Made by a program: the position numbers and the translations under genes. This document shows positions 1 through 34,502 of a stretch of 34,502 nt of DNA, one piece after another. Numbering within the stretch: position 1 is the first letter of the stretch; every line of letters starts with the position of its first letter. The notes under the pieces are model-generated. The model was given only the letters and a program-made list of their open reading frames with translations. It ran no database searches and was not told where the DNA came from. The DNA is from Clostridiales bacterium (lineage in GTDB: Bacteria; Bacillota; Clostridia; Christensenellales; Pumilibacteraceae): the NCBI GenBank assembly GCA_022508485.1, contig JAFLVD010000021.1:1-34502 (forward strand), read 5' to 3'.

Positions 1-25
1 GTAATCCGCTAATTAGCCGTAACTA

Positions 26-2680
26 TTACTTTCTCGGGTTTTTGATGTTTGCCTGGGCGGCGGCGAGTCTTGCGATAGGCACGCGGTACGGCGAGCAGGA
101 AACGTAGTCAAGACCGATTGCGTGGCAGAACTCGATGGACGAAGGATCGCCGCCGTGTTCGCCGCAAATGCCGCAGTGCAGCTTTTTGCGAGTGGTCTTG
201 CCGAGCTTAACGGCTGTTTCCATAAGCTTGCCGACGCCTATCGTGTCGAGCCTGCTGAACGGATCGGATTCGTAAATCTTGGTCGCGTAGTAGCTGGGGA
301 GGAACTTGCCGGCGTCGTCTCGGCTGAAGCCGAACGTCATCTGCGTGAGGTCGTTGGTGCCGAAGCAGAAGAACTCGGCCTCTTTTGCGATTTCGTCGGC
401 GGTGAGCGCCGCGCGCGGAATCTCTATCATGGTGCCCACTTCGTATTTAAGCTTGGCACCCGACTCCTTAATAACCGCGTCCGCAGTCTCGACGACGATC
501 TTCTTAACGAAAGCAAGCTCTTTAACCTCGCCTACGAGAGGAATCATGATTTCGGGAACTACCTTCCAGTCGGGGTGGCGCTTCTGCACGGCGACGGCGG
601 CTTTAATAACCGCTTTGGTCTGCATAACGGCAATCTCGGGATAGGTTACGGTCAAACGGCAGCCGCGGTGGCCCATCATCGGGTTGAACTCGTGGAGGTC
701 GTTTATAAGCTGCTTAATCTGAGCGACCGACTTTTTCTGTGCCTTAGCGAGCGCCTTTATATCCTCTTCGTCGGTGGGAACAAACTCGTGAAGGGGCGGA
801 TCGAGGAAACGAATGGTAACGGGCTGACCCTCGAGAGCTTCCATAAGCCCTTCGAAGTCCGCCTGCTGCATAGGCTCGATCTTGGCGAGCGCTACCTCGC
901 GTTCTTCCTTGGTATCCGCACAAATCATCTCGCGGAACGCGCCGATACGGTCGGGCTCGAAGAACATATGCTCGGTACGGCAAAGACCGATACCCTGCGC
1001 GCCGAAAGCGGCGGCTTGCTTCGCGTCCTTGGGAGTATCCGCGTTGGTGCGGACGCCGAGCTTTTTATACTTATCGGCAAGAGCCATAATTCTGCCGAAG
1101 TAACCGGAGTTGGGATCTGCCGGAACGGTTTTAATAAGACGGTCATAGATGTTACCGGTCGAGCCGTCGAGCGAGAGAACGTCGCCCTCTTTAAACGTCT
1201 TACCGGCGAGAGTGAACTGCTTGTTCTCCTCGTCCATCTTTATGTCGCCGCAGCCGGAAACACAGCAAGTGCCCATGCCGCGCGCAACAACCGCAGCGTG
1301 CGAGGTCTGTCCGCCGCGAACGGTAAGAATACCCTGAGCGAACTTCATGCCCTCGATATCCTCGGGGCTGGTCTCCAAACGAACGAGAATAACCTTTTCG
1401 CCGACCTTGCCCTTTTCGACGGCGTCTTCGGCGGTGAATACGATATGACCTGCGGCCGCGCCGGGGGACGCTGCAATACCCTTGCCTACGACGTTGTTCT
1501 TGTCGGCGTCTTTAAGATCCTTCGTGTCGAACGTCGGGTGGAGGAGCATGTCGAGCGACTTTGCGTCAATCTGCATGAGCGCTTCCTTTTCGGAAATCAT
1601 GCCCTCGTCGATAAGGTCGCATGCGATTTTGATAGCGGCGGCGGCGGTGCGCTTGCCGTTACGGGTTTGAAGCATGTAAAGCTTGCCCTGCTCGATTGTA
1701 AACTCCATGTCCTGCATGTCGCGGTAATGCTTTTCGAGCGTGTCGCAAACCCCGAGGAACTGCTTGTAAACGTCGGGAAGAACTTCCGCCATCTTGCTTA
1801 TGGGCATAGGCGTACGAACGCCTGCGACAACGTCCTCGCCCTGAGCGTTCATAAGGAACTCGCCCATGAGACCCTTTTCGCCGGTGGCCGGGTTACGAGT
1901 AAACGCAACGCCAGTGCCGCAGTCGTCGCCCATGTTGCCGAACGCCATCATCTGGACGTTAACGGCGGTACCCCAGCTGTACGGAATGTCGTGGTCCATG
2001 CGGTAGATATTTGCACGGGGGTTGTCCCAGGAACGGAAAACGGCTTTTATTGCCTCGAAGAGCTGCTCCTTCGGATCGTCGGGGAAGTCCTTGCCGAGCT
2101 GCTTTTTGTACTCGGCCTTAAACTGGTTGGCAAGCTTTTTGAGGTCGTCTGCGTTGAGGTCTACGTCGAACTGGACGCCCTTATCTTCCTTCATCTTGTC
2201 AATAAGCTTTTCGAAATACTTTTTGCCGACTTCCATAACGACGTCCGAGAACATCTGAATAAAGCGGCGGTAGCAGTCCCACGCCCAGCGAGGGTTGTTG
2301 GATTTGGTTGCAATGGTGTTAACGACTTCCTCGTTGAGGCCGAGGTTAAGAATGGTGTCCATCATGCCCGGCATGGACGCTCTTGCGCCAGAACGGACGG
2401 AAACAAGAAGCGGATTTTCTTTATCGCCGAACTTTTTGCCGCAGATTTTTTCCATTTTGTCGATGTACGACATGATTTCTTTTTGAATATCGGGGTTGAT
2501 CTTGCGACCGTCCTCATAATACTGTGTGCACGCCTCGGTGGAAATGGTAAAGCCCTGCGGAACGGGAAGACCGATGTTGGTCATCTCCGCAAGGTTAGCG
2601 CCCTTACCGCCCAAAAGCTCTCTCATCTTGGCGTTACCCTCGGTGAAAAGATAGCAATACTTTTTTGCCGTTTTTGCCAT
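26..2680 (-). CDS. ppdK: Pyruvate, phosphate dikinase
   Basis: This cytoplasmic enzyme interconverts pyruvate, ATP and phosphate with phosphoenolpyruvate, AMP and pyrophosphate, and in anaerobes often works in the glycolytic direction. The 884 residues match the usual length of the family. The N-terminal ATP-grasp part runs to about residue 345. The phosphohistidine swivel domain follows with GGQTSHAAVVARGMG around His461, the residue that carries the phosphate. The C-terminal TIM barrel ends with the catalytic-cysteine segment CGICGEHGGDPSS. The ATG at 2680 has a good AAGGAG site and its own promoter at 2721-2749. It lies downstream of recO on the same strand, a neighbourhood also seen in other Clostridia. 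A long open frame on the opposite strand is only its shadow. Confidence 0.97.
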   Translation of the reverse strand: MAKTAKKYCYLFTEGNAKMRELLGGKGANLAEMTNIGLPVPQGFTISTEACTQYYEDGRKINPDIQKEIMSYIDKMEKICGKKFGDKENPLLVSVRSGARASMPGMMDTILNLGLNEEVVNTIATKSNNPRWAWDCYRRFIQMFSDVVMEVGKKYFEKLIDKMKEDKGVQFDVDLNADDLKKLANQFKAEYKKQLGKDFPDDPKEQLFEAIKAVFRSWDNPRANIYRMDHDIPYSWGTAVNVQMMAFGNMGDDCGTGVAFTRNPATGEKGLMGEFLMNAQGEDVVAGVRTPMPISKMAEVLPDVYKQFLGVCDTLEKHYRDMQDMEFTIEQGKLYMLQTRNGKRTAAAAIKIACDLIDEGMISEKEALMQIDAKSLDMLLHPTFDTKDLKDADKNNVVGKGIAASPGAAAGHIVFTAEDAVEKGKVGEKVILVRLETSPEDIEGMKFAQGILTVRGGQTSHAAVVARGMGTCCVSGCGDIKMDEENKQFTLAGKTFKEGDVLSLDGSTGNIYDRLIKTVPADPNSGYFGRIMALADKYKKLGVRTNADTPKDAKQAAAFGAQGIGLCRTEHMFFEPDRIGAFREMICADTKEEREVALAKIEPMQQADFEGLMEALEGQPVTIRFLDPPLHEFVPTDEEDIKALAKAQKKSVAQIKQLINDLHEFNPMMGHRGCRLTVTYPEIAVMQTKAVIKAAVAVQKRHPDWKVVPEIMIPLVGEVKELAFVKKIVVETADAVIKESGAKLKYEVGTMIEIPRAALTADEIAKEAEFFCFGTNDLTQMTFGFSRDDAGKFLPSYYATKIYESDPFSRLDTIGVGKLMETAVKLGKTTRKKLHCGICGEHGGDPSSIEFCHAIGLDYVSCSPYRVPIARLAAAQANIKNPRK

Positions 2681-2720
2681 TTTGTTCGTTTCTCCTTAAA
2701 TTGGTTTTTTGTCGGTTTTT

Positions 2721-2749
2721 ATTTTAACAAATATAATAAGTAAAGGCAA
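2721..2749 (-). promoter_or_regulatory. Promoter of ppdK
   Basis: On the minus strand TTGCCT (2744-2749) and TAAAAT (2721-2726) are separated by 17 bases. The predicted start leaves a leader of about 34 nt with AAGGAG ahead of the ppdK ATG. I see no convincing terminator between recO and this promoter, so some read-through from the recO operon is possible. Confidence 0.6.
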
Positions 2750-2842
2750 GCGATTTGACAGTCTTTTAAAAAATCTTAATCGTAAAAATCTGTTTTAATC
2801 CGATTTATATACCGTCTTAACCGTAATCGCCTCGGCTTAGTA

Positions 2843-3472
2843 TCAGTACAAATCAATCGACTGTACGCTTTTAAGCCCTATATCGAAATTCCGCTGAAAC
2901 TCCGCCGAGATAAACTTGAGCGCGCGACGAGAGAGGTCGTCGTCTTCCCTCTTTTCGTACCCTATTTTTTGCGCGTAGCCGAGAAGGCGCGGCGGCGAAA
3001 TGGGGTTTTGCTCAAACGTATACTCGCGGTAAAATCCCGAAAGCTCGAGAAGATGAAGCATGTACACCGACGCTTGATAGTACGGGTCGCCGTTAAACTC
3101 CGCCGCCGATAAAAACTTTAAAAACTCGACGTAAAGCTCTGGGTGCTTTTCGTCGTCTACGAGCGCTGCGACCGTCGCTTCCGCCGCGACCGAGGCGGCG
3201 GTAAACACCCTAAGGTCGGCGCAAAGCGTAAACCCGTCGCTTATAAGCATAGGCTCTATCGGTGTAAGATACGCGCCCTTCGACGAGGTCAGCCGCGACG
3301 AAAACACGGTAAACGGCTGAGCGAAAGGTTTTAGCTTGGCCTTTTCCTTTTTTACGCCACGAAAAACGACGGTAACAAGCCCGTGTTCTGCCGTAAAAAC
3401 GTCTGCAAGCCTGTCATCGTCGCGGTAATCCTTTATTTTGAGTACTACGCAATTATCTGTAAAATCGCGCAT
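2843..3472 (-). CDS. recO: DNA repair protein RecO, short form without zinc finger
   Basis: RecO loads RecA on single-stranded DNA with RecR and anneals SSB-coated strands. The N-terminal OB fold is recognisable (VVLKIKDYRDDDRL, then FTAEHGLVTVVFRGVKK), and the C-terminal helices end in a typical GLKSV segment. At about 209 residues it is shorter than the usual 240 to 250. The shortfall lies in the C-terminal region where many RecO proteins carry a four-cysteine zinc finger, and no CxxC pair is present. The ATG at 3472 is preferred because GAGGTG sits 5 bases upstream; an in-frame GTG at 3478 would overlap that site. It is the last gene of the operon, 9 bases after yqzL. Confidence 0.9.
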   Translation of the reverse strand: MRDFTDNCVVLKIKDYRDDDRLADVFTAEHGLVTVVFRGVKKEKAKLKPFAQPFTVFSSRLTSSKGAYLTPIEPMLISDGFTLCADLRVFTAASVAAEATVAALVDDEKHPELYVEFLKFLSAAEFNGDPYYQASVYMLHLLELSGFYREYTFEQNPISPPRLLGYAQKIGYEKREDDDLSRRALKFISAEFQRNFDIGLKSVQSIDLY

Positions 3473-3481
3473 ATTCACCTC

Positions 3482-3592
3482 TTATTCGATTTTGTCTTGA
3501 TTGCGCCTTTTTATCTCGGCGTACATCGAGTAGTATCTCGGCTCGCCGGTCATGCAAAAAAGGTCCCACATTTTCTGTTCTTCCTCTGTCAT
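3482..3592 (-). CDS. yqzL: YqzL-like small protein
   Basis: This 36-residue gene starts with MTEEEQKMWDLFCMTGEP and continues with a tyrosine-rich stretch and basic residues. The pattern W-x2-F-x2-TG followed by a tyrosine segment, together with its place exactly between era and recO, is what is known for the YqzL family of Firmicutes, whose function is not established. The ribosome site AGGAGG lies at a good distance from the ATG at 3592. Its stop is 9 bases before the recO ATG, so the two are probably co-translated. The identification rests on position and a short motif. Confidence 0.8.
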   Translation of the reverse strand: MTEEEQKMWDLFCMTGEPRYYSMYAEIKRRNQDKIE

Positions 3593-3659
3593 AGGTTTCG
3601 CCCTCCTTTTTGTTAGTTTGGCGCCCCGAGCGAAAACTATTCAAAGACGAACCTGCGTA

Positions 3660-4991
3660 TCAGTAGCCTATGTCGTGCAAAATGTTTTGGCGGTCGCGCC
3701 AGCCCTCGCGAACCTTTACGAACAGTTCCAAAAACACTTTTGCGTCGAGCATTTGTTCTATATCGCGCCTGGCGTAGCTGCCTATTTTTTTAATCATTGC
3801 GCCGTCGTCGCCTATAACTATACGCTTATGCGACTGTCTGTCCACAATGACGTCGGCGGTTATGCGGACGGGCGACGAATTTTCGTCTACCGATAGCACC
3901 GCTACGCCCACGCCGTGCGGAATCTCGTCCTGCAAAAACAGCAAAGCTTTTTCGCGTATGGTCTCGCCTATAATAAACTTAACCGGCCTATCGGTGTACT
4001 CGTCGGGCGGAAACAAAAATCCGCCGTCGCGGCATTCGCCTTTAAGTATCTTTTTGAGAAGTTCTATATTGTTTCCGTTTCGGCAGCTTGTGGGGATAAC
4101 GTCCTTTACGGCGTTCTTCCCCGAATTCATATACTTATTAAGCTTATCGAGAATGGGATATATCGCGTCGTACCCTTTTAGGTCCGTTTTATTTACAACG
4201 ATATACAGCGGCGCGCCGCTTTTAATAAGCGAGTTAATCGTTTTCTCGTCGTCCGGCGTAACGCCCTTCGTGCAGTCGAGAACGAGAACTACGACGTCCG
4301 CATCGCCGCCGAGCGCGCTTTTTACGCTTTTGTCGAGGTGCTCGTCCAGCTTGGTGCGCGGCTTAAACATTCCGGGCGTATCCAAAAACACAATTTGTTT
4401 ATTGCCCTCGGTGCATATCCCGGTAATGCGGTCGCGCGTCGTTTGAGGCTTGGGCGAAACGATAGACACCTTTTCCCCGACTATTGCGTTTACGATAGAG
4501 CTTTTTCCGGCGTTCGGTCTGCCCACGACCGCGACGACAACCGACTCGTCCTTAGCAGCAAGCGCCTTTTCTTCGAGCGCACGCATTTTAGCTTTGTCGC
4601 TTTCCTCGATATGGTCGTAGCCGAGAAGGTGCAGCAGGCCGTGAACGAACAGATAATTTATCTCGCGCTCGCCCGTTCCGAACTCCTCAGCCTGCCGTGC
4701 CGCCGCGTCCGTATTTATAGCTATCTCGCCGAGCACGACCGCGTTTTGCATACGGTCGAAGTCCTCGGGGTAATTGGCTTTATCAAAGCTCTTTATCTCG
4801 GACAGCGCCGGGTAGCTCAAAACGTCAGTGGTTTTGTCCACGCCGCGCGTCGACTTATTAAGCTCTTGCATTTCCCCGTCGTTTACGAGAGCGACGTCCA
4901 CCGAAGCGCTTCCCGATAAATCGAGCATGTCGAAAACTATGCCGGCAAGGCGTAAAAATTCGGGCATAAAGTCGCCGGTAAGCTTAATCAT
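3660..4991 (-). CDS. ybeY-era: YbeY-Era fusion: rRNA maturation nuclease joined to ribosome-assembly GTPase
   Basis: One 443-residue frame holds two normally separate ribosome maturation proteins. Residues 1 to about 146 are YbeY, with the metal site HGLLHLLGYDH giving His117, His121 and His127. From about residue 150 a complete Era follows directly: P-loop GRPNAGKS (157-164), G3 DTPG (204-207), G4 NKTD (267-270), then a C-terminal KH domain with RIVIGDDGAMIKKIG that binds the 3' end of 16S rRNA. There is almost no linker. The ATG at 4991 overlaps the pgpH stop by 8 bases and has GGTGG 5 bases upstream; an in-frame GTG at 5000 is the alternative. In Bacillus subtilis dgkA and cdd lie between ybeY and era. 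Both are absent here, which fits a deletion that joined the two frames. Confidence 0.93.
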   Translation of the reverse strand: MIKLTGDFMPEFLRLAGIVFDMLDLSGSASVDVALVNDGEMQELNKSTRGVDKTTDVLSYPALSEIKSFDKANYPEDFDRMQNAVVLGEIAINTDAAARQAEEFGTGEREINYLFVHGLLHLLGYDHIEESDKAKMRALEEKALAAKDESVVVAVVGRPNAGKSSIVNAIVGEKVSIVSPKPQTTRDRITGICTEGNKQIVFLDTPGMFKPRTKLDEHLDKSVKSALGGDADVVVLVLDCTKGVTPDDEKTINSLIKSGAPLYIVVNKTDLKGYDAIYPILDKLNKYMNSGKNAVKDVIPTSCRNGNNIELLKKILKGECRDGGFLFPPDEYTDRPVKFIIGETIREKALLFLQDEIPHGVGVAVLSVDENSSPVRITADVIVDRQSHKRIVIGDDGAMIKKIGSYARRDIEQMLDAKVFLELFVKVREGWRDRQNILHDIGY

Positions 4992-6447
4992 TGTCGCCAC
5001 CGCGCCCGTTATTGTATTTTATACGTTTATGGAAAAGACCGCCGTACGCGCCGACAATGGCCTCTCTGAGCGTGTTAAGGTCCCTCATGGTAATCGAGCA
5101 GTTGTCAAACTGACCGAGCCGCAGTCGCTCGTCTATCATCTTTCTAAGGAACTTGTCCACGCGCTCGCCGTCGGGGTTATCCATTGCGCGGATAGCCGCT
5201 TCCGCCGCGTCGCATATCATAAGGATAGCGGTTATCTTGCCGGTGGGCGTATCGCCGTGGTAACGGTATTCGTTCATATCGACGTCGCTGTCGGTAAGCT
5301 TTTGCGCCTTGTTATAAAAGTACGTTATGGGAAGCGTGCCGTGGTGTTCTATCGTCGCGCGCGCAACCTCTTCCGGGATATGGTACTTTTTGCAAAGCTC
5401 GTACCCGTCCGTCGTGTGCTGACGGATTATTTCCGCCGACACCTCGGGAAGAATGTCGTCGTGAGGGTTGTAGCCTGCCTGGTTTTCGGTAAAGTACGAC
5501 GCGTTGTTTAGCTTGCCCACGTCGTGATAGTAAGCACAGGCCCTCGCAAGGTACGGATCCTCTCCTATCGCGTTGGCGCAGATCTCGGCAAAGTTGGCAA
5601 GCGAAAGGCTGTGGTTAAACGTGCCCGGCGCTTCTGTAATAAGTCTATGGATAAGCGGCGCCTTGTGGTTGGTAAGCTCGATAAGACGCGAGTCGGTGGT
5701 TATGTTAAACACAACCTCTATTATAGGTACGATAATGCTCGCGAGAAGAACGTGCCCGACGGCAAACGCGCCGATATAAATAATGTTATCCACAAACGGC
5801 TGCGCGTCGAGCGAGTACGCGCAGATAAGCACGGCATACATACCGATTACGCAAATCGCCGTGGTAAGCGAGCGGAAAATCGAAGCGATACGTGTCATTC
5901 CGTTGGGGAAAATATACGCCGCAACCGCGCCGCTCAACAGCCCGGTAATTGACGTGAAAATAACGATTGGAAGGTGCGTTGCGCCTGCGATATTGATAAG
6001 CGAAAAGGACGATATAAGGCAGGTAAACACGTTAAGAATAAACGCGTCGCGTTTTTTGGAAAACGGCAGTGCGATAAGCGAGGTTAACGCGACAAACATC
6101 GAAAACGGGCTTAAATGAGCAAGCAGTACGTTGGCAGTGGTAACTAAGGCAAACACGGTCATAATTGCGCCGGCCTCTCTTAAACTTAGCAAAAGCTCTT
6201 TACGCGAGATTACCGTATAGGTATAAAGGGCGCTCAGCATGACGATAAGAACGAGCGCAAACAAGCTGTTTGCCGCGGTTTCGCTTATAACCGCGTCGTT
6301 CGTATCCAAAAAATGTACGCGCAATATAATCGCTATGTAGATAACAGCGAAAACTATTGCGAAAATTCCGGCAAGCCAAAAGTATGCGCTGAGCGGCGCC
6401 TTTGTGGTCTCTACGGAATGTATATTAGGTTTCTTCGTCTGTTCCAT
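4984..6447 (-). CDS. pgpH: PgpH-type c-di-AMP phosphodiesterase without its extracytoplasmic domain
   Basis: PgpH hydrolyses cyclic di-AMP in the cytoplasm through an HD domain anchored by eight membrane segments. The HD part is clear: APGTFNHSLSLANFAE, ACAYYHDVGKL, ENQAGYNPHDD, RQHTTDGYEL, IEHHGTLP and a later MICDAAEAA, so all metal-binding positions are present. The N-terminus has one membrane segment, a gap of only about 20 residues, then seven more segments. Canonical PgpH is about 700 residues with an extracellular 7TMR-HDED domain of some 200 residues in that gap; this protein has 487 and lacks it. The ATG at 6447 (MEQTKKPN) has a strong AAGGAG and overlaps the end of phoH by 23 bases. 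Longer upstream starts have no ribosome site. Confidence 0.92.
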   Translation of the reverse strand: MEQTKKPNIHSVETTKAPLSAYFWLAGIFAIVFAVIYIAIILRVHFLDTNDAVISETAANSLFALVLIVMLSALYTYTVISRKELLLSLREAGAIMTVFALVTTANVLLAHLSPFSMFVALTSLIALPFSKKRDAFILNVFTCLISSFSLINIAGATHLPIVIFTSITGLLSGAVAAYIFPNGMTRIASIFRSLTTAICVIGMYAVLICAYSLDAQPFVDNIIYIGAFAVGHVLLASIIVPIIEVVFNITTDSRLIELTNHKAPLIHRLITEAPGTFNHSLSLANFAEICANAIGEDPYLARACAYYHDVGKLNNASYFTENQAGYNPHDDILPEVSAEIIRQHTTDGYELCKKYHIPEEVARATIEHHGTLPITYFYNKAQKLTDSDVDMNEYRYHGDTPTGKITAILMICDAAEAAIRAMDNPDGERVDKFLRKMIDERLRLGQFDNCSITMRDLNTLREAIVGAYGGLFHKRIKYNNGRGGDND

Positions 6448-7378
6448 GATTTCTCCTTTGCGAATACTCGTTGTACGCGGAAACGATTTTGGACACGAGG
6501 TCGTGCCGTACAACGTCCGTCTCCGTCAAATGCACAAACGCAATCGACGGGATATTTTTGAGCACATTTTCCGCTTCGATAAGCCCGGACGGCGCGCCGC
6601 GAAGATCCATCTGCGTAACATCGCCGGTTATAATCGCGCGGCTCCCCTCGCCGAAACGAGTTAAAAACATCTTCATTTGCTCGGGCGTGGTGTTTTGCGC
6701 CTCGTCGAGTATCATAAACGCACGGGACAGCGTTCTTCCGCGCATGTACGCAAGCGGTGCGACTTCCACTATTCCGCGCTCGATAAGCTTAACGTAATCA
6801 CCGCCGAACATATCGCCGAGCGCGTCGTATAAAGGCCTTAGGTATGGGTCGACCTTCATTTGAAGATCTCCCGGCAAAAACCCGAGCTTTTCGCCCGCCT
6901 CTATCGCGGGCCTTGTAAGAATAATCCTATCGACGTCGCCGCGCTTAACGGCGGCAGCCGCAAGCGCAACGGCAAGGTACGTTTTTCCTGTGCCGGCAGG
7001 GCCGATTGCAAAAGTCATAAGGTTGGAATTAACCGCGTCGATAAACCGCTTTTGCCCCACGGTCTTTGGGAAAATCTTTTTTCCGTGCGCCGTTACGCAC
7101 GCCGAAACGGAATAAATCGCCTCGACTCCGCCCTTGTCGGTACGAAGAATATCGAGCACGCGTTTTACGGTGGGCGGATCTATTTTTTCGCCGCGTTCTG
7201 ATAAAGCGGCAAGCTTTTCTATTAAAAGCGCCGCCTCTTCCGCGCCGTCGCCCGATATTTCGGGGCCGTTCGGGGATATTCTGACGGTAACGCCGCAAAG
7301 CGATTCAATCGCATTAAGATTGGCATCGTATGCGCCGAACACCGCTTTTAAATTGTCTTCGGTAAAAACGTGTTTCAA
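6425..7378 (-). CDS. phoH: PhoH-family ATPase
   Basis: This is a cytoplasmic P-loop ATPase related to the helicase core, possibly acting in RNA metabolism; its substrate is not settled. The 317 residues match the usual length. Walker A is GPAGTGKT and Walker B is FMILDEAQNTT, followed by the typical MKMFLTRFGEGSRAIITGD segment. The start is TTG at 7378, with GGAG 7 bases upstream and no better ATG nearby. It lies 53 bases downstream of yqfD and runs into pgpH with an overlap, as in the standard Firmicutes operon. Confidence 0.95.
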   Translation of the reverse strand: MKHVFTEDNLKAVFGAYDANLNAIESLCGVTVRISPNGPEISGDGAEEAALLIEKLAALSERGEKIDPPTVKRVLDILRTDKGGVEAIYSVSACVTAHGKKIFPKTVGQKRFIDAVNSNLMTFAIGPAGTGKTYLAVALAAAAVKRGDVDRIILTRPAIEAGEKLGFLPGDLQMKVDPYLRPLYDALGDMFGGDYVKLIERGIVEVAPLAYMRGRTLSRAFMILDEAQNTTPEQMKMFLTRFGEGSRAIITGDVTQMDLRGAPSGLIEAENVLKNIPSIAFVHLTETDVVRHDLVSKIVSAYNEYSQRRNHGTDEET

Positions 7379-7431
7379 AAACTCTTCTCCGAATGTCTTA
7401 AATGGTTTACACCTTGTTTATTCCCAAAACA

Positions 7432-8880
7432 TTACCGTTTTACGCCGCGCGATATAAGCGCCTCGCCGCCGAAAAACAAATGAATGTTGATAAGCCCCGT
7501 TTCGGACGTCTCCGCGGTGTACGACATTTCGAGCTTGTCGCGGTCGTAAAACCCAAAGTCCTCGCGCTTTGCTTCCGCAAGAGCGTACGCCGCCTGCTCT
7601 GCCGTGCGCTCTACCTCGACGCGCTTTGTCTCGTAAAACTCGTACGTGGTAACGTAAAGCGGCAGCAGCACGTCGTAAGAAGCGGTATAGCAAACGCTTT
7701 CATACGATGCGTACGGCGAACGCGGCTTAAAAAAGGTCTTGCCGAAAAGCGTCCACGCACTCTTTTTGTACACTTTCCCGGTCCGTTTGTAAACGACCTC
7801 GACCGGCGAAACGGAAACGTTATAGCCTATCGAAACGTTGCCGTAAATCTCGCCCTCGCACTCGGCGGAAAAAAGCGGCTCGCCGGCGGTGGAGTACACA
7901 ACTCCGTCCGCAAGGATATCGCCCTTTTTTACCGCGTCGCCGCGCTTAACCTTAGACGTTCCGCTGCGAATTACAACGCGCGTAACAACTGCGTCGTATG
8001 CCGATTCGTAAGCGGAATAGCTTTCCTTTTGGGAAGTCTCGCCCGATTCGAGTACGTTAACGTAAAGCGAGGTACCTATAAGCGAGCAGTCGCAGTCGGC
8101 AATGCCGTCAAGCCCGTTTACGATGGCTACGACCTTGTCCGTATCTATATCGCGCTTATCGGCACCTACAAATATCCCGGCGTCGCGAAGCGCGCACAGC
8201 ACGGCGTCCTCGCTCACCTTTTCGTTTCCCGAAACGTGTACGGCGTAAATATGGGAATATGAAAAGTACACGGCGAACGCCGCCGTCGCGGCACCTACGA
8301 CAAGTCCGGCGCGAGACAGCCAATATTTGGCGGCTCGCGGCAGACCGTACGTCTCGCCTAAGATATAATTATAACACATTTCGTCCAAAAATGCAATAGC
8401 TTTACCCAAGTCTTTTTTTTGCACTTTAAATCGAAATTTGCCGTCGCACTTTTTAACGTCGACCGCCTTTATTCCGGCGGAAGAAAGCCGACTCAATACG
8501 GAGGTTACGTCGCCTTTAACCTCTATCTCGACGCGCGGAATAACGCCGTAATTACGGTAGGAAAAAGCGTAGTCGCCGTGCTTTAACCTTTTGATAACCG
8601 CCGCGTACACTTTTTTTCTTTTTTCGAGGCGTCGCGCCTCTATTATTCTGTTCCGCTCGATGGTGGCGGCCCTTTCCTCTTCGCGCCGCTTTTTCTCTTC
8701 GTCTCGAATAATCTTATTTTTCTCTTTTAATTCAGCCTTTTCTATGTCGCGCTTTGCTTTTTCCTCTTTACGTATTGCCGCTTGCTCGAGCTTTTTCGCT
8801 TGTTTGTCGCGGCGCGCTTTTTCTCTGTCCGTTTCGGAAACGGACGGTACGGTAAAGTCGTCTGCTTTTTTTACCTTCAT
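7432..8880 (-). CDS. yqfD: Sporulation protein YqfD with charged N-terminal coiled coil
   Basis: YqfD is a membrane-linked protein made during sporulation in Bacilli and Clostridia; its biochemical role is unknown. Residues from about 95 onward fit the family: a short cytoplasmic part, a membrane segment (GLVVGAATAAFAVYFSYSHIYAV), then an extracytoplasmic region with VSGNEKVSEDAVLCAL and a later VIRSGTSKVKRGDAVKKGDILADG. The first 90 or so residues are an added lysine, glutamate and arginine rich segment that should form a long helix or coiled coil, making the protein 482 residues against about 400 in the family. Its ATG overlaps the yqfC stop in ATGA, so the two are translationally coupled. 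Confidence 0.88.
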   Translation of the reverse strand: MKVKKADDFTVPSVSETDREKARRDKQAKKLEQAAIRKEEKAKRDIEKAELKEKNKIIRDEEKKRREEERAATIERNRIIEARRLEKRKKVYAAVIKRLKHGDYAFSYRNYGVIPRVEIEVKGDVTSVLSRLSSAGIKAVDVKKCDGKFRFKVQKKDLGKAIAFLDEMCYNYILGETYGLPRAAKYWLSRAGLVVGAATAAFAVYFSYSHIYAVHVSGNEKVSEDAVLCALRDAGIFVGADKRDIDTDKVVAIVNGLDGIADCDCSLIGTSLYVNVLESGETSQKESYSAYESAYDAVVTRVVIRSGTSKVKRGDAVKKGDILADGVVYSTAGEPLFSAECEGEIYGNVSIGYNVSVSPVEVVYKRTGKVYKKSAWTLFGKTFFKPRSPYASYESVCYTASYDVLLPLYVTTYEFYETKRVEVERTAEQAAYALAEAKREDFGFYDRDKLEMSYTAETSETGLINIHLFFGGEALISRGVKR

Positions 8881-9131
8881 AGTCTATCCACCGCAACAGA
8901 TTTAATTTCACCCAAAATCGCCACACAGTCGCCCGAAAGCTCTTTTACGGACATCTCCGCGCCGAGCGCGGTCAGCACGCCGCCGTTAACCTTAAACACC
9001 ATCTCGTCCGGGTCGAGCTTAATAGGCTTACCGCCCTCGATATAGAGCGCGTCCTTACCGAAAAGCGTAGCCTGAAACTTAAACTCGGGAAGAGTTCCGA
9101 ACATCTTGGAAATCTGATCGACAAAGCTCAT
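8877..9131 (-). CDS. yqfC: Sporulation protein YqfC
   Basis: This 84-residue YabP/YqfC-family protein is the usual partner of yqfD. Visible features are MSFVDQISKMFGTLPEF, an LYIEGGK segment and the closing VAILGEIKSVAVDRL, all typical of the small beta-rich family. The ATG at 9131 is chosen over an in-frame TTG at 9143 because GGGG lies 5 bases ahead of it and the TTG has no ribosome site. The gene opens the operon and follows a sequence that fits a sigma-E promoter. Confidence 0.87.
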   Translation of the reverse strand: MSFVDQISKMFGTLPEFKFQATLFGKDALYIEGGKPIKLDPDEMVFKVNGGVLTALGAEMSVKELSGDCVAILGEIKSVAVDRL

Positions 9132-9146
9132 AATATACCCCAAAGT

Positions 9147-9174
9147 ATTGTATGAGCGAGTTTTTGTAAATATG
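9147..9174 (-). promoter_or_regulatory. Probable sigma-E promoter of yqfC-yqfD
   Basis: On the minus strand CATATT (9169-9174) and CATACAAT (9147-9154) are separated by 14 bases. This agrees with the mother-cell sigma-E consensus of Bacillus (ATATT-type -35, CATACAAT-type -10). The predicted start is only about 10 bases ahead of the yqfC ATG. A sigma-A reading (TTTACA-17-TACTTT) is much weaker. Confidence 0.6.
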
Positions 9175-9196
9175 AAAAACGGGGCGCCGCCCCGTT
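9175..9196 (-). terminator. Terminator of the DNA glycosylase gene
   Basis: A GC-rich hairpin has arms AACGGGGC (9178-9185) and GCCCCGTT (9189-9196) with a three-base loop. On the minus strand it is followed by a run of five T. It lies about 55 bases past the glycosylase stop and just ahead of the yqfC promoter. Confidence 0.75.
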
Positions 9197-9251
9197 CTTA
9201 AACAAAATATCAAGCTTGTATCGCCTTCCGCAAAAAGTAAAGCAAATAAGT

Positions 9252-10058
9252 CTACGCCTTGTTTCCGCGGAGAATGGCGTTATAGTAGAATAAAAACTGC
9301 TGGGCAAGCCCGGCAAGCTCGCCGTAGCGGTCCATAACCCTTGTGCGAAGCTGCATTTCCGTTTCCATGCCGATACGCTGGGTTTTAATCATCCATGTGT
9401 CGACGGGGAAAACTTCCAGTCTTCCGAGCGAGAACAGCGCGACGCAATCGGCTATCTTCTGCCCCACGCCGGGAAGCGATTTCAGCATTTTTTGCGCGTC
9501 GACGGTGCTGGCGGCGTACAAACGGTTAAGTATATCGGTTTCGGCGCAAATGCACGCCGTGTCGTAAATGTACTGCGAGCGGTAGCCGCAGCCTATTCCG
9601 TCGAGGCGGCGAACTGTCAGTGAAACGATTTGCTCGGGCGTCGGGAAAACGTCGTCGCATAGTCCGCACAAGCGGTTTATTATGCCTTTAATGCGCGGAA
9701 TGTTGTTTTGCGCGGAAATTATAAACGAAATAATCGTCTCAAAAAGCGGCTGGTGGAGTATCCTCAGCGCACCGCAAGAATCGAGCGCGTCTTTTAATTC
9801 CGGAAATCTCGACAGCGTGCGTTTTGCCCTAAGCATATCGCGGTCGAGATTAAAGAAATTGACGAAATAATCGACCTGAGCCGTGTCGATAACAGAGTAA
9901 TCGCCCGAAGCGTAAACACGGCAAATGTTACCGCCCGACTTGACGGTATACACGTCGTCATTTTTTTCGTAACGGAAAAACTGACCGCATTCAAGGGTTG
10001 CCTTGATGTCGAGGTCTTCCTTATCCACAGTGATTCTGTACGCTTCGGTTTTGTACAT
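9252..10058 (-). CDS. 8-oxoguanine DNA glycosylase, OGG1 type
   Basis: This base-excision repair enzyme removes oxidised guanine from DNA. The helix-hairpin-helix motif LPGVGQKIADCVALFSLG contains Lys201, which matches the catalytic lysine of the OGG1 family. PVDTW about 18 residues later gives the catalytic Asp220. The N-terminal part has the family's ECGQFFRY segment, and the middle has ISFIISAQNNIPRIKGIINRL. Its 268 residues are normal for bacterial OGG1-like proteins. The ATG at 10058 has AAGGTG upstream. No convincing promoter was seen in the short gap to the rpmA terminator, so it may depend on read-through. Confidence 0.9.
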   Translation of the reverse strand: MYKTEAYRITVDKEDLDIKATLECGQFFRYEKNDDVYTVKSGGNICRVYASGDYSVIDTAQVDYFVNFFNLDRDMLRAKRTLSRFPELKDALDSCGALRILHQPLFETIISFIISAQNNIPRIKGIINRLCGLCDDVFPTPEQIVSLTVRRLDGIGCGYRSQYIYDTACICAETDILNRLYAASTVDAQKMLKSLPGVGQKIADCVALFSLGRLEVFPVDTWMIKTQRIGMETEMQLRTRVMDRYGELAGLAQQFLFYYNAILRGNKA

Positions 10059-10098
10059 ATTGCACCTTAATTACTTTACGGTATTGACGGTAAAAACG

Positions 10099-10118
10099 AA
10101 AAAAGGGCGCGTGCGCCC
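10099..10118 (-). terminator. Terminator of the rplU-prp-rpmA operon
   Basis: A compact GC hairpin (GGGCG arms with a four-base loop, 10105-10118) is followed on the minus strand by six T. It starts only 5 bases past the rpmA stop. Confidence 0.88.
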
Positions 10119-10123
10119 TTTTG

Positions 10124-10402
10124 TTACTGTGCTACGGGGTAAACGCTTACATGCTTGCGTCCGGCCTTGTCCTCAAACTTAACCTTGCCGTCCACAAGCG
10201 CGAAAAGAGTGTCGTCTCCGCCGCGGCCCACGTTGCTGCCGGGGCGAACCTTTGTGCCGCGTTGACGAACCAAAATATTGCCGGCCAAGACAAACTGACC
10301 GTCGGCGCGCTTTACGCCGAGGCGCTGCGCGTTAGAGTCTCTGCCGTTCTTGGTCGAACCGCCGCCCTTTTTGTGAGCGAATAACTGAATATTAATAAAC
10401 AT
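10124..10402 (-). CDS. rpmA: 50S ribosomal protein L27 with cleavable N-terminus
   Basis: L27 sits near the peptidyl transferase centre of the large subunit. The 92 residues begin MFINIQLFA followed by [14 protein letters not shown]. That nine-residue leader is the known Firmicutes extension that Prp must cut after FA to expose the functional N-terminus. Conserved segments [10 protein letters not shown] and IIVRQRG-like [13 protein letters not shown] are present. The ATG at 10402 has GGAGG upstream, and the prp stop lies 1 base before it. Confidence 0.98.
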
Positions 10403-10403
10403 G

Positions 10404-10724
10404 TTACTGTTCCTCCAATTTAATGTTTTGCGGATAACCGCTTTGCAGGTCTTTAAGACCTATTGTGAGTGCGCGCAGCACAACGTCTACGTCGTGCCGA
10501 TTTTCGCATTCTCTTTGTACCGTGAACTCGAACTCGCCTTTATCGTCGTTGCGTTTGTATTTAACTCCGCCCGATATATCCGCTACCGCAAGGTATGCCG
10601 TTTGGATAAGCGCCGACGTCGCCGCGCAGAGTATGTCGGAACCGTATTCCGATAATCCGCTGTGGCCGCGAGCACATACTTTAACGATTTTTCCGTTCTC
10701 TTTAAAAAACGTTACCGTTATCAT
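10404..10724 (-). CDS. prp: Ribosomal-processing cysteine protease Prp
   Basis: Prp removes the N-terminal extension of L27 before ribosome assembly. The 106 residues carry GHSG with His21 and [10 protein letters not shown] with Cys33, which match the His/Cys pair of the family. It sits between rplU and rpmA, the standard place. Its ATG overlaps the rplU stop by 4 bases (ATGA). It was formerly annotated as YsxB or DUF464. Confidence 0.95.
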
Positions 10725-11023
10725 GCAATGGATTCGATCTTGATGCGCGTATAGAACTGGCGGTGGCCTTGCTTTTTACGCACGTTCTTTTTTGCTTTAT
10801 ACTTGAAAACAACGACCTTTTTGGACTTAACCTGTTTAAGCACGGTAGCCGAAACCTTTTTGCTTTCCGCTTCCGCACCTACCGCAATGGCGTCGCCGTC
10901 GCCCGTCATAAGCACTTTAAGCTCGATTGTAGCGCCCTCTTCTGCCTCGATACGCTCTACGTCGATAACGTCGCCTACGCTTACACGGTACTGTTTTCCG
11001 CCTGTCTCGATAATAGCAAACAT
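10721..11023 (-). CDS. rplU: 50S ribosomal protein L21
   Basis: L21 binds 23S rRNA in the large subunit. The 100-residue sequence opens MFAIIETGGKQYRVSVGD and closes with the family's KKNVRKKQGHRQFYTRIKI segment. It is the first gene of the L21-Prp-L27 operon, with a strong ribosome site (ACGGAGG), its own promoter and a structured leader. Confidence 0.98.
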   Translation of the reverse strand: MFAIIETGGKQYRVSVGDVIDVERIEAEEGATIELKVLMTGDGDAIAVGAEAESKKVSATVLKQVKSKKVVVFKYKAKKNVRKKQGHRQFYTRIKIESIA

Positions 11024-11093
11024 TTTGTAACCTCCGTTTTAGTATTCGCCGTCGGGGTACCTTTCGGATTTATAACCCTTTCCGTGCGGCTCA
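11024..11093 (-). promoter_or_regulatory. Probable L21 leader
   Basis: About 70 nt of untranslated RNA separate the predicted start from the rplU ATG. It contains self-complementary G and C tracts on either side of a TTATAAATCCGAAAGG core. Firmicutes rplU mRNAs are known to carry a conserved L21 leader thought to bind L21 for feedback control. Position and size fit, but I could not compare it with the family model. Confidence 0.5.
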
Positions 11094-11099
11094 AATAAT

Positions 11100-11139
11100 A
11101 TTGTAGCATAAAAGCTTATCCGCTGTCAAGCGAATAAGC
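11100..11139 (-). promoter_or_regulatory. Promoter of rplU inside an inverted repeat
   Basis: On the minus strand a consensus TTGACA (11124-11129) and TACAAT (11100-11105) are separated by 18 bases. The -35 box is exactly the loop of a 10-bp inverted repeat with one G-T pair (11114-11123 and 11130-11139). The repeat is followed by four T and lies just past the aspartate kinase stop, so it could also act as a weak terminator for that gene. Confidence 0.75.
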
Positions 11140-11179
11140 ATACACCAAGCAAAGATTTTGTTTATATTTTATACCTAAA

Positions 11180-12490
11180 CTAAACCTCGAACTCGCCGTT
11201 TAGAGCGATAAGCGCGCGCTCGAAGTCGTTATCCGACACCGCAAGAATAATATTTATCTCGCCGTCCGAACGAACTATCGTTTTTAGATTTATATTTGCG
11301 TTACAAAGCCTGTTTACCGCGCGCGCCGCAACGTCCGGTCGGGATTTTATGCCGTGTCCGACTATTGCGATAAGCGACACCCCCGCGGTAAGATAAGCGC
11401 TGTCGGGGACGGTTTCCCTTTTCACCGCTTCCGCAAGCTCTTCCGCGGTCTTTTTCTCTTGCGCACCAAAAAAGACCGACGCAAAGTCAATTCCGCTCGA
11501 AATGTTTTCGACGGGGATATTAAAGGCCTCGAAGCAGCCGAGCAGGCGGCGTATAAACCCCACGTCTTTACTCATAGCCGATTTTCGGATATACAGCGAA
11601 TACAAATTCCGCTTGCCGGCTATTGCCGTTACGGGAGACTTATTTTTGCGCTCGTATCCGCCGTTTAAAAACTCGGCGGTGGGAACAATCACCGTGCCTA
11701 ACGCTTTGCGGTTAAAGGTGTTAAGTATGCGAGTGGGAATGTTCGCGCTGCGGACGGGAAACACAGCCTCGGGGTGAAGCACGTTCGCGCCCATGTACAG
11801 CAGCTCGCTAAGCTCGCCGTATGTAAGAATATCGATCGGCTCGGCGTGCGGAACAATGCGCGGATCGCAGGTCATAAACCCGTCGACGTCGGTATAGTTT
11901 TCGTAAAGCGAGGCGGCTATCGCGCGCGCGACGATTGCGCCCGATATGTCCGATCCGCCGCGCGGAAAGGTTACTGTACCGCCCTTTTCGTCGCCGCCGT
12001 AAAAACCGGGAATAACCGCGCGAGAAATACCGGCCAGTCTTTTGGCGCAAACGCTTTCCGTTTGCTTGTCGTCGTACGCGCCGCCATCGAACTTTATAAT
12101 CTCCGCCGCGTCAACAAACTCGAAGCCGAGAAGCAGCGAAAGCAGCTTTGCCGTAAGATATTCTCCGCGCGAAATAATATAATCGGCGCTCGCGCCGATA
12201 AGCTCGGTTTCAATTACGGCCAAATCGCCGTCGAGCGCGCCGTTTAGGCTTAGCCCGTCGCAAAGCGCCCTAAACCTTTTTTCGACCTTTTCGAACGCTT
12301 TTACGCGCTCATTCCCCGATTTACTCGCCGCGTAAATAAGGATATCGGTAATCTTATCCTCGCTATCGGTCTTACCGGGCGCGGACACAACGATAAAACG
12401 CCTATCGGGATCGCTCTCGATAATGCGCTTTACCGTATATATGCTTTTGGCGGAGGACACCGATGTTCCGCCAAACTTGACCGCCTTCAC
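11180..12490 (-). CDS. Aspartate kinase
   Basis: This enzyme phosphorylates aspartate in the first step towards lysine, threonine, methionine and diaminopimelate. The kinase fold shows KFGGTSVSSAKSI at the start, TVTFPRGGSDISGAIVARA in the middle, and ADYIISRGEYLTAKLLS with YTDVDGFMTCDPRIV. The C-terminal 140 residues form ACT regulatory domains with GVSLIAIVGHGIKSRPDVAARA. Its 436 residues match the ThrA-type monofunctional class. The start is GTG at 12490 with GGAG 9 bases upstream. That site lies in the 3' arm of a possible hairpin (12496-12541). I cannot tell which isozyme it is, so no symbol is given. Confidence 0.93.
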   Translation of the reverse strand: MKAVKFGGTSVSSAKSIYTVKRIIESDPDRRFIVVSAPGKTDSEDKITDILIYAASKSGNERVKAFEKVEKRFRALCDGLSLNGALDGDLAVIETELIGASADYIISRGEYLTAKLLSLLLGFEFVDAAEIIKFDGGAYDDKQTESVCAKRLAGISRAVIPGFYGGDEKGGTVTFPRGGSDISGAIVARAIAASLYENYTDVDGFMTCDPRIVPHAEPIDILTYGELSELLYMGANVLHPEAVFPVRSANIPTRILNTFNRKALGTVIVPTAEFLNGGYERKNKSPVTAIAGKRNLYSLYIRKSAMSKDVGFIRRLLGCFEAFNIPVENISSGIDFASVFFGAQEKKTAEELAEAVKRETVPDSAYLTAGVSLIAIVGHGIKSRPDVAARAVNRLCNANINLKTIVRSDGEINIILAVSDNDFERALIALNGEFEV

Positions 12491-12495
12491 GATAA

Positions 12496-12551
12496 GGACT
12501 CCGAGTAATATGGTTTAATATATTATATTCGCGGAGTGTCCTTCGTGCGAA
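12496..12551 (-). promoter_or_regulatory. Weak promoter and hairpin ahead of aspartate kinase
   Basis: TATAAT (12522-12527) has only a poor -35 match, TTCGCA (12546-12551), at 18 bases. Arms 12496-12503 and 12532-12541 can pair (GGACTCCG with a bulged complement), which would hide the GGAG ribosome site. The promoter itself starts within the stem, so the full hairpin forms only in RNA coming from the upstream gene. Confidence 0.35.
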
Positions 12552-12555
12552 AATG

Positions 12556-13716
12556 TTACTTTATTTTTCTCGCTTCCACGTAGAAACGCTTTTCCTGCGC
12601 TTCGCCGAGCGAAAAAGTCTTTTTGGGCAGAACGCCGTTATCCAAAACGTAACCGAATAACTCGCCGCGCCCTACTTCGCGCATTCTTATACCTATATGC
12701 CCGTCCCTACGAAGCATGTCCTCGCCGTGAACGTAGTCCACGTCGCCGCCGTGCTTTTTAACGAAGTCCTCGCAGAACTTATCCACCTCGATTATCGCCT
12801 GAACCTTGTCGCTCGGCACCGACACCGTTACCGGCTCGGGAATGTAAAGCTCGGTTACCGCGTCGCCTTTTACCGCGGCACGGAAGCCGTCCGTAAACGC
12901 CTTTTTATCAGCGCATTTAACAAGCCTGTGGATAGGCTCGAAAACGAGTCCTTCGTCGTAGATATTTTCTATTTCTACAAGCGCCATGCCGTTTAAAGGC
13001 GTTTTTTTGGCCGTAGCGCAGTGCTTTGCCGTAGCGAGCGAATGATTGCCGTCGCCCACAAGCGAAAAAAGCGATTGGGAGAATTTACTTTCCATTTGCG
13101 AAATAATCTTTTCGCAGGCTTCGTACAGCGGTTTGGGGTCGGTAATAAGCTCGCCCTTAATATGCCCACCGCCGCCGCGAAGGTCGCAGTCGTAAAGCGT
13201 CGTCCTTTTTACCGAATCGACCGCCTTGTCGATAAGAAAATCCTTATCGTCGACAAGCAAAAGAATATGCGGCATTTCCACGCCTATCGCCTCTCGAATG
13301 GCAACGCGCGGCGGAATGCGATCCTCAACCGTCCGCTCGGAGGCGCGGATAAGCGCCTTGTTCCCCGTCTTATAATCGTAGCAATCGAGATTGATTGGCG
13401 CGACGATACCGCGGCGAGTACGCCCGAACGCGGTCGAGCGCGTTACGGCAACCGTGCCGGTAACCGGATAAAATCTGTCCGCGCCCATTTTTCCGTACGC
13501 TTCGGAAATGCTTTTAAGCCGCTTTTCCTTCTCGTACAAAAAGCACTCGGGCAAAATAAGCTCGAGTGCCGAATTGGGAGGCATGGTTTTACTAAGCGCA
13601 TGCCAATATTCGGGATTAGAGGAAAACTGATCGCAGGCGACGACCGCAAAGTCGGACACGTCGCCCCTGGGAATAAGTATCTCGGACGAAAAATTTACTA
13701 AATCGCGAACATTCAT
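12556..13716 (-). CDS. DUF1015 family protein
   Basis: This conserved cytoplasmic protein of 386 residues is related to a family sometimes annotated as putative HTH or SerB-cluster proteins; its activity is unknown. Recognisable segments are VVACDQFSSNPEYWHAL near the start, MPHILLLVDDKD, and LFSLVGDGNHSLATAKHC, the invariant GDGNHS motif of DUF1015. The ATG at 13716 overlaps the stop of the small gene upstream (ATGA), which fixes the start and suggests coupling. An in-frame TTG at 13752 has no ribosome site. It lies in one transcription unit with cdaA. Confidence 0.88.
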   Translation of the reverse strand: MNVRDLVNFSSEILIPRGDVSDFAVVACDQFSSNPEYWHALSKTMPPNSALELILPECFLYEKEKRLKSISEAYGKMGADRFYPVTGTVAVTRSTAFGRTRRGIVAPINLDCYDYKTGNKALIRASERTVEDRIPPRVAIREAIGVEMPHILLLVDDKDFLIDKAVDSVKRTTLYDCDLRGGGGHIKGELITDPKPLYEACEKIISQMESKFSQSLFSLVGDGNHSLATAKHCATAKKTPLNGMALVEIENIYDEGLVFEPIHRLVKCADKKAFTDGFRAAVKGDAVTELYIPEPVTVSVPSDKVQAIIEVDKFCEDFVKKHGGDVDYVHGEDMLRRDGHIGIRMREVGRGELFGYVLDNGVLPKKTFSLGEAQEKRFYVEARKIK

Positions 13717-13874
13717 GCCGCTATTGTCCAAAGCCCTGCGATAAGCGCCCAAATAATAAACGCGGACGCTAACGAAAGAAGCTTCCAGCCGATATTATGG
13801 ACAAACACCGCTTTAAGGAACCTTTTAAACTTATTAGGCTTTTTTGCGCCGTTGTTTTTTACTTCGTCTGCCAT
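13713..13874 (-). CDS. 53-residue single-pass membrane protein, apparent CdaR (YbbR) anchor remnant
   Basis: The gene starts at ATG 13874, 1 base after the cdaA stop, with a strong AAGGAGGG site, and ends in ATGA overlapping the next start. It encodes a basic N-terminal tail and one membrane segment: FVHNIGWKLLSLASAFIIWA, then LIAGLWTIAA and the stop. CdaR proteins begin with the same kind of anchor (W-K-x-LSL-x-A-x2-LW) followed by several extracytoplasmic YbbR domains, and sit directly after cdaA. Position and anchor both match CdaR, but all YbbR domains are missing. Whether it still regulates CdaA is inference. The alternative is an unrelated small membrane protein. Confidence 0.7.
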   Translation of the reverse strand: MADEVKNNGAKKPNKFKRFLKAVFVHNIGWKLLSLASAFIIWALIAGLWTIAA

Positions 13875-13875
13875 A

Positions 13876-14712
13876 TTAACCCTCCTTTTTGCGGTTCTTA
13901 CCGCCCTTAACGGCTTTCAGTCCGTAGGCCTGCTCTAACTTTTCGGTAAGCATTTGCGAGTCGTAATAGCGGTTTATCCTGCCGTGCTGGGCGGTGGATA
14001 TAACGCCGGTTTCCTCGGAAACGATTATCGTAAGAACGTTGTAGTTTTCGGTAACGCCTATCGCGGCGCGGTGGCGCGTTCCAAGCTCTTTGTCTATCGT
14101 AGTGGACTGCGAGAGCGGAAGGAAGCAGCCTGCCGCCACTATGCGGTTGCCGCGTACGAATACCGCCCCGTCGTGAAGCGGCGCTTTGGTATTGAAAATA
14201 CTTTCGAGAAGCGCGCACGACAGTATGGAATCGAGCTTTGTTCCCGACTCAAGTATGTGCTCAGGCACTTCCTGCGTGGTAATGACTATTAACGCGCCGA
14301 CGTTCTTTTTGGCCATGTTCTGCGAGGCGCGTACAATCTCGGAAATCGTGTGGTGCAGTACGTCGTCCGACACGGCGTACTCGGTGGCGTACGCTTCGTG
14401 AGTGTCCTTAGGCGAAGCAAGCTTTAACAGACCGCGCTTTGTTTCCTGCGGAAAAAGCAAAACGACCGCAAGTATCGCAAACACGACTGTGTACGAAAGA
14501 ATCTTGCCCGATACCAACATATCGAGCTTAGGCGAAGAAAGGACCACGCCTATAAGCGTAAACGGCAAGATGTACAAAACAAGCCGCACGGCATTGTTCT
14601 TTTTAAGGAAAGCGATTATTCCGTAAATAAGTAGCGCAGTAAGAACAACATCTAAAGCGAACGTTACGGGATTACCAACGATTTTGTTTTTAATATTCTC
14701 GAAAAACCACAT
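13876..14712 (-). CDS. cdaA: Diadenylate cyclase CdaA
   Basis: CdaA makes cyclic di-AMP from two ATP at the membrane. Three N-terminal membrane segments (about residues 17-36, 41-60, 70-88) precede the DAC catalytic domain. The two signature motifs are intact: DGA at 181-183 in KAPLHDGAVFVRG and RHR at 213-215 in GTRHRAAIG. The 278 residues are the normal length, and the C-terminus is lysine-rich. It leads the operon cdaA, small anchor protein, DUF1015, from a good promoter. The usual third gene, glmM, is not here. Confidence 0.97.
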   Translation of the reverse strand: MWFFENIKNKIVGNPVTFALDVVLTALLIYGIIAFLKKNNAVRLVLYILPFTLIGVVLSSPKLDMLVSGKILSYTVVFAILAVVLLFPQETKRGLLKLASPKDTHEAYATEYAVSDDVLHHTISEIVRASQNMAKKNVGALIVITTQEVPEHILESGTKLDSILSCALLESIFNTKAPLHDGAVFVRGNRIVAAGCFLPLSQSTTIDKELGTRHRAAIGVTENYNVLTIIVSEETGVISTAQHGRINRYYDSQMLTEKLEQAYGLKAVKGGKNRKKEG

Positions 14713-14732
14713 AGCGATACCCCTACTGCTTT

Positions 14733-14761
14733 ATTATACATTAAAAATTTAAGCTTTTCAA
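14733..14761 (-). promoter_or_regulatory. Promoter of cdaA
   Basis: On the minus strand TTGAAA (14756-14761) and TATAAT (14733-14738) are separated by 17 bases. The leader is short and carries AGGGGT ahead of the cdaA ATG. Confidence 0.75.
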
Positions 14762-15025
14762 TCTTTTTTGACCATAAATTTTTCGATTATCGATTTTTTT
14801 ACAAAAAGAACATACTTTTTTCCGCACGCGGCGCGCCTAAGTCCGCCTCTATGCCGTCTTTGCGACTCGGAAAAATTTTTACTTACAAAGAAATCGCATA
14901 CAAAAAGCATGACGGTCGTAACGAATTAAAAAATTACTTCCCTTTTTTTCCTATTCGTCGGCGCGGAAAACAAAATTTATCCTTAAATTCGGTGAATAAA
15001 TTATGAACAAATTTTTAAAATATAC
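14762..15025. other. Intergenic region with an unsupported 51-codon frame
   Basis: This stretch separates the divergent cdaA and 15085 transcription units. It holds a GC-rich core (about 14822-14870) in otherwise AT-rich DNA. A plus-strand frame at 14851-15006 would encode 51 basic residues beginning MPSLRLGKIF, but it has no ribosome site and its start lies in the GC-rich core. I do not call it a gene. No hairpin with a T run and no clear promoter for it was found. Confidence 0.3.
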
Positions 15026-15054
15026 TTGATTTTTTTATAATTATACGTTATAAT
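15026..15054 (+). promoter_or_regulatory. Promoter of the lysine-rich membrane protein gene
   Basis: TTGATT (15026-15031) and TATAAT (15049-15054) are separated by 17 bases. The predicted leader of about 24 nt carries AGAGGA ahead of the ATG at 15085. Confidence 0.75.
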
Positions 15055-15084
15055 AAATGGTACATTCCCGTATAAGAGGATTTT

Positions 15085-15495
15085 ATGGCAAAGACCGAAA
15101 AAGAAAAAAAGCCCGAAAAGGCAAAAGAGCCTAAGAAGGACAATAAAAAGGAAAAAAAGGAGAAAGGCAAAAAAGGCGCCGACGCCAATCCGCCTTTATC
15201 TTCCATGAGTCCCGATCAGATGACCGCTCAACAACTTGAGCAGGCTATAAAAGAAAGCCAGGATCCGGACGCAAGACTCAAAAAAATCAAAAGTCCTATA
15301 AACGTAAAGAGCTGTTTGCTTAATGTTTTAATACTTATTATTTTAACGCTCGGTATCGTCGTACTGTGGTGCTTTTTAGAGGTCGACAGATTCAACTTCG
15401 TAACGGTTGTAAAAGACATGTCCGACCAGTTTGGCATAACCGCGGCGTTCCAGGGCATGGGCGAATGGTTTAAAGGACTGTTCGGCGGCGGCTGA
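15085..15495 (+). CDS. Lysine-rich single-pass membrane protein, unknown function
   Basis: This 136-residue protein is not recognised. The first 35 residues are almost entirely lysine, glutamate, alanine and proline. A short helix follows (PDQMTAQQLEQAIKESQ), then one membrane segment at about residues 73-95 (SCLLNVLILIILTLGIVVLW) and a glycine-rich end (GMGEWFKGLFGGG). The basic tail should be cytoplasmic and the last 40 residues outside. It has its own promoter, a good ribosome site and its own terminator, so it is a stand-alone gene. Confidence 0.85.
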   Translation: MAKTEKEKKPEKAKEPKKDNKKEKKEKGKKGADANPPLSSMSPDQMTAQQLEQAIKESQDPDARLKKIKSPINVKSCLLNVLILIILTLGIVVLWCFLEVDRFNFVTVVKDMSDQFGITAAFQGMGEWFKGLFGGG

Positions 15496-15507
15496 TAAAA
15501 ACCACGG

Positions 15508-15536
15508 ACCCGAGTTAACCCTCGGGTTTTTCTTTT
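15508..15536 (+). terminator. Terminator of the lysine-rich membrane protein gene
   Basis: A 7-bp hairpin (ACCCGAG 15508-15514 with CTCGGGT 15521-15527, six-base loop) runs directly into a T-rich tract. It starts 12 bases after the stop codon. Confidence 0.9.
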
Positions 15537-15659
15537 GAGCTTTTCCCCTCGCCTTTTTATTCAGCTTTAACAATAGCGGAATAATTCCCACACTATAAAG
15601 AAATACCCCCTATTTGCGAACGGATATATGTTCTGACGGCGCGACAAATAAACGGCACG

Positions 15660-15698
15660 AAAAAAGCGAGAAAGTAAATTCTTCCTCGCTCTTTTTTT
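15660..15698 (-). terminator. Terminator of the M28-like lipoprotein gene, possibly bidirectional
   Basis: Arms 15665-15674 and 15681-15690 pair over 9 of 10 positions with a six-base loop. T runs follow on both strands, so it can end leftward transcription from the lipoprotein operon and back up the rightward terminator at 15508. Confidence 0.85.
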
Positions 15699-17541
15699 AT
15701 TTGTCGTCGCCGCTTTGCTCTTCCGTTGTTTCGGTCGGCTTTTTTGCGGTCGTCTTTTTTGTCGTCGACTTTCCGGTCGTTGCAGAACTTCCCGTAAGTC
15801 CGCCCTTTGTCGTGTTTTTTTTCGTTCCCGTATTTTGCGACCTTTTGGTCGAAGTTTTTTCGGTTAACGCCGTTCGCTTTTCTGCGGTCTTTTTAGTAGC
15901 GGCGGTCTTTTTTTCGACCGGCGATGCGGCCGGATTTTCGCCGCTTTCGTCATCTTTATTTTGCGTTGTAGGCGCGGCGCTTTCCGCATTACCGTCCACG
16001 TCGTCTTTTTTGGGTGCGGATTGCGGAACGTCGTTAGAGGAAGGCTTTTGCGCGCCGTCCGGCTTTTGCGTATCCGGCTCGCTTTTCTCGTCGGGCTTAT
16101 TAGTATATGCGGAATTATGAGTCGGCTCGCTACGCTCTGGCGTTACTCTCGGCTCGGCGGTAAACGGCGGAAAAATATCGTCTAAAGTTCCGCTTCGCGC
16201 TTTCATTCCGTCGTTATTCGGAATACCGGGGAAAATTTCTTCCTCCGTTCCTCTCGAGACGGGGTCGGCAAAGTCGATAAATATATCGTTGGGGCTTCCG
16301 TCCTCGTAGTCCACGCCGAAAACCGCCATTTTAATCTTTTTGGGTTGAGGCGCCTGAACGGGATACTTCTTGCCCATTTGCTTTACGACGACGTTCATAA
16401 CAATGTAAGCGATTACAAGCGCGCCGATTAGGACAAGCCCCCAAATCCAGTCCTTTGTAATTGCGGCGCTTGGATTAAACGCTTTTTTATCCGCAGTCAT
16501 GACGGACAAAAAGTCTTTTTCGTGCAGGCTTACTATCATAAACGACGCCGCAAGCGCTATTTTAGAGCCGTAGTGGGGATAGAGGCGTTTAAAGTTGGAA
16601 AGCGTGTCCGAAGACGTAAACGCTATATTGGGGTTTGTCGACGATTCTTCGTCGAGAAGGCTTATAGTTTCCCAGTTGGCGCCGACTACGTTAAGGGTGG
16701 GAATGCCGCCGTTATAAAAGCAAGTGTAAACGCCGGTCTGCGCCCACTCGTAGTACGGCACGCCGTTAAGCTGTTTAATGCTTACGATATGCGGAGTTTT
16801 TTGCGTGGTTTTATAGATATTGTATTCGTTGTCCTTTGCGACGCGATTAAAAAAGCTCTCGCGCATAGTGTCGGGACCGCTGTACGCGTAAACGTGGTCT
16901 ACGCCAAGCCTTTGCATTTCCACCATGAGCACGGTGTTTTCCTTTTCCGCCCTGCTCATTTTTTTGTAAAACACGTTCGCGCCGACGTCGCCCACCGCAG
17001 AGCTTCCGAAAAACGCAATCGTAACGTTAAAGCCAAGCTTTTCGTGCGAGCCGCCGAGATATTCCGCAATGGCAAGCACCGCCGCCACGCCGCTGCCGTT
17101 AGAGAGCGCGCCCTCCGCCGCAACCGGCCCCGACGAAGCGTTTAAAACAAGCCCGTAGCAGTTGTCGTAGTATGCGCCGATTATAACGTTTTTGGTCGCG
17201 CCGTCCTCGATATATTTAGCAGAAACGTTTCGGCTCGATTTTGTTTTGTTGTTTTCGGTATAGGTAAAAGTCGAATCCTCGTCGGGAGTAAGCTGTAAGC
17301 CGTAGCTTTCGAGCTTCATTTTAAGATAATCCGCCGCCGCGGCCTCGCCTTCCGAACCGGCCGTCCTATCCTCGAAGAGCGTAACGTACTCTTCGAGCTT
17401 CTGCTCTACTGAGCTTGCCTTTACGACGTAAAGCGTTGAAGAAACGGCATGGTCGGGCGCACCCGGCTCGGTGCAAGCGGCAAGCGAAAAGACCGCGATT
17501 AAGGCGCACAGAACGATAATAAAAAACCGAGTTTTTTTCAT
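15697..17541 (-). CDS. Lipoprotein with a degenerate M28 peptidase domain and a cytoplasmic tail
   Basis: The 614-residue protein starts with a lipoprotein signal (MKKTRFFIIVLCALIAVFSL, then AAC with Cys23). Residues 45-365 have the M28 aminopeptidase fold pattern, but the zinc ligands are changed. The usual GAHYD is GAYYDN (122-127), GADDNASG is GALSNGSG, and the Glu-Glu pair after AFFG is replaced by serine and alanine. It is probably not a peptidase. One membrane segment follows (WIWGLVLIGALVIAYIVMNV) with positive residues after it, so the last 200 residues are likely cytoplasmic. This tail is disordered and ends in a lysine- and threonine-rich stretch. The ATG at 17541 lies 1 base after the upstream stop; an in-frame GTG at 17553 is less likely. 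Confidence 0.82.
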   Translation of the reverse strand: MKKTRFFIIVLCALIAVFSLAACTEPGAPDHAVSSTLYVVKASSVEQKLEEYVTLFEDRTAGSEGEAAAADYLKMKLESYGLQLTPDEDSTFTYTENNKTKSSRNVSAKYIEDGATKNVIIGAYYDNCYGLVLNASSGPVAAEGALSNGSGVAAVLAIAEYLGGSHEKLGFNVTIAFFGSSAVGDVGANVFYKKMSRAEKENTVLMVEMQRLGVDHVYAYSGPDTMRESFFNRVAKDNEYNIYKTTQKTPHIVSIKQLNGVPYYEWAQTGVYTCFYNGGIPTLNVVGANWETISLLDEESSTNPNIAFTSSDTLSNFKRLYPHYGSKIALAASFMIVSLHEKDFLSVMTADKKAFNPSAAITKDWIWGLVLIGALVIAYIVMNVVVKQMGKKYPVQAPQPKKIKMAVFGVDYEDGSPNDIFIDFADPVSRGTEEEIFPGIPNNDGMKARSGTLDDIFPPFTAEPRVTPERSEPTHNSAYTNKPDEKSEPDTQKPDGAQKPSSNDVPQSAPKKDDVDGNAESAAPTTQNKDDESGENPAASPVEKKTAATKKTAEKRTALTEKTSTKRSQNTGTKKNTTKGGLTGSSATTGKSTTKKTTAKKPTETTEEQSGDDK

Positions 17542-17542
17542 A

Positions 17543-18079
17543 TCACACCACACTCGTTACTATCCCGACGGCGGCAACGATTCCGTAAACGGTAATCATT
17601 GTGCCGAGTACCTGAGCGACCACCACGTTAAACACCGACTTATCCACGTATTCGAGGCGAAACGCGTACACAAGGTACAGCGAGGTAAACGCAATCGTAA
17701 CTATTGGCGATAAAAGCGTTTTCATAACGCCGACCGCACTCGGCACTGCGAGATAGATAAAGTTCAGCCCGAATACGACGAGGTTTGCGAAAAAGATTGC
17801 GAAGTTAAGTCCGTAGCGAATGGCTTCCACGTTTCCGCGAAGCTTAACGCCAAGCGTGCGGAAAATAAACATGGTAATTATCGCGTATACCGCAAACGGC
17901 AAAAGCCCGGCGAGAAAAAACGCCCAAATATCGTTAGCGAACCAGCTCGGAAGCGAGTACTGTATTCCCATTAGCCCCAGTCTGCTTCGCGCCGAGTACC
18001 AGCCTGCCGCGCAATAGCTTAAATATACAAGTATCGATACGACCGCCGCCGGCATTCTTCTTTTGGCGATGTTAATCAT
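17543..18079 (-). CDS. Multi-pass membrane protein, unknown function
   Basis: This 178-residue protein has about five hydrophobic segments, for example AAVVSILVYLSYCAAGW, FFLAGLLPFAVYAIITMFIF and the C-terminal VLGTMITVYGIVAAVGIVTSVV. I do not recognise a family. Its ATG overlaps the holA stop (ATGA) and its stop lies 1 base before the M28-like gene, so the three are one translationally coupled operon. A partnership with the lipoprotein in the membrane is inference from this spacing. Confidence 0.85.
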   Translation of the reverse strand: MINIAKRRMPAAVVSILVYLSYCAAGWYSARSRLGLMGIQYSLPSWFANDIWAFFLAGLLPFAVYAIITMFIFRTLGVKLRGNVEAIRYGLNFAIFFANLVVFGLNFIYLAVPSAVGVMKTLLSPIVTIAFTSLYLVYAFRLEYVDKSVFNVVVAQVLGTMITVYGIVAAVGIVTSVV

Positions 18080-19026
18080 TCAGCACCTCCGTAAGTAGCT
18101 CGGGACACAAACGACGTGAGCGCGTCGAGCTGGCTCATTACGCCCGACTTATAGCTCATATCCGCGTCGGCAAGCATATCGATAATCGATTTCAGCCTAC
18201 GCTTAGTCAGCTTTGCGCTCTCGGTTTTAAGCTTTGTTATCATGTACGGTTTAAGTCCCAATTCGTTAAGGCCTTCGGGGTCGAGCGCCGCGGCAAAAAG
18301 CCGCTTAAACCTATTGTAAAGCAGTGTAAACGCCGCGGTAAGGTCATTAGCCTTTGCCATTTCCCCGACTATTTCGAGCGCGCGCGCACCGTTGCCGGAG
18401 ATAACGCAGTCGCCCAAATCGTACACTACGTACTCTATATCCGGCTCTACTACGCTGTCTACGTCCTCTTCCGTAACAGTGCCGCCCATGCGGTACACCG
18501 CCAGCTTTTGCGTTTCCGAGTTAATCCTCGTCATGTAGCCGCCGCACCTGCCGTAAAGCTTTGCTACCGCGCCGTCGGTAAATGCGGTTCCGCACTCTTT
18601 GGCAATACGCCTTACGAACGGATAGATATATTTAATATCCACTCGGTTGCACGTTACCGGCGTAACGCCTTTCGGAACGCTCGGCGTAGAAGTGTGATTC
18701 CAGCTGTCGTGCGGAGTGTGCGACACAAAGACAAGCACGGACGTGTGGTTGGGGTTATCGAGATAAGCCTCGACCGCCGACGGGTCGAGTTTTCCGCGCG
18801 CGACGATAACGCGGTAGTTCCCCATTACGGGCAGCATCATAAGCTCTTCCACAAGGTCGTTTGCCGATTTAAACTCCTTGTCCACCACGTTAAATTCCTT
18901 TATTCCGCCGGCAACGCCGCATATAAGCGTTACGGCGCGAGCAAGCACAAACTCGTCGTCGCCGTACAAAAGATAGCACGGCTTGGGAGGGTTTAGTAAG
19001 CTCTTTTGAAGTTCGGGAAAATCCAT
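18076..19026 (-). CDS. holA: DNA polymerase III delta subunit
   Basis: HolA is the clamp-loader subunit that opens the beta clamp. The 316 residues show the family's N-terminal KPCYLLYGDDEFVLARAV, then VIVARGKLD, a central YIYPFVRRIAKECG, CGGYMTRINSETQKLAVY and the C-terminal helical collar ending in QLDALTSFVSRATYGG. The ATG at 19026 (MDFPELQKS) fits the family start. It has no ribosome site, and the -10 box ends 6 bases before it, so the mRNA is predicted to be leaderless. Longer upstream frames would lie in the promoter. Confidence 0.92.
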   Translation of the reverse strand: MDFPELQKSLLNPPKPCYLLYGDDEFVLARAVTLICGVAGGIKEFNVVDKEFKSANDLVEELMMLPVMGNYRVIVARGKLDPSAVEAYLDNPNHTSVLVFVSHTPHDSWNHTSTPSVPKGVTPVTCNRVDIKYIYPFVRRIAKECGTAFTDGAVAKLYGRCGGYMTRINSETQKLAVYRMGGTVTEEDVDSVVEPDIEYVVYDLGDCVISGNGARALEIVGEMAKANDLTAAFTLLYNRFKRLFAAALDPEGLNELGLKPYMITKLKTESAKLTKRRLKSIIDMLADADMSYKSGVMSQLDALTSFVSRATYGGAE

Positions 19027-19032
19027 AGTGCA

Positions 19033-19061
19033 ATTATACACCAAAAAACAATATAAATCAA
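19033..19061 (-). promoter_or_regulatory. Promoter giving a leaderless holA mRNA
   Basis: On the minus strand TTGATT (19056-19061) and TATAAT (19033-19038) are separated by 17 bases. Normal spacing from the -10 box puts the first transcribed base on the A of the holA ATG at 19026. Confidence 0.7.
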
Positions 19062-19135
19062 TCGTTTTGCGCCTTTTGGGCGTATGCCCTATTATTCGAC
19101 ACAAATTCATTATTCGCTTTTTCCGCCGATATGTA

Positions 19136-19154
19136 TTTTCCGCACCGCGGAAAA
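19136..19154 (-). terminator. Possible terminator after DUF4363
   Basis: An 8-bp hairpin (TTTTCCGC 19136-19143 with GCGGAAAA 19147-19154, loop of 3) lies just past the DUF4363 stop. A clean T run after it is missing, so termination is uncertain. Confidence 0.4.
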
Positions 19155-19157
19155 ATA

Positions 19158-19550
19158 TTACAGTATGTTAGAAATAAACGGAATGCTGTCGAGAAGAACA
19201 TCGTCGATATAATTTATCGCCGAGTTTACGAAAATAACGGCGTCGTTGTAGTTTCCGCTCTTTACGACCTCTACAAGACTGACTATCTTATCGTCGAAGT
19301 TTCTTACGGTATTGTGGTTTTGGATAAGAAGAAGCCACTTTTTACCGTCCTCCCACTTTTTTGAGACATTCTCGCATAGCGAAACGGTGGTCTCGTTATC
19401 AAGGTCTTCCCGGTAAAGATCTATGCTTTCCTTTACCTTTTCCAAGTCAAGTTGAAGCTTGGAGTAGTAATCGTTTACAAACACCATCTCGCAAATCATT
19501 CCGGCAAGAAGCACGGCGAAAACGGAAACAATAATAATCAGCTTTTTCAT
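19158..19550 (-). CDS. DUF4363 family protein
   Basis: This 130-residue protein has an N-terminal membrane anchor (MKKLIIIVSVFAVLLAGMI) and an extracytoplasmic helical part with KLQLDLEKVKESIDLYREDL and WEDGKKWLLLIQNHN. DUF4363 proteins are common in Clostridia directly after DUF421 genes, as here. The function is unknown. The ATG at 19550 follows the DUF421 stop by 1 base. An upstream in-frame extension lies entirely inside that gene. Confidence 0.85.
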   Translation of the reverse strand: MKKLIIIVSVFAVLLAGMICEMVFVNDYYSKLQLDLEKVKESIDLYREDLDNETTVSLCENVSKKWEDGKKWLLLIQNHNTVRNFDDKIVSLVEVVKSGNYNDAVIFVNSAINYIDDVLLDSIPFISNIL

Positions 19551-19551
19551 A

Positions 19552-20259
19552 TTACCAGTTTCCCCCACCCGAAAGGCTAAGCCGAGTGCAAAACGCCTTA
19601 TCGTACTTCGGCGCAAAAAACGCGTTGCCGTCCTGTCTGATATCCGCGTAGAGTACGTCCTTTACTTTAAGCTTCTTTTCTCGCAAAACTTTTTCTATAT
19701 CGGCACGGTCCGCACCCGTCAATAAAAGGTTGTCCTCTTTTATTTTTCCGTCTACGACAAGCTCGATCGGAAGAAGGGGCTTTTGCGGCTGTTCTTCCTC
19801 GCTCGACGACTGCTGCTGCGGCTTTTCTACCACGCACAGCTTGCCGTTTGTTTCGAAAATAGCATAAGCAATCTCAGTAAAATCGACGTAACCTGCGGTA
19901 CGCACCGCCTCTCTGAGGTCGTCGACGTTCATATTCATTTTGCAGAGCGCGTCGTACACTATTCCGTCGGGATTGATAACGATAATACTGTTACCGCTTA
20001 AAAGCTTTCGTACTTTCATCGATTTTCTCGATATGAACGACAGCACGATATGAAGCATGCCGAGCGTAACGATAGGCACCACGCCGCAATACAGCGGAAT
20101 ATACGGATCGTTCATGGGAATACAGGCGACCTCGGCGATAATAAGCGTAATAACAAGCTCAAACGGCTGCATTTCGCCTATCTGCCGCTTTCCCATAAGG
20201 CGGATTACGAAAAATACCACCACGAAAACTATAATCGATTTTAAAAATACCACAAACAT
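19552..20259 (-). CDS. DUF421/YetF family membrane protein
   Basis: This 235-residue protein has three N-terminal membrane segments, the conserved RLMGKRQIGEMQPFELVITL motif between the first two, and a cytoplasmic domain with KVRKLLSGNSIIVINPDG and MNVDDLREAVRTAG. It then has a second half with LPIELVVDGKIKEDNLL. These are hallmarks of the YetF family, whose members have been linked to spore and membrane functions without a defined activity. A glutamine, serine and glutamate rich linker (about residues 148-162) is unusual. No ribosome site is visible ahead of the ATG at 20259. It lies 39 bases after the LRR gene. Confidence 0.88.
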   Translation of the reverse strand: MFVVFLKSIIVFVVVFFVIRLMGKRQIGEMQPFELVITLIIAEVACIPMNDPYIPLYCGVVPIVTLGMLHIVLSFISRKSMKVRKLLSGNSIIVINPDGIVYDALCKMNMNVDDLREAVRTAGYVDFTEIAYAIFETNGKLCVVEKPQQQSSSEEEQPQKPLLPIELVVDGKIKEDNLLLTGADRADIEKVLREKKLKVKDVLYADIRQDGNAFFAPKYDKAFCTRLSLSGGGNW

Positions 20260-20298
20260 GATGTTTGTAGTATTGCTTTTATCTGCGAAAATTATTAT

Positions 20299-21681
20299 TT
20301 ATAAAGTCCATTCCGTTACTTTTCCGTCGACGTAGTGCCAGTAACCGTACTCGGTATCGGTCGGCTCTTTTTCCGAATAGTACCTTGTTATGCGAATTAT
20401 AAACTCGCCCCAGCCGCCCGACATTTTTACGTTTTTCAACTCGTCGGGAGTACCATAGTAATAAATCCTAGAAAAATCTCTGCAATAATCAAACGCACAG
20501 CGGCGAATTTCGCGCACGGACTTGCCTACTACGACATACTTCATGCCCGTGCCGAGGAAAGCGCCTACGCCTATAATCTCGATGTCGTTAAGCTCAACGC
20601 TCGTGATACTTTTACAAAGCTTAAACGCCAGCCTGTCTATAACCTTAACCCCACCGAGCTTTACCGAAGATAAGTTTTCGCAATTATAAAACGCGAGATT
20701 TTCTATCGCTTCGACTCCCGACCCGAAATCGACGGAGGTTATATCGGATTCGGCAAACGCAAACTTGAATATTTTGTAGCTTTTGCCGTGAAAATCCTTA
20801 GGCAATATAAGATCTTTTTCGTTCCCGAGGTATTCGAGTAAGTACGGCGTATCGTTTCTCTCGTCCACGCAAAAAACATAGTCGTCTATTATCTCGCGCG
20901 TCGGCTTTCCCTCGCGCGGCGAATAAACGTGCACGGCGTATAAAGCGATGTTTTGATGTTTTCCGCTTCCTGCCTTAATCTCCAAAACCGAATTATTACA
21001 AATATCGGCTATGCGGCACCTTTCAAACGCGTCGCGTCCGATATGCGTAAGGGCGGACGGAAGCTCTATGTACTTAATCATTTGGCAACCGAAAAACGCG
21101 CCGTTCTCTATGCGTTCAAGCCCGTCGGGAAGAGTAACTCTTTTAAGCTTTTCGCACCCCGAAAAAACGCAGGACTCAAGCGTTTTTATGCCGCTCGGCA
21201 CGGTAAAGCTTATAATATCCGAACAGCTGAACGCGCCGCCGCCGATACGTACGGCATCAGGCGATATGTCGATGTGCGTAAACTTTGTTCCGTGAAACCC
21301 CTCCACCCCGATATCGACAAGGTTTTGCGTTCCGGTTATCTCGGTAAGATACATACAGCCGAAAAAGGCACGGTCGCCTACGCGCTCGAGTTTTCCGAAC
21401 GTTATAGTGCACAGCGAATGGCACGCCCTAAACGCGTCCTCGCATACTACTACGACGGACGAGGCAATAACGCTTTCAAGATTAAAGCAGCAGTAAAACG
21501 CGCGGTAATCGAGCTCGGCGACTTCGTTAAGATCGACTTTTTTTACGATTTTGTTTTGCGCAAACGCCTCCGCGCCCACTTTTTTTATTCCGCTCGGTAT
21601 AACTACCTCTTCGGCGTCGCCCGTGTATTTAACAAGTGTTTCGCCTTCTATTTTAAAAACTTCGTCGTTCATTTTAATCAT
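20299..21681 (-). CDS. BspA-type leucine-rich-repeat protein, cytoplasmic
   Basis: This 460-residue protein consists of LRR_5 (BspA, Treponema pallidum type) repeats, each of about 23 residues with the pattern IG-x-x-AF-x-x-C-x-x-L-x-x-V. Examples are RVGDRAFFGCMYLTEI, TLESCVFSGCEKLKRVTLP and RIENGAFFGCQMIKYIELP. A non-repeat segment lies at about residues 230-290. Such proteins are usually secreted, but no signal peptide or membrane segment is present. The first ATG overlaps the uvrA stop by 4 bases; a second in-frame ATG at 21672 has better spacing from AAGGTG and could be the true start. Ligand and role are unknown. Confidence 0.88.
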   Translation of the reverse strand: MIKMNDEVFKIEGETLVKYTGDAEEVVIPSGIKKVGAEAFAQNKIVKKVDLNEVAELDYRAFYCCFNLESVIASSVVVVCEDAFRACHSLCTITFGKLERVGDRAFFGCMYLTEITGTQNLVDIGVEGFHGTKFTHIDISPDAVRIGGGAFSCSDIISFTVPSGIKTLESCVFSGCEKLKRVTLPDGLERIENGAFFGCQMIKYIELPSALTHIGRDAFERCRIADICNNSVLEIKAGSGKHQNIALYAVHVYSPREGKPTREIIDDYVFCVDERNDTPYLLEYLGNEKDLILPKDFHGKSYKIFKFAFAESDITSVDFGSGVEAIENLAFYNCENLSSVKLGGVKVIDRLAFKLCKSITSVELNDIEIIGVGAFLGTGMKYVVVGKSVREIRRCAFDYCRDFSRIYYYGTPDELKNVKMSGGWGEFIIRITRYYSEKEPTDTEYGYWHYVDGKVTEWTL

Positions 21682-24479
21682 AACACCTTTTTAAGATATT
21701 CGCCCGTTTTGCTTTCGGGGTTTTGCGCGACGCGCTCGGGTGTGCCGCACGCGACCACGGTGCCGCCGGCGTCGCCGCCGCTCGGTCCGAGGTCGATTAT
21801 ATAGTCGGCGCATTTAATAACGTCGAGGTTGTGTTCTATAACGACCACGGTGTTTCCGTTTTCCACAAGGCGGTCAAGAATGTCGATAAGCCGCTCGACG
21901 TCGGCGGAGTGAAGTCCGGTCGTCGGCTCGTCGAGAACGTAAAGGGTGTTGCTTGTGGAAACCTTGCTAAGCTCGGTCGCAAGCTTAACGCGCTGCGCCT
22001 CGCCGCCCGACAGCGTCGTAGCAGGCTGACCGAGCTTTATATAACCGAGACCTACGTCGAGAAGAGTGCCGAGCTTGCGTTTAAGCGTGGGGATATTTTT
22101 AAAGAATTCGTACGCCTCTTCAATCGTCATGTCGAGTACGTCCGCAATCGACTTGTCGCGATATTTTACTTGAAGCGTTTCCCTGTTAAACCGCTTTCCG
22201 TGGCACACGTCGCAGGGAACGTACACGTCGGGAAGGAAGTTCATTTCTATACGGATAATTCCGTCGCCCTCGCAGCTTTCGCATCTGCCGCCGCGCACGT
22301 TAAACGAAAATCTGCCCGAATTGTAGCCGCGTTCCTGCGCCGCAGGAGTTTCGGCAAACAAATCCCTTATCGTCGCCATTGTGCCGGTGTAAGTCGCAGG
22401 GTTGGATCTCGGCGTACGCCCTATCGGGCTTTGGTCGATGTTAATAACCTTGTCTATCTTGTCAAGCCCGTCTATCCCCTCGCACTTACCCACGCGCTGC
22501 TTGACCGAGTTGAACATATTGGCGGCGGCAGGATAAAGCGTCTGATTGATAAGCGACGACTTGCCGCTGCCCGACACGCCGGTAACAGCGGTAAACACGC
22601 CGAGCGGAATTTTTACCGTAACGTTTTGAAGGTTGTTTTCCGCCGCGCCGCGCACCGTTATGCACTCGTCGAAAAGCCGCCGTTTATCGGGAACGCGGAT
22701 TTTGCGCTCGCCGGACAAAAATTTCCCGGTAGCCGAGCCGGATTTGATTATATCGTCTACCGTGCCGGTAGCAACCACCTCTCCGCCGTGGACGCCTGCG
22801 CCGGGGCCGATATCCACAATGTAGTCTGCGGAACGCATGGTGTCCTCGTCGTGCTCTACTACGATTAACGTGTTGTCGAGATCTCTTAAATGCTTTAATG
22901 TGTCGATAAGCTTTTGGTTGTCGCACTGGTGAAGTCCTATACTCGGCTCGTCGAGGATATAAAGCACGCCCGAAAGCCCCGAGCCTATCTGCGTTGCAAG
23001 CCTAATCCTTTGCGCCTCGCCGCCCGACAGAGTTTGCGCGCTTCGGGACAGCGTGAGGTAGTCAAGCCCCACGTCGATTAAAAAATCGAGGCGCGCGCGA
23101 ATTTCTTTAAGCACGCGCTCTGCGATTAACGCCTTGCTCTCGGAAAGAGTAATCCCGTCGAAAAACGCGCGCAGGTGCCTTATGGGCAGCGAGCATAATT
23201 CGTCTATGTTCTTGCCGTTTAATCTAACTGCGAGCGCTTCCTTTCTTAACCGTTTTCCGCCGCAGTCGGGGCACGGCTGAGAGTTGGTAAAGCGGCTTAT
23301 GCGCCAGCGCACGCCGTCGCTCGAGGTTTCGGCAAGCCGCCTTTCGAGAAAAGGAACCATGCCCTCGTAGGAAACGCGCTCGCTTCTGTGGTAGTGCCCG
23401 GTCGTGTACTCTACGACGAGAGGCTCGTCCGTCGCGTACAAAACAATATCCTGCACCTCTTTTTTAAGCTTTTTAAAGGGCGTGGAAAGCGAAAACTTGT
23501 ACTTTGAGGCAAGCGCGTTCATGCAATGCTCGAAGTGCGGCGTGCTGTCGAGCTGGCCGCTGTCGAGAAGGTCGCGGATAGAGCTGTTTTCAAAGAAGAG
23601 AAGCTCGGGATCGACCTTAGTCAAAAACCCGAGACCCGAGCAAGTCGGGCACGCGCCCCACGGACTGTTAAACGAAAACAGCCGCGGCTCTACCTCGGAC
23701 AGCGACAGTCCGCAGTTTCCGCAAGTGTATTTTGTGTTAAACAGCACCTCTTTGTCGTCGTAAAAAGCGATAACAAGCCCGTCGGACAGCTTTATCGCCG
23801 TTTCCACCGAGTCGGTAAGGCGCTGCTGAATTCCCTTTTCTATAACGAGCCTGTCAACGACGACAGATATGTCGTGCTTAGAATTTTTGTCGAGCTTAAT
23901 TTCCTCGTCGAGCGTGTACAGCACGCCGTCCACGCGCATACGCGAGTAACCCGACTTTTTAAAGTCCTCGAACAGCTTGACGTATTCCCCTTTTTTGCCG
24001 CGAATTACCGGCGAAATAATCATGACGCGGCTGCCCTCGGGAAGCTCGCAAATCTTATCGACTATCTGGTCTACGGTCTGCTGGTGGATTTCCGCGCCGC
24101 AGTTATAGCAGTACACGTCGCCCACGCGCGCAAACAGAAGTCTCATATAGTCGTAAATTTCGGTAACGGTGCCCACGGTCGAGCGCGGATTGCGCCCCGT
24201 CGTTTTTTGGTCGATGGATATTGCCGGCGACAGTCCGTCTATGCTGTCTACGTCCGGCTTGTCCATCTGCCCGAGGAATTGACGCGCATACGAAGACAGC
24301 GATTCCACGTATCTTCTTTGACCTTCCGCAAAAATCGTGTCGAAGGCAAGCGACGTTTTGCCGCTGCCCGAAAGTCCGGTAAACACGACAAGTTTATTTT
24401 TGGGCACGGTGAGGTTGATGTTTTTCAGGTTGTTTTCCCTCGCGCCTTTTATTATGATTTCGTTTTTATTGTCTTTCAT
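21678..24479 (-). CDS. uvrA: Excinuclease ABC subunit A
   Basis: UvrA recognises bulky DNA lesions and loads UvrB in nucleotide excision repair. The 933 residues hold two ABC modules: Walker A GLSGSGKT (35-42) and GVSGSGKSS in the second half, each with its LSGGEAQR signature. Zinc-finger cysteines are present in CPTCSGLG, CPDCGGKR, CESCEGDG and CDVCHGKR. It lies 15 bases after uvrB with GAGGAT ahead of the ATG, and its stop overlaps the LRR gene start. Confidence 0.99.
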   Translation of the reverse strand: MKDNKNEIIIKGARENNLKNINLTVPKNKLVVFTGLSGSGKTSLAFDTIFAEGQRRYVESLSSYARQFLGQMDKPDVDSIDGLSPAISIDQKTTGRNPRSTVGTVTEIYDYMRLLFARVGDVYCYNCGAEIHQQTVDQIVDKICELPEGSRVMIISPVIRGKKGEYVKLFEDFKKSGYSRMRVDGVLYTLDEEIKLDKNSKHDISVVVDRLVIEKGIQQRLTDSVETAIKLSDGLVIAFYDDKEVLFNTKYTCGNCGLSLSEVEPRLFSFNSPWGACPTCSGLGFLTKVDPELLFFENSSIRDLLDSGQLDSTPHFEHCMNALASKYKFSLSTPFKKLKKEVQDIVLYATDEPLVVEYTTGHYHRSERVSYEGMVPFLERRLAETSSDGVRWRISRFTNSQPCPDCGGKRLRKEALAVRLNGKNIDELCSLPIRHLRAFFDGITLSESKALIAERVLKEIRARLDFLIDVGLDYLTLSRSAQTLSGGEAQRIRLATQIGSGLSGVLYILDEPSIGLHQCDNQKLIDTLKHLRDLDNTLIVVEHDEDTMRSADYIVDIGPGAGVHGGEVVATGTVDDIIKSGSATGKFLSGERKIRVPDKRRLFDECITVRGAAENNLQNVTVKIPLGVFTAVTGVSGSGKSSLINQTLYPAAANMFNSVKQRVGKCEGIDGLDKIDKVINIDQSPIGRTPRSNPATYTGTMATIRDLFAETPAAQERGYNSGRFSFNVRGGRCESCEGDGIIRIEMNFLPDVYVPCDVCHGKRFNRETLQVKYRDKSIADVLDMTIEEAYEFFKNIPTLKRKLGTLLDVGLGYIKLGQPATTLSGGEAQRVKLATELSKVSTSNTLYVLDEPTTGLHSADVERLIDILDRLVENGNTVVVIEHNLDVIKCADYIIDLGPSGGDAGGTVVACGTPERVAQNPESKTGEYLKKVL

Positions 24480-24494
24480 GTCAATCCTCGTTAA

Positions 24495-26471
24495 CTACTT
24501 TTTGCCTGAGCCTTTGGTCTTAGACATATCGCGCATAAGCTCTTTTAGCTCGGCAATCTTATCGCGGTACGATATAGCCGTTTCGAAGTCAAGCTCTTTA
24601 CTCGCCGCATTCATGAGCGAACGCAGTCTTTCAAGCTCTTTGTTAATATCTTTAAGCTCGACCTTTTCGTCCTTTTTGGTTATTTCTATCGTGTTTTTAA
24701 TGGGCTTGATTATCGTCTTTGGCGTAATTCCGTTTTGTCTGTTATACTCGAGCTGAATAGACCTTCGCTCTTCCGTTTCGTCGATGGCGCGGCGCATAGA
24801 GCCGGTAATCGTATCGCCGTACATAATTACCCTGCTCTCGCTGTTTCGGGCGGCGCGGCCTATCGTCTGAATAAGCGACGTATCCGAGCGCAAAAAACCC
24901 TCCTTGTCGGCGTCGAGAATAGCTACCAGCTTGACCTCGGGAATATCGAGACCCTCGCGCAAAAGGTTTATACCCACTATAACGTCAAAGTCGCCGCGCC
25001 GAAGCGCGTTAATAAGCGACACGCGTTCCATAGTGTCTATATCGCTGTGCAGGTACTTTACCTTAACGCCCTGCTCGGCGAGGTAATCGGCAAGGTTTTC
25101 GCTCATTCGCTTGGTGAGCGTCGTAACGAGCACTCGGCCGCCGGAAGCAACCGTATCTTTAATCTCGGTGAGGAGATCGTCAATCTGACCTTTGGTCGGC
25201 TTTACGGTAACGGGCGGATCGACAAGCCCGGTCGGACGAATTACCTGCCGCGTTACTTTTCCGCCGGTTAAATCCAGCTCGTAAGGCCCGGGCGTTGCGG
25301 AAACGTACACCACCTGTCCGACGCGCGCGCGAAACTCGTCAAACTTAAGCGGACGGTTGTCGAAGGCGGCGGGAAGCCGAAATCCGTAATCGACGAGCGC
25401 TTTTTTGCGCGACCTGTCGCCGTTATACATGGCGCGAAGCTGCGGAATAGTCATGTGGCTCTCGTCGATGAACATTAAAAAGTCGCTCGGAAAGTAGTCG
25501 AGAAGCGTAAACGGCGGCTGACCGGGAAGGCGCCCGTCGAAGTATCTCGAATAGTTTTCTATACCCGAGCAGTAGCCTATTTCCTTCATCATCTCCACGT
25601 CGTAGCGTACGCGCTCGCCTATGCGCTGCGCTTCTATCAGCTTGCCGTTATCGGTAAAAAACTTTACCTGCGCCTCGCAGTCCGCTTCTATCCTCTCAAT
25701 GGCTTGCAGCATTGTCGCGTGCTCTACCGCGTAGTGGCTTGCCGGAAAAATCGCGGCGTGTTGAAGCCTTGATACGATATTCCCGGACACTATGTCAAAC
25801 TCGCTCAATCCGTCTATTTCGTTGCCGAAAAACTCCACTCTTATTCCGTGCTCGGACATGCTCGCCGGGAAAATATCTACGGTGTCGCCGCGCACTCTGA
25901 AGTTTGTGCGTTCAGGCGCAAGGTCGTTGCGCTTATAGTTAATTTCGACAAGCCGTGATATAAGCGCGTCGCGCGACAGCTTATCGCCCGGTCGAACGGA
26001 CACCGCAAGCCTGTAATATTCCTCTGGCGCGCCCAGACCGTAAATGCACGACACGGACGCTACGACAAGCGTATCGCGCCTCTCGTGAAGCGAGCACGTC
26101 GCGCTGTGGCGAAGCTTATCGATCTCGTCGTTTATCGCGAGGTCTTTTTCTATATAGGTGTCTGTGGACGGAATGTACGCCTCCGGCTGGTAGTAGTCGT
26201 AGTACGACACGAAAAACTCGACGCGGTTTTCGGGGAAGAACTCGCGAAACTCGTTACAAAGCTGCGCGGCGAGCGTCTTGTTATGCGCAAGAACAAGCGT
26301 CGGGCGCTGAACGCGCTCGATTACGTTTGCCATAGTAAAAGTCTTGCCGCTGCCGGTAACGCCTTTAAGCACCTGCGCCGCAAGCCCGTCCTCTAAGCCC
26401 GTCGCTATCTCGTCTATCGCCTGCGGCTGGTCGCCGGTCGGCTTATACGCACTGTTAATCTTAAACTTCAT
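24495..26471 (-). CDS. uvrB: Excinuclease ABC subunit B
   Basis: UvrB verifies the lesion handed over by UvrA and recruits UvrC. The 658 residues show Walker A GVTGSGKT, the beta-hairpin segment [13 protein letters not shown], helicase motifs [19 protein letters not shown] and QTIGRAARN, and the C-terminal UVR motif ([20 protein letters not shown]) that binds UvrC. It opens the uvrB-uvrA-LRR-DUF421-DUF4363 unit. I looked for a GAAC/GTTC-type LexA box near its promoter and found none. Confidence 0.99.
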
Positions 26472-26500
26472 ACGCTCTTTCCCTGAAACTATTGCCGTAT

Positions 26501-26530
26501 ATTATACCATTTCCACGCCCCTAATGTCAA
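26501..26530 (-). promoter_or_regulatory. Promoter of uvrB
   Basis: On the minus strand a consensus TTGACA (26525-26530) and TATAAT (26501-26506) are separated by 18 bases. The leader is about 23 nt and carries AGGGAAAG. Confidence 0.8.
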
Positions 26531-26582
26531 TTATTTAACGGGACGAACAAAGTACCGTAACAGAAACCGATTTTTACGCAAA

Positions 26583-26611
26583 AAAATAACAGCATTTTAG
26601 CACAAAAAAAG
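26583..26611 (-). repeat. Post-terminator repeat, copy at unit 1
   Basis: On the minus strand the U tract of unit 1 is followed by GTGCTAAAATGCTGTTATTT. The same element follows unit 5 (27184-27213), and a diverged copy follows unit 6 (27335-27361). The repeats show that units arose by duplication. After unit 1 the element is followed by a decayed start of a further unit (GCGTAAAAATCGG). Confidence 0.8.
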
Positions 26612-26673
26612 AAACGAGCTTGGTAAGTATCTAACCGTAGTTGTTAGTAACCATCCAGTCGTATCTCGTTTCT
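26604..26673 (-). ncRNA. Small RNA unit 1 (about 70 nt)
   Basis: The promoter is TTGATT (26703-26708), 17 bases, TATAAT (26680-26685). The predicted first base, 26673, is the first base of a 9-bp stem (26665-26673 with 26610-26618) that closes the RNA. It is followed by seven U, so it also serves as the terminator. Inside, CUAAC/GUUAG (26643-26647 with 26631-26635) and UGGU/ACCA form one extended hairpin. The sequence before the 3' arm, UACUUACCAAG, recurs almost unchanged in unit 5. The spacer of the promoter is nearly identical to that of unit 5. No known RNA family is recognised. Confidence 0.8.
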
Positions 26674-26719
26674 GTAATTATTATACGCTTGTTAGCGGTA
26701 AAAATCAAGCGTTTTACGC

Positions 26720-26783
26720 AAAAAAAAGAGTTACAGCTCCGCCCCGAAGGCTATGCCTTGCTATGCAAGGTCGAAGTAACTCT
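26720..26783 (-). ncRNA. Small RNA unit 2 (about 64 nt)
   Basis: The promoter is TTGACA (26813-26818), 17 bases, TAAAAT (26790-26795). The predicted first base is 26783, the start of an 8-bp closing stem (26776-26783 with 26727-26734) followed by eight U. Inside are a perfect 6-bp hairpin CCUUGC/GCAAGG (26765-26770 with 26756-26761) and a short GC hairpin around UUCG (26741-26751). The outline resembles unit 3, with compensating changes in the closing stem. The U tract touches the promoter element of unit 1. Confidence 0.8.
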
Positions 26784-26887
26784 TTATAAATTTTATACTT
26801 TCATCTTTAAAATGTCAAGCGTATTCGCCGCATAAAATAATGTAAAAATTACACCGCAATACAACCTGCAATCGTCAAAAAAAAGAC

Positions 26888-26953
26888 AAAAAAGAGTTGC
26901 AGTTCGACCCGTTCGGTCATTCCCACAAGTTTGTGGGGTGCAAAGCAACTCGT
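26888..26953 (-). ncRNA. Small RNA unit 3 (about 66 nt)
   Basis: The promoter is TTGATT (26983-26988), 17 bases, TATAAT (26960-26965), with the first base predicted at 26953. The closing stem GAGUUGC/GCAACUC (26945-26951 with 26894-26900) is followed by six U. Two arms lie inside: CCCACA/UGUGGG (26932-26937 with 26922-26927) and GACC/GGUC (26915-26918 with 26906-26909). This gives a three-way junction like unit 2. About 65 bases with no clear unit lie between this terminator and the unit 2 promoter. Confidence 0.8.
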
Positions 26954-26999
26954 AAGTTTATTATATATTACTTTTTATAAAAAATCAAGCCTTTTATGC

Positions 27000-27136
27000 A
27001 AAAAAATCGCAGGCATGTTACTTTAAGCTCCTGCGATTGAAAGAAAGATATTTACTTTCTTTCCTGTGATATTAACGACGGACGTGTACGCCTTGCGCTT
27101 TAAGCTCAAAAGTCCTTGGGGGAAATCGTCGTTCCT
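27000..27136 (-). ncRNA. Small RNA unit 4 (about 137 nt)
   Basis: The promoter is TTGATT (27167-27172), 17 bases, TATAAT (27144-27149). This longest unit has three structures in a row. A 7-bp stem AACGACG/CGUCGUU (27127-27133 with 27074-27080) encloses about 46 nt. A perfect 9-bp GA/CU hairpin follows (27055-27063 with 27039-27047). The terminator is separate, 9 bp (27030-27038 with 27005-27013), then seven U. The ten bases CTTTAAGCTC occur twice on the plus strand (27021-27030 and 27098-27107), once in the terminator loop and once inside the first stem. Unlike the others, its 5' end does not pair with the terminator. Confidence 0.72.
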
Positions 27137-27183
27137 GCTTGTTATTATAAACTATTTTTTTGTAAAAATCAAGCGCTTTACAC

Positions 27184-27213
27184 AAAAATAACAGCATTTT
27201 AGCACAAAAAAAG
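27184..27213 (-). repeat. Post-terminator repeat, copy at unit 5
   Basis: This copy is the same 20-base element as after unit 1. It sits between the unit 5 terminator and the unit 4 promoter element. Confidence 0.8.
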
Positions 27214-27284
27214 ATAGCCTTGATAAGTAACTTGTCAGCGCAAGTACCACTCACGAGAGATTGTAGTAATCTCATGACTATCTT
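27206..27284 (-). ncRNA. Small RNA unit 5 (about 79 nt)
   Basis: The promoter is TTGATT (27314-27319), 17 bases, TATAAT (27291-27296). The first base predicted, 27284, begins a 7-bp closing stem (27278-27284 with 27211-27217) followed by seven U. Two arms lie inside: GAGAUU/AAUCUC (27268-27273 with 27257-27262) and ACUUG/CAAGU (27241-27245 with 27230-27234). Promoter spacer, first transcribed bases and the sequence after the terminator are nearly the same as in unit 1, but the RNA interior is not. Confidence 0.8.
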
Positions 27285-27334
27285 GTAATTATTATACACT
27301 TGTTGGCGGTAAAAATCAAGCGCTTTACGCAAAT

Positions 27335-27361
27335 AGAACAGCATTTTTAGCATAAAAAAAG
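27335..27361 (-). repeat. Post-terminator repeat, diverged copy at unit 6
   Basis: The form here is ATGCTAAAAATGCTGTTCTA, with a few changes from the copies after units 1 and 5. It sits between the unit 6 terminator and the unit 5 promoter element. Confidence 0.75.
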
Positions 27362-27445
27362 AAAGTGCCACGAGCTTTACGCTTCTTTCCGTGGGGGCTC
27401 CAAGGACGAAAGCTATAAACGCTAACACCGAGCCAAACACTTTCT
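27354..27445 (-). ncRNA. Small RNA unit 6 (about 92 nt)
   Basis: The promoter is TTGATT (27476-27481), 17 bases, TATAAT (27453-27458). An 8-bp closing stem (27438-27445 with 27360-27367) is followed by seven U. Two arms lie inside: GGCUC/GAGCC (27430-27434 with 27396-27400) and CCACG/CGUGG (27390-27394 with 27368-27372), the second stacked directly on the closing stem. It is the most upstream unit of the array in the direction of transcription. Confidence 0.8.
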
Positions 27446-27539
27446 GTTTGTTATTATACTCCCATGCTTATAAAAAATCAAGCGTTTTACGCAAAAAATC
27501 ATATACATAATTACAATAAAGAAAAGATAAAAAAGCACG

Positions 27540-27566
27540 AAAAAAGGCTTGAAAAACAAGCCTTTT
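27540..27566 (-). terminator. Terminator downstream of the HPt/coiled-coil genes
   Basis: A 9-bp hairpin (27543-27551 with 27557-27565, loop of five A) is followed on the minus strand by six T. It ends the leftward transcript of the signalling operon before the small-RNA array begins. Confidence 0.88.
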
Positions 27567-27653
27567 AAAGCGTGGTATCATCGTATTATTTTCACGGTAA
27601 GCCAACCGAGAAAAAGTAGGTTCGTTGTCGGTTATAGCTACGACACCATACGC
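27540..27653 (-). ncRNA. Candidate further small RNA or structured 3' region
   Basis: A TATAAT (27659-27664) without a good -35 box precedes a structured stretch. Bases 27641-27653 can pair with 27570-27580 in a bulged stem of about 11 bp that begins at the predicted start. AACCGA/UCGGUU pairs inside. A separate terminator follows at 27540-27566. It could be a diverged seventh unit or simply the 3' untranslated region of the gene at 27721. Confidence 0.4.
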
Positions 27654-27720
27654 GCAGAATTATACGCGTCGGTATTTTTATTCCGTGCGCCGCTCGTGGC
27701 GGAAAACCGAAAAAGCGAAA

Positions 27721-27948
27721 TCAGCCCAGCGCTTCGAGCTCGGAACGAAGCTTCCTTAAATTGGAACGCGCAAGGTCGATAAGCTGCGAGTAAACACGGA
27801 AGTATTCGGCGTCGGCATTGTCGGGCGACTTGTGTTCCAAAAATGCTTGAAGAATAGCGCTCTGGGAACGGTTACGCTTTTTTTCGAGCGATTCGATTTC
27901 CGCTTCGGCTTCCTCTATTGCCTTTTTTAAGTCTCTCTTCTTAGACAT
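27721..27948 (-). CDS. Small coiled-coil protein, unknown function
   Basis: This 75-residue protein is highly charged and helical. The N-terminal heptad region (LKKAIEEAEAEIESLEKKRN) suggests a coiled coil, and the C-terminal half (YSQLIDLARSNLRKLRSELEALG) a second helix, so a helical hairpin is likely. I do not recognise a family. It has a strong AAGGAG site and follows the HPt gene by about 23 bases, so it is probably co-expressed with the signalling proteins; any role there is inference. Confidence 0.82.
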   Translation of the reverse strand: MSKKRDLKKAIEEAEAEIESLEKKRNRSQSAILQAFLEHKSPDNADAEYFRVYSQLIDLARSNLRKLRSELEALG

Positions 27949-27971
27949 TGTTCTCTCCTTTTATCTTGTGA

Positions 27972-28322
27972 TTAAAGCTTGGAAATGGCTGCGGCGACGA
28001 CCGCAAAGTTAGCCTTAACTTCCTCGTAGAGCTTTTTAGCCTCGTCGGAGATGGCGTCCTTTCCCCTAAGCTCGTCGGTAAGCGCGTTAGCCGATACGGC
28101 CAGCTTGTCGAGCGATAAGTTAAGGCATATACCTTTAAGCGTGTGCGATGCGCGGAACGCGGTGGGCGCGTCGCCCGACGCCATTGAGGTTTCAAGCTCG
28201 GTAATGCACGGATCGGTAGGAACGCGCGACAGGAATCTTACAATTCTCTCGTCGCTGCGAAGTCTCCCGACAACGGAATCGTAATTTCCGTCCATTTCGT
28301 CGTAACATTCTTTTACTGTCAT
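27972..28322 (-). CDS. Histidine phosphotransfer (HPt) domain protein
   Basis: This 116-residue stand-alone HPt protein passes phosphate between histidine kinases and response regulators. The phosphorylated histidine is His60 in AFRASHTLKGICLNLSLDKL, the standard H-x-L-K-G motif. Helices before and after it fit the four-helix bundle. Its ATG overlaps the stop of the REC/HD-GYP/GGDEF gene (ATGA) and has an AAGGAGAT site, so the two proteins are likely made together and may exchange phosphate. No histidine kinase is in the window. Confidence 0.93.
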   Translation of the reverse strand: MTVKECYDEMDGNYDSVVGRLRSDERIVRFLSRVPTDPCITELETSMASGDAPTAFRASHTLKGICLNLSLDKLAVSANALTDELRGKDAISDEAKKLYEEVKANFAVVAAAISKL

Positions 28323-30406
28323 TTTTTATCTCCTTTTTTGTCCTTCGACGTAGCCGACTTTAAAAGTCCTTTCATGCTATCGTCGTAAAAACCGTATGCC
28401 TGTTTGGAACTCTTTTTGACCGAGTACATAGCGACGTCCGCCATGCTGAGCAGCAAATCGTAATCGAACGGTGTGCCGTTCACGCATGCAACGCCCATAC
28501 TGATCGAAACGTTGCACGAATCGACCGGACCGGAAACGCCATTATAGATACGTTCGGTAAGCATTGCTATTTCGTCGGCGTATTCGTCGGTAAATTCGAG
28601 GAATATGAGGAACTCGTCGCCGCCCATTCTCGCCGCGATATCCGAGCTACGAATGTTGTTCAGTATTCTGTACGCGACCTCTTGTATAACCTTGTCGCCG
28701 AACGCATGACCGAAGTTGTCGTTAATGTGCTTAAAGTCGTCTATATCGACAAACATAAGCGCATATTTGTTTTTCGTCTCGGCATTAAGGAACTGAGTTA
28801 TGTGCTTGCGCGCCGCCGCCTTGTTGTAAAGACCGGTCATGGGATCGCGCTCGGCACGACGCTCGAGCTTTTTCATGGTTGTGGTTTCTTCGTCGACGTC
28901 TATAATCTTGCAGATTGCGCCGTCAAGCTCGGGGTTTTCCTCGCCTACCCACAGCGCCTTACCGATAACCTTGTACCATTTTTTGCCGGTGCCGGTATCA
29001 AGCTCCATCTGCTTGGAAACCACGTCGTGAGTCGGATTGGTGTTTTTAAGCGCGTCGACAAAGTCCTCGAAGTACTTTTTGGGGAACACCGCGCACCAGG
29101 CGGCGTTCTCGCGCGGATTGACTATCGTCGACGGAAGGTCGAGCGATTCCGCACTCCAGTCTGACAGCTTAACCATTTCGGGCGAGAACACGCACTCGAA
29201 CATTATTTCGTGCGAGATGTCCGAAAGGTGCTTAAACTTTAACCGCTCGTGCTCGAGCTGCTTTACCATGCGACGGGTAACGTCCGATCCCTCGCTGTTG
29301 GAAAACAGCTGCTGAATGGTGTCGTTAATGTCGGCCTGGGTCATTTCGCCGTACGAGGCCATTTTGAGCGTGTCCTCAAGCTCGCCGCTTATTGCGAGCA
29401 GGCATTCGAGAAGCTCGGGGTTAAACGCGCCGCACTCGCCGTTACAAATCATTTGGATAGCCTTTTCGGGCGGCAGCGAATCTTTATAGCAGCGTTTGCT
29501 CGTGAGTGCGTCGTAAACGTCGGCTACCGACACGACCTGCGCCTCGATAGGTATTTCGTCGCCTACAAGCTTATCGGGGTAACCCCTGCCGTCGTAGCGC
29601 TCGTGGTGCCAACGGCAAATGGCGTAGCTTACTTGGATAAGGTCGTTTTCGCCCTCGATAGGGATTGTTTTGAGCATTTCGCCGCCCTCTACCGTGTGGC
29701 GCTTCATTATCTCAAACTCTTCGGGGGTAAACCTGCCCGGTTTATTAAGTATCTCGCTCGGCACCGAAATTTTGCCTATGTCATGAAGCGCCGATGCGGT
29801 TGCTATAAGTTTTATTCTTGCCGGTGTGAGCGGATATTTATCCGACTTTTTGGCAAGCTCTTTTAAAAGCCTTTCGGTAATCGTGCGAACGTGCAGAACG
29901 TGAAGTCCGCTCTCGCCGTTTCGGAATTCGACGATGTGCGAAAGAATTTCTATCATAAGGTTGTTGTCTTTTTCCTTTTGATAGATCTGATCGGACAGCA
30001 TTTCCTGCATTTCCTTTTGCTTAATCGACATCATAAAGTTGCTTGCAACGCGGTGCTTTACGGTTCGCTCGTCAAAAGGTCTGTTTATGTAGTCGATTGC
30101 GCCGAGGTCGTAGGCGTGGTCGATGTACGCGCCGCCGCTCTCCGCGGAAATCATAATAACGGGAATAGTCTCGATCCAGCCGTTTTTGTTCATCGCGGCG
30201 AGAACCTCGAATCCGTCCATCTCCGGCATAACTATGTCAAGAAGCATAAGGGAAATATCCACCCCGTGCTCGTGAAGTATCGCCATAGCCTGCATTCCGT
30301 TTTCCGCCTCGATAATGTTGTAATCCTCGAACAGAATATCGGAAAGAAGGAGTCGGTTCAGCTCGGAGTCGTCGACTATTAAAATATTTTTCTTTTTAGG
30401 TTGCAT
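28319..30406 (-). CDS. Response regulator with HD-GYP, PAS-like and GGDEF domains
   Basis: This 695-residue cytoplasmic protein combines both sides of c-di-GMP turnover. The receiver domain (1-125) has VDDSE and the phosphorylated Asp57 in LMLLDIVMPEMDG, but the conserved lysine is Arg109 in INRPF. The HD-GYP phosphodiesterase domain (about 150-350) shows HVLHVRTITE, ALHDIGKISVP and HHERYDGRGYP. A PAS-like domain follows (about 395-515). The GGDEF cyclase domain (about 530-680) is intact: VDIDDFKHIND, the inhibitory-site RSSD, then MGGDEF. Which activity dominates cannot be told from sequence. It has a weak promoter and is coupled to the HPt gene. Confidence 0.95.
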   Translation of the reverse strand: MQPKKKNILIVDDSELNRLLLSDILFEDYNIIEAENGMQAMAILHEHGVDISLMLLDIVMPEMDGFEVLAAMNKNGWIETIPVIMISAESGGAYIDHAYDLGAIDYINRPFDERTVKHRVASNFMMSIKQKEMQEMLSDQIYQKEKDNNLMIEILSHIVEFRNGESGLHVLHVRTITERLLKELAKKSDKYPLTPARIKLIATASALHDIGKISVPSEILNKPGRFTPEEFEIMKRHTVEGGEMLKTIPIEGENDLIQVSYAICRWHHERYDGRGYPDKLVGDEIPIEAQVVSVADVYDALTSKRCYKDSLPPEKAIQMICNGECGAFNPELLECLLAISGELEDTLKMASYGEMTQADINDTIQQLFSNSEGSDVTRRMVKQLEHERLKFKHLSDISHEIMFECVFSPEMVKLSDWSAESLDLPSTIVNPRENAAWCAVFPKKYFEDFVDALKNTNPTHDVVSKQMELDTGTGKKWYKVIGKALWVGEENPELDGAICKIIDVDEETTTMKKLERRAERDPMTGLYNKAAARKHITQFLNAETKNKYALMFVDIDDFKHINDNFGHAFGDKVIQEVAYRILNNIRSSDIAARMGGDEFLIFLEFTDEYADEIAMLTERIYNGVSGPVDSCNVSISMGVACVNGTPFDYDLLLSMADVAMYSVKKSSKQAYGFYDDSMKGLLKSATSKDKKGDKK

Positions 30407-30439
30407 AAAAAAATCGCCTTCCCTACCTATGTAAGTTAC

Positions 30440-30468
30440 AGTCTACCACAAATGCCCGAAAATAGCAA
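30440..30468 (-). promoter_or_regulatory. Weak promoter of the REC/HD-GYP/GGDEF operon
   Basis: On the minus strand TTGCTA (30463-30468) and TAGACT (30440-30445) are separated by 17 bases. Each box matches only four of six consensus positions. Confidence 0.4.
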
Positions 30469-30554
30469 GTATTTATGTAAAATTCCCGTTCTTTTTTATT
30501 TTTATTTTAATATGCGGCATGACGTAAATATTGAACGGCAATCAATGTTTTGCC

Positions 30555-30583
30555 TTGACTGAAAAATAAAAATGTATTATAAT
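30555..30583 (+). promoter_or_regulatory. Promoter of the J-domain/Sel1 gene
   Basis: TTGACT (30555-30560) and TATAAT (30578-30583) are separated by 17 bases. The predicted leader is about 35 nt and ends in GAGGTG. Confidence 0.8.
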
Positions 30584-30624
30584 AATAAAAAAACCGCTGC
30601 CTATAAGTTTTTACCGAGGTGAAA

Positions 30625-32076
30625 ATGAAAAACTATTACCGCATTTTACAAGTACGACAAAACGCAACCGAAGAGGAAATAAAGCGGCAATTCCGCGTGC
30701 TCGCGAAAAAATATCACCCCGACAGAAACGTGGGCAATGCGGAGGCGGCGGAAATCTTCAAAGACGTCGAAGAAGCGTACAAGGTCCTTACCGACCCTGC
30801 CTCGCGCAAGCTTTTCGACAGTGCGTTCAGGCTTGAAGAAGCGGAAAAATCGCGTATTAAGCACGGCAGAGCCGCCCCCACGTTCGTAGCCCCCACGCCG
30901 AGCATCGGCCTCGCCATGAAAAACCTTCTCACCCTCGGCTTTAACGACGGCTACGACGCCGGTTACGATTCGGCGGTAAACGAGGACTACGCGGCGGTAG
31001 GAATCGACACGGACGAGGTGGAAGAGCTTCGCCGCGAGTGCGCAAGGCTTACCGCCGAGCTTACAAAAGCCCAAAACGGCATAGCGGCGGCAGAAAAGCG
31101 CGCAAAACAGGAAGCGGAACGAGTATCGGTGCTTCAAGAAAAAATCGACTGGATTAAATCGGCCACCAAAACGGACGTCGGCAAAGTAAGCGACTCCGTT
31201 TCGACTAAGGCGGCAGAGCTTGTAAAGCAAATAAAAAAACTTCTCGCCGAACACTCCGATTCGATTAAAAACGGCGCGCCTGCCCTATCTATCGCACAGC
31301 AGGACCGCAGAAAGGAAATACGCGAGTTTCTTATCAACGTCGAAAGCAGAATCGAACTTGCCGAAAAAGAGCTTTCCGCAATGCGAGCGGCGGAGGACCA
31401 AAAGCGCAAGCTTGTGGACGCGGACGCCTACTTTAAAACAATGGACGAGCTGGCGGAAGCGTGGGCAAAAAAGGTTCAAGCGGACAAAAAGCTCGCACGC
31501 CCGACAAAGTACGGCGAGCTGGGGCTTTTGATTTGGGCGACGGACGAGGAAATTAAGGAAGCGTTCGCCCGTATAGAAAAACGGTACGCCGGCGACGCAA
31601 GCGAGCAAGGTATGCAAAAGCTGGCGCGCGCAAGGGACGCGTTTTACACCCTTACCGATCCGCAGTCTCACGCGGCCTATAACCTTTCGATCGGCTACAC
31701 AACCGACATAATTCTCGCAGAACGCCGACTTATTGCCGAAAACGAACGCAGGATAGAAGAACACCGCAAAAAGCTGGAAGAGCGCGCCTTCTGGTCAAGG
31801 TTCGACGTACTCTATGACCAGGCGCTTCGCGGCGAGCCGGAGGCGCAAAACGAGCTTGGCGAGCTGTACTTTAACGGCAGCGTATTGGATAGAGACTACG
31901 CGCGCGCGTATTATTGGTTTCGCGAAGCGTTCGAGGCTCACCTCCCTGCCGCGGTGTACAACCTCGGCGTATGCTACCGAGACGGCCTCGGCACCTACAA
32001 AAACGAATCGCTCGCGCAGTCGCTGTTTCTTCAAGCAAAGCTTTTAGGCTACGCCGGCCCCAAAAAGAAAAAGTAA
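30625..32076 (+). CDS. J-domain protein with a second J-like domain and Sel1 repeats
   Basis: This 483-residue protein starts with a J domain (NYYRILQVRQNATEEEIKRQ, HPD at 31-33, DPASRKLFD), so it should activate an Hsp70. After a glycine/tyrosine stretch comes a long coiled coil (about 130-290). Residues 294-355 look like a second J domain (TKYGELGLLIWATDEEIKEA, then LTDPQSHAAYNL), but the HPD is absent. Two Sel1-like repeats follow (AQNELGELYFNG and AAVYNLGVCYRDGLGTY). The ATG at 30625 is preferred because GAGGTG lies just upstream; an in-frame GTG at 30619 falls in that site. It stands alone between promoter and terminator. The client is unknown. Confidence 0.9.
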   Translation: MKNYYRILQVRQNATEEEIKRQFRVLAKKYHPDRNVGNAEAAEIFKDVEEAYKVLTDPASRKLFDSAFRLEEAEKSRIKHGRAAPTFVAPTPSIGLAMKNLLTLGFNDGYDAGYDSAVNEDYAAVGIDTDEVEELRRECARLTAELTKAQNGIAAAEKRAKQEAERVSVLQEKIDWIKSATKTDVGKVSDSVSTKAAELVKQIKKLLAEHSDSIKNGAPALSIAQQDRRKEIREFLINVESRIELAEKELSAMRAAEDQKRKLVDADAYFKTMDELAEAWAKKVQADKKLARPTKYGELGLLIWATDEEIKEAFARIEKRYAGDASEQGMQKLARARDAFYTLTDPQSHAAYNLSIGYTTDIILAERRLIAENERRIEEHRKKLEERAFWSRFDVLYDQALRGEPEAQNELGELYFNGSVLDRDYARAYYWFREAFEAHLPAAVYNLGVCYRDGLGTYKNESLAQSLFLQAKLLGYAGPKKKK

Positions 32077-32095
32077 TTTGTATTACAGCAAAAAA

Positions 32096-32120
32096 CGAGG
32101 CTTTCGCCTCGCTTTTTTTT
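32096..32120 (+). terminator. Bidirectional terminator between convergent genes
   Basis: A 6-bp GC hairpin (CGAGGC 32096-32101 with GCCTCG 32106-32111) is followed by a run of eight T on the plus strand and preceded by six A. It can end both the J-domain gene and the leftward PfkB gene. Confidence 0.9.
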
Positions 32121-32133
32121 GCGTTAAGAGCAG

Positions 32134-33045
32134 TTAAAACTTATATGTACGGTAAATTTCCTCAACCTGCTCTTCCGTCGAGAAGCCGACCGATCCGCCG
32201 TCGTGGCGAATTTTGAGCGCGGTGAAAATTTCAGCCTTTTTTATCGCTTCGAGTGCGCCGCACCTATTGTAGTAATGGATAAACGCGGAAAACAGCGCGT
32301 CGCCTGCACCGACCGTATTTACCACGCCGCCGAGGTCGACCGCCGGAAGCTCGGTATATGCGTCGTAAGCGCGCTCGTACATAATAACGCCGTCGGAACC
32401 GAGCCCGATAACGATAATCTTGGCGGAATACTCGTTTTTAAGCTTTTCGAGAAAATCGCGCGGCGAACCGAGTATTTCCTCGTCGCTCAAAAACAGAATA
32501 TCTGCGTACGACATAAAATCTCGGTTAAACGGGTCGAAAATATCGCTTAGCACGTGAACGTCGGTCGCAATCGTTTTTCCTGCCGCCTTTGCGATAGGCA
32601 GAAGCGAACGGTTAAAATTGATATTGCACAGCACGCACATATCGGAACGCTCTATCGCGTCGAAAACGCTTTTCGCGTCGCCGTAGGTATGGTCTTGAAT
32701 GTCTTTAAGATCGCAGTAAATCTGCCGCCTGCCGCCGCTGCCCGGCTCGTATAAAACGACGGAAACTGGCGTTCTGTCGAGGTAATCGAAAACACAATTA
32801 CGCGAAACGCCCTTATCGTCAAGCTCGTTTATTATTCTTTGCGCCTCGTTGTCCTTGCCGATAAGCGACGCGAAAACAACCTCGTCCCCCAACGTTTTAA
32901 CCGCCTTCGAAATATTATACCCCACGCCCGATACGGTGGAGTTAATACCGAAAAACGGATAGTCTATCGGATAATACGTTACGGGAAAGGATCTTATTTT
33001 AAGGTTGGTCTCCACGTTAATAAGACCGGACACAAACAGCTTCAT
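32134..33045 (-). CDS. PfkB-family (ribokinase-like) sugar kinase
   Basis: This 303-residue kinase phosphorylates a sugar or nucleoside; the substrate is not clear. The C-terminal signature VNTVGAGDALFSAF includes GAGD at 246-249 with catalytic Asp249. The N-terminal part has SGVGYNISKAVKTLGDEVVFASLIGKD in place of the usual GG-x-x-N-x-A motif, and the middle has ILFLSDEEI. It stands alone with its own promoter, which is divergent from the next gene, so neighbours do not reveal a pathway. Confidence 0.9.
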   Translation of the reverse strand: MKLFVSGLINVETNLKIRSFPVTYYPIDYPFFGINSTVSGVGYNISKAVKTLGDEVVFASLIGKDNEAQRIINELDDKGVSRNCVFDYLDRTPVSVVLYEPGSGGRRQIYCDLKDIQDHTYGDAKSVFDAIERSDMCVLCNINFNRSLLPIAKAAGKTIATDVHVLSDIFDPFNRDFMSYADILFLSDEEILGSPRDFLEKLKNEYSAKIIVIGLGSDGVIMYERAYDAYTELPAVDLGGVVNTVGAGDALFSAFIHYYNRCGALEAIKKAEIFTALKIRHDGGSVGFSTEEQVEEIYRTYKF

Positions 33046-33082
33046 CTTTTGACCTCTTGTTATTACTTAATCGGCACTACAC

Positions 33083-33111
33083 ATAATAGCACTTTTAGTT
33101 GCGTTTGTCAA
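33083..33111 (-). promoter_or_regulatory. Promoter of the PfkB kinase gene
   Basis: On the minus strand TTGACA (33106-33111) and TATTAT (33083-33088) are separated by 17 bases. The leader carries AAGAGG ahead of the ATG. Confidence 0.8.
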
Positions 33112-33166
33112 TAGCGAAAAACGCTTGCCAAGCAAAAAAGCACGCGATAAAAAACTATTGACAAAC
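33103..33166. promoter_or_regulatory. 12-bp inverted repeat covering two divergent -35 boxes
   Basis: GTTTGTCAATAG (33103-33114) and its exact complement CTATTGACAAAC (33155-33166) each contain the TTGACA of one of the two divergent promoters. The arms are 40 bases apart. It could be an operator pair read by one regulator, or only the product of two similar promoters. Confidence 0.55.
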
Positions 33167-33186
33167 TTTTCGGCGTGCGCTATAAT
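33158..33186 (+). promoter_or_regulatory. Promoter of the SecB-like gene
   Basis: A full consensus promoter: TTGACA (33158-33163), 17 bases, TATAAT (33181-33186). The leader carries GGAGG ahead of the ATG at 33218. Confidence 0.88.
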
Positions 33187-33217
33187 AAACCATACGCATA
33201 AAATTTCGGAGGAAAAA

Positions 33218-33664
33218 ATGGAGAAAATAGAACTCGGCAAACTTTTTAAAGACGGCGGCGTTCAAATAACGCTTCGCCGCTCTACCTTTGACAGGCTTCA
33301 AATTAAGCCCGGCGTCAACTACCGCGGTAAAACCCAGGACGAAGTCTTTTTCCAAAAGCAGGAAGGGTCCGTCGCGGAATTCGAGGTTGTCCGCCGCATG
33401 GACTTCGAGCCGGAAGGCGTTTTTGAGATAACCGTCGTTTACAACGTGCGCCGCAATCTCGCCGACGAGTACGTCAACGGCGAAGTCGATTTCCGCGACC
33501 TGCTCAAAAAGCTCACCGCGGACGAATTCAACGCGCTTTGCGGCAACGTATTTTCCGCAATGTCGCTCATGATAGCGCAGTACACGCAGGTAAGCAACGG
33601 CGTGCCTATGATTTCTCCGCCCGTATACTGCGGAGTCGCGGCAAAGCCCCAGGGCGCGCAGTAA
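33218..33664 (+). CDS. Conserved small protein, possibly SecB-like chaperone
   Basis: This 148-residue protein is not firmly recognised. The first 80 residues are beta-rich (GGVQITLRRSTF, then GVFEITVVYNVRR). The end has a helix followed by a proline-rich strand: NVFSAMSLMIAQYTQVSNG, then VPMISPPVY. That order and the closing helix plus G-x-P-x-x-x-PP pattern resemble SecB, the tetrameric export chaperone, including the variants that control toxin-antitoxin systems. The similarity is weak and by eye. The ATG at 33218 has a strong GGAGG; an upstream extension in the same frame would run through the promoter. It ends in its own terminator, so it is not in one operon with mazEF. Confidence 0.6.
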   Translation: MEKIELGKLFKDGGVQITLRRSTFDRLQIKPGVNYRGKTQDEVFFQKQEGSVAEFEVVRRMDFEPEGVFEITVVYNVRRNLADEYVNGEVDFRDLLKKLTADEFNALCGNVFSAMSLMIAQYTQVSNGVPMISPPVYCGVAAKPQGAQ

Positions 33665-33681
33665 AATTTAATTTGCCTTTT

Positions 33682-33709
33682 ATCCCTACCCTTTCGGTAG
33701 GGATTTTTT
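33682..33709 (+). terminator. Terminator of the SecB-like gene
   Basis: A 9-bp hairpin (ATCCCTACC 33682-33690 with GGTAGGGAT 33696-33704, five-base loop) runs into six T. Confidence 0.92.
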
Positions 33710-33834
33710 ATTGGAAAAAATTTTAAAGCCGACAAGCGCACCCTTCGCGGCGCGGAATATGTCGAAAAAATACATAACAAACACGGTTCGCGCAAAAACT
33801 ATGCGTATATAACTTCAAAAAAAGGAGACAATTC

Positions 33835-34038
33835 ATGGAGTACAAAATCGAGGTGAACGAAATTTTGGACGGCATACTTAAAAACAATGCGGCGCGTTAC
33901 GGAAAAAGCGTTCCCGAACTAATCGCCGAATTATTGAGTCGCTACCTTATCGACGCGCATATAATGGACCAGAGCAAGCTTTGGGAAGACGGCATAAACG
34001 AGTGCGCCGAAATCAATCTCGATTGGGCGAATCTTTAA
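33835..34038 (+). CDS. Antitoxin, ribbon-helix-helix type, partner of MazF
   Basis: This 67-residue protein has a short strand followed by two helices (EVNEILDGILKNNAARYGKS, then VPELIAELLSRYL), the pattern of a ribbon-helix-helix DNA-binding antitoxin. The acidic C-terminus (WEDGINECAEINLDWANL) resembles the tail with which MazE-type antitoxins cover MazF. It has AAAGGAG ahead of the ATG at 33835 and lies 62 bases before the toxin gene. The function is inferred mainly from position. No clear promoter was seen upstream. Confidence 0.8.
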   Translation: MEYKIEVNEILDGILKNNAARYGKSVPELIAELLSRYLIDAHIMDQSKLWEDGINECAEINLDWANL

Positions 34039-34048
34039 CGGCAAAAAA

Positions 34049-34086
34049 GTACCGCTTTATATAGCGCAGCGCTTTATGCGCGGTAC
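34049..34086 (+). promoter_or_regulatory. Hairpin between antitoxin and toxin genes
   Basis: GTACCGC (34049-34055) pairs with GCGGTAC (34080-34086), with a small inner hairpin AGCG/CGCT (34063-34073). The toxin ribosome site GAAGGAG begins right after it. It may lower toxin translation or be a processing site. It has no T run, so it is not a terminator. Confidence 0.5.
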
Positions 34087-34100
34087 TGAAGGAGAAATTT

Positions 34101-34448
34101 GTGCCTAACTTTAAACGCGGAGAGATATATTATGCGGATTTAAGCCCCGTTATAGGCTCAGAGCAAGGCGGAGTGCGCCCGGTGCTTATAATCCAAAACG
34201 ACGTCGGCAACAAGTTTTCGCCGACCGTTATCGTCTGCGCGGTTACAAGTAGAATTACTAAGGCGAAGCTTCCCACCCACGTGGAAGTTCCGTCGGGCAT
34301 GTTCGGGCTTAATAAAGATTCTGTCATACTTCTCGAACAAATGCGAACGCTTGATAAACGCAGGCTGAAAGCGCGCGTCGGCGAGGTGGACGCGGAAGCA
34401 ATGCGGCGCATAGAGCGCGCTACGCTCATATCGCTCGGATTCGTATAA
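34101..34448 (+). CDS. mazF: MazF/PemK-type mRNA interferase toxin
   Basis: This sequence-specific endoribonuclease cleaves mRNA when not bound by its antitoxin. The 115 residues have the standard opening [20 protein letters not shown], then [18 protein letters not shown], and the C-terminal [17 protein letters not shown], all typical of Firmicutes MazF (NdoA). The start is GTG at 34101 with GGAG upstream. No terminator follows before the end of the window; a possible GTG start of a next gene lies at 34490. Confidence 0.96.
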
Positions 34449-34502
34449 AAAAAGCTCTCGGTTGCGGTGTATTTCATAGGGATTTATCCGTGGACGAAAA
34501 AA

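What the first reader, a model, noticed from the sequence alone, without database searches (positions are those of the whole stretch)
26604..27492. Array of six independent, self-closed small RNA genes with no known counterpart
Seen directly: six leftward promoters with the same 17-base spacer, each 64 to 137 nt ahead of a stem plus U tract, packed into about 0.9 kb without any protein gene. In units 1, 2, 3, 5 and 6 the predicted first or second transcribed base begins the 5' arm of the terminator stem, so the finished RNA has both ends paired. RNAs share promoters, size and architecture but not interior sequence. That is unlike CRISPR (no constant repeat or spacer size), riboswitches (no downstream gene) or copies of one sRNA. 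A family of very stable RNAs with variable targets or ligands would explain it. The function is inference.
Basis: partly seen in the sequence, partly recalled or inferred. Interest (0 to 1): 0.93.

Follow-up and report, generated by a model that had tools for sequence, protein, structure and literature searches.

The report
Chromosomal array of filamentous-phage small RNAs
A gut bacterium carries six small RNA genes in a row, four of them of kinds that also occur inside filamentous-phage genomes at a recurring position, which may be an RNA-based protection against such phages.

Summary
Six leftward units, each a promoter with a 17-nt spacer and a short RNA ending in a stem plus T run, fill 26604-27492; five are self-closed. 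No Rfam family matches. 'No known counterpart' fails: A, C, D and E (D and E are one family) have homologues elsewhere, and these three families each occur inside filamentous-phage (inovirus) prophages. There the RNA gene lies opposite the phage genes, its 3' end near the stop codon of a small, usually Lys/Arg-rich gene. Other RNA families (M, Q, I, R) occupy the same slot in other prophages. Mixed arrays with no phage gene in the fetched stretch recur elsewhere (A+DE+Q; H+DE+N+M+K+Q; C plus two). The closest relative has the same flanking genes but no array. The window's genome has one more such RNA abutting an inovirus gene fragment. I read the array as a chromosomal collection of phage RNA cassettes. 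In the phage each RNA is antisense to any transcript running through its locus, so the likeliest function is silencing of related phages (immunity or anti-addiction). That function is inferred; there are no expression data, and B and F have no homologue yet.

The parts
27354..27445 (-). Unit A RNA (closing stem AGAAAGTG/CACTTTCT); family found in inovirus prophages
27453..27481 (-). Promoter of unit A (TTGATT-17-TATAAT)
27206..27284 (-). Unit B RNA, self-closed; no homologue found
27291..27319 (-). Promoter of unit B
27000..27137 (-). Unit C RNA (5' helix, then two hairpins, the last with a conserved AGGAG..TAACATGCC stretch); homologues inside the G018 inovirus prophage and in a G026 array
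27144..27172 (-). Promoter of unit C
26888..26953 (-). Unit D RNA (family DE: closing stem plus two hairpins)
26960..26988 (-). Promoter of unit D
26720..26785 (-). Unit E RNA (family DE; homologue inside the G113 inovirus prophage)
26790..26818 (-). Promoter of unit E (TTGACA-17-TAAAAT)
26604..26673 (-). Unit F RNA, self-closed; shares a TACTTAYCAAG stretch with B (by eye); no homologue found
26680..26708 (-). Promoter of unit F; a 23-nt core in the spacer before F is identical to one before the RNA gene in the G016 inovirus prophage
26594..27632 (.). Segment replaced by about 70 nt in the closest relative G015, whose flanks align at 86% and 81%

Best explanation
The array is a chromosomal collection of small structured RNA genes of the kind that inoviruses (filamentous phages) of gut Clostridia and Bacilli carry as cargo. 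Shown by sequence: the units are promoter-RNA-terminator cassettes; three families (A, C, DE) covering four of six units occur inside inovirus prophages; there the RNA gene is convergent with phage genes and ends near the stop codon of a small, usually Lys/Arg-rich gene; multi-family arrays without phage genes in the fetched stretch recur in other lineages. Inferred: a phage transcript that runs through the slot carries the complement of the RNA, so an RNA made from the chromosome would pair with the transcript of an incoming phage of the same RNA family and silence or destroy it: homology-dependent superinfection immunity, or neutralisation of a phage addiction module. RNA families would then act as immunity groups, and an array would cover several.
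For: Unit A: 15 loci of genome contigs; covariance model, 5 of 396 order genomes. Unit C lies inside a G018 prophage with Zot (PF05707), G2P-type Rep (PF23343) and an rve transposase. DE lies inside a G113 prophage with Zot above the Pfam cut-off. In the 13 modules tabulated the RNA is on the opposite strand and its last stem base lies -26 to +66 nt from the stop codon, 12 of 13 within -26 to +27 (a chosen set). No terminator-like site on the gene strand in 8 of 9 regions, L124 being the exception. Arrays: G354 A, DE, Q; G167 H, DE, N, M, K, Q (M and K matches are weak, E 3e-4 to 0.02); G013 J, H, G; G026 C and two more by eye. Covariation: A, 6 pairs and 13 cells changed on both sides, 0 of 500 shuffles. 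Array absent at a conserved site in G015. Unit G in the window's own genome abuts a frame matching a gene of the G016 prophage (38% over 132 aa, E 4e-19). A 23-nt promoter core is identical between unit F and the RNA gene of the G016 prophage.
Against: No transcript or phenotype data. B and F have no homologue. The window holds no phage gene remnant (only a DnaJ match). Conserved RNA cores in distant hosts suit a conserved protein target as well as antisense. Outside its own locus an RNA shows no clear complementarity to its prophage: longest match 9-12 nt in 18 tests, 2 of 18 exceeding the best of 20 controls by 1-2 nt. DE covariation is weak: 2 pairs, 61 of 500 shuffles as high; for A the count of further pair types is not special (94 of 500). 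Of 13 loci with a Zot match, 9 have a recognised RNA; none was recognised in the stretches scanned of L179, L182 and L183, and L186 has only a short Zot match. Of the 13 modules, 11 were found through the RNA or its promoter and R by looking for this arrangement, so 13 of 13 is not a frequency. L131 is an exception left out of that table: pieces of the neighbour gene lie on the same strand as the RNA. In 5 of 15 A loci no neighbour-gene match was found. G354's contig is only 3.7 kb.
Confidence: 0.45

Rival explanations
1. Anti-addiction bank: the small basic gene in the phage is a toxin, the convergent RNA its type I-like antitoxin, and the chromosomal copies are orphan antitoxins that protect cells that lost or resist the phage.
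For: Placement like SR6, an antisense antitoxin in an SPbeta prophage operon that overlaps the 3' end of its toxin gene (PMC5848175, abstract). Recurrent gene/RNA pairing. In A loci the RNA remains where the gene is truncated (L130), in pieces (L131, L133, L138) or not found (L125, L129, L134, L135, L137).
Against: The gene products are 116-234 aa, K+R 0.12-0.32, AILMFWV 0.20-0.29 (13 modules), unlike the 28-60 aa toxins with a transmembrane domain described in PMC6563280 (passages). No Pfam family in the five of these proteins scanned, no PADLOC family in six.
Confidence: 0.2
2. Trans-acting structured RNAs that work through a protein or a host target (for example decoys against a host defence, RNA polymerase or a nuclease), different families having different targets; phages carry them as swappable cargo and hosts keep them for another benefit.
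For: Sequence cores conserved between Clostridia and Bacilli (the search pattern fixed both ends, so part of this is by construction) and swapping of some helices (P4 of A variants; closing stem of Q, by eye). The G167 array lies about 1.8 kb from cas9 and cas1 genes. Prophage sRNA svsR acts on host genes (PMC12803456, abstract).
Against: No partner protein identified; one array near cas9 is an anecdote; this reading does not by itself explain the recurring position near a stop codon.
Confidence: 0.2
3. The units are DNA elements of the phage (complementary-strand origin or packaging signal) and the arrays are inert debris.
For: In L132, L134 and L140 the element lies in the gap before Rep, the position of the intergenic region of M13 (M13 layout recalled). 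The RNA would be complementary to the phage gene strand.
Against: Promoter, start-flush stem and T run are kept in arrays without phage genes, where debris would be expected to lose them. In L232 and L178 the elements lie among other phage genes, not before Rep.
Confidence: 0.07
4. Host small RNAs with ordinary regulatory roles that inoviruses picked up, the arrays being the ancestral state.
For: The promoter core resembles promoters ahead of ordinary genes in related genomes (a LacI-type regulator in L034, a tRNA-synthetase-like gene in L107; labels by eye).
Against: The families are rare: A in 5 of 396, DE in 4 of 233, C in 2 of 233 order genomes. Their loci differ between genomes, and the array is absent from the syntenic site in the closest relative.
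Confidence: 0.08

Closest known systems
SR6 and other prophage antisense antitoxins (type I toxin-antitoxin)
   Same: About 100-nt RNA on a prophage, antisense at the 3' end of a gene in a polycistronic phage transcript (PMC5848175, abstract)
   Different: Partner gene long and basic, not a small toxin peptide; many unrelated RNA families; RNA arrays without the partner gene
Prophage sRNAs of superinfection exclusion (STnc6030 of BTP1, sas of P22; svsR of NC-SV)
   Same: Prophage-encoded RNAs that limit other phages (PMC12197685, passages; PMC12803456, abstract)
   Different: Single RNAs of other phages; here several families, in inoviruses and in phage-free arrays; function not tested
Inovirus superinfection exclusion genes
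   Same: Inovirus prophages carry exclusion functions (PMC6813254, 12 of 31 passages seen)
   Different: Those in the passages are proteins; no small RNA gene appeared in them
CRISPR array
   Same: Chromosomal row of short phage-related RNAs
   Different: No repeat-spacer structure; each unit has its own promoter and terminator

Membership tests
Rfam RNA families | Match at or above the curated score | tested here: not met
   0 matches in the window; array at E<=5 only a 10.4-bit hit; six related loci at E<=1, six hits all below cut-off
Type I toxin-antitoxin | Antisense RNA overlapping the toxin mRNA | tested here: inconclusive
   convergent placement near the stop codon in 13 tabulated modules, L131 an exception; overlap needs read-through of the gene, not shown
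Type I toxin-antitoxin | Small hydrophobic toxin peptide | tested here: not met
   116-234 aa, K+R 0.12-0.32
Type I toxin-antitoxin | Toxicity relieved by the RNA | not testable with these tools
   needs an expression experiment
Inovirus-borne RNA cassette | Same RNA family inside a prophage with Zot and/or Rep | tested here: met
   A: L124, L126, L127, L132 (Zot), L134 (Rep only in the 8 kb held); C: L140; DE: L232. No homologue found for B and F
Superinfection-immunity RNA | Confers resistance to a phage of the same group | not testable with these tools
   no phenotype data
CRISPR array | Constant repeats with unique spacers | tested here: not met
   the longest repeats are promoter stretches 64-90% identical to the reference copy at spacings of 147-280 nt
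Riboswitch | Structured leader ahead of a coding gene | tested here: not met
   units end in their own stem and T run; uvrB after unit F has its own promoter at 26530-26501

The most novel reading that the evidence does not exclude
A protein-free heritable immune memory: bacteria collect the immunity RNA cassettes of filamentous phages into chromosomal arrays, each RNA family defining an immunity group, so that the array silences incoming phages of several groups by RNA pairing.
Probability: 0.25. Interest if true: 0.95.

Novelty: new variant of a known kind. Interest (0 to 1): 0.78.

Why it matters
It links RNA families absent from Rfam to inoviruses and shows that they also stand in mixed arrays where no phage gene is seen. 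If the immunity reading is right, bacteria store protection against filamentous phages with RNA alone. If not, it still gives concrete RNA families with homologues, models and a recurring genomic slot for finding out what inovirus RNA cargo does.

Tried and rejected
Chance: rejected by shuffles. Known RNA: no Rfam match. Viral contigs: six pattern scans gave no match. A seventh, for the last hairpin of unit C, gave 14 hits; a BLAST of unit C hit two of them over 23 nt only, and I took the rest as chance without further work. A protein scan for the A neighbour gene confirmed none. Phage and plasmid records: no match for the array or that protein. The protein has no match in 396 order genomes (whose answer says that an empty result there shows nothing). 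Its structure prediction failed (pLDDT 39), so no fold search was made; no PDB relative. Antisense targets elsewhere in the prophage: no clear signal. Promoter core as a marker of such RNAs: rejected, it also precedes ordinary genes. One further Rep locus, L148, is too short to judge. Literature: nine searches; among the titles and abstract starts listed I saw no paper on inovirus small RNA arrays; the library is open-access only.

Full report
OBSERVATION. Read on the minus strand, 27492-26604 holds six units without a protein gene, apart from one 122-aa GTG frame across A to C that I take as chance. Five promoters are TTGATT-17-TATAAT and one TTGACA-17-TAAAAT. The 2-kb region gave 10 promoter-like sites on both strands against 2.5 in shuffles; the extended core occurs 6 times in the window, 5 of them in the array, against 0.06 expected. 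A scanner made after seeing the units (promoter, stem of at least 7 bp starting 2-14 nt after the -10 box, T run) finds A, B, D, E and F and one other site in 34.5 kb, 1 site in twenty 2-kb resamplings and 0 in three of the whole window. Unit C folds as a 5' domain followed by two hairpins, so it is not self-closed. I name the units A to F in the direction of transcription.

SITE. The nearest relative by uvrB in that search (G015, N-terminal part 99% identical) has the same gene order. The flanks align at 86% (to 27633) and 81% (from 26593); 26594-27632 is replaced by about 70 nt. The array was therefore gained or lost recently. No inovirus gene remnant was found in the window with 94 frames from eight prophage loci as queries; the one match is DnaJ to DnaJ.

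HOMOLOGUES. Unit A: 80% identical in G005, 73% in G078. A covariance model found 5 of 396 order genomes: G000, G005 and, new, G135, G323 and G354; in a class draw 2 of 391, G000 and G135. The structure has 6 pairs and 13 cells changed on both sides, 0 of 500 shuffles, while further pair types are not special (94 of 500); slid by 1-3 columns it is 43-59% paired. Invariance of the two pattern ends is by construction. Unit C: 69% over 135 nt in G018, 78% over 65 nt in G026; model: 2 of 233, G000 and G026, G018 not among the same-genus genomes listed. D and E: a model from E and a G354 sequence recovers D and gives 4 of 233: G000, G113, G167, G232; covariation among 5 sequences is weak, 2 pairs, 61 of 500 shuffles as high. 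B and F: none found.

PHAGE CONTEXT. G018 unit C lies in a prophage with a Zot-type ATPase, a G2P-type replication protein and an rve (IS30-like) transposase. G113 has DE and a second RNA, M, in one prophage with Zot, each convergent to its own small basic gene. A lies in the same kind of position in L124, L126, L127 and L132, all with Zot matches, L132 with a G2P-type Rep too; in L134 it lies before Rep and is followed by an M-like RNA. The A neighbour gene is matched in 10 of 15 loci: convergent to the RNA in 9, in pieces on the same strand in L131. G016 carries RNA I, G047 RNA Q and G054 RNA R in prophages. In the 13 modules tabulated the RNA is opposite to the gene, its last stem base -26 to +66 nt from the stop codon. 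Eleven came in through the RNA or its promoter, Q through a cross-match and R through a search for this arrangement. The 13 include unit G beside a phage gene fragment and L130 beside a truncated gene, and leave out L131. Of 13 loci with a Zot match, 9 have a recognised RNA; none was recognised in the stretches scanned of L179, L182 and L183, and L186 has only a short Zot match. No terminator-like site on the gene strand was seen in 8 of 9 regions, so read-through transcripts carrying the complement are possible but not shown.

ARRAYS ELSEWHERE. G354: DE and A on one strand, Q on the other, on a 3.7-kb contig. G167: H, DE, N, M, K and Q in about 0.8 kb, 1.8 kb from cas9 and cas1; DE there has no promoter of its own by eye, N and the promoter of Q are by eye, and the M and K matches are weak (E 3e-4 to 0.02). 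G013: J, H and G ahead of a class II (D/K/N) tRNA synthetase gene; G013 has a Rep match on another contig. G026: C and two sRNA-like stretches by eye, beside mgl-, miaA- and mutL-like genes next to which the G018 prophage also sits (labels by eye). With 94 inovirus frames as queries, no phage gene was found in L141, L175, L230, L231 or L223; the matches in L143, L176 and L222 and those in L221 fall on the RNAs themselves. L130 and L136 hold two and three copies of A with separate promoters; L138 has A and K and a 35-aa transposase match. H and K were seen in arrays only. The window genome's seventh unit (G, contig C5) abuts a frame matching a gene of the G016 prophage. The window genome has no Rep match; Zot was not sought genome-wide.

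MECHANISM. Shown: cassettes, families, the phage slot, recurrent mixed arrays. Inferred: expression, and silencing by pairing. The antisense reading follows from geometry, since in the phage the RNA is complementary to anything read through its locus. It has no clear support from further complementarity in the prophage (9-12 nt in 18 tests, 2 of 18 above all 20 controls). Conserved cores in distant hosts leave the protein-target rival open. The closest precedent that I found is SR6, an antisense antitoxin at the 3' end of a gene in a prophage operon (PMC5848175, abstract), but size and composition of the partner proteins do not fit type I toxins.

LIMITS. RNA ends are predictions. The M13 comparison and 'IS30-like' are recalled.

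Noticed in passing
26706-26719 and other array promoters: Imperfect palindrome GCGTAAAACGC / AAGCGCTT overlaps the -35 box in most units, like a LacI-type operator (recalled); a similar promoter precedes a LacI-type gene in G015 (L034).
   Followed up: partly
L231 3150-9936: cas9 and cas1 genes (Pfam) lie about 1.8 kb from a six-kind RNA array in G167.
   Followed up: partly
L139 9030-9052: The RNA gene inside the G016 inovirus prophage has a 23-nt promoter core identical to that before array unit F.
   Followed up: partly
L126 1820-2794: The A-bearing element in this Clostridia MAG has a plasmid-type Rep_1 protein (PF01446) as well as a Zot match.
   Followed up: no
26501-26530: uvrB has a perfect consensus promoter (12 of 12, TG before the -10).
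   Followed up: no
L130, L136 and L222: A variant of family A with the whole P4 hairpin replaced; it stands in tandem with the common form in L130 and L136 and alone in G135 (L222).
   Followed up: partly
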